From Gemmatimonadota bacterium (lineage in GTDB: Bacteria > Gemmatimonadota > Gemmatimonadetes > Gemmatimonadales > Gemmatimonadaceae): a stretch of 64,000 nucleotides of DNA. The notes beneath the pieces are model-generated. The model searched no databases and was not told the DNA's origin. It worked only from the letters and a program-made list of their open reading frames with translations. The stretch is taken from the NCBI GenBank assembly GCA_031127075.1, contig JARIFA010000002.1, forward strand, positions 1-64,000, written 5' to 3'. Positions within the stretch are counted from its first letter, which is position 1, and each line of letters begins with the position of its first letter. Positions 1-64,000 of this stretch are shown here, piece after piece. A program made the position numbers and the translations under genes.

Positions 1-877
1 CGCGAATGATGTGGAACCCGTACACCGTCTCGACGAGCGGGCTGATGCGGTTCACCGGGAGCGCGAACATCATCCGTTCGAACTCGGGCACCATGACGCC
101 GCGCCGCTGCCAGTCGAGATCCCCCCCGCGCTCCGCCGAGCCGCGGTCCGTCGAGTAGCGCCGCGCGAGGGAATCGAAGTCGGCGCCCCCCTCGAGCAGA
201 CCGCGGAGGGAATCCGCGAGCGCGCGGGCGGAGTCGACGCTCGCCGCCCGCGCCTTCGGGGCGACGACGACCTGCCGGAAGGCGACGGTCGCCGGCCGCG
301 GCGGGAGCTCCCGCTTGAGTCGGTCGAAGGCCTCGGCGACCTCGCGCTCGGTCACGTTGGCCGGCGCGAGGCGCCCCTTCGCCTTGAGCGAATCGATCGC
401 CTTCCGCTGCAGCTCGTCACGGATGGCGGATTCGACGGCCTTCTTCCGGTACTCCTCAGGCGTGCCGAACCCCTCGCGGCTGAGCGCCTCCCGGAACTGC
501 TGGTCGGTCTGGAAGTTCGAGCGGACGCCATCGAGCTGTTGCTCCACCTGCGCGGCGACGTCGGTCTCGCCCACCTCGATCTTATACTCTTTGGCGATCG
601 CGATCAGGACTTCCTTATCGACGATCTGTCCCAGGAAGTCCCGGGCGAGGGCGAGCTGCCCCGCGCTGTCCGCGGGGACCTGCAGGCCGCGCGACCGCGC
701 GAAGTTGATCGCCTCGAGGACCTCGCTGAAGAGAACCGGGTGCGTCCCAACGACGGCGACGATCCGATCGACCTCGATGTCCTTGAGGGGACGCGCCTGC
801 GCCCCCGCCGTCCGCCCGAAGGCGAGGACGACGAGGGCGCCGACGACTCGCGACGCGCGGAGCGCGAGGCGGGTCAC
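1..877 (-). CDS. surA: SurA-like periplasmic peptidyl-prolyl isomerase (C-terminus runs off the window)
   Basis: Reverse strand reads V-TRLALRASRVVGALVVLAFGRTAGAQARPLKDIEVDRIVAVVGTHPVLFSEVLEAINFARSRGLQ (signal peptide plus SurA N-domain) and ends with RISPLVETVYGFHIIR (PpiC-type motif). GTG start at 877 overlaps the upstream gene's stop (GTGA). Confidence 0.85.
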   Translation of the reverse strand, partial: MTRLALRASRVVGALVVLAFGRTAGAQARPLKDIEVDRIVAVVGTHPVLFSEVLEAINFARSRGLQVPADSAGQLALARDFLGQIVDKEVLIAIAKEYKIEVGETDVAAQVEQQLDGVRSNFQTDQQFREALSREGFGTPEEYRKKAVESAIRDELQRKAIDSLKAKGRLAPANVTEREVAEAFDRLKRELPPRPATVAFRQVVVAPKARAASVDSARALADSLRGLLEGGADFDSLARRYSTDRGSAERGGDLDWQRRGVMVPEFERMMFALPVNRISPLVETVYGFHIIR

Positions 878-2316
878 TGCTGCGGCGGGATCGGCGCGCC
901 CGGGAGCGGCACGGCCGAAGGCGGCTGCGTCGCGGCGCGGGCCGAGTCGGCCGCGGCGCGGAGCTTCGTCGCCGCGGCGAGGGCGCGGTCGAGCCCGGCC
1001 GGGGTCACCCGGTTGTCGTAGCGGGCCCGGAGCACGCTGGCCACCTGGTCCGGGACCTCGACGTACTGCACCTCGTTCCGGACCACCTGCGCGAAGAACG
1101 CGTTGGCGCGGCGCGCCGCGACCGCGGCACGACCCTTCGCATCCGGCGCGCTGTCCGCGAGCGCCTTCGGCGTCACACCGATCGCCTCCATCACGCCGGT
1201 GACGCCCCCGAAGAAGGCGGTGCGGATCTGTGCGAGCTCGGCCGAATCCGGTTCCACCTTGAGCGAGTCGGCGACACGGAGGAGGAACTCGTTGCGGATG
1301 ACGTTCTGCACGAAGATCGGGATCTGCGAATCGGGCGCCTGCAGCACCTGGGCGCGCACGCGGGACTGCGGCGGGAAGGCCGCCATCCACCGCGCGAGCT
1401 TGCCGGCAGAGAGGTCGGCGAGACGCGACGTCGCGACGGCCTCACGGCTGTCGCGGTAGGCGTCCGGATCCTCGGCGATCGCCTTCACGAGCTTCGGCGC
1501 GCTCTCCTTGACCTGCACCTGGGCCGTGCTGTCCATCGCCGCGAAGTAGAGGCTCTCCGCGCGCTGGGCCGCGACGCCGCGATACGCGTCGGCGAACTCG
1601 TCCTTGATCTCCGCGTAGGTGTGCCGGCGGATGATGTGATAGCCGAACTGCGTCTCGACGACGCCGGTGATGCCGCCCGGCGGGACGGAGCGGATTCCCG
1701 CATCGAACTCCGGCACCATCTGGCCGGCCGGGAAGACGCCGTAGTCGCCGCCGCGCTCCTTCGAGCCCGGATCATCGGAGCGACGCTTCGCCACGTCGGC
1801 GAAAGTCGCGCTGGTCACCGTCGCCGCGATCCGCTCGGCCTCCGCCTTGATGGCGGCGTTGGCGGCCTCGGAGCCCGGCTCGGTCTTCTTGGAGAGGAGG
1901 ATGTGCGCCGCACCGAGGAGCGCGCCGTCGGTGTACGCCTGCTCGAAAGTGCTGGAATCGACCTGGCTCCAGTCCTTGCTGATGACGTCGAACACCTTCC
2001 GGAAGCGGAGCTGCGCGATCGCGGCCCACATCCCCTCGTCGGCGTCCTTCGTCGTGCCGAGCGTATCGCCTTCGGCGGCGGCGGCGGCCAGGAGCTGGTA
2101 GTTCACCCAGAGCTGGGCGACGGCGCGGATCGCATCCGGGCGCAGCGGGACGTCGGTGGCGCCGAGGAGCGCGGCGACGGAGTCGACGTGGAGCTCCTGG
2201 GAGCCGGCGCGCGCGACGACGTCGACGTGCGCGGTCATCGCGTCCTTCAGGGCCGCACACGAGGAAAGGCCCAGCAGGGCGACGAGAGAGACCAGGGCGA
2301 GACGAAGGCGAGTCAT
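874..2316 (-). CDS. Peptidylprolyl isomerase, PpiC/SurA type, lipoprotein-like
   Basis: 480 aa; signal/lipobox LLGLSSCAAL; parvulin signature AAHILLSKK...DDPGSKERGGDYGVFPAGQMVPEFDAGI...TQFGYHIIRRH. Confidence 0.9.
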   Translation of the reverse strand: MTRLRLALVSLVALLGLSSCAALKDAMTAHVDVVARAGSQELHVDSVAALLGATDVPLRPDAIRAVAQLWVNYQLLAAAAAEGDTLGTTKDADEGMWAAIAQLRFRKVFDVISKDWSQVDSSTFEQAYTDGALLGAAHILLSKKTEPGSEAANAAIKAEAERIAATVTSATFADVAKRRSDDPGSKERGGDYGVFPAGQMVPEFDAGIRSVPPGGITGVVETQFGYHIIRRHTYAEIKDEFADAYRGVAAQRAESLYFAAMDSTAQVQVKESAPKLVKAIAEDPDAYRDSREAVATSRLADLSAGKLARWMAAFPPQSRVRAQVLQAPDSQIPIFVQNVIRNEFLLRVADSLKVEPDSAELAQIRTAFFGGVTGVMEAIGVTPKALADSAPDAKGRAAVAARRANAFFAQVVRNEVQYVEVPDQVASVLRARYDNRVTPAGLDRALAAATKLRAAADSARAATQPPSAVPLPGAPIPPQQ

Positions 2317-2340
2317 GGGAGGGAGGAGAGAGGGAACGGC

Positions 2341-5300
2341 TCAGGCCGCGTCAGATGGAGCGATGGTGCGCAGCGCGCGAGCGAGCCCTTCCAGCAGGGT
2401 CGCCCCGCCGAGCCGCGTGAGTTTGAGCGACAGGGGGTGGACCCGGCGGACGTCCACTTGGAACTGGACGTCCCGGAAGGCCGCCGCGAGCGGCTTGAGA
2501 CGCGGAACCGCGTCGGCTCGGAAGCTAACACGGGCCTCCGCGCCATGCACGAGGATCCCCTCGACGCCGAGGGGGGCGCCGAGCCGGCGCAGCCGCGCGA
2601 TGCCCAGGTAGGCGACGGCCGGTTCCGGCAGGGGACCGAACCGGTCGCGCAGTTCGTCCCGGATCGCGTCTACCTGCTCGGCATCCCGCGCGGCGCCGAG
2701 GCGCCGGTAGAGGTCGAGCTTCACCTCGGCCGAGGCGATGTACTCGTCCGGGAGATAGGCCGGCAGATCGAGCGTGACCTCCGTCGGCGGCGGGGGCGGC
2801 GCCTCGTCCCCGCGCTGGAGCCGCGTGACGGTCTCCTCGAGCAGGCGGAGGTAGAGGTCGAACCCGACGGCGTGCACGAACCCCGACTGCTCGGGCCCGA
2901 GGAGGTTCCCCGCCCCGCGGAGCTCCATATCCCGCAGCGCGACTCGGTACCCCGACCCGAGCTCGGTGTGGTGCTCGAGCACGCGGAGGCGCCGCTCGGC
3001 GTCCTCGTCGCAGTGCTCCGGCACGATGAGAAAACAGTAGGCGCGACGATGCGATCGGCCCACGCGGCCGCGGAGCTGGTAGAGCTGCGCCAACCCGAGT
3101 CGGTCGGCGCGGTCGATGAACATCGTATTCGCGTTCGGCACGTCGAGCCCACTCTCGACGATGAGCGTCGAGACGAGGACGTCGACCTCCCCGGCCACGA
3201 AGCGCCGCATCACCGCCTCGAGCTCGCGCTCGGGCATCTGCCCGTGCCCGACCGCGATGCGCGCCCGCGGCACGAGCCGCTGCAGATGATCGGCCACGGC
3301 GAGGATCGTCTCGACGCGGTTGTGCACGAAGTAGACCTGCCCGCCCCGATCGAGCTCGCGAGCGATCCCCTCCTCGAGGAGGCCGTCATCCCAGGGCTCG
3401 AGCGAGGTGAGCACCGGCGAGCGATCGCGCGGCGGCGTCTGCATCAACGTGAGGTCGCGGAGCCCGGCGAGCGATTGATGGAGCGTCCGCGGGATCGGCG
3501 TCGCCGTGAGGGTGAGCACGTCGGTCTCGAGGCGGAGCTGCTTGAGCCGCTCCTTGTGCTTCACCCCGAACCGGTGCTCCTCGTCGACGACGACGAGGCC
3601 GAGTTGCTTGAAGGTGACGTCCGGGCTCAAGAGCCGATGCGTCCCGATGACGATGTCGACCGCCCCCGCCGCGACCTCGGCGAGCGCCGCGGCCTGCGCC
3701 TTCGGCGTCTGGAAGCGGCTCAGCACCGCGACGCGCACCGGGAAATCCGCGAAGCGGTCACCGAAGGTGCGCGCGTGCTGCTCGGCCAGGATCGTCGTCG
3801 GGACGAGGACCGCCACCTGCCGCCCCCCCTGCACCGCCTTGAAGGCGGCACGCACCGCGATCTCCGTCTTGCCGTAGCCGACGTCGCCGACGAGGAGACG
3901 GTCCATCGGCCGTTCGCCCTCCATATCCTGCTTCACCTCCGACGTCGCCTTGCGCTGATCGGGCGTGTCCTCGAAGAGGAAGGCGCTCTCGAGCTGCTTC
4001 TGCCACGCGCCGTCGGGGTGGTGTGGCGGGCGGGCGGTGACGCGGCGCCGCGCGTAGAGGTCGAGCAGCTCCGCCGTCATCTCCTGGATGGCCGCCCGCG
4101 TCTTGTCGCGCTGCGCCGCCCAGCGGCGCCCACCGAGCTTGTGCAGCCGCGGCGGCGGCGTGTCGTCGTCGATCTCGCCGGCGGCGCGGTAGCGCTCCAC
4201 CTGATCGAGCCGATAGAGGGGCACGTTCAGCCGATCGCCGCCCTCGTACTCCACCACCGCGACTTCGATGGTCGACTCGCCGTGGAAGACGGTCGTCATC
4301 CCGCGATAGATGCCGATGCCGTGCTCGAGGTGCACGACGTAGTCGCCCGGCTTGAGGGCGGTGACCTGCTCGAGCGCCGCGCCGGTGACATACCGCCGCG
4401 CCCGGCGGATCCGCCGCTCGCGGCGGAAGATCTCGTGGTCGGTGAGCACGCGGAGCCCATCCGGACCGCCGCGCGGCGGGAGGAGGAACCCGCCCGCGAG
4501 AACGCCGAGGGCGAGCGCGACCGGCGCGCGATCCCTGCCGCGCGCTTCGAGCAGCTCCTCCAACCGCTCGGCCTGCCCCGCGTTGTCGCAGAGGATCACC
4601 GTCGGCGTGCCGTCCCGCACGAGTGCGCCGAGGCGCCCGAGGTCGCGCTCCACCTTCTCGGGGGGGCGGATCGGGAAGGTCACGGTGCGCGCGTCACCCG
4701 CCTCCACGGCGACGAGCGCGAGCGAGGGGAAGGCGCCGAGCTGGCGGGCCACCGCATCGGGCGGGAGGAGGAGCGCGTCCCGCGCCGGGACCTCCTCGCC
4801 GCGGCGACGTGCGACGTCGAGGTGATGGGCCGCCTCCTCCCAGGTGCGCTGCCACTCCGGCTTGAGACTCACCCCGGAGGGGAGCAGCAACAGCGTCCCG
4901 GCCGGGAAGAGCTCGCCGAGCGCGACGCGGGCGTACGGCACCTCGTCGTCGTCACCGCGGACCTCGACGGGGAGGATCACCGCCTGCTCGAGGGGCGCCG
5001 TCATCCGTTGCGTCGCTACATCGAACCCGCGGAGCGCCTCGAGCTGATCGCCCCAGAACTCGAGGCGGACCGGTTCACGCATGCCGAAGCCGTAGATATC
5101 GATGATGCCGCCGCGGACGCTGTACTCCGCGACATCCTCGACGACGGGGACGCGCGTGAAGCCGACGCGATCGAGGTGCGCGGTGAGGTCCTCCAGGCGC
5201 CAGTTGTCGCCGCGCCGGAGCGCGAGGCGCGCCTCCGCGAGGGCGCCCGGGAGGCGCGTGCGCTCCTGCAACGCCCGGACCGTCGTGAGCAGCACGCGCA

Positions 5301-5646
5301 CCCCGCCCCGCGCGAGCGCCTCGAGCGTCTCCACCCGCTCGCCCGCCACCTCCGCGTGCGGCTCCACCTCACCGAGGCCCTCACGGGGCGGGTAGAGCGC
5401 GACCCCATCGCCCCCGAGGACCGATTGGAGGTCCGCGAGCCATCGTTCCGCCTCCGCCACCTGGTCCGCGACGACGACGAAGAGCCGGTTCGGCTCCCGG
5501 GCGGCGAGCGCCGCGAGGAGGACCGCGTCCGACGATCCCGCGAGGCCGCTCACCTCCAGCCGGCCGTTCACCGAGGGGAGCGCGCCGGTGAGACTGCGGA
5601 AGGCGGGGAGCGCGGCGAGGCGCTCGATCAACTGCGGGAGCGCCAT
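2341..5646 (-). CDS. mfd: Transcription-repair coupling factor Mfd
   Basis: Start MALPQLIERLAALPAFRSL at 5646; LVGDVGYGKTEIAVRAAFKAVQGGRQVAVLVPTTILAEQH, DEEHRFGVKHKE, TLTATPIPRTLHQSL, QLRGRVGRS. The ORF extends upstream to 6273 but ATG 5646 overlaps the upstream stop (ATGA). Confidence 0.96.
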   Translation of the reverse strand: MALPQLIERLAALPAFRSLTGALPSVNGRLEVSGLAGSSDAVLLAALAAREPNRLFVVVADQVAEAERWLADLQSVLGGDGVALYPPREGLGEVEPHAEVAGERVETLEALARGGVRVLLTTVRALQERTRLPGALAEARLALRRGDNWRLEDLTAHLDRVGFTRVPVVEDVAEYSVRGGIIDIYGFGMREPVRLEFWGDQLEALRGFDVATQRMTAPLEQAVILPVEVRGDDDEVPYARVALGELFPAGTLLLLPSGVSLKPEWQRTWEEAAHHLDVARRRGEEVPARDALLLPPDAVARQLGAFPSLALVAVEAGDARTVTFPIRPPEKVERDLGRLGALVRDGTPTVILCDNAGQAERLEELLEARGRDRAPVALALGVLAGGFLLPPRGGPDGLRVLTDHEIFRRERRIRRARRYVTGAALEQVTALKPGDYVVHLEHGIGIYRGMTTVFHGESTIEVAVVEYEGGDRLNVPLYRLDQVERYRAAGEIDDDTPPPRLHKLGGRRWAAQRDKTRAAIQEMTAELLDLYARRRVTARPPHHPDGAWQKQLESAFLFEDTPDQRKATSEVKQDMEGERPMDRLLVGDVGYGKTEIAVRAAFKAVQGGRQVAVLVPTTILAEQHARTFGDRFADFPVRVAVLSRFQTPKAQAAALAEVAAGAVDIVIGTHRLLSPDVTFKQLGLVVVDEEHRFGVKHKERLKQLRLETDVLTLTATPIPRTLHQSLAGLRDLTLMQTPPRDRSPVLTSLEPWDDGLLEEGIARELDRGGQVYFVHNRVETILAVADHLQRLVPRARIAVGHGQMPERELEAVMRRFVAGEVDVLVSTLIVESGLDVPNANTMFIDRADRLGLAQLYQLRGRVGRSHRRAYCFLIVPEHCDEDAERRLRVLEHHTELGSGYRVALRDMELRGAGNLLGPEQSGFVHAVGFDLYLRLLEETVTRLQRGDEAPPPPPTEVTLDLPAYLPDEYIASAEVKLDLYRRLGAARDAEQVDAIRDELRDRFGPLPEPAVAYLGIARLRRLGAPLGVEGILVHGAEARVSFRADAVPRLKPLAAAFRDVQFQVDVRRVHPLSLKLTRLGGATLLEGLARALRTIAPSDAA

Positions 5647-7478
5647 CAGCGCTCCACCGGAGTGCGGCGCCCGAAACCGCGACCGGCGACGAGCCACTCC
5701 GACGCGAGCAGGAGCAGCGCGAGGATGAGCAGCGCGCGGCTCCACGACCGTGCACCGCCCGCGGCGAAGACGGCGCGGCCGAGGCCGTCGGGCGCCGCGT
5801 CGACCGTGCGCGCCCCGAGACGCGTGGCGAGCGTGTCGACGGTGACCCGTCCCGTGTCCGACTCCGACGGTTCGGCGTTCACCACGAGCGCGCCGACGCG
5901 TGTCGCGCCGCGACGCCAGAAGGCGACCCCCGCGGCCCACGGCGCCGAGATCGCCTCCTCGGCGGCGACGGGTCGCACCGGTCCCGAGGCGAGTTCGAGC
6001 CCATCGACGCCTGCGGGCACCCGGACCATCGCACCCGGTACCGCGGTTGACACCCCCGTGCTGCCATCGACGAGCCGCTGCGAGACGAGGCGATCGATCC
6101 ACGGCACGAATGCCGCCCGCACCGGGAGGTCGGTGGCCTCGTCGGTCGCCGGGGAGGCGACCAGGACGTAGCCGTCGCCGGCGACCGCCCAGGGGGCGCC
6201 CCCGACCGTCGCCACGGTGTCTCGGCGTGCAGCCGCGTCCCCGGCCGCGGTGGCCGACTCGAGCGCATACCACTCACGCGCCATCGCCCCCGCGACGCCC
6301 TCCCCGGTCAGGGGGGCGGCGCCCGTGCGCCGCGCGCCGAGTCGCCACGGAATCCCCGCCCGCTCGAGCGCGCGGTTGGCATCGGCGACGCGGATCGGGT
6401 CGGACGGCGCGAAGAGCAGTCCGGGCCGACGCGCCTGGTCCATCGTCGCGACCGTGATCCCGCCGCCGACGCGTGCTCGCCCCCCGGCCACGAGTGCGCC
6501 GACCGCACCGGCGAGGAAGGGGCCGGCGCCCGAGGCGACCTGCACCGCAGGGGGCTCCCCCACGTGGACGGCGAAGTGGCGCCGGTCATCGCCCCGCAAC
6601 TCGTCAGGCGCGAGCTCGACGACGCCGGCCTGCCAGCCGGTGCCCGTGAGCTGCGCGCGCGCGAGGATCGTCGCACCGGGGAGCGCCGTCCCGCGCGCGA
6701 GGGTGCGGCCGTCGACCACCACGCGCCAGCTCGCGGAGTCGGGGGCGACGACCGTCGCCCGGACCGCGCCGCGCGGATCCCAATGGAGCGGCTCGGCGGC
6801 GACGGCGGTGACCGCGCGGTTCACGATCGCACCCGGAGTGACGACGGCCAGGTCGGCGGCCGCGCCCCCGAGCGCCGAGGGATCGATTGCCCCCCAACTC
6901 GTGGCCTGGGCGTCGGTGAGGACGACGACACGGCCGGAGGGGAGGCCGCTACCGCGGACGAGCGCGGCGGCGCGACGCACCGCGTCACCGGCATCGCCCG
7001 CCCCGTCGAGCGGGCGCACCGCCGCGAGCGCGGCGTCGAGCGTCGGCCGGTCGCCCCCGACGACGACGCCATCCATCGTCACCACCCAGAGCCGATCCGC
7101 CGCGGTGGCGGCGCCGACGACGCCACGAGCCGCCGCCGCGAGGCGCGCGAGGACCGGCCCCTCGGGACCCGCCGCCTGCGCGGAGAGCGAGTTGTCGAGC
7201 ACGATCGCGACCGCGGTCGGCGCGTGGCCGATGCCGGGCGCCCGCGCCACCGGGCGTGCGATCGCCGCGGCGAGGACGACGATGATCGCGCACCGGAGGA
7301 GCATCAGCAGCAGGTTCTGCACCTGCACCTCACGCGCGTGCTCGCGCTCCATCCGCAGCAGATACCGCACGGCGGGGAATTCGACGCGCGCCTGCGCGCG
7401 ACGACGCCAGAGATGCAGAACGAGCGGGACGGCGATGGCAGCGGCGAGACCCCATCCCCACGGCGCGAGGAAGGTCAT
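5646..7478 (-). CDS. BatA/VWA-type membrane protein with N-terminal TM anchor
   Basis: Start [40 protein letters not shown] (typical BatA-domain N-terminus), VWA-like AIVLDNSLSA..., C-terminal TM. ATGA overlaps at both ends. Confidence 0.85.
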   Translation of the reverse strand: MTFLAPWGWGLAAAIAVPLVLHLWRRRAQARVEFPAVRYLLRMEREHAREVQVQNLLLMLLRCAIIVVLAAAIARPVARAPGIGHAPTAVAIVLDNSLSAQAAGPEGPVLARLAAAARGVVGAATAADRLWVVTMDGVVVGGDRPTLDAALAAVRPLDGAGDAGDAVRRAAALVRGSGLPSGRVVVLTDAQATSWGAIDPSALGGAAADLAVVTPGAIVNRAVTAVAAEPLHWDPRGAVRATVVAPDSASWRVVVDGRTLARGTALPGATILARAQLTGTGWQAGVVELAPDELRGDDRRHFAVHVGEPPAVQVASGAGPFLAGAVGALVAGGRARVGGGITVATMDQARRPGLLFAPSDPIRVADANRALERAGIPWRLGARRTGAAPLTGEGVAGAMAREWYALESATAAGDAAARRDTVATVGGAPWAVAGDGYVLVASPATDEATDLPVRAAFVPWIDRLVSQRLVDGSTGVSTAVPGAMVRVPAGVDGLELASGPVRPVAAEEAISAPWAAGVAFWRRGATRVGALVVNAEPSESDTGRVTVDTLATRLGARTVDAAPDGLGRAVFAAGGARSWSRALLILALLLLASEWLVAGRGFGRRTPVER

Positions 7479-8392
7479 CCGAGGCGCTGGCGGCGGGCGA
7501 AGGCGCGCCGCAACGGCACGCCGAACGGCTGGTCGGTGAGGATCGGCTCGTAGAAGGCGCCCGCCGAGGCGAAGTGGTCGCGCCATTCGGCGAGCGCGTC
7601 GCCGACGGTGGAGGCGTACAGGTCGCGGACGTCGGCGGGGGTCGCGATCGATTCCGTCCCGCGCTCGGGGTCGACGAAGGTCGCCTCACCCGAGGCGACC
7701 TCGAAGCGACGCTCCGCGGGATCGAGGACGTGCAGACAGGTGACATCGTGCCCCTGACCGCGCAGCCCCTGCACGGTGTCGCGGATCTCCTCGGGTTCGA
7801 GGAGCAGGTCGGAGATCAGGATCACCATCCCGCGTCGCGCGATCAGCTTCCCAGCCTGGGCGAGCGCCCCGGCGAGGTCGGAGCCCTGACCGGCACCGGC
7901 ATCATCGAACGCCGCGAGCATCTTCCCGAACTGCGACTGCCCCGACCGCGGCGGGACGACGGAGCGGATGCCATCGTCGAATCGGATGAGCCCCACCGCA
8001 TCGCGCTGGCGGAGCAGGAGCAGCGCGAGCGCCGCGGCGAGCCGCTCCGCATAGTCGAGCTTCGTGAGCCGGCCCGGCGCCCCGCGCCATGCCATCGAGC
8101 GGCTCACGTCGAGGACGATCGTCGCGCGGACGTTCGTCTCCTCCTCGAACTGCTTGATGAGCCACCGGTCCGCGCGCGCGACGACCTTCCAGTCCATGAA
8201 CCGGAGGTCGTCGCCCGGCTGGTACTGCCGGTGCTCGGCGAACTCGACGCTGAATCCCTTCTTTGGGGAGCGGTGGAGCCCCGCGAGGAGTCCATCCACC
8301 AGCCAACGCGACACGACCTCGAGGCGACCGAGCGCCGCGAGGGTAGCGGGATCCATGAGGTCGGCCCGGACGGCGGGCGCTGACGCGGACAT
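7475..8392 (-). CDS. DUF58 domain protein (MoxR/VWA-associated)
   Basis: 305 aa; [65 protein letters not shown] is the canonical DUF58 signature. Confidence 0.93.
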
Positions 8393-8502
8393 GCGACCGG
8401 GAACCTACCGGCGCCGGGGAGAGTGACCAAGGGGGCGCCCGTTGGAGCGGCCCCCACGCCCGGCTAGCTTTCCGGTTTCCCATCGCCCCCGCACCCGCGC
8501 CC

Positions 8503-10302
<1,800 letters not shown>

Positions 10303-10306
10303 CCGA

Positions 10307-10345
10307 ACGGGGGGGGTGAGGACCACGCGGTCCTCACCCCCCCGT
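10307..10345. terminator. Bidirectional hairpin terminator between lepA and the convergent PPC-domain gene
   Basis: ACGGGGGGGGTGAGGACC-ACGC-GGTCCTCACCCCCCCGT: about 17 bp stem with a 4 nt loop, directly after the lepA stop. Confidence 0.75.
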
Positions 10346-10368
10346 CGTGCGCCGCCTCCGATGCGTCG

Positions 10369-11190
10369 TCAGTCGCGCGGCCGTTCCGTCTCGGGCGCCG
10401 ATGCCACCGCGATGATGAACCCCCCGTGGTCGCGCGGGTCCACCGCCCGGACATAGATCCGGAAGGTCCCATCCGCGACGAACGTGGCCTCGGCGTCGGT
10501 CCCACCGCCGGCGTCATCGTCTGAGGTGACGAGCGTCTCGCCGCGCGGTCCCACGCGGAGCACCCGCACCATCGCGTCGAACGCGCCGCTCCGCACCGTG
10601 ACGCGCACGCGCTCCCCACGGCCGGTCAGCGTGTACGCCGCGTACACGACCGTCTCCTCCCCGTCGTCCATCTCCGGCCCCTCGGTGAGGAGCGCGCCCT
10701 CGCGCGGCTGGCCCACCACGAGCGGCGTGCCGGAGACCGGGGCGGGCGGCGGGACCGATTCGACCACCAGCGTATACGCCCCCGTCTCGTCGGCGTCGAG
10801 CGACTGCGCGACGATCAGGTAGGTCCCGGCACGCGACGGACGGAAGAGGAGTTGGGCATCGGTGTCGCCACCGCCGTCATCGTCGCTCGCCACCTGGTCG
10901 GTGAGCCCGCCGACGTGTTCGGCGACCCAGACGTAGGCGTCGACGTCCGCGGACCGCATCGTGACGCGATAGCGCCCGCCCGCGACGGCCTCGAAGCGGT
11001 AGGCGTGGAAGGCGCCGCGCCCCATCACGACCGGGTCGGTACGACCGAGCCGGCCCTCGACCGTCGCGCCGACGGCGATGGTCCGCGCCGATTCCTGTGC
11101 GCCGACCGCGGGCCCCGCGGCGAGCAACAGGCCGAGTCCCACCCACGCGGCGCGATGGCGAGCGAGGCCCCCTCCCTGCAGCGGTCTCAT
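10369..11190 (-). CDS. Secreted protein with PPC (pre-peptidase C-terminal)-like beta-sandwich domains
   Basis: Signal peptide MRPLQGGGLARHRAAWVGLGLLLAAGPAVGAQE; repeated YRVTMRSADVDAYVWV...DDDGGGDTDAQLLFRPSRAGTYLIVAQSLDADETGAYTLVVE and ...SDDDAGGGTDAEATFVADGTFRIYV. Confidence 0.75.
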   Translation of the reverse strand: MRPLQGGGLARHRAAWVGLGLLLAAGPAVGAQESARTIAVGATVEGRLGRTDPVVMGRGAFHAYRFEAVAGGRYRVTMRSADVDAYVWVAEHVGGLTDQVASDDDGGGDTDAQLLFRPSRAGTYLIVAQSLDADETGAYTLVVESVPPPAPVSGTPLVVGQPREGALLTEGPEMDDGEETVVYAAYTLTGRGERVRVTVRSGAFDAMVRVLRVGPRGETLVTSDDDAGGGTDAEATFVADGTFRIYVRAVDPRDHGGFIIAVASAPETERPRD

Positions 11191-11897
11191 GCGAACATCC
11201 CCCCGAGGCCCGAGTAGAACGTCCACAGACGACGGTGGCCTGCCGCGTCGATGAGCGTCGCCGGGTCGCGGTCGACGCTGCCGATCCATACCCCACCCGC
11301 CGGTTTGCGTCGCGCAGCGCGTCGGTCGCGGAAGAGCAGTTGCTGCGGGTACCGCGCGGTGGGGCCGAGGTACGCGTCCCGATTAGCGTCGTGCAGGACC
11401 ACCACGCCGCCCGGGGCGAGGAGCCCGAGCGCCCGCGTGAGGGCGGCCGCGCGCGCGCGGCCATCGATGAAGATGAAGTCGTAGGGCGCGCCCGCGTCGG
11501 CCGCCTCGAGGTACCGCGCGAACGAGACCGCGTCCCCGTCCCCGTCGAACGTCCGGTCGTCCGGTGGGACCTGACGCACCGTGGTCCCGGGACGCGTGAC
11601 CATCCCGGCGAGGGTGCGCGCCCACCCGGCATCGTGTTCGATCGCCGTCCAGGTCGCATCGGCCGGCAGCAACGCGGGGAACTGTACCGTGCTCAACCCG
11701 CCGCCCCACTCCAGACACCGCCGCGGCTGCAGCGCCGTCAGGAGATCGCGGAGCAGGTCCTCCTCCGCCGGCCGCATCCAGGGCGTGTCGCGATAGGTGC
11801 GCAGCCGGCGGACGAGCCGGGTGCGGTTCCGACGCACCACCTGCTGCAGGAGCGTCGGAAGGAACGGACGGGAGACGACGTGCGACACGAGGTTCAC
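11187..11897 (-). CDS. Class I SAM-dependent methyltransferase-like protein
   Basis: CLEWGGGLSTVQFPALLPADATWTAIEHD...YDFIFIDGRAR...LLAPGGVVVLHDANRD: Rossmann MTase pattern. Confidence 0.7.
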   Translation of the reverse strand: MNLVSHVVSRPFLPTLLQQVVRRNRTRLVRRLRTYRDTPWMRPAEEDLLRDLLTALQPRRCLEWGGGLSTVQFPALLPADATWTAIEHDAGWARTLAGMVTRPGTTVRQVPPDDRTFDGDGDAVSFARYLEAADAGAPYDFIFIDGRARAAALTRALGLLAPGGVVVLHDANRDAYLGPTARYPQQLLFRDRRAARRKPAGGVWIGSVDRDPATLIDAAGHRRLWTFYSGLGGMFA

Positions 11898-12739
11898 TCC
11901 GGCGGTGCGCTGGCGCCCGCGGTGACGAGATGACGGTCCAGCCCCGTCGGCGTCCGGGCGAGGCGCTTGGCGGCGACCTCGTCCCGGATGGCGCGGTTCC
12001 GCGCGATCGCCTCAGGGCGCTTGTAGCCGCGGCCGTGGTCGAGATGCACCACCAGCGCCCGGTGACGGACCTGATGGCCCCGCACGCCCGCGTGTGCGAG
12101 CCGCTCACCGAGTTCCCGGTCGAGGCCACCCCACTCGAGGCGCTCGTCGAATCCGTTCACGCGAATCAGGTCGTCCCGCCACGCCGAGCTGTTGTGCCCG
12201 TTGAACGTCGCGCCCGTCGGGGTGAGGCGATCGAGCCATGCCGAGACGCGCGGGCCCCAGGCGAGCCGCTGGAGACGGCGCGACCAGGGCGTCCCGTGCG
12301 CGCGGAGCCAGGCGGGGTCGGTCGCGTGGCCGGCACGGATGTCCTCGGGCGTGATCGCCTGGCTCGTCGCCATCGGGAGCTTCAGGTACCCCCCCGACAG
12401 GAACCGGCCGGGCCGCGCCTCGGCCACATGGACCGCGAGCAGGTCGGCGCGGGGGATGCAATCGCCGTCGGTGAAGACGCAGTAGGGATGCGCGGCCCTC
12501 GCGATGGCCGCATTCAGAATCGTGCACTTCCGGAACCCCTGCTTCGGGTGCCAGACGTGCTGCAGCGGGAACGCCAGCTGCGGGCGGAGCGCGTCGAGGC
12601 GCTCGCGCGTCCGCTCGTCGGAGCCGTCGTCGGCCACGAGGACCTCGAACGCCCGATGGGTCTGGGCCGCGTAGCCCCAGAGCACCTTCTCGAGCCAGTC
12701 GGGGCTGTTATACGTCGTGATGATGACGGACAGGTGCAT
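11894..12739 (-). CDS. Family 2 glycosyltransferase
   Basis: MHLSVIITTYNSPDWLEKVLWGYAAQTHRAFEVLVADDGSDERTR...CVFTDGDCIPR...NGFDERLEWGGLDRELGERL (GT2 with Glyco_transf_7C-like C-terminus). Confidence 0.9.
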   Translation of the reverse strand: MHLSVIITTYNSPDWLEKVLWGYAAQTHRAFEVLVADDGSDERTRERLDALRPQLAFPLQHVWHPKQGFRKCTILNAAIARAAHPYCVFTDGDCIPRADLLAVHVAEARPGRFLSGGYLKLPMATSQAITPEDIRAGHATDPAWLRAHGTPWSRRLQRLAWGPRVSAWLDRLTPTGATFNGHNSSAWRDDLIRVNGFDERLEWGGLDRELGERLAHAGVRGHQVRHRALVVHLDHGRGYKRPEAIARNRAIRDEVAAKRLARTPTGLDRHLVTAGASAPPE

Positions 12740-12799
12740 CAGGGCGCGTTACCTTTCAGGGTCCGTGACGACTGCGGACGTACCCAAGGATAGCCGGCG

Positions 12800-13828
12800 A
12801 TGGAGGCCGGCGACACGGCGACGGCGGAGGCACCGGTGGGCGAGCGAGCGCGATACATCCTCGGCGTAGACCTCGGGGGGACGAACATCGTCGTGGGCGC
12901 GATGCGCGCCGACGGGGCCACACAGCACGCGATGCACTCGGTGCCGACGCGCGCCGAGCTCGGCGCCGACGCGGTCGTGGCGCGTATCGCCGAGGCGCTC
13001 GAGCGCAGCATCGCCGAGACCTGTGCCGCCACCGGGGCCACCCGCGCCGACTTCCTCGGCGTCGGCATCGGGTCGCCGGGCCCGCTCGACCGAAAGACGG
13101 GCCTCGTGATCTTCACGCCCAACCTCGGCTGGCGTGACTTCCCCCTCCGCGACCGGGTGAGCGCCGCGGTCGGGCTCCCCGCCACACTCGACAACGACGC
13201 CAACTGCGCGACCTTCGGCGAGTGGTGGATCGGCGCCGCCAAGGGCGCGCGGCACGTGATAGGGCTGACCATCGGCACCGGGATCGGCGGGGGCATCATC
13301 CTCGACGGGACGTTGTTCCATGGCGCGAGCGACGTCGCCGGCGAGCTGGGCCACATCACCATCGATTCGACCGGCCGGCGCTGCGGGTGCGGCAACTATG
13401 GCTGTCTCGAGGCGTACGCCTCCGGCCCCGCCATCGCGGAGCGCGCCCGTGAGGCGCTCGCGGGCGGGGAGCCCTCGATCCTCCCCGAGCTCGTCGCGGG
13501 CGACCTGTCGCGGATTACCGCCGCCACCGTCTACGACGCCGCGCACCGTGGCGACGAGGTGGCGGGGCACGTGGTGCGTGACACGGCGAAGTTCCTTGGC
13601 ATCGGCGTCGCCAACTTCCTGAACATCTTCAACCCCGAGGTCGTCGTGCTCGCCGGCGGGGTGACGCAGGCCGGGGACGCGCTCTTCGAGCCGCTCCGTG
13701 CGGAGGTGCGTCGGCGCGCCTTCGCCCCGGCGGTCGAGGCCTGCCGCATCGTGCCCGGCATCCTCGACGGTAACGCCGGCGTGATCGGCGCGATCGCGAC
13801 CTTCGCCCAGCAGCACGGGCTCGCGTGA
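12800..13828 (+). CDS. ROK family sugar kinase (glucokinase-like)
   Basis: YILGVDLGGTNIVVGAM, LTIGTGIGGGIILDG, GELGHITIDSTGRRCGCGNYGCLEAYASG (ROK zinc motif). Confidence 0.93.
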   Translation: MEAGDTATAEAPVGERARYILGVDLGGTNIVVGAMRADGATQHAMHSVPTRAELGADAVVARIAEALERSIAETCAATGATRADFLGVGIGSPGPLDRKTGLVIFTPNLGWRDFPLRDRVSAAVGLPATLDNDANCATFGEWWIGAAKGARHVIGLTIGTGIGGGIILDGTLFHGASDVAGELGHITIDSTGRRCGCGNYGCLEAYASGPAIAERAREALAGGEPSILPELVAGDLSRITAATVYDAAHRGDEVAGHVVRDTAKFLGIGVANFLNIFNPEVVVLAGGVTQAGDALFEPLRAEVRRRAFAPAVEACRIVPGILDGNAGVIGAIATFAQQHGLA

Positions 13829-14811
13829 CGGGCGGGGCGCGACGCCCGAAGCGGTTGGGCGTCATCGGCAACTTCGTCTGGGATGTGATCCAGGGCCGGG
13901 ACGTGCGCACCGCGCCCATCTCGGAGTGGGGGGGCATCACCTACGCCTTGAGCGCGCTCGACGCGGCGCTCCCCGACGACTGGGAAATCGTCCCGCTCGC
14001 GAAGGTGGGCCGTGACCTCGCGGCCGAGGCGCGGCGATTCCTCGGGGGCCTCCGGCACATCGCCGCGGACGCCGCGCCGATCGCGGTCGACGCGCCGAAC
14101 AACCGCGTCGAGCTCATCTATTACTCCGATGAGCGCCGCACCGAGCGGGTGACGGGGGGCGTCCCCCCGTGGACGTGGGCCGGGCTGCAGCCGTTGCTGC
14201 GCGACCTCGACGCGCTGCACATCAACCTGATCAGCGGCACCGAGCTCGACCTTCCGACGGCGCAGCTCGTCCGCCAGCACTTCGCGGGGCCGATCTACTG
14301 CGACCTGCACTCGCTGGTGCTCGCGCGGGCAGCGGACGGCGGGCTGACGTATCGGCCGTTGCCGGAGGTGGCGGCGTGGTGCGCCTGCGTCGACATCCTG
14401 CAGGTCAACGAGGATGAGCTCGCGATGCTCGCGCCCGACGGGCTCGCACTGGCCGCCACCGCGATGGCGGCCGGCGTGCGGAACCTCGTGGTGACGCTCG
14501 GGAAACGCGGCGTGGTGTACTTCGCCGATCCCGGCTTCACGCGGCTCGCCGACCTCGCGGCGCCGGCACGCCCGGGGGCCGGCCCGCTCCGGACCGCGCT
14601 CGTGCCGGCGACGCCGCTCCGCGGGTCCGGCCCCGGGGACCCGACCGGCTGCGGCGATGTCTGGGGCGCGACCTATTTCTCGCGCCTCCTCGCGGGTGAT
14701 ATCTTGCCCGAGGCGCTGCGACGGGCCTGCGACGCCGCCGCGCGGAACGTCGAACACCGGGGCGCCACCGGGCTGGCCCACCACCTGCGGGGAGAACTGC
14801 ACGCGCCGTGA
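13825..14811 (+). CDS. PfkB/ribokinase-fold carbohydrate kinase family protein
   Basis: 328 aa; LGVIGNFVWDVIQGRDVRTAPISEWGGITYALSALDAAL ... LQVNEDELAML ... LVVTLGKRGVVYF ... PGDPTGCGDVWGATYFSRLLAG (GCGDVWGA resembles the PfkB GAGDxF motif). GTGA overlap with the upstream ROK gene. Confidence 0.8.
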   Translation: MTGGARRPKRLGVIGNFVWDVIQGRDVRTAPISEWGGITYALSALDAALPDDWEIVPLAKVGRDLAAEARRFLGGLRHIAADAAPIAVDAPNNRVELIYYSDERRTERVTGGVPPWTWAGLQPLLRDLDALHINLISGTELDLPTAQLVRQHFAGPIYCDLHSLVLARAADGGLTYRPLPEVAAWCACVDILQVNEDELAMLAPDGLALAATAMAAGVRNLVVTLGKRGVVYFADPGFTRLADLAAPARPGAGPLRTALVPATPLRGSGPGDPTGCGDVWGATYFSRLLAGDILPEALRRACDAAARNVEHRGATGLAHHLRGELHAP

Positions 14812-15698
14812 CCGCCGTCATCACCGTCCCCGCGTCCCTCGACGAACCGCAGTTCGAGCAGGTCATCGACCAGCTCGCCGCCGTGCCGGCCGACGCGAAG
14901 CTCCTCGTCGATGCGCGGCACTGCCGCTTCGCGACCCCGTACGGGCTGACCGGGCTCCTCTGCCTGGCGCAGGCGCGCGCGGCGCGCCCCGATTTCGTCC
15001 CGCCCGACGATGACGACGTCCGCAGCTACTGGGCGCGCTCGCAGTTCTTCACGCACGCCGACGGGCTCTACACCCTGCTGGGCAACGTCCCGCGGCGGCA
15101 GGGCGGCAACTCCGACGTGCTGCTCGAGGTGACGCCGGTCCGCGACTCCGCGGATGTGCAGACGGTGGTGGCGCGCATCCAGGAGCAGGCGGCGCACATC
15201 CTCACGCGCACGCTCGACCTCGAACCGCGCGCGACGATGCTCTTCTCGATGACCCTCTCCGAGGCGGCGTCGAACGTGATCGAGCACGCGGGCGGCGGCG
15301 GGTGGGTGATGGTGCAGCGCTACGACTGGTCGAAGCGGCGCGTCGGGCGTGAGGTGGTGCAGATCTCCGTCGCGGATGCGGGGATGGGCTTCCGGCGCTC
15401 GCTCGAAGGGAGCCGCGCGCGCGCCGTCGCCGACCGCTGGGACGATGCGGTCGCCCTCGAGACCGGCGTCGTGCAGGGGATCAGCCGCTTCGGCGACCCG
15501 GGCCGCGGCCAAGGGTTCAAGGGGATCCGCGGCTACGCGAGCAAGGTCGACGGCAAGCTCACCGTGCGCAGCGGCACCGCGCGCATCGCGCCGATCATCC
15601 CGCCGTGGGACGACGACCGCGCCCTCCGATCGGGGCTTACCCCCTTCCCCGGTGCGCAGATGAACCTCGTGATCCCGCGCCGGCTCGCCGCGCCGTGA
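14808..15698 (+). CDS. STAS-like N-terminus fused to HATPase (GHKL) ATP-binding domain
   Basis: N-term AKLLVDARHCRFATPYGLTGLLCLAQARA (STAS-like); C-term SMTLSEAASNVIEHAGGGGWVMVQ (N-box), VVQISVADAGMGFRRSL (G1), GQGFKGIRGYASKVDGKLTVRSGTA. GTGA overlaps at both ends. Confidence 0.7.
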   Translation: MTAVITVPASLDEPQFEQVIDQLAAVPADAKLLVDARHCRFATPYGLTGLLCLAQARAARPDFVPPDDDDVRSYWARSQFFTHADGLYTLLGNVPRRQGGNSDVLLEVTPVRDSADVQTVVARIQEQAAHILTRTLDLEPRATMLFSMTLSEAASNVIEHAGGGGWVMVQRYDWSKRRVGREVVQISVADAGMGFRRSLEGSRARAVADRWDDAVALETGVVQGISRFGDPGRGQGFKGIRGYASKVDGKLTVRSGTARIAPIIPPWDDDRALRSGLTPFPGAQMNLVIPRRLAAP

Positions 15699-16246
15699 CG
15701 ACCGTCGATCTCGCCTCCGCCCTCGCCGCCTCCGCCGGCGCGCCGCAGCCCCATCTCGTGACGCGCCCCGTCGGCGCGGCGATCCGGGTGCTCGTCGAGC
15801 GCCAGCTCGATGCGCTCGCCGCGGGGACCGTCGCGGTGCTCGACTTCTCCGGGATCGGCGTCCTCGACCGCTCGTGCGCCGACGAGTTCGTCGCGAAGCT
15901 GATGCTCCCGCGCGAGGGACCGGCGCCCACGCGCGAGGGCTACGTGATGCTGCGGGGGCTGCACGACGGGCACCTCGACGCGATCGAGGCGGTGCTCGAG
16001 ACCCATGGCCTCGCCCTCGTGGTCCAGCTCCCCGATGGCGCGACGCGTCTCGTCGGCGCCGTCAGCGCGACGGAACGGCGGCTCTGGGAGCAGGTGATGG
16101 TAGGCGCCGCGGCCATCGAGGAGCTCGCCGCCGCCGTCGGCTTGGCGGCCGAGGAGGTCCACGCGCAGCTCGAGGCGCTCGTGAGCCGCCGCCTGCTCCG
16201 GCGCGCGGGCGGCGGGGTCGCGCCACTCGGGGCACACGCCGCCTGA
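15695..16246 (+). CDS. STAS-like/DUF4325-type domain plus C-terminal winged-helix-like segment
   Basis: GTG 15695 overlaps the previous stop; VAVLDFSGIGVLDRSCADEFVAKLML; C-term LWEQVMVGAAAIEELAAAVGLAAEEVHAQLEALVSRRLLRRAGGG resembles a wHTH. Confidence 0.6.
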   Translation: MTTVDLASALAASAGAPQPHLVTRPVGAAIRVLVERQLDALAAGTVAVLDFSGIGVLDRSCADEFVAKLMLPREGPAPTREGYVMLRGLHDGHLDAIEAVLETHGLALVVQLPDGATRLVGAVSATERRLWEQVMVGAAAIEELAAAVGLAAEEVHAQLEALVSRRLLRRAGGGVAPLGAHAA

Positions 16247-16551
16247 TGGCCCGCGACTTCGCCCCGCTCCTCGTCGTCGGCTTCGTCGGCACCCGCCGCG
16301 GCGACGCCGACCGCGGCCCGCTCATCCGGATCCGCCCCGACGACGCCGCCGCGCGCCTCATCGCCGAGGGCGACCTCGTCTGGATCTACGGGCCGCGACG
16401 CCACGAGCTCGCGCCGGTCGTCCTCGACGAGACGCTCCCGCGCGGCGGCGTGGTGCTGCGCGATATCGCGGGGATCGCCATCTCGGAGATCGTCCGGCTC
16501 GTGACGCGCGATGCGGCGCAGCGCCCGGTCCTCACCTCCCGCCTCACCTGA
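16246..16551 (+). CDS. Conserved-looking small protein (101 aa), possible double-psi beta-barrel
   Basis: ATG 16246 overlaps the previous TGA; MARDFAPLLVVGFVGTRRGDADRGPLIRIRPDDAAARLIAEGDLVWIYGPRRHELAPVVLDETLPRGGVVLRDIAGIAISEIVRLV. The GDLVWIYGPR..APVVLDETLPRGGVVL segment resembles molybdopterin-dinucleotide-binding or Asp-decarboxylase-like barrels. Confidence 0.55.
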   Translation: MARDFAPLLVVGFVGTRRGDADRGPLIRIRPDDAAARLIAEGDLVWIYGPRRHELAPVVLDETLPRGGVVLRDIAGIAISEIVRLVTRDAAQRPVLTSRLT

Positions 16552-16557
16552 CACGCG

Positions 16558-17727
16558 ATGCCTGCGCGCGCCCCCCGTCGTCCCCTCGCCAGCGCCACCC
16601 TCGCCCTGCACGGCGCGCGCGGCGCCCATCGTGCCGGCGACCCGGTCGTCGAACCGCTCGTCCAGTCCGTGATGCATCGGCAGCCCGTCGGCACCACCGA
16701 GGGGCTCCTCTACACGCGGTATGGCAACACCCCGACCGCGGAGCGCGTGCAACGGCGCCTCGCGCTCCTCGAGGGTGCCGAGCGCGCGCTGCTCCTCTCG
16801 AGCGGGATGGGCGCGACCGCCTGCGCGCTCACGGCCCTCGTCGGCCCCGGCGACCATCTGCTCACCTCCTGCTACATCTACGGCGGGACGCACCGGCTCT
16901 TCTTCGAGGAGCTCCCGGCGATGGGGGTGACGATCACCACCTTCGATCCCTTCGTCCCGGGCGCGCTCGCGGCCGCCCTGCGCCCCGAGACCCGCGCCGT
17001 CTTCGTCGAATCGCCGGTGAACCCGACGACGCGCGTGCTCGACCTCGCCCCGATCGCGCGCCTCACGCGCCGCCGCGGGATCACGCTCGTCGTGGATTCG
17101 ACCTTCGCGAGCCCGATCAACTTCCGCGCCCTCGAGCACGGCGCCGACGTCGTCATCGAGTCGGCGACGAAGTTCCTCAACGGGCACCACGACGTGCTCA
17201 TGGGGATGGTGGCGGGGTCGGCGGCGTACATCGAGCGCGTGCTCCAGAAGGAGATGCTCTGGGGACAGACCCCGGACCCCTTCGCCGTCTGGCTCCTCGA
17301 GCGCGGACTCAAGACCCTCGGCATCCGCGTGGAGCGTGCGAACCAGAACGCCCTGGCGATCGCGCGGTGGGCCGAACGGCAGCGCGCCGTGCGACGCGTG
17401 CACTACCCCGGGCTCCGCTCCCACCCGGACCACCGCGTCGCGCGCCGGACGCTGGACGGCTTCGGCGGGATGCTCGCGCTGGAACTCGCCGGCGGCGCCC
17501 GGGCCGCGACGCGCGCCCTGCGGCGCTTCGAGGTGATCACGCACGCCACGAGCCTCGGCGGGGTCGAGTCCCTCGTCTGCGAGCCGCGCTTCACCTCGCA
17601 CGCCAAGATGACGTCACGCGAGCGCGCCCGCCTCGGCATCCCCGACGGCTTCCTCCGTTTCAGCATCGGCGTCGAGGCCATCGACGACCTCCTCGCCGAC
17701 CTCGCCCAGGCCATCGGTCCCGCATGA
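16558..17727 (+). CDS. PLP-dependent trans-sulfuration enzyme (cystathionine gamma-synthase/lyase family)
   Basis: GLLYTRYGNTPTAERVQRRLALLEGAERALLLSSGMGA...FVESPVNPTTRVLDLAPIA...LVVDSTFASPINFRALEHGADVVIESATKFLNGHHDVLMG. Confidence 0.93.
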   Translation: MPARAPRRPLASATLALHGARGAHRAGDPVVEPLVQSVMHRQPVGTTEGLLYTRYGNTPTAERVQRRLALLEGAERALLLSSGMGATACALTALVGPGDHLLTSCYIYGGTHRLFFEELPAMGVTITTFDPFVPGALAAALRPETRAVFVESPVNPTTRVLDLAPIARLTRRRGITLVVDSTFASPINFRALEHGADVVIESATKFLNGHHDVLMGMVAGSAAYIERVLQKEMLWGQTPDPFAVWLLERGLKTLGIRVERANQNALAIARWAERQRAVRRVHYPGLRSHPDHRVARRTLDGFGGMLALELAGGARAATRALRRFEVITHATSLGGVESLVCEPRFTSHAKMTSRERARLGIPDGFLRFSIGVEAIDDLLADLAQAIGPA

Positions 17728-18431
17728 TCCGCTTCACCCGCGTCGCCAAGACCTACGCCAGCGGCCTCCCCGCCATCGAGGACGTCTCCTTCCACCTCAC
17801 CCGCGGCGAGTTCGCCTTCCTCACCGGGCCCTCGGGCGCCGGCAAGAGCACCGTGCTCAAGCTCTGCTACGTCGAAGAGCGGCCGAGCGGCGGCGAGGTC
17901 CGCCTCCTCGGGCAGAGCAGCGTGCTGCTCACGGCGCGGAAGATCCCCACGCTGCGCCGTCGGCTCGGCATCGTCTTCCAGGACTTCCGCCTCCTCCCCG
18001 ACCGGACCGCGGCGGAGAACGTCGCGTTCGCGCTCGAGGTCACCGGGGCATCCGCGGCGACGATCGGGCCGAAGGTCCTCCGCGTGCTCGACAAGGTCGG
18101 ATTGAAGGCGAAGGCCGACTCCCGCCCGCACGAGCTCTCGGGCGGCGAGCAGCAGCGCGTCGCGATCGCGCGCGCGCTGGTCAACGACCCGCTCCTCATC
18201 CTCGCGGACGAACCCACCGGCAACCTCGACGAGCGCTCGACCCGCGGCGTCTTCGACCTGCTGCAGCAGATCAACGCCGGCGGGACGACCGTCCTGATGG
18301 CGACGCACGACCTGCAGCTCGTGCGCGCGTCGGGGCTCCGCACGCTCGAGATGCAACGCGGGCGACTCGTCTTCGACTCGGGGGCGGGCCGCGCGGGCAC
18401 GCCGGCCGCCGGGACCGAGGAGCTCGCATGA
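17724..18431 (+). CDS. ftsE: Cell division ATP-binding protein FtsE
   Basis: [23 protein letters not shown]; Walker [35 protein letters not shown]; followed by ftsX. Confidence 0.94.
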
Positions 18432-19279
18432 ACCTCGCCGTGCGGGAAGGCCTCCTCTCGTTCCGCCGCGCGCCCACGCTCAGCGCGCTCAGCGTCACCA
18501 CCATCGCGTTCTCCCTCTTCGCGTTCGGACTCTTCGGCCTCGTCGCACTGAACCTGCGGCAGGCGCTCGACCAGGTGGGGGACCGCGTCGAGATCCGCGG
18601 CTTCATCGCCGACGGCACCGCCCCGGAGGCGATGAGCGTCGCCGTCGAGGACATCCAGCAGTTCCCGGAGGTCGCGGGGGTCACCCTCGTGACGCAGGCG
18701 CAAGCGCTCGAGCGGGCCCGACGCGAACTCGGGGAGTTCGAGGACGTGTTCGAGCCGGGGCTCCTGCCCGCCTCGATCGAGGTGCGACTCGGCGAAGGAG
18801 CGCGCTCCCCGGCCGCGGTACGCGCGGTCGCCACGCGCCTCGCGGCCTACGACTTCATCGACGATATCCGGTATGGCGAAGAATGGGTCGCGAAGCTCTA
18901 CCGCCTCCGCACCATCGCCACCGCCGTCGGTCTGGCGCTCGGGCTCACCTTCGCGCTCGTCTCGATGATCATCATCGGATCGACGATCCGGATGGCGGTG
19001 CTCGCCCGCGCGAAGGAGATCCAGATCATGCGGCTCGTCGGGGCGACCGACGGCTTCATCCGCGCCCCCTTCCTGATCGAGGGGGGGGTGAAGGGCCTGC
19101 TGGGCGGCGTGGTCGCCCTCGCGCTCACCGGTGCCACCTATCTCGCTATCGGCCGCTTCGTCGTGCAGGCGGCCTTCTTCGGCCCGCTGCTGGCCATCGC
19201 GGGCATCCTCGCCGGCGGGGCCCTCGGCGTGCTCGCGAGCGCCATCGCGGTGGGCCGCCACCTGCGCGAGGTCCGATGA
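18428..19279 (+). CDS. ftsX: Cell division protein FtsX
   Basis: 283 aa permease; [38 protein letters not shown]...[32 protein letters not shown]. Confidence 0.94.
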
Positions 19280-20490
19280 TCCGACGGGCGGTGCTGGCCG
19301 CGACGCTCGCGGTCGGCGCGGCGACCGGGCTCGCCGCGCAAGTGCGCCCCTCGACCCTGCCGCCGTCGGCGCAGCAGGGGGTCGAGCGACTGCGAGAGGA
19401 GCAGGCGCAGCTCGACCGGCTCCGCCAAGAACGCGCCGATCTCGAGGAGCGGATGCAACGCCTGCGGAGCAGCGCGCGCGACGTGACCGCCGAGCGGCTC
19501 AATCTCGAGCGACAGGCGATGGCCACGGCGCGCCTCGTGCGCTCCCTCGAGCGGCAGCTCGGGACGCTGCAGGACGAGGTGCTGAACGTGAACTCCTCGC
19601 TCGCGCGGACGCAGGATGAGCTCCGCATCAAGCAGGCCGCGCTCCGCTACCGCGTGCAGGAGATCTACAAGCGTGGGGCGCTGCACGAGGTCGAGGCGCT
19701 GCTCTCCGCCGAGTCGTTCGGCGCCCTCGTCGCGCGGTACAAGTATCTGCACCTCGCCGCGCGCCGCGACCGCGCCCTCGTGGGGCGCGTCACCGTCCTC
19801 TCCGACCAGATCGCCTCGCAACGCACCGTGCTCGAGCGCCTGCGCTCGCAGATCGAGGGGAACCGGCGCGACAAGGAGGAGGAGGAACAGCGCCTGCGAC
19901 GGTTGCAGGGTCAGCGGACCCGGGCGCTCGCGCAGATCGAGGCCGAGACGCAGCGGGCGCAGACGCGCGTGCGGCAGATTCAGCGTGACGAGCAGCGGCT
20001 CTCGAGCGTGATCGCCGCCCTCGAGGCCACACGGCGTCGCGCCGAGGCGCGACCGAACGCCGCGCCGGTCACCAGCTCCCTGACGACCGCCGACCTCGGT
20101 CGCCTCGACTGGCCGGTGGACGGCACGATCGTGTACCGCTTCGGACGGCAGGTGAACCCGGACAACACGTCGATCCGCTGGAACGGCATCGGCATCGGTG
20201 CCGCGGTCGGGACGCCGGTGAAGGCGGTGGAGGCGGGCGAGGTGGTCTTCGCCGAGCCCTCGGGCACCTACGGGCTCACCGTCCTGATCCAGCACGGCGG
20301 CGGCGCGTACTCGCTCTATGCCTCGCTCCAGAACGCGCGCGTGCGGCGCGGCGCGAAGATCGCGAAGGGTGACGTCGTCGGCACCGTTGGGCAGGCCGAC
20401 CCCGACCTCCCACCGCGACTCCATTTCGAGATGCGACCGCGTGACGGCGTCGCGGTCGACCCGCTGGAGTGGCTGAGAGGCCGCCGATGA
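19276..20490 (+). CDS. envC: Murein hydrolase activator EnvC-like (coiled coil plus LytM/M23)
   Basis: Signal peptide [22 protein letters not shown], long coiled coil, C-term [48 protein letters not shown]...[17 protein letters not shown] (degenerate M23). Confidence 0.9.
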
Positions 20491-21575
20491 GCGAGCGTGC
20501 GGGCGCGAAGAAGGGCGCGAAGAAGGGCACGCAGAAGGGCACGCAGAAGGGCACGAAGAAGGGCACGAAGAAGGGCACGCAGAAGGGCACGAAGAAGGGC
20601 ACGAAGAAGGGCACGAAGAAGGGCACGAAGAAGGTTGCGCCGAAGGTCGCCACCGCAGTCGTCACGCAGGCGACGAGGCAGCCGACCGCGAGGCCCACGT
20701 CGGCGGCGAACCCGAAGGCGGAGGTCGGCGGCCTGCTCGGCGCCCACGTCTCCAGCGCAGGCGGCCCGGCACTCACCCCGGGGCGCGGCGACGAGATCGG
20801 CGCCACCGCCATCCAGCTCTTCACCAAGACGCCGAACCAGTGGCGCGAGCCCGAGATCGACACTGAGACGGCCGCTGCGTTCCGTACGGCGCTCGCCGCG
20901 AGTGGCGTACGCTTCACGACGTCACACGACTCCTACCTGATCAACCTCGCCTCCCCCGACGCCACGCTGCGCGCCCGGTCGCTCGACAGCTTCATCCGCG
21001 AGCTGCACCGCTGCCACGCGCTCGGCCTCGACGCGTTGGTGTCGCATCCGGGCAATTTCATCGATGACCGCGCGAGCGGGCTCGCCCGGAACGCCGACGC
21101 CATCACCGAGGCGCTCGAGGCCGCGCCCGGCCCGACGCGGCTCTGCATGGAGCTGACCGCCGGCCAGGGCACCGTCCTCGGCTCGACCTTCGAGGAGATG
21201 GCCGCGCTCCTCGCGCGCGTCCCGGCACGCCTGCAGCACCGACTCGGCGTCTGCCTCGACACCGCGCACGTCTTCGCCGCAGGCTACGACCTGATCGCGG
21301 AGTACGACGGCGTCTGGATGCGCTTCGCCGACGTCATCGGGCTCGAGCGGCTGGGCGTACTGCACCTCAACGACTCCGCCGTGCCGTTCCACTCGCGCAA
21401 GGACCGCCACGCCTTGATCGGCGAGGGACACATCGGCGATGCCCCGTTCCAGCGCATCATGACCGACCCGCGACTCCGCGATGTCCCGAAGATCCTCGAG
21501 ACGCCGAAGGGTGACGATATGGTGACGAACGACCGCCGGATGCTGGCGAAGCTCCGAGGGTTCGCCGCCGCGTGA
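20487..21575 (+). CDS. nfo: Deoxyribonuclease IV (endonuclease IV) with Lys-rich N-terminal repeat tail
   Basis: LLGAHVSSAGGPALTPGRGDEIGATAIQLFTKTPNQW...GLDALVSHPGNF...MELTAGQGTVLGSTFEE...GVCLDTAHVFAAGYDL...HLNDSAVPFHSRKDRHALIGEGHIG. Confidence 0.95.
   Translation: MSERAGAKKGAKKGTQKGTQKGTKKGTKKGTQKGTKKGTKKGTKKGTKKVAPKVATAVVTQATRQPTARPTSAANPKAEVGGLLGAHVSSAGGPALTPGRGDEIGATAIQLFTKTPNQWREPEIDTETAAAFRTALAASGVRFTTSHDSYLINLASPDATLRARSLDSFIRELHRCHALGLDALVSHPGNFIDDRASGLARNADAITEALEAAPGPTRLCMELTAGQGTVLGSTFEEMAALLARVPARLQHRLGVCLDTAHVFAAGYDLIAEYDGVWMRFADVIGLERLGVLHLNDSAVPFHSRKDRHALIGEGHIGDAPFQRIMTDPRLRDVPKILETPKGDDMVTNDRRMLAKLRGFAAA
20505..20636 (+). repeat. 12-bp in-frame tandem repeat (about 11 units) encoding (A/T)(K/Q)KG
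   Basis: gcgaagaagggc/acgaagaagggc/acgcagaagggc units; protein AKKG AKKG TQKG TQKG TKKG TKKG TQKG TKKG TKKG TKKG TKKV. Confidence 0.95.
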
Positions 21576-21581
21576 ACGCGA

Positions 21582-21617
21582 TGGGGGCGGCGATGGCCGA
21601 AGCCACCGCCGCCCCCA
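21582..21617. terminator. Strong hairpin between convergent nfo and lipoprotein gene
   Basis: TGGGGGCGGCGATGGC-CGAA-GCCACCGCCGCCCCCA: 15 of 16 stem positions paired; lies just after the nfo stop. Confidence 0.7.
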
Positions 21618-21666
21618 CCCACCGCAGCGCCCGTATCCCGAGAGGCGCCAACGGTCGGACCGCGAC

Positions 21667-22140
21667 TCAGTTCGCGCCGCCGGTCACCGACACGTTGACC
21701 GTGAACGGGCCGAAGTCGACGTGATTCTCCTCGATGTGCAGGAGACCGAACTGCACCGCGACGCTGCCCGTGGTCCCGCCGGCGGTCAGCGTCCCGGTGA
21801 ACGGGGCTGTACGCGAGAAGGTCACGCCGGTCGCCGGCGTTACCGCGAGCTGGAACACATCGGCGGTCACGTGGTCGTCCGGCTGCCCCTCGGCGTTGAG
21901 GAACTCCGCGGCGACGGTGCGTGACCCGCCAGCCGGGAGGCTGACGGTACCCGTGACGGCGCCGGTCGACGAGATGGTGACGACCGAGGTGACGACCGAT
22001 CCACTGGAGAATGTCAGGCGGATTGACTCAACCTCGGGCTCGACCTCATCAAGGCCGGTGGAATCCGTGCAGGCACCGGCCGCTCCGACGAGGGCGAGCG
22101 CAACGATGAGAGAGGACGTACGGCGAAGGCGAGCAAACAT
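21667..22140 (-). CDS. Small secreted lipoprotein of unknown function
   Basis: 157 aa; MFARLRRTSSLIVALALVGAAGACTDSTG (lipobox); C-term VAVQFGLLHIEENHVDFGPFTVNVSV; located just downstream of the TonB receptor gene. Confidence 0.7.
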   Translation of the reverse strand: MFARLRRTSSLIVALALVGAAGACTDSTGLDEVEPEVESIRLTFSSGSVVTSVVTISSTGAVTGTVSLPAGGSRTVAAEFLNAEGQPDDHVTADVFQLAVTPATGVTFSRTAPFTGTLTAGGTTGSVAVQFGLLHIEENHVDFGPFTVNVSVTGGAN

Positions 22141-22213
22141 CCGTATCTCCGAAGGAAAGAAGGAAGAGGAAAGGGTGAGTGGATACGCATCGCATGCCGT
22201 GCGGACCGACCGG

Positions 22214-24475
22214 TCAGAACTGCACGCGGTACAACAGGGCCACGTTCCGGCCCATATCAGGGATGATCAGCTTGGTGCGGGAGAGGTGATCCCGGATCTC
22301 CGCATCGAGCGCGTTGTCGATCCGCAGCGTGAGCGCGTGGAGCCGCCCGCCGACGAGGAACCGGCGGCCGAACGAGAGGTCGAGCGCGGCGAACCCGGCG
22401 GTCCGCGTCTCGAAATCGCCGAGGCGGTCCTGAGCCGCGGCCCAGCGCACCGCGCCACCCGCTGACCACGCCGCGGTCTCATGCCGGAGGCCGACGCGAC
22501 CATTCAGGGGCGGGATGAACGGGAGATCTCGCGACTCGATCCGCTCCGGCTCTGCCCCGACGCCAGGGATCGTGTCGCGGTCCCCGGAAATCGTCCCGCG
22601 CACCATCGACGCCGTCGCCTCGACGACCAGATGCTCGCGCAGGGTCCACGAGAGGTCCGCTTCGGCGCCGGAGAGCCGCGCGTCCTCGTTGACGTACTGG
22701 AACTTCCAGCGCTCGCCCTGCCGACCGAGCTCACCGACGTTCCGCGCGAAGATGTAGCCTCGCATCCCGTTGCTGAAGACGGCCACCTCAGCGCGGACCC
22801 GTTCACGCTCCAGCCGGAGGAACGCCTCGGCGCCCAGCCCGACTTCCTGATCCAAGCGCGGATTCCCGACATCGTAGGAGTACGCGGCGAGGTGCGGGCC
22901 GTCGGAGTAGAGCTCGTTGAAGTCCGGCGTCCGGAAGGAGCGGCTCACATTCGATCCGATCCGGACGCCGCCCCCGAGCTCGCGAAGGAGGCCGACCGAC
23001 GCCGAGAGCGAGCCGAACGTCCGCGGCGCCGCCGGGACCGCGACGCCACCCACCGTCACGTCCGCCGACTCGAGCGGGATGAAGCGGCCGAGGTCGTAGC
23101 GCACCCCGGCCTGCGCGTGCGTCCGGCCGACCTGTAGCTCCTCGACGGCGAAGAGCCCGGCCGACCAGTCCGCGGTCGACGGCGTGCGCAACGCGCCCGA
23201 GAGATTCACGTCTCGATACTGCAGACGGAGGCCCCACGCGCCGGTCACCCCACCCGCCACCGGCCGATGCCGAGCGACCGCCTCGCCGACGGTCATCTGC
23301 TGCGCGAAACGCGTCGAGACGGAGCCGCTCCCCGTGACCTCGTCGTGCAGGTAGTCGGTGAAGGTCATCGTCGCCCGCGCGGACTCGATGAGCCCCGTCG
23401 CGCCGTGCCAATCCGCCTCGGCGCGCACCGTGTGACGGCGCATCGCGATGTCCACCCCGCCGGGATGGGCACCGACGAAGCCACCCGGCAGCCCGTACTC
23501 ATTGTCGTAGAGGCGATAGGCGACGCCGGCATACCCCCACGGCCGCACGAGCGATGCCGCCACGCCGCCGTTGACCGCGGAGGCACCCGTGTTGGCGAGT
23601 ACCCCGACCGGGGTCCGCACATCCCCGTCCCGTCGCCAGGTCCCCTCCGCGCGGACGGCGAGCGGACCGAGCGGCGCCTCGAACACCCCGCCCGCCGTCG
23701 CGCCGGTGTTCCCCGAGCTGAGCTGGGTGAGCACCGAGCCGTGCAGGTGGTCCACCGCTGCCGTCGGAATCTCCTCACGAATCAGGTTCACCACGCCGCC
23801 GAGAGCGCTGGAGCCGTAGAGGAGCGACATCGGACCGCGCACAACCTCCACGCGCTCCGCGGTCAGCGCCTCGACGGCGACCGCGTGATCCATCGAGGTG
23901 GCGGAGAGGTCACCAGGGCGCATTCCGTCCTCAAGGATGAGCACACGGTCGCCCCCCATCCCCCGCACCACCGGCCGCGCGGTGGCGGGCCCCATGCGAC
24001 CCACCGAGACCCCCGGGAGCCCCGCGACGGTCGCGCCGAGCGTCCCATCGAGCCGCCGGTCGAGCGCGGCGTCGGCGAGCACGCTCGTGGTGGACAGCGC
24101 ATCGGCCGCCCCGCGCTCGCTGATCTGGCCGGTCACGACCGTCGCCGCCATCTGCATCGGGGCCTCGACGAGCGAGAAGGTCAGGGTCAGCGGTATGGCC
24201 TCGACCCGGACCGCCCGCCGCAGCGCCCGGTACCCGATACGCTGTACCACGAGTTCGTGCGTCCCCGCGGGGACGAGCCCGAGCTCGAAGTGTCCATCTT
24301 CGTGCGTGCGCACCTCGCGATGGAGCGCGACGAGGCGCACGACCGCGGCGGCCAAGGGAGTGCCCGAGGCCGAATCACGGACGATGCCGCGCACCGGGAC
24401 CGCGACAGCCTGAGCGCGGAGCGGTACGGACGCGACGCAGAGGGCCATGAGGCCCACGAACGCACGGAACGCCAT
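22214..24475 (-). CDS. TonB-dependent outer membrane receptor
   Basis: 753 aa; signal peptide, CarboxypepD_reg-like domain, plug VAGLPGVSVGRMGPATARPVVRGMGGDRVLILEDGMRPGDLSATSMDHAVAVEALTAERVEVVRGPMSLLYGSSALGGVVNLI, C-terminal aromatic ...VALLYRVQF. Confidence 0.95.
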   Translation of the reverse strand: MAFRAFVGLMALCVASVPLRAQAVAVPVRGIVRDSASGTPLAAAVVRLVALHREVRTHEDGHFELGLVPAGTHELVVQRIGYRALRRAVRVEAIPLTLTFSLVEAPMQMAATVVTGQISERGAADALSTTSVLADAALDRRLDGTLGATVAGLPGVSVGRMGPATARPVVRGMGGDRVLILEDGMRPGDLSATSMDHAVAVEALTAERVEVVRGPMSLLYGSSALGGVVNLIREEIPTAAVDHLHGSVLTQLSSGNTGATAGGVFEAPLGPLAVRAEGTWRRDGDVRTPVGVLANTGASAVNGGVAASLVRPWGYAGVAYRLYDNEYGLPGGFVGAHPGGVDIAMRRHTVRAEADWHGATGLIESARATMTFTDYLHDEVTGSGSVSTRFAQQMTVGEAVARHRPVAGGVTGAWGLRLQYRDVNLSGALRTPSTADWSAGLFAVEELQVGRTHAQAGVRYDLGRFIPLESADVTVGGVAVPAAPRTFGSLSASVGLLRELGGGVRIGSNVSRSFRTPDFNELYSDGPHLAAYSYDVGNPRLDQEVGLGAEAFLRLERERVRAEVAVFSNGMRGYIFARNVGELGRQGERWKFQYVNEDARLSGAEADLSWTLREHLVVEATASMVRGTISGDRDTIPGVGAEPERIESRDLPFIPPLNGRVGLRHETAAWSAGGAVRWAAAQDRLGDFETRTAGFAALDLSFGRRFLVGGRLHALTLRIDNALDAEIRDHLSRTKLIIPDMGRNVALLYRVQF

Positions 24476-24567
24476 GGTGGCGTCTCCTGCCGGAGGGATG
24501 TGGACGGACGGGGTCGGAGACCGACGGCCTCGACGACGGCGTGCCCCGTCAGGGCACGCAGGACGGC

Positions 24568-24951
24568 TCAGGCCTGCGGCGGGCCCGTCGCGGGCGGGAT
24601 CCGCCGATTGGTCGAGCGGCGCGCCACGCCGTCACCGGTCGGTCCCCCCTCGTCGACGACCGACGCGGCCGCGACCAGCAGCGGACGCACCGACGGCGGC
24701 AGCGCCGACGCCGTGAGCGACTTCACGACGAGGCAGTCGCCCTCGGCGTGCTGCGGTGGGCAGTGTCGCTCGGACTCACCGTCCCAGTGCGCCACGACCG
24801 CGCCCCCGTGGGGCCCGGTGGCGTCCAGCACCGGGAGCACCACCCCCACCGCCTGCAGCAGCAGGAGGAGGGCCGCGAGGACGCGTGCCGCCGTGTCCAG
24901 CCGCCGACGGCGGGGGACGAACGAGTGGAGGGTGGACGGGACGGGGAACAT
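24568..24951 (-). CDS. Small secreted Cys/His protein of unknown function
   Basis: 127 aa; hydrophobic signal LDTAARVLAALLLLLQAVGVVLPVLDA then GPHGGAVVAHWDGESERHCPPQHAEGDCLVVKSL; directly upstream of the TonB receptor gene. Confidence 0.6.
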   Translation of the reverse strand: MFPVPSTLHSFVPRRRRLDTAARVLAALLLLLQAVGVVLPVLDATGPHGGAVVAHWDGESERHCPPQHAEGDCLVVKSLTASALPPSVRPLLVAAASVVDEGGPTGDGVARRSTNRRIPPATGPPQA

Positions 24952-25036
24952 CGGGAGGAAGAAGTAGTCGACGGGGGAAGAGGACGGAAGGGGGGCGCGG
25001 CTCTTCCTATCTCGTTAGCCGGGCTAGATTTGGGGG

Positions 25037-27310
<2,274 letters not shown>

Positions 27311-27367
27311 AGGCGGGCGCGGCTCCGACCGCCGCCCATGCCCCACCTCTCTCCGTCACCGTACCAC

Positions 27368-28966
27368 ATGACCCAGTCCCGCCAGAGCACCATCGGACTC
27401 GACACCCTCGGCCTCGCCCCGACCGGCACCGTTCACTGGAACCTCGAGGCCCCCGACCTCATCCAGGCGGCCGTGCGCCGCGGCGAGGGGCAGCTCGCCC
27501 ATATGGGCCCGTTCGTGGCCGTCACCTCGCCGCACACCGGCCGGTCCCCCAACGACAAGTTCGTGGTCCGGGAGCCGTCCTCGGAGGCCGACGTCGACTG
27601 GGGCAAGGTCAATCAGCCGATCAGCGAGGCGCATTTCGAGGCGCTGCTCGCGGATGTGCGCGGCTACCTGGACGGCCTCCCCGAGCTCTTCGTCGAGGAT
27701 CTCTTCTGCGGCGCCGATCCGGCGTATCGGCTCAGCTGCCGCTATGTCACGCCGAACGCGTGGCACGCGAACTTCGTCCGGAACATGTTCATCCGGCCGG
27801 CGATCGAGTCGCTCGCGACCTTCGCGCCGAACTTCACGATTCTGCACGCCCCAGAGTTCCAGGCGGACCCGGCACGCCACGGCACCCGCACGTCGACGTT
27901 CATCATCCTGAACCTCGCGCGTCGCACGATTCTCATCGGCGGGACGCGCTACGCCGGCGAGCTCAAGAAGTCGATGTTCACGGTGATGAACTATCTGCTG
28001 CCGAAGCAGGGCGTCCTCTCGATGCACTGCTCGGCGAACATCGGGCCGGCGGGCGACACCGCCCTCTTCTTCGGCCTCTCCGGCACCGGGAAGACGACGC
28101 TCTCCGCCGACCCGGAGCGCGGCCTGATCGGCGACGACGAGCACGGCTGGAGCGATGACGGCGTCTTCAACTTCGAGGGGGGCTGCTACGCGAAGGTCAT
28201 CAACCTCTCGCGCGAGCAGGAACCCGACATCTTCGCCACGACCGAGATGTTCGGGACGATCCTCGAGAACGTCGTCCTCGAGCCGGGGACCCGGCGGGTC
28301 GACTTCGCCAATCAATCCATCACCGAGAACACCCGCGCCTCCTACCCGCTGCATTACATCCGGAACCACGTGCCAAGCGGGCGCGGCGGGCATCCGAAGC
28401 ACGTCGTCTTCCTGACCGCCGATGCGTTCGGCGTCCTGCCACCGATCGCGAAGCTCACCCGCGAGCAGGCGATGTACTACTTCCTCTCCGGGTACACCGC
28501 GAAGCTCGCCGGCACGGAGCGTGGCGTCACCGAGCCGCAGGCGACCTTCTCGGCCTGCTTTGGCGCCGTCTTTCTCGTCTGGCACCCGACGAAGTACGCC
28601 GAGATGCTGGGACACCTCCTCGACCGGCACGGCGCGCAGGTCTGGCTGGTGAACACCGGGTGGAGCGGCGGGAAGTACGGTGTCGGGGCGCGGATGAAAC
28701 TCGGCCACACGCGAGCGATGGTCCGCGCCGCCCTCGCCGGCCAGCTCGACGGTGTGGCGACCGTGACGGATCCGATCTTCGGGCTCCATCTCCCCAGCGC
28801 AGTCCCCGGTGTCCCGTCCGAGGTGCTGCAGCCGCGGAATACGTGGACGGACGGCGCCGCCTACGACGCACAGGCGAAGACCCTCGCGGGGATGTTCGCC
28901 GAGAACATCAAGAAGTTCGGCGCGGCGGTGAGCCCGGCCATCCTCGGCGCGGGCCCGCAGGGATAA
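27368..28966 (+). CDS. pckA: Phosphoenolpyruvate carboxykinase (ATP)
   Basis: GPFVAVTSPHTGRSPNDKFVV, YAGELKKSMFTVMNYLLPKQGVLSMHCSANIG, FFGLSGTGKTTLSADPERGLIGDDEHGW. Alternative ATG at 27338. Confidence 0.97.
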   Translation: MTQSRQSTIGLDTLGLAPTGTVHWNLEAPDLIQAAVRRGEGQLAHMGPFVAVTSPHTGRSPNDKFVVREPSSEADVDWGKVNQPISEAHFEALLADVRGYLDGLPELFVEDLFCGADPAYRLSCRYVTPNAWHANFVRNMFIRPAIESLATFAPNFTILHAPEFQADPARHGTRTSTFIILNLARRTILIGGTRYAGELKKSMFTVMNYLLPKQGVLSMHCSANIGPAGDTALFFGLSGTGKTTLSADPERGLIGDDEHGWSDDGVFNFEGGCYAKVINLSREQEPDIFATTEMFGTILENVVLEPGTRRVDFANQSITENTRASYPLHYIRNHVPSGRGGHPKHVVFLTADAFGVLPPIAKLTREQAMYYFLSGYTAKLAGTERGVTEPQATFSACFGAVFLVWHPTKYAEMLGHLLDRHGAQVWLVNTGWSGGKYGVGARMKLGHTRAMVRAALAGQLDGVATVTDPIFGLHLPSAVPGVPSEVLQPRNTWTDGAAYDAQAKTLAGMFAENIKKFGAAVSPAILGAGPQG

Positions 28967-28967
28967 C

Positions 28968-30191
28968 GTGGCGGTCCTCCGCGACCCGCTCTGGAACAAC
29001 ATCCGCGCCGACGGGCCCTATCTGCGGCTCGTTGACGCGGCGCCGTTCCAGCGGCTGCGGTATGTGCGCCAACTCGGGCTGGCACACCTCGTATATCCGG
29101 GCGCGACCCACTCGCGATTCGAGCATGCCCTCGGCGCCTATCACCTGACCGGGCTCACCGTCCGTGCGCTCGAGGACGATGGGCAGCTCGACGCGGTCCC
29201 GGAGCTCGATCGGCGTCTGGTGGTCGCCGCGGCGCTCCTGCACGACATCGGGCACTATCCGTTCTCCCACGCCCTCGAGGAGATCGGCGTCCCGCATCAC
29301 GAGGACGTCGCGGCCCCCCTGCTCTGCGAGGGCCCGGTCGCCGCGGTGCTGCGGGAGCACTTCGCCCCGGATGCCCCCGAGCGCGTCCTCGCCCTTGTCC
29401 GCGGGGCGAGCGACTCCCCGCTGCAGGGCCTCATCTCCGGCTCCATCGACCTCGACAAGACCGACTATCTCAAGCGCGACGCGATGATGTGCGGCGTCGC
29501 GTACGGCGAGATCGACGTCGAGCGACTGCGCCACGCCCTCACGGTCGTCCCCGATCCCGATACCGGACGCGCCGTCATCGGCATCCGCGAGAAGGGCCTC
29601 TCCGCGCTCGAGTCGCTGCTCTTCGCGAAGTACCAGATGTACCGGAACGTCTATTGGCAGCACGCGGTCCGGAGCGCCACCGCGATGTACAAGCGGCTGG
29701 TGGAGGACGCGCTCCGTGCCGGGACGATCGACGCCGCACGCCTGGCGGCGTACACCGACGAGGGGCTCCTCCACGACCTGGGCCGGTCCGGCGCGCCGCC
29801 CCTGCTGGCGGCGATCCAGGAGCGGCGCCTGTACAAGCGCGCTGTCGAGGCGCCCGCGGCGTCGCTGCGGGACCTCGACCTCGAATGGATCGCGGAGGAC
29901 CGGGCGCGCACCCGGGCCGCCGAGGACGCCCTCGCCGCCGCCCACGGGCTTCGCCCGGGCGAGCTGCTGCTGGACTACCCACGGAAGACCCGGATGCTCG
30001 GACTCGACCTCCCGCTCGTGATGCGGGATGGCGCGGTCGCGCGCCTCACGGACGACGGGATCGCCGGTGCGATCAACCTCCCCATCCTCGCCGACCAGCT
30101 CTATCGATCCGCCCGCTGGCTCCGGGTCTTCACGGCGTCGCGGGTCGACCTCCCGCGCGACGCCGTCCTCGACGCCCTACGCCGGGCCTGA
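28968..30191 (+). CDS. HD-domain phosphohydrolase (dNTPase/SAMHD1-like fold)
   Basis: 407 aa; FQRLRYVRQLGLAHLVYPGATHSRFEHALGAYHLTGL, LLHDIGHYPFSHALEE, SGSIDLDKTDYLKRDAMMCGV. Confidence 0.9.
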   Translation: MAVLRDPLWNNIRADGPYLRLVDAAPFQRLRYVRQLGLAHLVYPGATHSRFEHALGAYHLTGLTVRALEDDGQLDAVPELDRRLVVAAALLHDIGHYPFSHALEEIGVPHHEDVAAPLLCEGPVAAVLREHFAPDAPERVLALVRGASDSPLQGLISGSIDLDKTDYLKRDAMMCGVAYGEIDVERLRHALTVVPDPDTGRAVIGIREKGLSALESLLFAKYQMYRNVYWQHAVRSATAMYKRLVEDALRAGTIDAARLAAYTDEGLLHDLGRSGAPPLLAAIQERRLYKRAVEAPAASLRDLDLEWIAEDRARTRAAEDALAAAHGLRPGELLLDYPRKTRMLGLDLPLVMRDGAVARLTDDGIAGAINLPILADQLYRSARWLRVFTASRVDLPRDAVLDALRRA

Positions 30192-30386
30192 CGCGTCGCT
30201 CTTCCGGGCACGCCCGTGCGCCTCGGCGAGCAGGCGCCCGATCCCACGATAGAACTGCGCGTCCGATGCCTTCCCCTCCTCCGCCATCGCGAGCGCGCAG
30301 CGCTCCAGCGCGTAGAGGATGTTGCCCAAGTAGAGCTCGGCGATCCCGGCGACCGACTCCGGCTGCTCAGCCACCCGCGGCCTCAC
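30177..30386 (-). CDS. Small hypothetical protein (69 aa) overlapping the 3' end of the PP2C gene
   Basis: GTG start at 30386 inside the PP2C 3' end; VRPRVAEQPESVAGIAELYLGNILYALERCALAMAEEGKASDAQFYRGIGRLLAEAHGRARKSDASGPA. Confidence 0.45.
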   Translation of the reverse strand: MRPRVAEQPESVAGIAELYLGNILYALERCALAMAEEGKASDAQFYRGIGRLLAEAHGRARKSDASGPA

Positions 30387-31128
30387 CGATCGCGTCCACC
30401 TGCACGACGATCGCCGTGATGTTGTCGAGTCCGCCTTTGGCGTTCGCCTCCGCGATCAGCGCATCGACCACCCGACCGGGGCCGGTGCGGGCGAGGAGGA
30501 GCTGCTGCAGACGCCCGTCCTCCACCATCCCCGTCAGGCCGTCGGAGGCCACGAGGAAGACATCCCCCGCTTGGGGCTCGCCGGCGAAGAGGTCGACGTC
30601 GACATCCTCGCTCGAGCCGACACAGCGCGTGATGACGTTGCTGTAGGGATGGTTCCGCGCCTGCTCGGGGGTGAGGAGGCCCGCATCGACCTGCTCCTGC
30701 ACGTACGAGTGATCCTTCGTGAGTTGCACGAGAGCCCCGTCCCGGAGGAGGTAGATCCGCGAATCCCCAATCTGGCCGATCAGGAACCCGTGGTCGGAGA
30801 CCAGGAGCACCGAGGCCGTCGTCCCCATCCCCTGCTTGTCCGCCTCGGCGAGCATCCGATCGTAGATGGCGCGGTTCGCCGCCTTGAGCGAGGCCTCGAG
30901 CCGCTTGGGCGCCTCCGATTCCGTCGCGGAGCCGAGCGCACCGAGTCCCTGCGCGACGATCTGGACGGCCATCTCGCTGGCGACCTCGCCGGCGGCGTGC
31001 CCCCCCATGCCGTCGGCGACGATGAAGATGCCTCGCCGCTCATCCGCGTCGGCGAAGAAATTGTCCTCGTTGCCGGCACGGACCATGCCGACGTGGGAGC
31101 GCGCGCAGACGCGGAGCTGAAGGCTCAA
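30367..31128 (-). CDS. PP2C-family serine/threonine phosphatase (Stp/PrpC-like)
   Basis: SHVGMVRAGNEDNFFAD, FIVADGMGGHAAGEVAS, FLIGQIGDSRIYLLRDGALVQLTKDHSYVQEQVDAG, DVFLVASDGLTGMV. TTG start at 31128. Confidence 0.95.
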   Translation of the reverse strand: MSLQLRVCARSHVGMVRAGNEDNFFADADERRGIFIVADGMGGHAAGEVASEMAVQIVAQGLGALGSATESEAPKRLEASLKAANRAIYDRMLAEADKQGMGTTASVLLVSDHGFLIGQIGDSRIYLLRDGALVQLTKDHSYVQEQVDAGLLTPEQARNHPYSNVITRCVGSSEDVDVDLFAGEPQAGDVFLVASDGLTGMVEDGRLQQLLLARTGPGRVVDALIAEANAKGGLDNITAIVVQVDAIGEAAGG

Positions 31129-31176
31129 CGGCGGGCCGGGTCGCGGAGAGGTAACGATGCCATCACGACGGGGAAG

Positions 31177-33060
31177 CTACGGGACGGCCCGGGGGGACGG
31201 CAAGCGTTCCGCCTGACCCTCCAGCTCCGTGTCCCCCGCTTGCAATCTGGAGAGACGCGCGTACAGACCTCCCGCCGCCAGGAGGGACCGATGCGTCCCG
31301 CGCTCACGGACCTCCCCGTGATGCAACACCAGGATCTCCGTCGCCCCGACGATCGTGCTGAGGCGATGTGCGACCGCGATGGTGGTCCTTCCCTGCATCA
31401 GGGTCGCGAGCCCCTGCTGGATGGCCGCCTCGACCTCACTGTCGACCGCCGATGTCGCTTCATCGAGCACGAGCAACGCCGGGTCGGCGGCAATCGCCCG
31501 CGCGAAGGAGAGGAGCTGCCGCTCGCCGACGCTCAGGCTCGCCCCGCGCTCACCGAGCCGATGTGCATAGCCGTCCGGGAGGCGCGCGACCACGCGATCG
31601 GCACCGACCCGCGACGCGGCGGCACGGACCGCCGCGTCGTCGAGCGGGGCGGCGAGCCGGATGTTCGCGGCCACGTCGCCCGCGAAGAGGAAGATGTCCT
31701 GCTGCACGTACCCCACGATCCGGCGGAGTCGCCGTGCGGGGAGGTCGCGGATGTCGACCCCATCAACGCGGATCCGACCGCGCTGCGGATCATAAAAGCG
31801 CAGCAGGAGACTGACGATCGTCGACTTCCCCGCGCCGGTGTGCCCCACCAGGGCGAGCGTCTCGCCGGGCCGCACCGTGAAGCTCACGCCGCGCAGCACC
31901 CAACTCGACGCCGTCGCCGGCTCGGCATACGAGAACCAGACATCCTCGAACGTCACCGTCACGCCACGCCAGCGATCGCGATCCGAGGACAACCCCGCCG
32001 GTGACGACACCACGGCGGCGTCCGCACCGACGATTGACGCGGCACTCACCGCGACCTCCTCCGCCGCCGGCGTGTCGAGTAGCCCGAAGATCCGCTCCGC
32101 GCTCGCCATCGCCTGCTGCAACGTGTTGTACTTGTCGGAGAGGTCCTGCAGCGGCTGATAGAACCGACGCGCGAGCTGCAGGAAGGCCGCCACGGTCCCG
32201 ACCGTGAGGACCCCGCCGCCGACCCGTGGGGCCGCCGCGATGACGAGGCTCGCGAGCGCCACCGTCGTGAGTAACTCGATGGCGGGGAAATAGAGCGCAT
32301 AGACCGTGACCGACCGGAGGTGCGCCTCGAGATGCGCGCGGTCGAGCGCGACGAACCGCGCCGTCTCGTCCCGCTCACGTCCGAACAGCTGCACGACGCG
32401 CATCGCCGTCAGCCGCTCCTGCAGGAAGGCGTTGATCCGCGCGAGCCGACCGCGGATGTCGCGGTACGCGCTCCGCACGCGGCGCCGGAAGACGGCCGAC
32501 ACCCAGAGGATCCCCGGCACGACGAGATACGCGGCCAGCGCGAGACGCCAATCCACGACGACCATCAGGACCGTGATTGCCACGAGGGTGAAGAGATCCC
32601 CGAGTCCGGCGACCACCCCCGAGGTGAAGAGCTCGTTCAGCGACTCCACATCCGAGGTGACGCGCGTCACGACCCGACCCACGGGCGTCGTATCGAAGAA
32701 GCGGACCGGGAGCCGCTGCAGATGCGCGAAGCACGCGCGCCGCAGGTCGTGCATCACGCGTTGGCCGAGCTCCCCGGTCAGCACCGCCTGCAGGTACGCG
32801 CAGGCCACCTGCAACAGGAGCGCCCCGCACAGGAGGAGGACGGCGGAGCGGAGCGCCCCCGCGTCACCGGCGGGCACAGCGACGTCGATGACGTGCCGCG
32901 TGAGCATCGGCGGGACCAGTTGGAGCGCCCCGGCGACCAACAGGACCAGCACCGCCCCGACCGTGAGGCCGCGGTAGGGACGCGCCGACGCGAGCAACCG
33001 CCGCGCGAGGCGACGGTCGAAGGCGCGGCCGACGCGCTCGTCGTCCGGCGTGACGCTCAC
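31177..33060 (-). CDS. ABC transporter, fused TM-ATPase (MsbA/multidrug type)
   Basis: TM domain plus [60 protein letters not shown]. The ORF is open to 33150; GTG 33060 ([14 protein letters not shown]) preferred. Confidence 0.93.
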
Positions 33061-33206
33061 CGCGGGGACGTGGCGGAGCGCCGCGCCGTGGCGGCGGACG
33101 AGGAGGAGCGGTGGGCGCGGCGGGCCATGGGGTGGATGCCGCAAACTCACCCGCCCACGGGGGCGACGCCACCCCTCCGGCGGGCCCCGCTAGCTTTCCC
33201 TTCCTG

Positions 33207-36065
33207 ATGAAGGACCGCATCACGATCCGAGGCGCCCGCCTCCACAACCTCAAGGACATCTCGGTCGACCTGCCGCGCGCGGCGGTCACCGTGGTGACCG
33301 GCCCGTCCGGCTCGGGGAAGTCGTCGCTCGCCTTCGACACGATCTACGCCGAGGGCCAGCGGCGCTACATCGAGTCGCTCTCGGCGTACGCCCGGCAGTT
33401 CCTCGAGCGGATGCCCAAGCCCGACGTCGACCTCATCGAGGGGCTCTCCCCCGCGGTCGCCATCGAGCAGAAGAACCCCACCCGGACCTCCCGCTCCACC
33501 GTGGGGACGGCGACGGAGATCTACGACTACCTCCGCCTCCTTTGGGCGCGGGTCGGCGACACGCATTGCCCGCACTGCGACCGCATCCTCCGCCCCGACA
33601 GCGCGGAGACCGTCGCCGACACCATCGCCGCCCTCCCGGCCGGCACGCGGCTCCACGTCACCTTCCCTTTCGCCCGCTCGGCGAAGCTCAAACACGCCGC
33701 GATCCTCGAGCACCTCCGCGCCAAGGGCTTCGTGCGTGCCGTGGTCGGGGGCGCGGTGCATCACCTCGACGACCTCACGAAGCCCAAGCCGAACCTCGGC
33801 ACGGCCAAGGAGGTCCTCGTCGTGACCGACCGGCTGGTGGTCGGCGACGGGGTCCGCTCGCGACTGACCGATGCGCTCGAGACCGCCTTCGCCGAGGGGG
33901 ACGGCGATGCCGTCATCGCGATCGGCGACGCCAGCGACACCGACGGCCTCACGCTGCGGCGCTTCACCACGCGATTCCGGTGCCCCGACGACGGACACGT
34001 CGCCCCGGCCCCCTCGCCGCAGCTCTTCTCCTTCAACAACCCGCGCGGCGCCTGCGGCACCTGCAACGGATTCGGCGCCACCCTCGAGTACGACGAAGCG
34101 CTGATTATCCCCTACCCAGATCGGTCGCTCCGTGACGGCGCGCTGCACCCGTGGACGATGCCGCGCTACGAAGGGAAGCGGCGCGCGCTCGCCGAGTTCG
34201 CCAAGCGCGAGGGGATTCCGATGGACCGCCCCTGGCAGACGCTCTCGGCGTCGCAGCGGAAGGCGCTGCTGCACGCGAAGACGAAGGGATACGTCGGGAT
34301 GTTGCCGTTCCTCGACGCCCTCGAACCCAAGAAGTACAAGCAGTACATCCGGGTCTTCCTGCGGCAGTACCAGGCGGCGCGCACCTGCGCCACCTGTGGC
34401 GGCACCAAGCTGCAGCCCGACGCGCTGCAGGTCCGAGTGGGGGGCACCCATATCGCCGCGGTGGCGGCGCTTCCCGTCGTCGAGCTGCGCGCTTGGGCGG
34501 ACGGACTCGCCCTCCGTCCCGCCGCGGCCGCCATCGCCGACCACATCCTGCGCGAGGCGCGCGACCGCATCGCCTTCCTCTGCGACGTCGGCCTCACCTA
34601 TCTCTCGCTCGACCGCGCGGCCCGCACCCTCTCCGGGGGCGAGGCACAGCGCATCGGACTCGCGAACGCACTCGGGGCCCGCCTCGTCGACACCTTGTAC
34701 GTTCTCGACGAGCCGAGCATCGGCCTGCACGCCCGCGACCTCGATCGTCTGCTCAGTCTCCTCGCGCGCCTCCGCGACGGCGGCAACACCGTCGTGATGG
34801 TGGAACACGACCTCGAGGCGATGCGGATGAGCGACTGGATGCTCGAGCTTGGCCCGGGCGCCGGGGCGCACGGCGGGCAGGTCGTCTTCAGCGGGCCGAT
34901 CGCCGACGCCGCCGACTCCCCGCTCACCGGCGGCTACCTGACCGGCACGCGAACGATCCCGCTCCCCGAGCGACGGCGGCGTGCCGGGCCGCAGTGGCTC
35001 ACCGTGACCGGGGCGCGCGCCCACACGCTGCAGGGCGTCACCGCGCGCATTCCGCTCGGCACGCTCACCTGCGTCACCGGCGTCTCGGGGTCCGGGAAGA
35101 GCACCTTGGTGCACGACGTGCTCTATCGCGCGCTCGAGCAGCGGCTGACCGGGGAGCACACGGCGCGGTTGCACCTCGGCGAACAGGTCGGAGCCTACGA
35201 CGACCTCGCCGGCTGGGAGGCCCTGTCGGAGGTCGTCCTCGTCGACCAAGAGCCGATCGGTCGGTCGCCGCGCTCGAATCCCGTGACCTATGTGAAGGCC
35301 TTCGACGAGATCCGCCGGATCTTCGCCGACGTGCCGCTCGCCCGGCAGCGGCGGTACACGGCCGGCACCTTCTCGTTCAATGTAGCCGGTGGCCGCTGCG
35401 ACGCCTGCGAGGGCGCCGGCGCCCTCGAAGTCGAGATGGTCTTCATGGCCGACGTCTTCGTGCCCTGCGAGACGTGCGGCGGGACGCGCTACAAGCCCGA
35501 GGTGCTCGACGTCACCTACTTCGGCAAACGCATCACCGACGTCCTCGAGATGACCATCGACGAGGCGATCCGCTTCTTCCCGCACGAAGAGAAGCTCGGG
35601 CAGGCGCTCTGGCAGGTGCAGCAGGTCGGCCTCGGCTACCTCCGGCTCGGCCAGCCCGCGACGACGCTCTCCGGCGGCGAGGCGCAGCGACTCAAAATCG
35701 CGCGCGAGCTGATCACCGCCGCGAAGTCGCGGGGACGGAAGCTCTATCTGCTCGACGAGCCGACGACGGGCCTCCATCCGCGCGACATCGAGGTGCTCTG
35801 TGGCGTGCTCGACCGGCTCGTGGACGCGGGGCATACGGTGGTGCTGATCGAGCACAACCTCGACGTGATCAAACGCGCCGACTGGATCGTGGACCTCGGC
35901 CCTGATGGCGGGAGCGGCGGAGGACAGGTGGTGGCGATGGGGCCCCCGGAGGCCATCGTCGGCGTCGCGGCGTCGCACACGGGACGGTTCCTGGCGCCGC
36001 TGCTCGGGAGCCCGTCCGAACCGCCCACCGCAGCTTCCCGGACCGCGCCGAAGCGGCGGCGCTGA
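33207..36065 (+). CDS. uvrA: Excinuclease ABC subunit A
   Basis: [66 protein letters not shown], two ABC signatures, CxxC zinc motifs. Confidence 0.98.
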
Positions 36066-36111
36066 GGGCCGGCGCCCCGGGTGCGGGCGCGACCCGACTC
36101 GCTGGACAGGG

Positions 36112-36142
36112 TTGAAGCCCTCCGAGGCGCCGACTAGGTTTT
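36112..36142 (+). promoter_or_regulatory. Candidate sigma70-type promoter for tRNA-Asn
   Basis: TTGAAG (36112-36117) - 17 nt - TAGGTT (36135-36140), 8 nt after the box to the mature tRNA 5' end. Confidence 0.55.
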
Positions 36143-36150
36143 TGGGTTCT

Positions 36151-36223
36151 GGCCGCGTAGCTCAGCTGGTAGAGCAGGTGACTGTTAATCACCGGGTCAC
36201 AGGTTCGAGTCCTGTCGCGGTCG
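36151..36223 (+). tRNA. tRNA-Asn(GTT)
   Basis: GGCCGCG TA GCTCAGCTGGTAGAGC A GGTGA CTGTTAA TCACC ... ACAGG TTCGAGT CCTGT CGCGGTC G; 7 bp acceptor, anticodon GTT. Confidence 0.97.
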
Positions 36224-36227
36224 CTCC

Positions 36228-36268
36228 ACGAAGGGCCTGACGCGCCACGCGCGCGTCGGGCCCTTCGT
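36228..36268. terminator. GC-rich hairpin after tRNA-Asn
   Basis: ACGAAGGGCCTGACGCGC ... GCGCGTCGGGCCCTTCGT, about 18 bp stem with one wobble, 5 nt loop; no obvious T-tract. Confidence 0.65.
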
Positions 36269-36372
36269 CGTGACGGCGCCGTTTGGCCCTCGGTCGCACG
36301 TGGGCCAAGCCCGACGCCCCCGGCGATGCCCGACCGGCGGAACTCCCGCCCCGATTCGCTCGTTCCTCGCCC

Positions 36373-37128
36373 ATGTCCACTTCTTCGCTGCAACAGGCCG
36401 GCGCCTTCGTCATTCTCGGGGCGACCGGCGGCATCGGTTCCGCGATCGCGCGCACCCTCGCCGCTGACGGCGCCTCGCTCGTGCTCGCCGGCCGCTCGCT
36501 GGAACGCCTCCACCCGCTCGCCGAGGAGCTGCAGGCCACGGCCGAGCAGGTCGAGGCCTCCGACTTCGCCGCGGTCGAGACGCTGCTGAGCACCGCCCGC
36601 GAGCGCCACGGGCGCGTCGCCGGCGTCGTGAACGCCGTCGGCTCCATCCTCCTCAAGCCCGCGCACCTCACGAGTGAGGCGGAACTGGCTGAGACGCTCC
36701 GCCTCAACCTGCAGACCGCCTTCGCCGCCGTACGCGCCGCCGGCCGCGTGATGACCGACGGCGGGAGCGTCCTGCTCTTCTCGAGCGCGGCGGCCGAGGC
36801 GGGGCTCCCCAACCACGAGGCGATCGCCGCCGCGAAGGGGGCGGTCGCGGGACTCGTCCGGAGCGCGGCGGCGACGTATGCGCCACGAAAGCTTCGGGTG
36901 AACGCCCTCGCCCCGGGTCTCGTCGCGACCCCGCTGGCGGCGCGCATCACCGGGAATCCGGCTTCACTCGCTGCCTCGGTCGCGATGCACCCGGCGGGCC
37001 GCATCGGGTCACCGGAGGATCTCGTCGCGCCGGCTCGGTGGCTGCTCAATCCCGCGAGCGACTGGGTGACGGGTCAGGTGATTCCGGTGGACGGCGGGAT
37101 GGCACGACTGCGCACGCCGACGCGCTGA
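36373..37128 (+). CDS. Short-chain dehydrogenase/reductase
   Basis: AFVILGATGGIGSAIARTLAADGASLVLAGRS...NAVGS...NHEAIAAAKGAVAGLVRSAAATYAPRKLRVNALAPGLVATPL...VTGQVIPVDGGM; catalytic Tyr position appears to be H (NHEAIAAAK). Confidence 0.9.
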   Translation: MSTSSLQQAGAFVILGATGGIGSAIARTLAADGASLVLAGRSLERLHPLAEELQATAEQVEASDFAAVETLLSTARERHGRVAGVVNAVGSILLKPAHLTSEAELAETLRLNLQTAFAAVRAAGRVMTDGGSVLLFSSAAAEAGLPNHEAIAAAKGAVAGLVRSAAATYAPRKLRVNALAPGLVATPLAARITGNPASLAASVAMHPAGRIGSPEDLVAPARWLLNPASDWVTGQVIPVDGGMARLRTPTR

Positions 37129-37214
37129 CCCGCCGGCGACGCACCTGACGACACCTGGCGTGCCCCGCATGGTCGCCGCGACACCCCACCCCGGCGGCAA
37201 TCTATATTTCCCCT

Positions 37215-37709
37215 ATGACCGCCTCGCCCGCCCCGATCGTCGGCGTCATCATGGGCTCGAAGACCGACTACGAGACCCTCGCGCCCGCCTGCGAACTCCT
37301 CGCCGAGCTCGGCGTCCCGCACGAGGTGAAGGTCGTCTCGGCGCACCGGACCCCCGATGAGATGTTCGCCTACGCCGAGGCCGCCGAGGGCCGCGGGCTC
37401 CTCGTGATCATCGCCGGCGCGGGCGGGGCGGCGCACCTGCCAGGGATGGTAGCCTCCAAGACCCTCGTCCCCGTGCTGGGTGTGCCGGTGAACGTCACCG
37501 CGCTCAACGGGATCGACGCCCTCCTCTCGATCGTGCAGATGCCGGCCGGTGTCCCGGTCGGCACCCTCGCCATCGGGAAGCCCGGCGCGACGAACGCGGC
37601 CGTCCTCGCCGCGGAGATTGTCGGCGCGCACCATCCCGCGATCCGCGAGCGACTCCGCGCGTGGCGCATGGCCCGCGCCGACGCCGTCCGCGCCCAGACG
37701 CTGCCGTGA
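37215..37709 (+). CDS. purE: N5-carboxyaminoimidazole ribonucleotide mutase
   Basis: [17 protein letters not shown]...[15 protein letters not shown]...[28 protein letters not shown]. Confidence 0.97.
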
Positions 37710-38842
37710 CCGGCGCGCCCGTCCCACCGGGCGCGACCCTCGGATTCCTCGGGGGAGGCCAGCTCGGCCGCATGACCGCGATCGCGGCACGGACGATGGG
37801 GTACGACATCCGTGTCCTCGACCCCGAACGCGAGTGCCCCGCCCGCCCCGTCGCGGCCCACGTCATCACCGCCCCGTGGGCGGACGCCGCGGCCGCCGCA
37901 GAGCTCGCCCGGGGCTGCGCGGCCGTCACGCTCGAGATCGAGCAGATCCCCCGCCCCTCCCTCGAGGCGGTCGCCGCCATCGCGCCGCTCGCACCCGGCG
38001 TCGAGGCCGTCGTCACCATTCAGGAGCGCGCCCGCCAGAAGGAATGGCTGCGCGCGAACGACTTCCCCCTCGGCCCGTTCCACACCGTGCGAGACGCCGA
38101 CGCCACGGCGAGCGCCGTCTCGGCGCTGGGGCCGTCGATCGTGAAGAGCGCGATGGGAGGCTATGACGGGCGCGGCCAGGTGCGCGTCCGCACCGCCGAG
38201 GAAGGCGCCGCCGCCTTCACGCGCCTCGGCGCCCCGGTCTGCGTGGTCGAAGCCTTCCTCGACCTCGATCACGAAGTCAGCGTGCTCGTCGCCCGACGTG
38301 CCGATGGTCTCGCGGTCTCGTATCCGACGTCGCGCAATCACCACACCGATGGCGTCCTCACCTGGGCCGTGACCCCGTCCGGGGTCGACGCCAAGCGGGA
38401 GGCGGAGGCGCAGCAGCTCGCGCTCGCCATCGCCGATCGTCTCGACATCGTCGGACTCCTCGCGGTGGAGATGTTCGTCCTCCGCGACGGCACCTTGCTC
38501 GTGAACGAGCTCGCGCCGCGCCCGCACAACACCTTCCACCACTCGGAGCGCGCGCACCCGACGAGCCAGTTCGAACAGCTTGTGCGCGCCATCTGCGGGC
38601 TCCCGCTGGGCGCCACCGAGGTCGTGCGTCCCGCGGCGATCCACAACCTCCTCGGTGACCTCTGGTCCGACGGTGAACCGCCGTTCGCCGCAGCGATGCG
38701 GATCCCCGGCGTGCGGGTGCACCTCTACGGCAAGAAGGAGGCACGCCCGGGACGGAAGATGGGTCACCTCTCCGCCGACGGCAGCACGCCCGAGGAAGCG
38801 CTCGCCCGCGTCCTCGAGGCCTACCGCGCGCTGGCCCGCTGA
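37706..38842 (+). CDS. purK: 5-(carboxyamino)imidazole ribonucleotide synthase
   Basis: [33 protein letters not shown]...[18 protein letters not shown]...[35 protein letters not shown] overlap with purE. Confidence 0.97.
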
Positions 38843-38856
38843 CCGGGCACGCCCCG

Positions 38857-39306
38857 ATGCCGACGCCCACCCCGACCTTCCGTGAACTGACGCGCGACGA
38901 GTGCATCGCCCTGCTCGACCGGCATCAGGTGGGGCGACTCGCCTTCTCGCAACGCGAGCGGCTCGACGTCGAGCCCATCCACTACGTGCATCTCGACGGC
39001 TGGCTCTATGGCCGCACGCAGCCGGGCACCAAGCTCGAGGTCCTGCTGCACAACCGGTGGGTCGCGTTCGAGGTGGACGAGGTCGACGCCTTGTTCGACT
39101 GGCGATCGGTCGTGGTCCGGGGGGGGCTCTATCTCCTCCGTGCAGAAGGCAGCGATGTCGAGCGGGAGCGGTATGCCCAAGGCATCGCAGCGGTGCGCCG
39201 CCTCATCCCGGAGGCGTTCACCCCGCGCGATCCGACACCCGAGCGCGCCATCCTCTTCCGGATCCACGTGGATGAGATGAGCGGGCGCGCGGCCGCTACG
39301 GCCTGA
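38857..39306 (+). CDS. Pyridoxamine 5'-phosphate oxidase-family FMN-binding protein
   Basis: 149 aa; LTRDECIALLDRHQVGRLAFSQRERLDVEPIHYVHLDGWLYGRTQPGTKLEVLLHNRWVAFEVDEV. Confidence 0.85.
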   Translation: MPTPTPTFRELTRDECIALLDRHQVGRLAFSQRERLDVEPIHYVHLDGWLYGRTQPGTKLEVLLHNRWVAFEVDEVDALFDWRSVVVRGGLYLLRAEGSDVERERYAQGIAAVRRLIPEAFTPRDPTPERAILFRIHVDEMSGRAAATA

Positions 39307-40468
39307 TCCCCCGCCGCGCGAGCTCCTCGCGCACGCGATTCAGCGGGATCGCCTCCACCGTGCGTCCGTTCCCGGTCACGGACGTCGCCATGAAGAGGGA
39401 GTTGTACACCGCCTCCTCGACCGCCTCCACGGTCGCCTGGAACAGGGCGCTCATCTCCTCGTTCGCGAGCGCGGTGGTCGTGAGCCGCGTGGCGTCGGAC
39501 GCCCGGCGGACGGACGGGGCCGTCGAGAAGGCGAGGGCGTAGTCGCCGCTGCCGTTCGACGCCGAACTGCCGGTGCGCCCCAGGCCCATCATCGCGCGCG
39601 ACGCCACCCGACCGAGGTTGCGGTCGTCGAGCGGCGCGTCGGTCGCGATGACGATGATCACCGACCCGTCGCCACGGTCATCCGCCGGCCCGGGCACCTC
39701 GCGCTGGAAGGCGTAGCGCCCCAACGCCTGCCCCACGGGGGCACCCAGCACCTGTAGGACGCCCCCGAAGTTCGACTGCACGAGCACCCCGATGGTCCAT
39801 CCCCCGAGCGCCGTGGGGAGGACCCGCGAGGCGGTGCCGATGCCGCCTTTCCAGCCGAAGGCGATGGTGCCCGTCCCGGCGCCGACACTCCCCTCCTGCA
39901 CCTCGCCGGATCGCGCGCCCTCGAGGGCCGCGCGCACGACCGCCTCGGTGACCGGACGCGCCCGGATATCGTTCAGGCCGCCGTCGTTCGTCTCGCCGAC
40001 AACCGGGTTGATCGAGCGCACTCCCTCCATGCCGGGCTGGGCGAGCAGCCAGGCCGCCATCGCATCCGCCGCCTTCCAGACGCACAGCGTGCAGGTGAGG
40101 AGGATCGGCGTCTCGAGCTCCCCAAGCTCCGTCAGCTGCGTCGCCCCGATGAACTTGCCGAACCCGTTCCCGACGTGCAGCGCCGCCGGCACGCGCGAGC
40201 GATACGGGTTCTCGCCGTGCGGCAGGATTGCCGTGACGCCAGTCCGGATCGCCGCCCCCTCCACGACGGTGACCTGTCCGACGCGCACCCCCGCGACATC
40301 GGTGATCGCGTTGAGGGCGCCCGGCGCAAAGATCCCCGGCGCCACGCCGAGCGCCCGCGCGCGCGACCGAACCTCCTGCGCGTCGAGGGGTGCCCGCGGG
40401 ACGAAGGGGACGATGGCGAGGAGCATCGAGGTCAGGCGGGCTGTCCGCCACCACCGGGAGCGCGTCAT
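39296..40468 (-). CDS. P1 family (DmpA-like) peptidase/aminopeptidase, secreted
   Basis: Signal peptide; NAITDVAGVRVGQVTV...VVGETNDGGLND...GSVGAGTGTIAFGWKGGIGTASR...GSSASNGSGDYALAFST. Confidence 0.92.
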   Translation of the reverse strand: MTRSRWWRTARLTSMLLAIVPFVPRAPLDAQEVRSRARALGVAPGIFAPGALNAITDVAGVRVGQVTVVEGAAIRTGVTAILPHGENPYRSRVPAALHVGNGFGKFIGATQLTELGELETPILLTCTLCVWKAADAMAAWLLAQPGMEGVRSINPVVGETNDGGLNDIRARPVTEAVVRAALEGARSGEVQEGSVGAGTGTIAFGWKGGIGTASRVLPTALGGWTIGVLVQSNFGGVLQVLGAPVGQALGRYAFQREVPGPADDRGDGSVIIVIATDAPLDDRNLGRVASRAMMGLGRTGSSASNGSGDYALAFSTAPSVRRASDATRLTTTALANEEMSALFQATVEAVEEAVYNSLFMATSVTGNGRTVEAIPLNRVREELARRGIRP

Positions 40469-40486
40469 GGGACGTATCTTACGCCT

Positions 40487-41542
40487 GTGCCGATCCTCCC
40501 GCTCCACGGACACGAGACCCTCCGCGCGCGCCTCGCCGACCTCGCGGGCGCGGGGACCCTCCCATCCACGATCCTGCTGCAGGGCCCGGCGGGCATTGGG
40601 AAGCAGCGGTTCGCCCTCTGGCTCGGCCAACTGCTCCTCTGTGAGGCCGCATCGCGTCCCTGCGGCACCTGCCAGCACTGCCGGCTCGCCCTCGACCTGC
40701 AGCATCCGGATCTGCGGTGGTTCTTCCCGCACGAGAAAATCAAAGGGGATGAGCCGTCGACGGAGGAGGTCGACGAGCGCTACCTCGGCGACGTCGCCGA
40801 GCGGCGCGAGGCCGCAGGGCTCTACACGCGCCCGGACGGCTCGATGGCGATCTACAAGTACACCGCGAAGCTCCTGACCGGGCTCGCCGCGAAATCGCCA
40901 GCACTCGCCAAGCGAAAGGTCTTCGTCATCGGCGACGCCGAACGGATGGCGCCGCAGGCCGCGAACCAGGAGATGTCGAACGCGGTGCTGAAGCTCCTCG
41001 AGGAGCCCGCGGCGAACACGACCTTCATCCTGACGTCGAGTGAACCAGGGGCCCTGCTCCCGACGATCCGCTCCCGCACCGTTTCCTTCCGTCTCTCGCC
41101 CGTGCCGGACGGGGCGATGCGCCCGCTGCTCGCAGAGCCCGCGGTCGCGGCCGCCGTGCCGAATGAACCGCCCGAGACGTTGCTCGCGATGGCGGGCGGC
41201 GCACTCGGGGCACTCATCGGGGGCGAGGGGCGTCGCGACGCGGTCGCGCGCGCACGACTGCTCCTCGCGGCCGCCGATGGGGGGCGCGAGTCGATGCTGA
41301 AGGCCGCCTTCGGTGCGGGATCGGCCAAGGCGCGCGGCGCCTTCCGCGAGACACTCGAGGCCCTCCTGGTGCTCCTGCGCGAACGCGCGCGGGCCGCAAC
41401 CACCTCCGGGGACGCCACCACTGCGATGCGCGCCCTCCGCGCCATCCCCGCGGTCGAGGAGGCGAAGATGGCGACCGAGGTGAACGCCATCCCGCAGCTC
41501 CTGGCGCTCGACGTGATGCGGGCCGTCGCCGGTGATCGCTGA
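40487..41542 (+). CDS. holB: DNA polymerase III subunit delta'
   Basis: GTG 40487 VPILPLHGHETLRARLADLAGAGTLPSTILLQGPAGIGKQRFALWLGQLLLCE...CGTCQHC...KLLEEPAANTTFILTSSEPGALLPTIRSRTVSFRL. Confidence 0.92.
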   Translation: MPILPLHGHETLRARLADLAGAGTLPSTILLQGPAGIGKQRFALWLGQLLLCEAASRPCGTCQHCRLALDLQHPDLRWFFPHEKIKGDEPSTEEVDERYLGDVAERREAAGLYTRPDGSMAIYKYTAKLLTGLAAKSPALAKRKVFVIGDAERMAPQAANQEMSNAVLKLLEEPAANTTFILTSSEPGALLPTIRSRTVSFRLSPVPDGAMRPLLAEPAVAAAVPNEPPETLLAMAGGALGALIGGEGRRDAVARARLLLAAADGGRESMLKAAFGAGSAKARGAFRETLEALLVLLRERARAATTSGDATTAMRALRAIPAVEEAKMATEVNAIPQLLALDVMRAVAGDR

Positions 41543-41567
41543 GTCCTGACCTCTGACCCCTGCCTCG

Positions 41568-42047
41568 ATGTCCCTCTCTCATCTCGCCGTGGACGGTTCG
41601 GCCGCGATGGTCGACGTCTCCACCAAGCCGACCACTATCCGCCGCGCCATCGCGGAGGGACGGATCCGGATGCGGCCCGACGCGTTCATCGCCGTCCGTG
41701 ACGCCCAGATCGCCAAAGGCGATGTGCTTGGCGTCGCGCGCGTGGCCGGGGTGATGGCGGCCAAGCGCACCGCCGACCTCATCCCACTCTGCCACCCGAT
41801 CGCGCTGCACGATGTGCAGGTGCGCTTCACCCTCGACGAGGCCTCGCACACCATCCGCTGCGAAGGCGAGGCCGCCACGGCCGGCCCGACGGGTGTCGAG
41901 ATGGAGGCACTGACCGCGGTCAGCGTCGCGCTGCTCACCGTGTACGACATGGCCAAGAGCGCGGACAAGGGGATGCGGATCGAGGGCATCCGACTCCTCG
42001 AAAAGTCGGGAGGCCGCTCCGGCACCTGGCGCGCCGACGGGCCGTGA
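41568..42047 (+). CDS. moaC: Cyclic pyranopterin monophosphate synthase
   Basis: [22 protein letters not shown]...[21 protein letters not shown]...[31 protein letters not shown]. Confidence 0.97.
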
Positions 42048-43042
42048 TCACAATCCGACGCTCAATGGGTGACGGCGTCGCATCGCCGATGCGCCCACCG
42101 CGACGCGTGGGAACCGCCGTCCCTCGATTCCTGCGTCCAGGCGTCGCGGCGGCCGCGCTCCTCGGCGGCAGCATCGCCTGCGCGCCCGCGCCCGTCGCGC
42201 CGTCCCCTGAGCCGACGCCCACACTCGAGACTCGGTTCGCCCAGCGCATCGCTCAGGAACCGGGCGCCGAAGCCGCGATCTGGGTCGAGGACCTCGGCAC
42301 CGGGGCGACGTTTCGACTCGCCGATACGGTGCCGTACCACCCGGCCAGCACGATGAAGCTCCCGGTGATGGTCACGCTCGTCCGCGCAGCCGAGTCCGGC
42401 GCGTTCGCCCTTGACGACCGGATCCTCCTGCAGAATGTGTTTCGCTCGATCGTCGACGGGTCCCCCTACTCGCTCGTCCGGGAGGAGGACTCCGACCCCG
42501 CGCTCTACGATCGGGTCGGCGCGCCCATCAGCCTCCGCGAGCTCAACCACCGCATGATCGTGCGGTCGAGCAACCTCGCCACCAACGCGCTGATCGAGGC
42601 GCTCGGTGCCGATGCCATCACGCGCGTCGCCACCTCCCTCGGCGCGGACGGCGTGATCGTCCGACGCGGCGTGGAGGACGGGAAGGCCTTTGCCGCCGGC
42701 CGCAACAACGGCGCCACGGCGCGCGGCCTTGGCCGACTCCTCGCGGCCGTCGAGCGCGGCGATGCCGCCTCCGCGGCGGGCACGGCCCTGATGCGCGCCA
42801 CGCTACTCGCACAAGAGTTCAATGACGAGATCCCGGCCGGCGTGCCCGCGGGCACGCCCGTCGCACACAAGACGGGATGGATCACCGGGCAGACGCACGA
42901 CGCGGCGATCGTCTACCCGCCGGGCCGCGCTCCGTTCGTGCTCGTCGTCCTCACCCGAGGCATCGCCGATCGCGCCACGGCGCAGCGGCTCATCGCCGAC
43001 CTCGCGGCCCTCACCTGGTCGCAGCTCGTCGCGGGACGCTGA
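42044..43042 (+). CDS. Class A beta-lactamase-like serine hydrolase, lipoprotein
   Basis: Lipobox [24 protein letters not shown] (SxxK); [15 protein letters not shown] (SxN-like); [18 protein letters not shown] (KTG). Confidence 0.88.
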
Positions 43043-43048
43043 GGCGAC

Positions 43049-44770
43049 TCAGTCCACGATGCGCAGCGTGAAGCGGAAGGTGCTCCCCGCTCCCTCGACC
43101 GACTCAGCCCAGAGCTTGCCGCCGAGCGCCTCGACGATGCCGCGTGCGATGGCGAGCCCGAGCCCGGTCCCACCCTTCGGCGCGTTGCCCCGCACCGTCC
43201 AGTACCGCTCGAAGATCAGCGGCAACGAGGCGGCGGGGATGCCGTGCCCCGTGTCCGACACCGCGACCTCCACGTCGTAGTCGAGGATCCGCGCCGATAG
43301 CGTGATCAGCCCGCCACTCGGGGTGTACTTCACCGCATTGGAAAGCAGATTCGAGAGCACCTGCACCAGCCGCTCGTCATCGCCCCACACCTGCGGCACG
43401 GGTGGCAACTCCCCCAAGCGGAGCGTGATCCCCTTCAGCTCCGCCTCCGGCGTGAACAGCCCAACGGCGCGATCGAGGAGCGGGACGATGGCCACGGGGC
43501 GCTCCTCGACCGAGAGGTGCCCCGTCTCGATGTTGGCGACGTCGAGGAGGTCGCGGATCATCCGCTGCGCCAGGTCCTGACTCGCCACGATGTTGGTGAG
43601 CAGCGCCCGACGCTCCGGGTCGTCCACGGGAATCGACGGAAGCAACGCCCGCGCGCTCATCCCGATCGCCGAGATGGGGTTCCGCAGATCGTGCGAGACG
43701 ACACCAAGGGCGTGGTCGCGGGCCACCGTGGCCTGACGCGCAGCGGTGAAGAGCCGCGCGTTGTCGATGGCGAAGGCCGCCCGCACCGAGAGCTCCGTTG
43801 CGGTCGAGCGCTCGCCGCCAGTGAACGGCGGCCGGCCCGCCTCGCGGTACAGCGTCAGCACGCCGAGCACGTGCTCGCGGGCGATGAGCGGGAGAAACAA
43901 GATCTCCTGCATCGCGAGCGCCTGCAGGCGCGCCAACTCGGCGTCATCGACGGCGTGGGCCTCGAGCCAGTCGTCGCTCACGACGGGCACGTGCTCCTCG
44001 CGCTCCCGCCGGATCACATCGACCACGGGCCAGGGGGCGTCGAGGTCGAGCAACCCCTTTGCGACCGCCGAGAGCGCCGCATCGCGTCGAGCGTCCCCCG
44101 AACGCGCCGCCAGCCGACGCACCTTCCCCGACGGCGTCAGGAGATCGAGCAACGCCCCGTCGGCGAGCCACGGGATCGGCAACTGGACGACCGAGCGTTC
44201 CGTCGGGTCGATGTCCAGCGTCTCACCGAGCACCGCGACCGCCCCGGCGAACCGCTGCTCCGACTGTTCATCGGACTTTCGTCCGCTGATGTCGCGGAGG
44301 AGGACGGTGAAGACCATCGACCCATCCGGCATCGCCAGCTTCGAGATTGAGGCCTCCGCGGGAAACTCCGCCCCATCGCGCCTGCGGCCGAAGATCTCGC
44401 GACGGTCGGCCATCTGGCGCGCGGGCTCCGGCGCCCCGGCGAAGCCGCGGACCATCCCGGCGTGACTGCCACGGAACCGCTCGGGGAGGAGCATCGCCAG
44501 CGGCTGCCCCACCGCCTCCGCCGCCGGGTAGCCGAAAATCCGCTCGGCGCCGTGGTTGAAGTGCAGGATCCGCTGCGCCGCGTCGATCGTGATGATGGCG
44601 TCCATCGCGATCTCGAGGATGCCCGAGAACTTCGCCTCGGAGGCGCGCAACTCCGCCGCGGTGCGCGACTCGGCGGCGAGGTCATCGCGCATCCGGACAT
44701 ACGCGAACCAGACCACGACGGCCGCGAGCAGAACGAGGAGCGCGAGAAGCCCCGCAGGTGGCGACGGCAT
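43049..44770 (-). CDS. PAS-GAF sensor histidine kinase
   Basis: N-term TM; PAS; GAF-like VLGVLTLYREAGRPPFTGGE; VSHDLRNPISAIGMSARALL (H-box), NLLSNAVKYTPSGGLI (N), VSDTGHGI, GGTGLGLAIARGIVEALGG. Confidence 0.95.
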   Translation of the reverse strand: MPSPPAGLLALLVLLAAVVVWFAYVRMRDDLAAESRTAAELRASEAKFSGILEIAMDAIITIDAAQRILHFNHGAERIFGYPAAEAVGQPLAMLLPERFRGSHAGMVRGFAGAPEPARQMADRREIFGRRRDGAEFPAEASISKLAMPDGSMVFTVLLRDISGRKSDEQSEQRFAGAVAVLGETLDIDPTERSVVQLPIPWLADGALLDLLTPSGKVRRLAARSGDARRDAALSAVAKGLLDLDAPWPVVDVIRREREEHVPVVSDDWLEAHAVDDAELARLQALAMQEILFLPLIAREHVLGVLTLYREAGRPPFTGGERSTATELSVRAAFAIDNARLFTAARQATVARDHALGVVSHDLRNPISAIGMSARALLPSIPVDDPERRALLTNIVASQDLAQRMIRDLLDVANIETGHLSVEERPVAIVPLLDRAVGLFTPEAELKGITLRLGELPPVPQVWGDDERLVQVLSNLLSNAVKYTPSGGLITLSARILDYDVEVAVSDTGHGIPAASLPLIFERYWTVRGNAPKGGTGLGLAIARGIVEALGGKLWAESVEGAGSTFRFTLRIVD

Positions 44771-44810
44771 CAGGGGAAGCTACGCGGCCGTCTCAGACCC
44801 GGGCAGACGG

Positions 44811-45476
44811 TCAGGCTTGCAGCAGCCCGAGCCGGAGCGCGAACTGGACATACTCGTGCCGATGCGAGAGGCCGAGCTTGTCCTGAATCCGCTGCTTGTA
44901 CGTGTCGACCGTCTTCGGCGAGATGAAGAGCTGCGAGCCGATCTCGGGCGCCGAGTACCCGTGGGCGGTCAGCCGGAGCACGTCACGCTCGCGCTCAGTG
45001 AGGCGCTCGTAGCGCGATCGCTCCTCCTGCATCGGGTCCTTCCGCTGGTAGCCCTTGGCAAGGATACGAGCTGCCTGCGCCCGGACGAAGATGTCGCCGC
45101 GCGCCACCGCCCGGATCGCGTCGAGCAGTTCGGCGTCCGCCGCGGTCTTCGGGAGGAACCCTGAGGCCCCGGCCTCGAGCATCGGCACCAGGTACTCCTC
45201 CTCCGGATGCATCGTCAGGATGAGTACTCGCGTCGGGATCCCCTTTTCGATGAGCAGCTTGGTCGCCTGCCCTCCATCCACCTCACCGATGGAGAGATCC
45301 ATCACCACCACCGTCGGCTTCAGGCGCTCGGCCATCGCGACCGCCTCGGGACCGGAGGAGGCCTCGCCCACGACGAGCATGTCACGGGCATTGGCGATCA
45401 CGGCCTTGAGGCCAGCACGGACCACGGCATGGTCGTCGGCAAGGAGGACGCGGATGAGTTCGTCGCTAAGGGTCAT
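44811..45476 (-). CDS. NarL/LuxR-family response regulator
   Basis: [78 protein letters not shown] (ORF shows [11 protein letters not shown]). Confidence 0.95.
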   Translation of the reverse strand: [221 protein letters not shown]

Positions 45477-45620
45477 GTCGGGGGGCGCGGAGGGTGGATT
45501 CGGCTCTCGCGAAGAAGGTGGTCTCCCTACAGAGGGGGGCCCAGACGGGAGGGACCTGAAATCCTTCAGGGAATCCCCGACTCGTCCAGCCCCCCCCCCC
45601 GGCCCCGACGCATCATGCCC

Positions 45621-47522
45621 TTACGGGTGGTGGTGGTGCTCCCCGTCGCGCGGGTTCCCGTCCCGGTCATACCGCATCACCATCCCGCGGGCCATGCCCG
45701 AGACCGGGAGCGCCGGCAGGAACCCGACGGCGGGGCCGCCCTGATTCTCGACGCCCATATCGAGGGACATCTTCCGCCACCCCGCGACCGTCATCACCTC
45801 GGTCGTGTCGTCACGGAACGCGTACGCGGCCTTGAGGATCAGCGCCCGCTTCTCGGCGCGCGGCACGGCGTCGTTCGCGAGGATGTCCGAGATGACGTCG
45901 TGCATCGAATGGAGGTTGTCGAAGATGATCGCGATCTCCGGCCAGCGCGTCGCGAAGGTCGGGGCGATCGCCGCCGTCATCGGCATCATCGGTGGATAGC
46001 CATCGGGCGCGCCGGGGATCATCTGCCGGAAGCGGGCGACCGTGGCCATCACCCCCGCCTGCCGCTCCGCCGACGTGCGCCCCACGACGAGCGGCTCGTA
46101 GAGTCCCACCTGCAGCCAGTGATACGCCCAGATGAGCCCGTTGAACTTCGGATAGGCCTGCCGGAACGCGAGCGAGTAGGGCTGCTCCTGCATCAGCGAC
46201 ATGTTCTTCGGCACGAGGCTGAAGGCGAGGTCCGGACGGGAGCGATAATACGTGAGGAGGCGACGCATCTCGGCGTCTTTCGCCGCGTCGTCGAGCCGCT
46301 CGTCCGCGAGGATATCGTAGACCTGCCGGTGCAGGAGATGCGCCCACTCGAACATCATCTTCGCCTCGGGGGCGAGGCGAGCGTAGCGCGGCTCGATGGC
46401 GTCCTCCACGAGCGGGAGCCGGGGCGGGGCGTCGAGCACCTGCGTGGTCAACCGGTCGTAGATCGCGCCCTCGAGCCGACGCTGCGCCTCGGACGGCTGC
46501 GACCAGAGCAGCTCGTAGAGGATGGCGTGGCCGTAATCGAAGGCGTTGAAGAGCCGATCCGCCGCGGGATACCGGCGACGGAACGTGAAGTTGTGCGGCG
46601 CCTGTAGGTAGAACTGCTCGTATGTCGTGATCCACGGGGAGGCCGCGGCACGGGCGGCGGCCTCTGGCGTGACACTCGACGCGGCGGACGCACCGGACGC
46701 GAGCGCCGCGTTCGGCGTCGGGGCCCGCCATCCACGCGCGAACGCGTAGGCGCCACCGAGGGTCAGCCCCCAGTTCGGACCCCCCGAAGCGAGTTGCCGC
46801 CGCAGCCCCGCATCGACCGCGAGCCGCGGCGAGAGCTGGTGGCGGACACCAATCCCCGCCTCCCACTGCGTCGGTGCACCCATCGTCATCGGCGCGCGTG
46901 CCACCACCTCGGCCCCCGCGAGCAACGAGCGGAAGAAGAAGGTGTGGTCCACGGCGAGCCCAGCCTCCCACCGCACCGCATCATCGGCCCCGGGATCCGT
47001 CGCCGCGAGCGCTTCGCCGAGGGTGTACGCGCCGTTCAGGTGCACCCGCCCCCAACCGAGGGTCCGTGTCGCCAGCGCGCGCACCGTGCCCAACGACCTC
47101 GTCGGCGCGAGCGCGCCGGTACCGAGGTGCACCCCGGCCCCGAGCGCGAAGGCTGGGAGCGACCGGGACTCGATGTTCAGTTGGTGGAGTGCTTCGACCT
47201 CGATCCCCGCGAGCCCCGTGGACGGGCCGGGTTGCGAGAGATCATCGCGCGATTCGAAGGGGAACCCGATCTCCAGCTGCGTCCGCGGCAGGAATCCCCA
47301 GGCGATCGAGGGGGCCACCCCGACGGTGGACACCCCACGGCCCGCGCGTGACGCGGTGAGCGGGACGGCTTGCAGTTCGATGGCACGTCGCTCGATGACG
47401 ACGGCATCCTCGGTGCGGAGCGGCCGCCCCCGATCGGTGTTGTAGAAGTCGGTCTGCGCGCCGATGGGGAGGGCGGACCAGAGGAACAAGAGCGCCCCGA
47501 GGGCGCGACGGAGGGCAGGCAT
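45621..47522 (-). CDS. Outer-membrane beta-barrel fused to a large helical domain of unknown function, ends HHHHP
   Basis: Signal peptide MPALRRALGALLFLWSALPIGAQT; N-terminal half of alternating barrel strands (LEIGFPFESR..., HLNGAYTLG, WEAGIGVRHQL, WGLTLGGAYAFARG); C-terminal half ITTYEQFYLQAPHNFTFRRRYPAADRLFNAFDYGHAILYELLWSQ...EWAHLLHRQVYDIL...NLHSMHDVISDIL...GEHHHHP. Confidence 0.7.
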   Translation of the reverse strand: MPALRRALGALLFLWSALPIGAQTDFYNTDRGRPLRTEDAVVIERRAIELQAVPLTASRAGRGVSTVGVAPSIAWGFLPRTQLEIGFPFESRDDLSQPGPSTGLAGIEVEALHQLNIESRSLPAFALGAGVHLGTGALAPTRSLGTVRALATRTLGWGRVHLNGAYTLGEALAATDPGADDAVRWEAGLAVDHTFFFRSLLAGAEVVARAPMTMGAPTQWEAGIGVRHQLSPRLAVDAGLRRQLASGGPNWGLTLGGAYAFARGWRAPTPNAALASGASAASSVTPEAAARAAASPWITTYEQFYLQAPHNFTFRRRYPAADRLFNAFDYGHAILYELLWSQPSEAQRRLEGAIYDRLTTQVLDAPPRLPLVEDAIEPRYARLAPEAKMMFEWAHLLHRQVYDILADERLDDAAKDAEMRRLLTYYRSRPDLAFSLVPKNMSLMQEQPYSLAFRQAYPKFNGLIWAYHWLQVGLYEPLVVGRTSAERQAGVMATVARFRQMIPGAPDGYPPMMPMTAAIAPTFATRWPEIAIIFDNLHSMHDVISDILANDAVPRAEKRALILKAAYAFRDDTTEVMTVAGWRKMSLDMGVENQGGPAVGFLPALPVSGMARGMVMRYDRDGNPRDGEHHHHP

Positions 47523-47627
47523 GGGATCGTCCGGGAGATGGCACCGGCGCGGCGGCTCAGGCGAGCCGTCGGCGGGCGGTGGCACGAATCGAAGGGGCAG
47601 GCCGCGGATCGACGCGGCCGCGGACGA

Positions 47628-48110
47628 TTAGGCGCGCGGAGGGGGCGGTTCGACCCCGACCACCGGCGCGGCCGGGGCATCCGCGATCACCAACCGCGGA
47701 GCGGTCGCGTCCGCACCGATGGGCGCACGCGTGACCAGCACCGTCGGCAGGGCGACGACGGCGCAGGAGGCGAGGTCATCGCAGGGCACCGGTGCCGGCG
47801 CCCCCGGCGAGGAGCGCTCCGCTCCCCCGTCGACCAGCATCGCGTGGCCGTGGTGCGCATTGTGCGCATCGAGCGGCGCAGGCTCACGCGGCACGAGGGG
47901 CTCGCCGTGCGCTGCGTGGCTGCCGTGACGCACAGGCCCGACACCGGTGGTGCCCGTGGTGCCCGTGGTGCCGGTTGCGACGGTCGCACCATCGCGCACC
48001 GCTCCGTCGGCACCCGACATCTCGCACGCGACCATCCCCCGCAGCGGCGCGACGAACAGCGCGACCGCGGCCAGCAGGGTGCCCGCACGATGGAGGAGAC
48101 GTCGACGCAT
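47628..48110 (-). CDS. Secreted Cys/His-rich small protein of unknown function
   Basis: MRRRLLHRAGTLLAAVALFVAPLRGMVACEMSG...RHGSHAAHGEPLVPREPAPLDAHNAHHGHAML...VPCDDLASCAVVALP. The track's start at 48137 lies inside tRNA-Lys; ATG 48110 is the first start outside it. Confidence 0.65.
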   Translation of the reverse strand: MRRRLLHRAGTLLAAVALFVAPLRGMVACEMSGADGAVRDGATVATGTTGTTGTTGVGPVRHGSHAAHGEPLVPREPAPLDAHNAHHGHAMLVDGGAERSSPGAPAPVPCDDLASCAVVALPTVLVTRAPIGADATAPRLVIADAPAAPVVGVEPPPPRA

Positions 48111-48112
48111 GA

Positions 48113-48185
48113 TGACCCGGGTGGGGCTCGAACCCACGACCTACGGCTTAAAAGGCCGCTGCTCTACCGGCTGAGCTACCGGGTC
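48113..48185 (-). tRNA. tRNA-Lys(TTT)
   Basis: Reverse strand GACCCGG TA GCTCAGCCGGTAGAGC A GCGGC CTTTTAA GCCGT AGGTC GTGGG TTCGAGC CCCAC CCGGGTC A; anticodon TTT. Confidence 0.97.
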
Positions 48186-48300
48186 GGACCGGCGCCCCCC
48201 GCAGGGGACCGGTAGCAATCTAGCAGGGTATATTCTCCGGAGCCGCCGCACCCGCCGCCTGACCGGCCGGTGCGGAGCGCCGCCCCGCACCGGAGCCACC

Positions 48301-49170
48301 ATGCCCGAGACCACGCCCACCGATCTGACCGAGATCGTCCGCGAGAAGTATGGCGAGGCTGCCCGCCGCGTCCTCGCCGTCGCCGACGCTCCCGCCACCG
48401 ACGCCGCCGGCTGCTGCGGCCCCGTCAACGCCTGCTGTGGCGGTGCCGCCTTCAATGGCACCGTCGACCCGATCACGTCGAACCTCTACGTGAACGGCGA
48501 GACCGACGAGCTCCCATCGGCCGCCGTGCTCGCCTCCCTTGGCTGCGGCAACCCGACCGCCCTCGCCCAGCTGCACCCGGGCGACGTGGTCCTCGACCTC
48601 GGATCCGGCGGGGGCATCGATGTCATCCTCTCCGCCCGCCGCGTCGGGCCCACCGGGAAGGCCTACGGCCTCGATATGACCGACGACATGCTCGCGCTCG
48701 CGCGGAAGAACGCCGTCGAGGCCGGCATCACGAACGTCGAATTCATCAAGGGCCACATCGAGGCGATTCCGCTCCCCGATGCCTCCGTGGACGTCATCAT
48801 CTCCAACTGCGTCATCAATCTCTCCGCCGACAAGTCGCGCGTCCTTGCCGAAGCGTTCCGGGTGCTCAAGCCGGGCGGCCGCTTCGCCGTCAGCGACGTG
48901 GTCGTCCGCGGCGAGGTGCCGGCCGCGGTCCGGCGTAGCATGGAGCTCTGGATCGGATGCGTCGCCGGCGCGCTCGAGGAGTCGGAGTTCCGACGGCTGC
49001 TGAGCGGGGTTGGCTTCACCGACGTCGAGATTGAACCCACACGGATGTATCGGAGCGAGGACGCCCGCATCTTCCTCGGCGAGTCGGGGGTCGACGTGGA
49101 TGCGAACCTCGCGGAAATCGACGGGAAGTTCATGGCCGCCTTCGTCCGCGGGACGAAGCCCGCCGCGTGA
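48301..49170 (+). CDS. arsM: Arsenite methyltransferase
   Basis: [13 protein letters not shown]...[14 protein letters not shown]...[55 protein letters not shown]...[34 protein letters not shown]...[11 protein letters not shown]. Confidence 0.95.
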
Positions 49171-49177
49171 ACCCGCG

Positions 49178-49669
49178 ATGAGCACACCGTTCAAGGTCCT
49201 CGTCCTCTGCACCGGGAACTCCGCCCGGAGCCAGATCGGCGAGGCGCTCCTGCAGACCCGCGGTGCCTCCCGTGGCGCGGGCGTGGTGACGGGCGCGAGC
49301 GCCGGCTCCCGTCCCGCTCCCCGCGTGAACCCCTACGCCGTCGAGACGCTCGAGGCCCGTGGGATCGCGTGGCAGGGGCGCACACCGAAGTCGATCGACG
49401 ACGTGGCGGGCGAGGCGTACGACCTCGTGATCACCGTCTGCGACAACGCGCAGGACGCCTGCCCCTTCTTCCCCGGAGCGCGGGCGCAGGTCCACTGGGG
49501 CCTCCCCGATCCGGCCGATGAGACCGAGCCCGAAGCGGCGCGGGCGGCATTCGCGCGGACGTTCGAGGCGCTGGCCGGGCGCGTCGATGCGCTGCTCTCG
49601 CTCCCGCTCGAGCAGCTGACGCCCGCAGAGCTCGGTCAAGCGGCGCAGGCGATCCACGACGCGACGTGA
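49178..49669 (+). CDS. arsC: LMW-PTP-fold arsenate reductase
   Basis: KVLVLCTGNSARSQIGEALL (C-x5-R loop), DLVITVCDNAQDACPFFPG, WGLPDPA; next to arsM. Confidence 0.92.
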   Translation: MSTPFKVLVLCTGNSARSQIGEALLQTRGASRGAGVVTGASAGSRPAPRVNPYAVETLEARGIAWQGRTPKSIDDVAGEAYDLVITVCDNAQDACPFFPGARAQVHWGLPDPADETEPEAARAAFARTFEALAGRVDALLSLPLEQLTPAELGQAAQAIHDAT

Positions 49670-49744
49670 TACGGTGACCCGGACCTAAACCGGGACCTCG
49701 ACTGGACCGTCGATCCACCGGGGCCGACGCAACCCCGGCGCCGG

Positions 49745-51238
49745 TCAGCGCATCGTCGCGCGGCGCTCCGACCGCCACAGCAGCGTACCGACGACGGCCA
49801 GCACCCCAGCCCCGACGACTACGACCCGGTCGGAACCAAGTGCCACGTACCCCGCGAGGAAGACCGACGACACCACCAGCGTGAACGCGGTCACACGCGC
49901 GCCCACCGCGGCGAACTCCGCGAACGAGATGCGGATCCCCTGCCGCTCCGCCATCCCGAGCGTCGTCACATTCGCGGATGCGCCGATCGGCGAACCGTTC
50001 CCGCCGAGGCAGGCCCCGAGGGAAAGTGCCCACCAGAGCACCGTCGCATCACCGGGCAGGGCGGCGACGAGCGACCCGATGATCGGGATGCTCACGGCCA
50101 CGAACGGGATGTTGTCCATCACGGCCGAGAGGACCCCCGCTACCCAGCAGACGAGCAGGGCGGCAAAGATCAACGTCCCACGCTCACCGAAGCCGAGCGC
50201 GGCACTGCCGTCGGTGATCGCCCGACGGAGCCCGCTCGCGAGCGTCTCGATCAGCCCCGTCCCGACCGCCGCGCCCACCAGGATGAAGAGGAACGCGAAG
50301 AAGGTCAGCGTCGGCCACTCGATCTCCTTCTCGAGCACGTGCAGGATCCCGTGCCGCCGCTCCTCGTGCGTGGGCCGCGCGGCGCGGAGATATCGCACAT
50401 CCTGAACGAGCAGGGCGGCCGTCGCCCCGAGCAGCGCAGGGACCGCGGCCGGCATATGCGTGATGCCGTGCGTCACGAACCCGATGAGCACGAAGAAGCT
50501 GATCCCGCCGAGCCATCGCAGCAGGCCGGGGTCGGTGATGCGCGGCCCGTAGCCCGGCTCATCGGCCTGCGCGGGCGCATCGGCCCGCGCACCCATCGCC
50601 GCGCGCAGCTGCCGCGCCCCCCACCAGTGCAGCCCGCACATCATCACCAGCACCGGGATGGTGAGCTCCTCGAGGAACTGCAGGAAGGTGAGCCCCGCCC
50701 CCGACCCGATCATGATGTTCGGCGGGTCACCGATCAGCGTCGCGGTGCCGCCGATATTGGCCGCCATGATCACCGGGAGCAGGACCTGGCGTATCGGCGC
50801 GCCGATCCGCTGCGCGGTGGCGAGCACGATCGGCGTCACGAAGATCACCGTCGTCACGTTGTCGAGGAACGCCGACGCGATCGCGGTGAACCACCAGAGG
50901 AGGGTGATCGCGCGGACCGGCTGTCCACCGAAGCGCTCGAGAATCCGCTCGACGGCCCAGGCGAAGACCCCCGTCTCCTTGAGCACCCCCACCAGCGCCA
51001 TCATCGCGGCCAGCAGGAGGAGCACGTTCACGTCGAGCGCCTGCGCCGTCGCCTCGAAGGTGAGGAGCTTGTAGGGAGTGAGATAGGTCACGGCCCACAT
51101 CACCGCCACCGCCGTCATCACGACGAGCACCCGGTGCGCCTTCTCCACGGCGAGCGTCGCAAAGAGCGCGACGAGCAGCGCGGCGACAATCGCCTGCGAG
51201 ATCGGGTCGGTGGTGCTGCCGAGGAGGGTCTCGTGCAT
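49745..51238 (-). CDS. ArsB/NhaD-family (IT superfamily) anion or Na+/H+ transporter
   Basis: FLDNVTTVIFVTPIVLATAQRIG, GGTATLIGDPPNIMIGSGAGLTFLQF, AVMDNIPFVAVSIPII, GACLGGNGSPIGASANV; 11-13 hydrophobic segments. Confidence 0.9.
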   Translation of the reverse strand: MHETLLGSTTDPISQAIVAALLVALFATLAVEKAHRVLVVMTAVAVMWAVTYLTPYKLLTFEATAQALDVNVLLLLAAMMALVGVLKETGVFAWAVERILERFGGQPVRAITLLWWFTAIASAFLDNVTTVIFVTPIVLATAQRIGAPIRQVLLPVIMAANIGGTATLIGDPPNIMIGSGAGLTFLQFLEELTIPVLVMMCGLHWWGARQLRAAMGARADAPAQADEPGYGPRITDPGLLRWLGGISFFVLIGFVTHGITHMPAAVPALLGATAALLVQDVRYLRAARPTHEERRHGILHVLEKEIEWPTLTFFAFLFILVGAAVGTGLIETLASGLRRAITDGSAALGFGERGTLIFAALLVCWVAGVLSAVMDNIPFVAVSIPIIGSLVAALPGDATVLWWALSLGACLGGNGSPIGASANVTTLGMAERQGIRISFAEFAAVGARVTAFTLVVSSVFLAGYVALGSDRVVVVGAGVLAVVGTLLWRSERRATMR

Positions 51239-51340
51239 CGGTCGGGGGTGGGGGGAGGACCGAAAGGTGGAACCGGGGCCGACGGGACGGCAGGGGGCCA
51301 CGGAGCGCCAGCGCCGCGCGGCACACGACCCGCGCGGCGC

Positions 51341-51964
51341 TCAGAGCTCCAGCTGTCCCCCGAGCGCGGTGCGACAGAACTGCACCCGATGATGCGCGGT
51401 GAGCCCGTGCGAGCGGAGCGCCGCGAGATGTACGGGGGTCCCGTACCCCGCGTTGGCCTGCCAGCCGTACGCTTGATGGCGCGCCGCGAGCCGCGCCATC
51501 AAGCGGTCACGCACCACTTTGGCCACGATGCTCGCACAGCCGATGGTGTAGCAGGCGGCATCGCCGCCCACGATGCCGCGGTGCGGGACGCCGAGGGTCT
51601 TCAACTCACGGCCATCCACCAGCACCTCGTCCGGCCGCACCGGAAGAGCGGCGAGCGCACGCGCCATCGCGCGGATCGTCGCCTGCAGGATGTTGTACCG
51701 CGCGATCTCCGCGACCGACGAGGCCCGAACCGCGATCGCGACGGCCTCCGCCTGGATGCGCGCGGAGAGCCGCTCGCGGTCCGCGGCACGCAGCTGTTTG
51801 GAATCGGTCACGCCCGGGATCGCACGACGATCCGCCGGCATGATCACCGCACAAACGACGACGGGGCCCGCGAGGGGGCCCCGTCCGACTTCATCGACAC
51901 CGGCGATGTGCGCGGCACCGGCCTTCCGGAGCGACCGCTCGAGCGCGCTCCAGCCGCCGGCCAC
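51341..51964 (-). CDS. rnhB: Ribonuclease HII
   Basis: HIAGVDEVGRGPLAGPVVVCAVIMP...DSKQLRAADRERL...ASIVAKVVRDRLM...GYGTPVHLAAL. GTG 51964 preferred over the ORF start 52228, which overlaps rplS. Confidence 0.95.
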   Translation of the reverse strand: MAGGWSALERSLRKAGAAHIAGVDEVGRGPLAGPVVVCAVIMPADRRAIPGVTDSKQLRAADRERLSARIQAEAVAIAVRASSVAEIARYNILQATIRAMARALAALPVRPDEVLVDGRELKTLGVPHRGIVGGDAACYTIGCASIVAKVVRDRLMARLAARHQAYGWQANAGYGTPVHLAALRSHGLTAHHRVQFCRTALGGQLEL

Positions 51965-51971
51965 GAACCGC

Positions 51972-52349
51972 TTACGCCTCGGTGGTCCCGGACGCGGGGA
52001 CCTGCACCCGCACCTTCCGCTCCGTGATCCGGGCGGCCTTGCCCGTGACGTCGCGGAGGTAGAAGAGCTTGGCGCGGCGCACGCGGCCCCGGCGCACAAC
52101 CTTGATCTCGGCGAGCATCGGGGAGTGGAGCGGGAAGATGCGCTCGACACCGACGCCGTTGGAGATCTTGCGGACGGTGAAGGTCGCACCGACCTCGGTG
52201 CCACGACGGGCGATGCAGACACCCTCAAAAGCCTGCAGACGCTCCTTCTCCCCTTCCTTCACGCGGACGTTCACGCGGAGGGTGTCACCGGCGCGGAAAT
52301 CGGGCACGGTCTTGAGGTAGGCCTTCTGGGTCTCAGAGAACGGATGCAT
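51972..52349 (-). CDS. rplS: 50S ribosomal protein L19
   Basis: [83 protein letters not shown]. Confidence 0.98.
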
Positions 52350-52357
52350 GGCAGGCT

Positions 52358-52379
52358 CCGGACCGAACGATGGTCCGAT
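52358..52379 (-). promoter_or_regulatory. Hairpin in rplS 5' leader (possible L19 leader element)
   Basis: Reverse strand CGGACC-ATCGTTC-GGTCCG ending about 10 nt before the rplS ATG. Confidence 0.35.
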
Positions 52380-52492
52380 GAAAGTGTCTGGTCGAGCCTT
52401 TCAAGCTATGACGGCTGCGAGGCTTGCGCAACGGGGCGTGCTCCGCATCGCCGGGGTGCCCTGAAGCACCGCCCCCGATCTGTTCCCTCTGG

Positions 52493-52562
52493 CCCCTTAC
52501 CCCTGACCCCTGACCCCTGACCCCTCACCCCTGACCCCTGCCCCCTGACCCCTGAGCCCTGC
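52493..52562. repeat. 7-bp tandem repeat, 10 units (CCCCTGA consensus)
   Basis: CCCCTTA CCCCTGA CCCCTGA CCCCTGA CCCCTCA CCCCTGA CCCCTGC CCCCTGA CCCCTGA GCCCTGC. Confidence 0.97.
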
Positions 52563-53205
52563 TGTTCGTGAGCCTCTCCCCCTCCTCCCGCCGCCACCGC
52601 TCGATCGCCGCGTGGTTCCCGCTCAGAAGGACCTCCGGGACCCCGTGCCCGCGATACTCCGCCGGCCGCGTGTAGCTCGGCGCCGAGATCCCCCGGTCGT
52701 AGAAGGAATCCGTTCGGGCGCTCTCGATGTCGCTCATCGCCCCAGGCAGCAGCCGGACGACCGCGTCGACGATAGCCAGCGCGGCCGGCTCCCCGCCCGA
52801 GAGGACGAAATCCCCAAGCGAGATCTCCTCGGTGGCGAGATGATCGGCGACCCGCTGGTCCACGTCCTTGTAATGCCCGCAGAGCAGCGTCAGCTCCGTC
52901 CCCTCGGCGAACCGGACCGCGTCGGCGTGACGGAAGACCTTGCCGCGTGGAGAGAGCAGGACAATCGGCCGCGTCGCCCCCACCGACTCGACCGCCTCGA
53001 AGAACGGCGCGGCCTTCATCACCATTCCCGGCCCGCCGCCGAAGGGCGCGTCATCCACCGTGTGGTGCCGGTCGTGCGCGAACGTCCGGAGGTCGATGCA
53101 CCGGTACGTCACGAGCCCCGCCTCCGCCGCGCGTTTGGGGATGCTCAATCCGAGCGGCCCCGAGAAGAAGTCGGGGAAGATCGAGACGATGTTGATGGTA
53201 AGCAT
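52525..53205 (-). CDS. trmD: tRNA (guanine-N1)-methyltransferase
   Basis: NIVSIFPDFFSGPLGLSIPKRAAEAGLVTYRCIDLRTFAHDRHHTVDDAPFGGGPGMVMKAAPFFEAV...LLCGHYKDVDQRV...SLGDFVLSGGEPAALAIVDAVVRLLPG. Confidence 0.97.
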   Translation of the reverse strand: MLTINIVSIFPDFFSGPLGLSIPKRAAEAGLVTYRCIDLRTFAHDRHHTVDDAPFGGGPGMVMKAAPFFEAVESVGATRPIVLLSPRGKVFRHADAVRFAEGTELTLLCGHYKDVDQRVADHLATEEISLGDFVLSGGEPAALAIVDAVVRLLPGAMSDIESARTDSFYDRGISAPSYTRPAEYRGHGVPEVLLSGNHAAIERWRREEGERLTNSRAQGSGGRGQG

Positions 53206-53756
53206 CAGGTGTCCAGCAGCCCGTCGGGGAGCCGGACTCGGAGCGTGCGCCCCTCGCGGTCCATCGCGACGACGAACGTGTCGATGAACGGCAGCTGATG
53301 CACCCCGTGCGAGCCACGGAACTCGAGGAGGAGGCCCTGCGGCAGGTCGTACACCTCGATCACGTCACCGAGCGCGGCCGCCGACTCGTCGTCGATGACC
53401 GCCATCCCGATCAGCTCGTGCGTGAAGACCTCGTCCTCCGCGGGCGGGGTGAGTTCCTCGACCGGGACGAGGAGGTGTCGCCCGTGCCACCGCTCCGCTT
53501 CGGTACGATCCGTAAGCTCCGCGACGGTGAGGAGCCAGCCGTCCTTCGTCGGTCGCGCCTCGGTGACGTGCAGCGGGCGCGGGGCGCGCGTGGCGGGATC
53601 GAGCCAGAGCGTTCCGTCGATGGTGCCCTGGAAAAGACGACGGCCGGACGCGAGGATCGCGTCCGGCTCGTCGGTCAACGCCTCGACCGCGAGCGCTCCC
53701 CGGACGCCGTGGGCCCGTCGCACGCGGGCGACGGAAGCACAGTCGGGGAGCGCCAC
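53205..53756 (-). CDS. rimM: Ribosome maturation factor RimM
   Basis: ASVARVRRAHGVRGALAVEALTD...GWLLTVAELTDRTEAERWHGRHLLVPVEEL; within the rpsP-rimM-trmD-rplS order. Confidence 0.95.
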   Translation of the reverse strand: MALPDCASVARVRRAHGVRGALAVEALTDEPDAILASGRRLFQGTIDGTLWLDPATRAPRPLHVTEARPTKDGWLLTVAELTDRTEAERWHGRHLLVPVEELTPPAEDEVFTHELIGMAVIDDESAAALGDVIEVYDLPQGLLLEFRGSHGVHQLPFIDTFVVAMDREGRTLRVRLPDGLLDT

Positions 53757-53760
53757 GGGC

Positions 53761-54066
53761 TTACTCCTTCACCGGCACCGCACCCGCGGCGAGCTTGGCC
53801 GCGAGGCGCGACTCGTGACGCGCCTTGAGCACGCCCGCCTTGCGGAGCAGCGAGCGGACGGTGTCCGAGGGCTGCGCGCCGCAGTCGAGCCAGTAGTTCG
53901 CGCGCTCGGTGTTGAGCTGAAGGGCCTGGTCCCCCGACCGCGGGGCGTACTGCCCGAGGGTCTCGATGAAGCGGCCGTCGCGCGGCGACCGGCCGTCGGC
54001 GACGACGATACGATAGGTGGGCGCCTTGGTGCGGCCCTGACGACGGAGACGGATACGAACGGCCAT
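53761..54066 (-). CDS. rpsP: 30S ribosomal protein S16
   Basis: MAVRIRLRRQGRTKAPTYRIVVADGRSPRDGRFIETLGQYAPR. Confidence 0.98.
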   Translation of the reverse strand: MAVRIRLRRQGRTKAPTYRIVVADGRSPRDGRFIETLGQYAPRSGDQALQLNTERANYWLDCGAQPSDTVRSLLRKAGVLKARHESRLAAKLAAGAVPVKE

Positions 54067-54183
54067 GCGGAGATCCTCGTGAATCGGGGTGGGGTCCTGC
54101 CCCTCGGCTCATCGCGTGACCGGGAGTTCCGGCTCGCACCAAGGGTCCTGCCACTGCAGCGTCCATTCGCCTGATGCCAGCAA

Positions 54184-54211
54184 CCTGACACCCGACACCT
54201 GACACCTGTCT
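54184..54211. repeat. 7-bp tandem repeat, 4 units (CCTGACA consensus), ffh-rpsP gap
   Basis: CCTGACA CCCGACA CCTGACA CCTGTCT, ends at the ffh stop codon. Confidence 0.85.
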
Positions 54212-55522
54212 TCAGAAGGGCCTCCGCCCTCCGACGGCCATCTTCTTCATCATCTTCTGCATCTCGCGGAACTGCTCCAGGAAGCGATTCACCTCGTTCA
54301 CCGGACGCCCCGCCCCCTTCGCGACCCGCGCCCGACGCGAACCGTTGAGGATCGACGGGTCCCGCCGCTCCTCCGGGGTCATCGAGAGGACGATCGCCTC
54401 GGCGTGCTTGAGACGTCGTGGATCGGCCTGACTCGCCTGCGCCATCATCTTCGCGTTCACGCCCGGGAGCATCTTGAGGATGCTCTGCATCGACCCGAGC
54501 TTCTGCACCTGTTTCATCGCGCCGAGGAAGTCCTGCAGGTCCATCCCTTCCTTGCGCACCTTCTTCTCGAGCTTCTTCGCCTCGTCCGCGTCGAACGTGG
54601 CCTGCGCCTTCTCGACCAGCGTGAGGACGTCGCCCTGCTGGAGGATCCGCCCCGCCATCCGGTCGGGATGGAACGGCTCCAGCGCGTCCGGCTTCTCTCC
54701 CACGCCGATGAACTTGATCGGCTTCTTCGTGACCCCGTAGATCGAGAGCGCCGCGCCACCGCGCGCGTCGCCGTCCATCTTGGTGAGGATCACGCCGGTG
54801 ACGCCGAGGGCGTCGTTGAACCCCTGCGCGATCCGCACCGCGTCCTGACCGGTCATCCCGTCGGCTACGAGCAGGATCTCATCGGGCTGCACCGCCTCCT
54901 TCACGCGGCGCAGCTCGTCCATCATCGACTCGTCGATCTGGAGCCGACCCGCGGTGTCGAGGATGACCACCCGGTCCCGCTCCTTCCGCGCCTGCTCGAC
55001 ACCGGCCTTCACGATCCGCACCACGTCCGTCGTGGTGCGGTCGGCATAGACCGGGACGTCGAGGTCGCGTCCGAGGGTCTCGAGCTGATCGATCGCCGCC
55101 GGCCGATACACATCCGCCGCGACGAGCCGCGTCACCCGGCCCTCTCCCTTCAGCCGCCGCGCCAGCTTCGCCGCGGTGGTCGTCTTGCCGGAGCCCTGCA
55201 GCCCCACCATCAGGATCACGGTCGGCGGGAGGGTCGACATCTTGAGCCCTTCCGACCGCTCCCCCAACATCACGGTGAGCTCGTCGTAGACGATCTTCAC
55301 CAACTGCTGCGCCGGCTGGATCGTCTTGAGCTGCGCGACGCCGACCGCCCGCTTCTCCACCCGCTCCAGGAACTCCCGGGTCAACTGGAACGAGACGTCG
55401 GCCTCGAGCAGGACCCGACGCACCTCGCGCAGGCCCTCCTTGATGTCGGCGTCGCTCAGGACCCCGCGGCCGCGAAGGCGCGCGAAGGTCGCTTCCAGCT
55501 TCTCGGACAGCTCTTGGAACAT
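54212..55522 (-). CDS. ffh: Signal recognition particle protein Ffh
   Basis: MFQELSEKLEATFARLRGRGVLSDADIKEGLREVRRVLLEADVSF...LMVGLQGSGKTTTAAKLARRL...VILDTAGRLQIDE...LTKMDGDARGGAALS. The ORF is open far upstream but the domain begins at MFQELSEK. Confidence 0.97.
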   Translation of the reverse strand: MFQELSEKLEATFARLRGRGVLSDADIKEGLREVRRVLLEADVSFQLTREFLERVEKRAVGVAQLKTIQPAQQLVKIVYDELTVMLGERSEGLKMSTLPPTVILMVGLQGSGKTTTAAKLARRLKGEGRVTRLVAADVYRPAAIDQLETLGRDLDVPVYADRTTTDVVRIVKAGVEQARKERDRVVILDTAGRLQIDESMMDELRRVKEAVQPDEILLVADGMTGQDAVRIAQGFNDALGVTGVILTKMDGDARGGAALSIYGVTKKPIKFIGVGEKPDALEPFHPDRMAGRILQQGDVLTLVEKAQATFDADEAKKLEKKVRKEGMDLQDFLGAMKQVQKLGSMQSILKMLPGVNAKMMAQASQADPRRLKHAEAIVLSMTPEERRDPSILNGSRRARVAKGAGRPVNEVNRFLEQFREMQKMMKKMAVGGRRPF

Positions 55523-55667
55523 AGAGCCTTGAAACATAGGGACTTGGCTGCGGCAGGCCAAGCCCGAGCGCGCCCCGGGATGCCCACCCGCGGAACCCGG
55601 ACCGGCGCGGGCGATCGCAAGCGCCACCCACCGCGCGAACCCCTCCGTCCGCTGGTACATTCCCGCC

Positions 55668-58100
55668 GTGCGTGAGCCCGCTGACCCGTCCCTCGGGGAC
55701 ACCCCGACCCCGTCGTCCCCGCTCCTGCCGCTCCTCACGCTGCGGTCGACCGTCGTCTTCCCCGACGGGCGCATCGTGGTGCAGGTGGCCGGCGCCGAGA
55801 ACCGGGGCGTCGTCGAGGCGGTCGGACCTGATGGCGCAGAGGTCGTCGCCGCCCTCCTGACGGATGCCGGGGCCAGCCCGTTAGGGCGGATCGCGGTCCG
55901 GGCGCGGCTCTCCGGCCGACGGGACGCCGAGGGAGGCCTCCTCGAATGCACCCTCGAGGGCCGCGCGCGGGTGCGCATCACCGCCACACGACTCATCGCC
56001 GGCGTGCCACACGCGTCCACCGACGCCGTCGCAGAGGTCCGCCTCGATGCCGATGCGACCCCGGTGATGACGCGGGTGCTTGACGCGGCGGAGACGCTCG
56101 CCGAGTGCGACCCGACCTTCCCGGCCGAACTCCCGGGGCTACTGCGGCGCGAGCGCCGTCGCGCGGGGCGCGCTGCCGACCTCACCGCGGCGCGGGCACG
56201 GTTCCGCCCCGCGGAGAAGGACGCCGTGCTGCAGGAGCTCGATGTGGTCGCCCGCCTCGGTCGGGTCGCGGACCGACTTGAACGCGAAGTGGCGCGGCTC
56301 AGCGTCGAGGACGACGTGCGGGTCGAGACCGAACGGCGGATCGATCGGCACCAGCGCGAGTTCTTCCTGCGGCAGCAGCTCCAGGCGATCCGCACGGAGC
56401 TCGGCGAGACCGACCCCGCGGACGGCGAGCTCACCGAACTTCGCCGGAAGGTCGACGCCGCCGGCCTCCCCGACACCGTCGCCGCGGAGGCACGGCGCGA
56501 ACTCGATCGCCTCCGCCAGCTCACGCCCGCGTCGAGCGAGCACCAGGTGCTCCGCAATTACATGGACTGGGTGCTCGCCCTGCCGTGGCGCCGCCAGGAC
56601 TCGGCGTCCCCGATCACCCTCGATCGCGTGGAGGCGGCCCTCGACGGCCGCCACTACGGCCTCCGTGAGGCCAAGGATCGCATCCTCGAGTACCTCGCCG
56701 TCCGGCAGCTCCGCGGCGACCGCGGACGTGACCCGCAAGGCCCGATCCTCTGCTTCGTCGGCCCGCCAGGGACGGGCAAGACCTCGCTCGGCGAGGCGAT
56801 CGCCGCGAGCCTCGGCCGCGCCTTCTACCGCATCTCCGTGGGCGGTGTGCGTGACGAGGCGGAGATCCGCGGACATCGGCGGACCTACGTGGGCTCGCTC
56901 CCCGGCCTCCTCATCCAGGCGATGCGCCGGGTGCAGGTCGCCGACCCGGTGCTGATGATCGACGAGATCGACAAGATGGCCGCCGGTGCGGCGGGCGGGG
57001 ACCCGACCGCCGCGATGCTCGAGGTGCTCGACCCCGCGCAGAACCAAGGCTTCACCGACCACTACCTCAATCTCCCCTTCGACCTGTCGTCGGTGCTCTT
57101 CCTCTGCACCGCGAACAACCTCTTCGACATCCCGCCCGCCCTGCGCGATCGCCTCGAAGTGATCCGCATCGCCGGGTACACGATCGAAGAGAAGGTCGAG
57201 ATCGCCTGGCGCTATCTCCTGCCGCGGCTCTTCGACGAACACGGCATCAGCGAGCACGACCTCCAATTCACCGATGAAGCGCTCTCCTTCCTGGCGAACC
57301 GCTACGCGCGCGAGGCCGGACTCCGGGCGTTCGAGCGCCAACTCGCCGCCCTGATGCGTCGCCGCGCGCGACGCAAGGCGGAGGGAGAGCGCGGGGCGTG
57401 GGTCGTCGACGCGGCGCGGATGGAAGACGTACTCGGTCCGCCACGCTGGGCCGACGAACTCGCGGACCAAGCACCGGAGATCGGTACCGTCACCGGCCTC
57501 GCGTGGACCGCGAACGGTGGGGAATTGATGACGATCGAAGCGCTCCGGATGCCGGGGACGGGGCGACTCCTCGTCACCGGGCAACTCGGTGAGGTGATGC
57601 GCGAGTCGGTCGACGCCGCGAGTTCCTACGTGCGCTCGCGCGCCCGGGAGCTGCACCTCAGCGACCCCGAGCTCCGGGCGAGCGACCTGCACGTGCACTT
57701 CCCAGCGGGCGCCGTCCCGAAGGATGGCCCGAGCGCCGGCGTGGCGGTGACGCTCGCCATCGCGAGCGTGATGAGCCAGCGGGCGGTCCGTCGGGATGTC
57801 GCGGTGACGGGCGAGGTGACGTTGCGTGGGCGCGTCCTAGAGATCGGCGGCGTCAAGGAGAAGGTCCTCGCCGCGTACCGGGCCGGCCTACGCCGCGTCG
57901 TGCTCCCCGCGGCCAACGCGAAAGATCTGCGCGAGCTTCCGGCGGAGGTGCGCGGCGCCATCGAGTTCACCCTCGCCGCGACGATGGACGACGTCGTGGT
58001 CGCTGCGCTCCTCCCGAGGGATCACCGGTCGGTCGGGGCCGACCTCCCCGCGTTCGACGAGGTCGCGGCCCACGCCGTCGATCTCCCGTCGCCGGCCTGA
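55668..58100 (+). CDS. lon: ATP-dependent protease La (Lon)
   Basis: CFVGPPGTGKTSLGEAIAASLGRAFYRISVGGVRDEAEIRGHRRTYVGSLPG...DEIDKM...FPAGAVPKDGPSAGVAVT (Ser) ...EIGGVKEKVLAAYRAG (Lys). Confidence 0.97.
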   Translation: MREPADPSLGDTPTPSSPLLPLLTLRSTVVFPDGRIVVQVAGAENRGVVEAVGPDGAEVVAALLTDAGASPLGRIAVRARLSGRRDAEGGLLECTLEGRARVRITATRLIAGVPHASTDAVAEVRLDADATPVMTRVLDAAETLAECDPTFPAELPGLLRRERRRAGRAADLTAARARFRPAEKDAVLQELDVVARLGRVADRLEREVARLSVEDDVRVETERRIDRHQREFFLRQQLQAIRTELGETDPADGELTELRRKVDAAGLPDTVAAEARRELDRLRQLTPASSEHQVLRNYMDWVLALPWRRQDSASPITLDRVEAALDGRHYGLREAKDRILEYLAVRQLRGDRGRDPQGPILCFVGPPGTGKTSLGEAIAASLGRAFYRISVGGVRDEAEIRGHRRTYVGSLPGLLIQAMRRVQVADPVLMIDEIDKMAAGAAGGDPTAAMLEVLDPAQNQGFTDHYLNLPFDLSSVLFLCTANNLFDIPPALRDRLEVIRIAGYTIEEKVEIAWRYLLPRLFDEHGISEHDLQFTDEALSFLANRYAREAGLRAFERQLAALMRRRARRKAEGERGAWVVDAARMEDVLGPPRWADELADQAPEIGTVTGLAWTANGGELMTIEALRMPGTGRLLVTGQLGEVMRESVDAASSYVRSRARELHLSDPELRASDLHVHFPAGAVPKDGPSAGVAVTLAIASVMSQRAVRRDVAVTGEVTLRGRVLEIGGVKEKVLAAYRAGLRRVVLPAANAKDLRELPAEVRGAIEFTLAATMDDVVVAALLPRDHRSVGADLPAFDEVAAHAVDLPSPA

Positions 58101-58101
58101 G

Positions 58102-58629
58102 ATGCCGCGCCGTCCCTGGGAGGTGCGCCGCTCACCCCGGCACGGCCGCGGCGTCTACGCCACGGCGCGGATCCCGGCCGGCACCCGCATCATCGAGTAC
58201 ACCGGCGAGCTGATCAGCGAGGCGGAGGGGGAACGTCGGTATCCGACGCCGCCGGATGGAAACGAAGAACCGGAACACACCTATCTGCTCACCCTGGACG
58301 CCAAGCGCGTGATCGATGCGAACGTCGGCGGGAACGCCGCGCGGTTCATCAATCACTCGTGCGAGCCGAATTGCGAGCCGATCGCGTTCGGTGACCACAT
58401 GTGGATCGTGGCGATCCGCGACATCCGCCCGGGCGAGGAGCTTGCGTATGATTACGCGATAGAGCTGGACGAGCGGCACACGCCGTCGCGGAAGCGACGC
58501 TTCCCGTGCCGCTGCGGCGCCCGCCGCTGTCGGGGATCGATCCTCAAGCCGAAGGGACAGCCCTTCCACCCGCTCGTACGGGCCGCGATCCGGCGATGGG
58601 GGCCAGCCTCGCCGTCACGGAAGCCGTAG
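58102..58629 (+). CDS. SET-domain protein with post-SET Cys motif (putative lysine methyltransferase)
   Basis: HGRGVYATARIPAGTRIIEYTGELIS...ARFINHSCEPNCEPIAFGDHMWIVAIRDIRPGEELAYDYAIEL...FPCRCGARRCRGSI (CxCx4C). Confidence 0.93.
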   Translation: MPRRPWEVRRSPRHGRGVYATARIPAGTRIIEYTGELISEAEGERRYPTPPDGNEEPEHTYLLTLDAKRVIDANVGGNAARFINHSCEPNCEPIAFGDHMWIVAIRDIRPGEELAYDYAIELDERHTPSRKRRFPCRCGARRCRGSILKPKGQPFHPLVRAAIRRWGPASPSRKP

Positions 58630-59697
58630 CGCCTCGAGCACCTCGCCCCAGTCGAAGGCCGCCACCGCCGCATCATCATCGACGGCGAGGAGGACGCCAC
58701 GAGGAAAACCAGGGAGGGGTGAGGCATCGAGCCAGATCCCATCCGTGTTCGCCGTCCGACGCCCCTGGAAACTGCCCACGTGACGCCACGTCACCCGATC
58801 GAAGAGGTGAAACGTGGTCCGTGCCTTCCCTTGGTCGGAGATGACCCAGTACCCGGACCCATCGGGACGCGCGTCGAGCGCGATCCCCTCGACCTGATGC
58901 CGGAAGACGGCGTCCCCGACGGTCGCACCAGTGAAGCGTCCCTCACGGTCATAGACCTTCACGTTCATCCCGCGGGCGGTGTCCTCGTCGGCGATCAGGA
59001 GCGAGCCGCTGACCGAATCGGCCCACAGGCTCTCGACGATGTGCAGGACCCCTCGCCCGGCGGTGTCCCCGAACGCGCGCAGGGTGGTGGCGGTCACCGT
59101 CCCACCATCCGCTCGCACGTCGAACATCCAGACTCGGCGGGTCATCGCCAGCGTATCGCGGTGCTCCTCACCGCCTGCATCGTAGTTGTCGGTGACGAAG
59201 ACGCGGCGACGGCCAGCCTCAGCTGGCGCCACCCAGAGCCCGTACGGTTTCACGAGCACCTCCGCACCGAAGCTGCCGAGCGGACGGAACGTGGGGAGCG
59301 CGAGGACCTGCACGCGGTGGTTGTCGCGCTCCACCACCCACAGCAGGGAATCTCGGATGGCGATGCCGTTGGGACGATCGAAGGTCCCGGGTGCCATCCC
59401 CGGTCCCCCGACCACACCGACCACGTTACCGGTCGCGAGGGAAAACCGATGGACGCGATCGCCCTGCTTCGCAGTGACGAGGACCTCTGCCCCTTCACGC
59501 GCCCCGTCACGCCAGAGGACGGGTGAATCGAGGTCCTCCCCAGGCATCGCGATGGATGTCCAACGCTCGGACACCTCCATCACGCGGTGCTCACCCCCCG
59601 ACGCGGGTTCCCCCTCCCCGCAGCCGATCAGGGCCGCGAGGAGGGGGACGGCCCGGCGGACGACTCCAGCCGTCCGCCGGCCTGACTCAAAAATCAA
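58615..59697 (-). CDS. Beta-propeller lipoprotein, phytase-like
   Basis: Lipobox VPLLAALIGCGEGE; propeller motifs DRPNGIAIRDSLLWVVERDNHRVQVLAL, VFVTDNYD, GSLLIADEDTARGMNVKVYDREGRF, VEGIALDARPDGSGYWVISDQGKARTTFHLFDR...NTDGIWLDASPLPGFPRGVLLAVDDD. Start uncertain (TTG 59697 overlaps the TonB receptor 3' end); ORF open to 59856. Confidence 0.7.
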   Translation of the reverse strand: MIFESGRRTAGVVRRAVPLLAALIGCGEGEPASGGEHRVMEVSERWTSIAMPGEDLDSPVLWRDGAREGAEVLVTAKQGDRVHRFSLATGNVVGVVGGPGMAPGTFDRPNGIAIRDSLLWVVERDNHRVQVLALPTFRPLGSFGAEVLVKPYGLWVAPAEAGRRRVFVTDNYDAGGEEHRDTLAMTRRVWMFDVRADGGTVTATTLRAFGDTAGRGVLHIVESLWADSVSGSLLIADEDTARGMNVKVYDREGRFTGATVGDAVFRHQVEGIALDARPDGSGYWVISDQGKARTTFHLFDRVTWRHVGSFQGRRTANTDGIWLDASPLPGFPRGVLLAVDDDAAVAAFDWGEVLEALRLP

Positions 59698-62467
59698 ACT
59701 TGAAGCCCGTCTGCAGTCGGAACCCGTAGTACTCATCCTGCATGATGCGCGACGGATCGCCCTGATAGAACCGGAGCGGGCGGTTGGTGAGGTTGTTGGC
59801 CTCGAGGAAGAACCGCGCCTGCGGGGCGACGAGGAAGCTCGCGTTGACGTCGACATCGGTCCGGTCGGTGGCCCACCGGTCGTAGAAGGCCTCCTCGTTG
59901 TAGCCCCCCTCGGTGGCGTCCATCGCCTCCGACTGGAAGTTCACCGCGACGCGCACGGTCGCCTTCGGCGTGTCGTACGACAGGGAGAGATTCCCGCTGT
60001 GCTTCGAGGTACCCAGAAGGGGCAGAACCTCGTCCTCGCGGCTCGCGATGCCGAGCCCGGTCACGCGGGAATCATTGAACGTGTAATTCGTGTAGAGACC
60101 GAGGTTGCGGAGTCGCCCGGGCAGGAAGTCCAGCTGACGCTGGTAGGCGAACTCGACGCCGGTCAGCACCGCCGACGGGCCGTTCTGCGGTTGCGTGATC
60201 TGCAGGTAGGTCTGCCCCGTCGTGGCATCCACGGCGTTGAACCGGGTGAAGCTGTACACGAAGTCCCGGATCTGCTTGTGGAAGATGCCGGCGGAGACGA
60301 GCCCGACCGTCGGGAGATACCGCTCGATCGAGAGGTCGAGGTTCATCGCGCGGGTCGGCGCGAGATTCGGATTGCCGGTCTCGAGGATGCTGTCGCTCGG
60401 CACCACCGAGCGGTACGGCACGAGATCATAGTAATCGGGGCGCGCGATGCTGTTGGTCCACGCCGCGCGGACGACCGTGGTGGCATCCAGGTCCCACCGC
60501 ACGTTCACGCTCGGCAGGACGTCACCGTACGAGGTCGACACCGGGGCGGTGGCCGTCACCGAGTTCGCATCTTCGTTGTACTCGAATCCACTGTACTCCA
60601 CCTGCGTCCCCTCGTACCGCACGCCCGCGATGTACCGGAGCGCGCCTATCCGCCCCTCGTACTGCAGATAGCCTGCGCCGATCCGCTCCGTCGCGTCGAA
60701 GTTCGCTGCGCCATACTCCGCCGGCTGGTCCTGGATCGTGAACTGGGCGGTGTCGCGCACCCGGAGGCTGCCGAGGTAGCCCGGCGTCGAGAAGGTCCCG
60801 TACTCATACGGGCCGGCGTAGTTCGGGTCGAGCGTGAAGTCGCTGCTCCCCCGAAGGGAGAGGTACGCGAAATCGGGCGGCGTCCGCGGCACGGCGCGCA
60901 CGAAACTGTTGTCCCGGAGCTTCGACTTCTCCCGGAGGCGGAATCCGGCCTTCAGTCGCGTCTCGTTCGCGAGATCGCCGAGCGGCAAGGTGAAATCGAC
61001 CCGGCCGTTCCGGTCCTCGTCCTTGGTGTAGCTCTCGAGGAGCTCGATGCGGCGGAAGGTGAAGGCGGTGGGCGCCACCAACGCCGCGTTGGTCGCGGTG
61101 AAAGTCGGGTTCTCGGCATCGGCGTAGTCCGGCCGGAACGTGACGTTCGTCTTGCGCCACTCGATATAGCGTTCATCGGGGCGGGTCTCCGAGGCACGGG
61201 CGATGCTCGCCGACCACGTCACACCGAGGCGCCCAAGGAGGTGCTCGCCGGAGAGCTGGTGGCTCTGCGTCCGCTGATCCTCGAGGCGGGCATTCCGAAT
61301 GCGCGGGGAGTCTCCCCCGCCCTTCGTCTGCCGACGAACCTCGGCCTTCTGCAGCCCCGCCGTGTCGGGGGCCGTCAGCACAAGACGCGTGCGGAACCGG
61401 TTCTCCCAGTCGTCGCGGGAGTTGTAAATCGATCGGAACATGACGGAGTTCGTCTCGTTGAACCGCCAATCGAACGATCCGGAGACCGACCGCCGGCGGC
61501 GCTGCACGTCATACCGACGCACGTCGAACTGCTGCAGGTAGGCCTGGCCGGTGGCGGTCTTGTTCCAGACGCCTTCCTTGTTGTCCGAACCGTAGACCTG
61601 GTCGTAATACGAGGCGCTCACGATCGCGCCGAGCCGATCACCGAGAAACCGCCGGCCCGCTACGAGGCTGCCGATGTACAACGGCTTCTGCCGCACGGCG
61701 TTGTGCCCGGTGCCGATGGTCGTCGAGAACCGCGGGGTCGCCGGGGCGGCACGTGTCACGATGTTGACCGATCCACCGATCGCATCAGCGTCCATCTCGG
61801 CCGTCAGCGACTTGTTCACCTCGACGGCCTGCACCATGTCCGCGGGGATCAGATCGAGCTGCACCTCGCGCACCTCCGCCTCCGCTGACGGGACCCGCTC
61901 GCCGTTGACCATCACGGAGTTGAAGCGCGGCTCGGTGCCGCGGATGGAGCCAAAGCGCGCCTCCCCCTGGTCGAGCCCGATCGTGATGCCCGGAATGCGC
62001 TTCAGCGCGTCGCCGATGTTCGCGTCCGGGAAGCGGCCGATCTGGTCCGCGGCCACCACGTTCACGAGGTTGGCGGCGTTCTGCTGCTGCGCGAGCGCCG
62101 CCGCCTGACCGGCGCGCCCGACCACGAGGACGGCACCGAGGGTCGTCTCAGCCGCGCGGAGCGTGATCGTCACCGTCGCGGTCGCACCGGAGCGAACCTC
62201 CACCGGCGACGAGGCCGGCGCGTAGCCGAGGTAGCGCGTGCGCAGCGTGTGCGGACCCGCGGCGACAGCGGGGAGAACGAAGCGACCGGCTCGGTCGGTC
62301 AGCACCTCACGCCCCGTGGAGTCGAGGCGAACGGCGACGCCGGTCAGCGCCAGGCCAGAGACACCGGACACGACGGTACCGCTGATGGTGCCTTGTGCCG
62401 ACGCGATCAGCGGAGTGAGCAGGAGGGCGGCGACGAGGCCGGCCCGACGGGCGAGTGCCGAGAGCAT
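59687..62467 (-). CDS. TonB-dependent receptor with N-terminal carboxypeptidase-regulatory-like domain
   Basis: MLSALARRAGLVAALLLTPLIASAQGTISGTVV...VVAADQIGRFPDANIGDALKRIPGITIGLDQGEARFGSIRGTEPRFNSVMVNGERVPS...DADAIGGSVNIVTR...FKFDF C-terminus. Confidence 0.96.
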   Translation of the reverse strand: MLSALARRAGLVAALLLTPLIASAQGTISGTVVSGVSGLALTGVAVRLDSTGREVLTDRAGRFVLPAVAAGPHTLRTRYLGYAPASSPVEVRSGATATVTITLRAAETTLGAVLVVGRAGQAAALAQQQNAANLVNVVAADQIGRFPDANIGDALKRIPGITIGLDQGEARFGSIRGTEPRFNSVMVNGERVPSAEAEVREVQLDLIPADMVQAVEVNKSLTAEMDADAIGGSVNIVTRAAPATPRFSTTIGTGHNAVRQKPLYIGSLVAGRRFLGDRLGAIVSASYYDQVYGSDNKEGVWNKTATGQAYLQQFDVRRYDVQRRRRSVSGSFDWRFNETNSVMFRSIYNSRDDWENRFRTRLVLTAPDTAGLQKAEVRRQTKGGGDSPRIRNARLEDQRTQSHQLSGEHLLGRLGVTWSASIARASETRPDERYIEWRKTNVTFRPDYADAENPTFTATNAALVAPTAFTFRRIELLESYTKDEDRNGRVDFTLPLGDLANETRLKAGFRLREKSKLRDNSFVRAVPRTPPDFAYLSLRGSSDFTLDPNYAGPYEYGTFSTPGYLGSLRVRDTAQFTIQDQPAEYGAANFDATERIGAGYLQYEGRIGALRYIAGVRYEGTQVEYSGFEYNEDANSVTATAPVSTSYGDVLPSVNVRWDLDATTVVRAAWTNSIARPDYYDLVPYRSVVPSDSILETGNPNLAPTRAMNLDLSIERYLPTVGLVSAGIFHKQIRDFVYSFTRFNAVDATTGQTYLQITQPQNGPSAVLTGVEFAYQRQLDFLPGRLRNLGLYTNYTFNDSRVTGLGIASREDEVLPLLGTSKHSGNLSLSYDTPKATVRVAVNFQSEAMDATEGGYNEEAFYDRWATDRTDVDVNASFLVAPQARFFLEANNLTNRPLRFYQGDPSRIMQDEYYGFRLQTGFKFDF

Positions 62468-62615
62468 GAGGCGAGAGCTGGGGGTGGAGAGCAAGGTGCG
62501 ACACGAACGCTTCGATGACGTCCGAGCAGGAGCTTCCCCCGCTCACGTCACTTTGGGCCCATCTGCGTGTCTCTAACTCGTAACGACGAAGCGCCGTCCC
62601 GCAGCCGCCGAAGGT

Positions 62616-63116
62616 CTACCTGACGTCCGCCCGGATACGCTGCCCGATCCGATCCTGCACCCACCGCGCGGGGCGAAACCGGACGAACGGCGGCAGGACG
62701 TCGTCGTGCCGCGTCCGCCACGTGAGAAAGACCACGCGATGCTCGAAGAGGTTCAGCGCGGCCCCCACGTCCCAGAGCGGTGGGACGAGCACCGTAACCC
62801 GGCGGCCGACTCGCCGCAGCTCCGCGAACATCGCCGCCGGATCGTCGACGTGCTCGAGCGTGTGGCTGCACAGGACCGTCTCGAACGCCCGGGTGGGATG
62901 CGGCAGGCGGTAGACGTCCGTCACGAGCTCGAAGCGCGGCAGATCGACGTGTCGCACGATATCGGCGTTGATGCCGCCGCCGTCGGTGGTGCCGCAGCAG
63001 ATGTTGTAGTCCCAGCGTCGCTCGCTGAGCACTCGCTGCTTGAGGACGCGGTAACTCAGATGATTGCAGGCTTTCAGGACCGCGACCACCACGACGACGA
63101 CCATCATCGGGATCAT
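62616..63116 (-). CDS. Class I SAM methyltransferase-like protein with N-terminal TM-like segment
   Basis: MIPMMVVVVVVAVLKACNHLSYRVLKQRVLSERRWDYNICCGTTDGGGINADIVRHVDLPRFELVTDVYRLPHPTRAFETVLCSHTLEHVDDPAAMFAELRRVGRRVTVLVPP. Confidence 0.75.
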   Translation of the reverse strand: MIPMMVVVVVVAVLKACNHLSYRVLKQRVLSERRWDYNICCGTTDGGGINADIVRHVDLPRFELVTDVYRLPHPTRAFETVLCSHTLEHVDDPAAMFAELRRVGRRVTVLVPPLWDVGAALNLFEHRVVFLTWRTRHDDVLPPFVRFRPARWVQDRIGQRIRADVR

Positions 63117-63123
63117 ACCGACC

Positions 63124-64000
63124 TCACCGCACTGTGGGGGAATGTGCCGCGAGCACCTCGCGATAGCTCGCGTCCAACCGGTCGAGCTCGGCCCGCCACG
63201 ACATCCGTTCGGCCGTCTGACGCGCGCCACGCCGCAGGTCCGCTCGGAGCTCGTCTGCGGCGAGCACACGCTGCATCGCCGCGAGACACGCCGCCTCGTC
63301 ACCGGGAGTGAAGGCGAGGCCGTTCACCCCGTCGCGCAGATGGTCCGCGACGCCACCGGCGGGGGCGGCGATGACGGGGAGCCCGGACGCCATCGCTTCG
63401 AGCACGACCAATCCCAGGGTCTCGGTCTCGGAGGCAAAGAGAAACGCATCGGCCGCCGCGTACAACTCGGGGAGCTCCCGCTCCCGGTCGAGCGTACCAA
63501 GGAAGGTGACCCTGGGCGTGGCCATCGCGCGGAGGCGCGGCAGGCTCGGACCCGTCCCTGCCACGACCAGTCGCACGCGTCCCGGCGGCAGCGATGCCTC
63601 GAGCCCGGCGAACGCACGCAGCAGCAGCTCCACGTTCTTCTCGGGGGCGAGACGTCCCACGTGCAGGAACGTGAAGGCGGCGTCATCGCCGATGAACGTG
63701 CGCCGGCCGCGCTCGCGGCGACGGGGGTGAAAGACCTCGTCATCGACGCCCCGACCCCACACCTCGACATCCTGCAGACCGAGCCGTAGGAGATCCCCGC
63801 GCGCTGGCGCCGAGGGAGTGAAGGTCCGAGCGGCATCCGCGTGAAAGGCCCGGATCCACCGCGTGACGGGACCGCGGAGCCAGGGCAGTCCGTACGCCTC
63901 GGTGTAGCGGGCGAAGTCCGTGTGGTATGAAGTGCAGAAGGGAACGCCGAGTCGCCGCGCCACCCGCCGCCCGTGCCGGCCGATCACGAACTCCGTCGCC
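63124..64000 (-). CDS. Glycosyltransferase family 4 (N-terminus beyond window)
   Basis: GVPFCTSYHTDFARYTEAYGLPWLRG...TFLHVGRLAPEKNVELLLRAFAGLE...LYAAADAFLFASETETLGLVVLEAMASGLPVIAAPAGGVADHL. Confidence 0.93.
   Translation of the reverse strand, partial: ATEFVIGRHGRRVARRLGVPFCTSYHTDFARYTEAYGLPWLRGPVTRWIRAFHADAARTFTPSAPARGDLLRLGLQDVEVWGRGVDDEVFHPRRRERGRRTFIGDDAAFTFLHVGRLAPEKNVELLLRAFAGLEASLPPGRVRLVVAGTGPSLPRLRAMATPRVTFLGTLDRERELPELYAAADAFLFASETETLGLVVLEAMASGLPVIAAPAGGVADHLRDGVNGLAFTPGDEAACLAAMQRVLAADELRADLRRGARQTAERMSWRAELDRLDASYREVLAAHSPTVR

Follow-up and report, generated by a model that had tools for sequence, protein, structure and literature searches.

A STAS-HATPase protein and its DUF4325-like partner as a putative two-protein switch in the class Gemmatimonadetes

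Background

In the class Gemmatimonadetes, two adjacent genes encode proteins, here called SH (a STAS domain followed by a GHKL/HATPase domain) and S4 (a STAS-like domain followed by a winged helix), which on balance probably work together as a two-protein switch that is passed on vertically throughout the class and represents a split variant of the STAS-HATPase-DUF4325 architecture. Judged from sequence comparison, the pair is apparently a rebuilt form of a widespread signalling module that itself seems to be unstudied. DUF4325, a domain of unknown function, turned up by name in just two of 5.4 million papers searched, and the relative described here occurs almost throughout a class, mostly in one copy, with a matching ATPase beside it in nearly every locus examined. 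The pair offers a clean test case for what HATPase and STAS-like partners do, and for whether partner switching can dispense with PP2C phosphatase or sigma factor; canonical partner switching is that of RsbU-RsbV-RsbW-sigmaB and SpoIIE-SpoIIAA-SpoIIAB-sigmaF (PMC8256260).

Organization of the cassette

The window analysed is a stretch of 64,000 nucleotides from a Gemmatimonadota bacterium (contig JARIFA010000002.1, positions 1 to 64,000). At 12800-16551 on its forward strand, five open reading frames encode, in this order, a ROK kinase (12800..13828), a PfkB kinase (13825..14811), SH (14808..15698, 296 aa), S4 (15695..16246, 183 aa) and B5 (16246..16551), a stand-alone molybdopterin-dinucleotide-binding domain. 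A check of reading frames and junctions bore out the five genes and their coupling as described in a sequence-only reading of this DNA, with overlaps of 4, 4, 4 and 1 nt: the first four genes are joined via 4-nt GTGA overlaps, and the fifth starts within TGATG and shares 1 nt with S4. The gene of a Cys/Met-metabolism PLP enzyme (16558..17727; PF01053, E 1e-117) follows B5 on the same strand after a gap of 6 nt. Upstream on this strand lies an open reading frame (8503..10302) which, from inspection of its sequence, we take to be lepA (EF4) and which serves as an anchor by its conserved position upstream of the ROK gene; in the window, three minus-strand genes separate it from the cassette. The domain calls of the sequence-only reading hold in Pfam and, for SH and S4, agree with the AlphaFold2 and Foldseek folds, and its fifth protein is indeed a (double-psi) barrel (Molydop_binding, PF01568, E 5e-8).

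SH has conserved ATP-binding motifs

Pfam detects HATPase_c (E 3e-4) and, weakly, STAS_2 in SH, and a Foldseek search with its AlphaFold2 model returned the folds of histidine-kinase CA domains, SiaB and RsbW; the two models, of SH and S4, have pLDDT values of 93.2 and 92.0. The N, G1 and G2 motifs for ATP binding are all present in the HATPase domain. Residues E152, N156 and H160 of the N box (EAASNVIEHA, E152-A161, 15261..15290), D190, G192 and G194 of the G1 motif (DAGMGF, residues 190-195, 15375..15392) and R233, G234 and G236 of the G2 motif (GRGQG, residues 232-236, 15501..15515) are invariant in 121/121 aligned rows, the only exceptions among the core ATP-binding residues being the first G of the G2 loop, G232 (118/121), and Q235 (119/121). 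A HATPase lacking its ATP-binding residues, which the sequence-only reading had named as a finding that would refute it, was not encountered: the residues are conserved. Motif conservation and fold together suggest that SH binds ATP.

In the model, residues 1-96 of SH (14808..15095) make up its STAS domain, which carries a conserved motif in which the usual phosphoacceptor is replaced. Pro44, assigned to the usual phosphoserine position by motif alignment, is found in 120/121 rows, the remaining row being gapped. Because of this proline, the domain more likely serves in sensing or dimerisation than as a phosphorylation substrate.

S4 combines a STAS-like domain with a winged helix

Pfam gives only weak winged-helix matches for S4, and by AlphaFold2 and Foldseek the protein consists of an RsbS-like STAS domain and an ArsR-type winged helix (residues 124-178, 16064..16228). 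Two signatures stand out in its STAS-like domain. In LVTRPVGAAIR (residues 21-31, 15755..15787), T23, R24, G27 and R31 are invariant (120/120), as are D58, S60, C61, A62, D63 and E64 (120/120) in D58-x-S-C-A-D-E64 (15866..15886), which lies at the N-terminal end of STAS helix 2 (residues 59-73). Motif alignment puts the invariant Ser60 one residue after the canonical phosphoserine of SpoIIAA/RsbV, and position 59, the canonical slot, is mostly F, Y or R. Ser60 would be the best candidate for a phosphorylation site in S4. The invariant residues of SH and S4 name the mutations to make.

Relationship to DUF4325 modules

Profile comparisons (hhalign) relate both proteins to DUF4325 modules. SH matches the fused STAS-HATPase-DUF4325 proteins over 263 columns, covering STAS and HATPase (P 98.8, E 7e-17), and the STAS domain of S4 matches the C-terminal DUF4325 part of the same proteins (P 94, E 1e-7). 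S4 also matches an alignment of DUF4325 (P 96.3, E 2e-9), with which SH, compared as a control, gave no match. A two-gene plasmid form gave the same pairing, SH matching the Alicyclobacillus HATPase protein (P 93.6, E 2e-7) and S4 its DUF4325 protein (P 95.2, E 3e-8). The domain order of SH followed by S4 is that of the fused protein of Nostoc plasmid pANSO36B (WP_251960854) and of the split form on pAACI02 of Alicyclobacillus (Bacillota; WP_218917127 and WP_049763381), of which the two genes lie 6 nt apart. As in this plasmid form, the HATPase gene lies directly upstream of the DUF4325-like gene in 79/79 loci.

S4 carries the DUF4325 motifs SR..G...R and S-x-A-D-E, but differs from known modules by an added C-terminal winged helix and by a diverged DUF4325 domain. 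It scores 12.5 bits against a cut-off of 23 for Pfam PF14213, and a search of the window's genome with this family gave no match; since S4 is a diverged relative under the cut-off, we file it as a variant. It is moreover near-universal in the class, whereas proper DUF4325 proteins occur there sporadically (29/295 genomes). The relationship to DUF4325, which accounts for the SH-S4 pair, went unrecognized in the sequence-only reading.

Our preferred reading is that SH works on S4 as a kinase or clamp that depends on ATP. SH would dock on the DUF4325-type STAS domain of S4, as suggested by the fused homologues, the adjacency of the genes and their joint absences, and would either phosphorylate S4, with Ser60 as the preferred site, or alter its grip on S4 with its ATP/ADP state. 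The winged helix would be the output arm, and its target is more probably a further protein than a particular site on DNA.

Distribution and descent of the pair

S4 was found in 237/249 genomes sampled across the phylum Gemmatimonadota, almost always as one copy, and among the best 80 of 380 relatives of SH in a genome scan nearly all belong to Gemmatimonadota or its subgroups. A gene order confined to one strain would, on its own terms, have refuted the sequence-only reading, but the order lepA-ROK-PfkB-SH-S4 is kept throughout the class Gemmatimonadetes, and in 79/79 public loci SH adjoins S4 and PfkB adjoins SH. Joint absence of SH and S4 was seen in G236, G096, the two f8 genomes and the six f10 genomes, in which gaps in draft assemblies are possible; two of the latter (G001 and G003) have weak winged-helix matches only. 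Distances follow those of LepA, a pattern expected under vertical descent. For a mobile or phage origin, no match to SH was found in plasmids and no relative of S4 in viral contigs. No PADLOC defence family fits either, a DrmA match (14 bits) covering the HATPase stretch only.

Within a single lineage, genes can stay neighbours even when their products do not touch. The cluster could be only a conserved housekeeping neighbourhood around lepA, in which the kinases and SH-S4 act independently and share expression, a possibility to which we give serious weight while holding it somewhat less than even. It is favoured by the LepA-like distances, by flanking genes that differ among families and by the fact that kinases and pair also occur apart: the two f8 genomes retain ROK-PfkB without SH-S4, and G110 has SH-S4 with neither ROK nor PfkB beside it. 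G122 has S4 without a cassette-type PfkB. The claim that all five genes form one indivisible unit does not survive these cases, nor the restriction of B5 to one family. Against a mere neighbourhood, however, stand the 4-nt overlap of PfkB and SH, kept in 101/115 loci compared to 33/104 for ROK/PfkB, and the far greater divergence of PfkB in the f8 genomes without SH.

Possible outputs of the winged helix

Alternatively, S4 could be a DNA-binding transcription factor of which the winged helix is gated by SH, the output being promoter binding and not sigma release. The ArsR-type fold (Foldseek probability ~1.0) argues for this, as do distant single-chain relatives, L161 and L184, which share with SH-S4 an HTH, a HATPase and a DUF4325 domain and have basic winged helices with net charges of +10 and +9, respectively. 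In these relatives, however, the HTH is N-terminal, the HATPase is much less like SH, no N-terminal STAS was detected and Ala replaces Ser60. The winged helix of S4, of which the fold is conserved, has a mean net charge of -0.9 and a mean identity of 27.5%, compared to 58% in the STAS core; nor are its recognition helix and wing basic and conserved, the mean net charge of helix plus wing being +0.9 and the mean identity in the helix 28%. Furthermore, an alignment of the regions upstream of ROK contained no conserved operator or footprint. As this domain is neither basic nor well conserved in sequence, DNA binding is doubtful and we rate this alternative as rather unlikely.

Sugar kinases and a possible metabolic input

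The ROK kinase is of the glucokinase-like family (PF00480, E 4e-73; TIGR00744, 255 bits, slightly below the cut-off of 260) and contains both DNDAN and the zinc motif CGCGNYGCLE. The PfkB kinase is divergent (PF00294, E 6e-12) and belongs to its family by this match and the catalytic GxGD motif; NEDE and GDPTGCGD are present in the window's protein, and WGG, N195, E198 and G275-C-G-D278 are invariant over 35 sequences. Moonlighting of the kinases, suggested earlier, finds no support, the catalytic motifs of both looking ordinary. Sequence searches of the PDB with SH, S4 and the cassette PfkB found no close relative.

PfkB is the neighbour most tightly co-translated with SH, and may be a client or a signal source. 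That the pair is a core regulator for the entire class, an ATP-driven switch that needs neither sigma factor nor PP2C, has the winged helix as its output arm, is translationally wired to PfkB and is set directly by sugar metabolism, is in our judgement unlikely. PfkB might make or consume a phosphorylated sugar sensed by the degenerate STAS domain of SH; the PfkB/SH coupling, the intact PfkB motifs and the conserved SH motif without the usual phosphoacceptor fit such metabolite sensing, but SH-S4 persists without the cassette PfkB in G110, and we think it decidedly unlikely.

Comparison with partner switching

The sequence-only reading had seen in SH and S4 a noncanonical, partner-switching-like pair without sigma factor or PP2C phosphatase in the cassette. 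The pair proved conserved, a Pfam scan of the cassette and neighbouring genes found no sigma factor, and there is no PP2C (SpoIIE-type) phosphatase at the locus. With canonical Rsb/SpoIIA systems it shares a HATPase and STAS pair, and a plausible Ser stands at STAS helix 2 of S4, but, as its sequences indicate, SH-S4 falls outside canonical Rsb partner switching: SH has an extra STAS domain, S4 has a winged helix, sigma factor and PP2C are lacking at the locus and the candidate phosphoserine is shifted. Pairs acting on targets besides a known sigma factor have been described in SiaABCD (PMC8457831), SypA/SypE (PMC10120452) and RbaVWY (PMC3999984). SiaB-SiaC is among the Foldseek matches of SH, but the domain make-up of these three systems differs and they were not found as close sequence relatives of SH-S4.

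A further possibility, which we hold to be very improbable, is that SH acts as an ordinary anti-sigma factor on a sigma factor encoded at another locus, with S4 as its antagonist reset by a PP2C that is likewise encoded at another locus. The fold resembles RsbW/RsbV and UsfX/RsfB, and a search found SpoIIE-type phosphatases in the window's genome as well as in each of 20 relatives, but a separate RsbW-like gene lies near a SpoIIE-type phosphatase at G000:C92, six small f5 genomes keep S4 while no SpoIIE-family protein was found in them, and SH scores far better against DUF4325-associated HATPases than against RsbW.

Other neighbours

ROK, B5 and the PLP enzyme are best read as neighbours and not as components of the switch. 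A shared partner downstream of S4 (phosphatase or sigma factor) was not found, the genes after S4 varying by family. By gene-neighbourhood comparison, B5 occurs only in the window's own family, and the gene of the PLP enzyme follows S4 or B5 in many loci.

Architecture of the cassette and domain assignments

The sequence-only reading had described five open reading frames at 12800-16551, joined by GTGA overlaps of 4 nt at three junctions and by TGATG at the fourth, and all of these match; its ROK and PfkB kinases were likewise borne out by Pfam, which identifies the barrel (B5, 16246..16551) as a stand-alone molybdopterin-binding domain. In the third protein (SH, 14808..15698, 296 aa) Pfam gave weak HATPase and STAS signals, and in the fourth (S4, 15695..16246, 183 aa) mixed winged-helix matches, all weak. 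AlphaFold2 models built from 40-41 sequences were confident for both SH (pLDDT 93.2) and S4 (pLDDT 92.0). Their Foldseek neighbours were histidine-kinase CA domains, SiaB and RsbW for SH, and RsbS (STAS) and ArsR-type winged helices for S4, with the modest E-values expected of small, separate domains.

A tight SH-S4 pair in a conserved neighbourhood

An S4 homologue, nearly always single copy, was present in 237/249 genomes sampled across the phylum. Sampled genomes without S4 also lacked SH, except G233, which has PfkB and a truncated SH. In G131 the S4 match is only partial. The kinases are separable from the pair: the 2.0-Mb genome G110 carries lepA-SH-S4 without a cassette-type PfkB or an adjoining ROK gene, G122, from that genus too, carries S4 and no cassette-type PfkB, and in the f8 genomes G097 and G178 a diverged PfkB adjoins a ROK-like gene with neither SH nor S4 present (in G178 between a LepA-like gene upstream and a PLP enzyme gene). 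SH and S4 thus go together, and the cassette is a conserved neighbourhood around this tight pair, with PfkB as its closest associate.

Among 40 loci picked for diversity, lepA-ROK-PfkB-SH-S4 is the usual order, the window-type order runs on into a Cys/Met PLP enzyme, FtsE, FtsX and an EnvC-like gene, and B5 is confined to the window's own family. In a further set, the best 80 of 380 public matches, on which our survey of SH relatives beyond the phylum also rests and almost all of which bear the name of Gemmatimonadota or of one of its subgroups, SH adjoins S4, and PfkB adjoins SH, in 79/79 loci holding both. With start codons chosen by a nearest-start rule and most loci coming from the window's own family, 4-nt overlaps occur at 33/104 ROK/PfkB, 101/115 PfkB/SH and 65/118 SH/S4 junctions. 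PfkB, SH and S4 distances correlate with those of LepA (r 0.71-0.84), which is consistent with vertical descent.

SH-S4 as a split form of a known module

The first domain of S4 bears the DUF4325 (PF14213) signature, SR/TR..G...R followed by a DF strand and S-x-A-D-E, and matches DUF4325 domains gathered from the class by profile-profile comparison (P 96.3, E 2e-9). Many class proteins with DUF4325 have about 440 aa and comprise a STAS-like N-terminus, HATPase and DUF4325. Over 263 columns, SH matches the first two domains of these proteins (P 98.8, E 7e-17); their C-terminal portion is matched by S4 (P 94, E 1e-7). Control comparisons of SH with DUF4325 alone and with S4 gave no match. The genes in the window thus run in the same order as the domains of the fused protein, and by the classical fusion argument SH and S4 are predicted to work together. 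An Alicyclobacillus plasmid carries a two-gene version, 6 nt apart, whose 297-aa and 102-aa products align with SH and S4, respectively.

The C-terminal winged helix of S4 is new relative to this module. STAS/HATPase pairs with outputs other than sigma factors are already known. SiaB-SiaC, for example, acts on a diguanylate cyclase (PMC8457831). DUF4325 is named by just two papers in the literature searched, one of which gives it as a hypothetical phage protein. SH-S4 is hence a novel form of a known, uncharacterised module: split, extended by a winged helix and fixed near-universally across the class. The f6 genome G032 holds a further SH-like HATPase (L155, G032:C35:16949-17350), which is partial and covers profile positions 147-296 (E 3e-22).

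Proposed mechanism and output

The ATP-site residues E152, N156, H160, D190, G192, G194, R233, G234 and G236 of SH are invariant in 121 sequences, as are T23, R24, G27, R31, D50, D58, S60, C61, A62, D63 and E64 of S4 in 120. Residue 26 of the window's S4 (15770-15772), within the TRxTG motif, is Val, versus Thr in the other 119 aligned sequences. SH would dock onto the S4 STAS domain and either phosphorylate it or hold it in an ATP-dependent manner. Ser60 of S4 would be the best candidate phosphoacceptor, although motif alignment places the canonical SpoIIAA phosphoserine one residue before it. For RbaV, two neighbouring serines are likewise under consideration (PMC8256260). In the STAS domain of SH itself, all sequences with a residue at the position of the usual acceptor have Pro44, so this domain more likely serves in sensing or dimerisation.

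For the output of the S4 winged helix, a protein partner is the better bet, DNA binding being the rival reading. The fold as such suggests DNA binding, but the domain is weakly conserved (mean identity 27.5% versus 58% for the STAS core) and non-basic (mean charge -0.9, against +10 and +9 for the winged helices of the distant L161 and L184 proteins), and no conserved footprint was found in the regions upstream of ROK. The latter two (L161:1435-2514 and L184) are apparently uncharacterised single-chain winged helix-HATPase-DUF4325 proteins, possibly DNA-binding ATPases.

A search for SpoIIE-family phosphatases found none in six f5 genomes that are 89-94% complete (G110, G122, G085, G103, G182 and G132), all of which have S4, so a canonical PP2C reset, as represented by this family, is not essential. 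On another contig of the window's genome (L173, G000:C92:6097-8082), a SpoIIE-type phosphatase lies near an RsbW-like HATPase on one strand, probably a separate canonical partner-switching module. In the f6 genome G032, an RsbRD_N-STAS gene and, after it, an RsbS-like STAS gene form a stressosome pair (L048:12085-13365) some 3.5 kb downstream of S4. Elsewhere in the window, an AP endonuclease reading frame (TIM barrel, PF01261) opens with a long tandem repeat rich in lysine, KKGTKKGTQKGT..., at 20469-20690.
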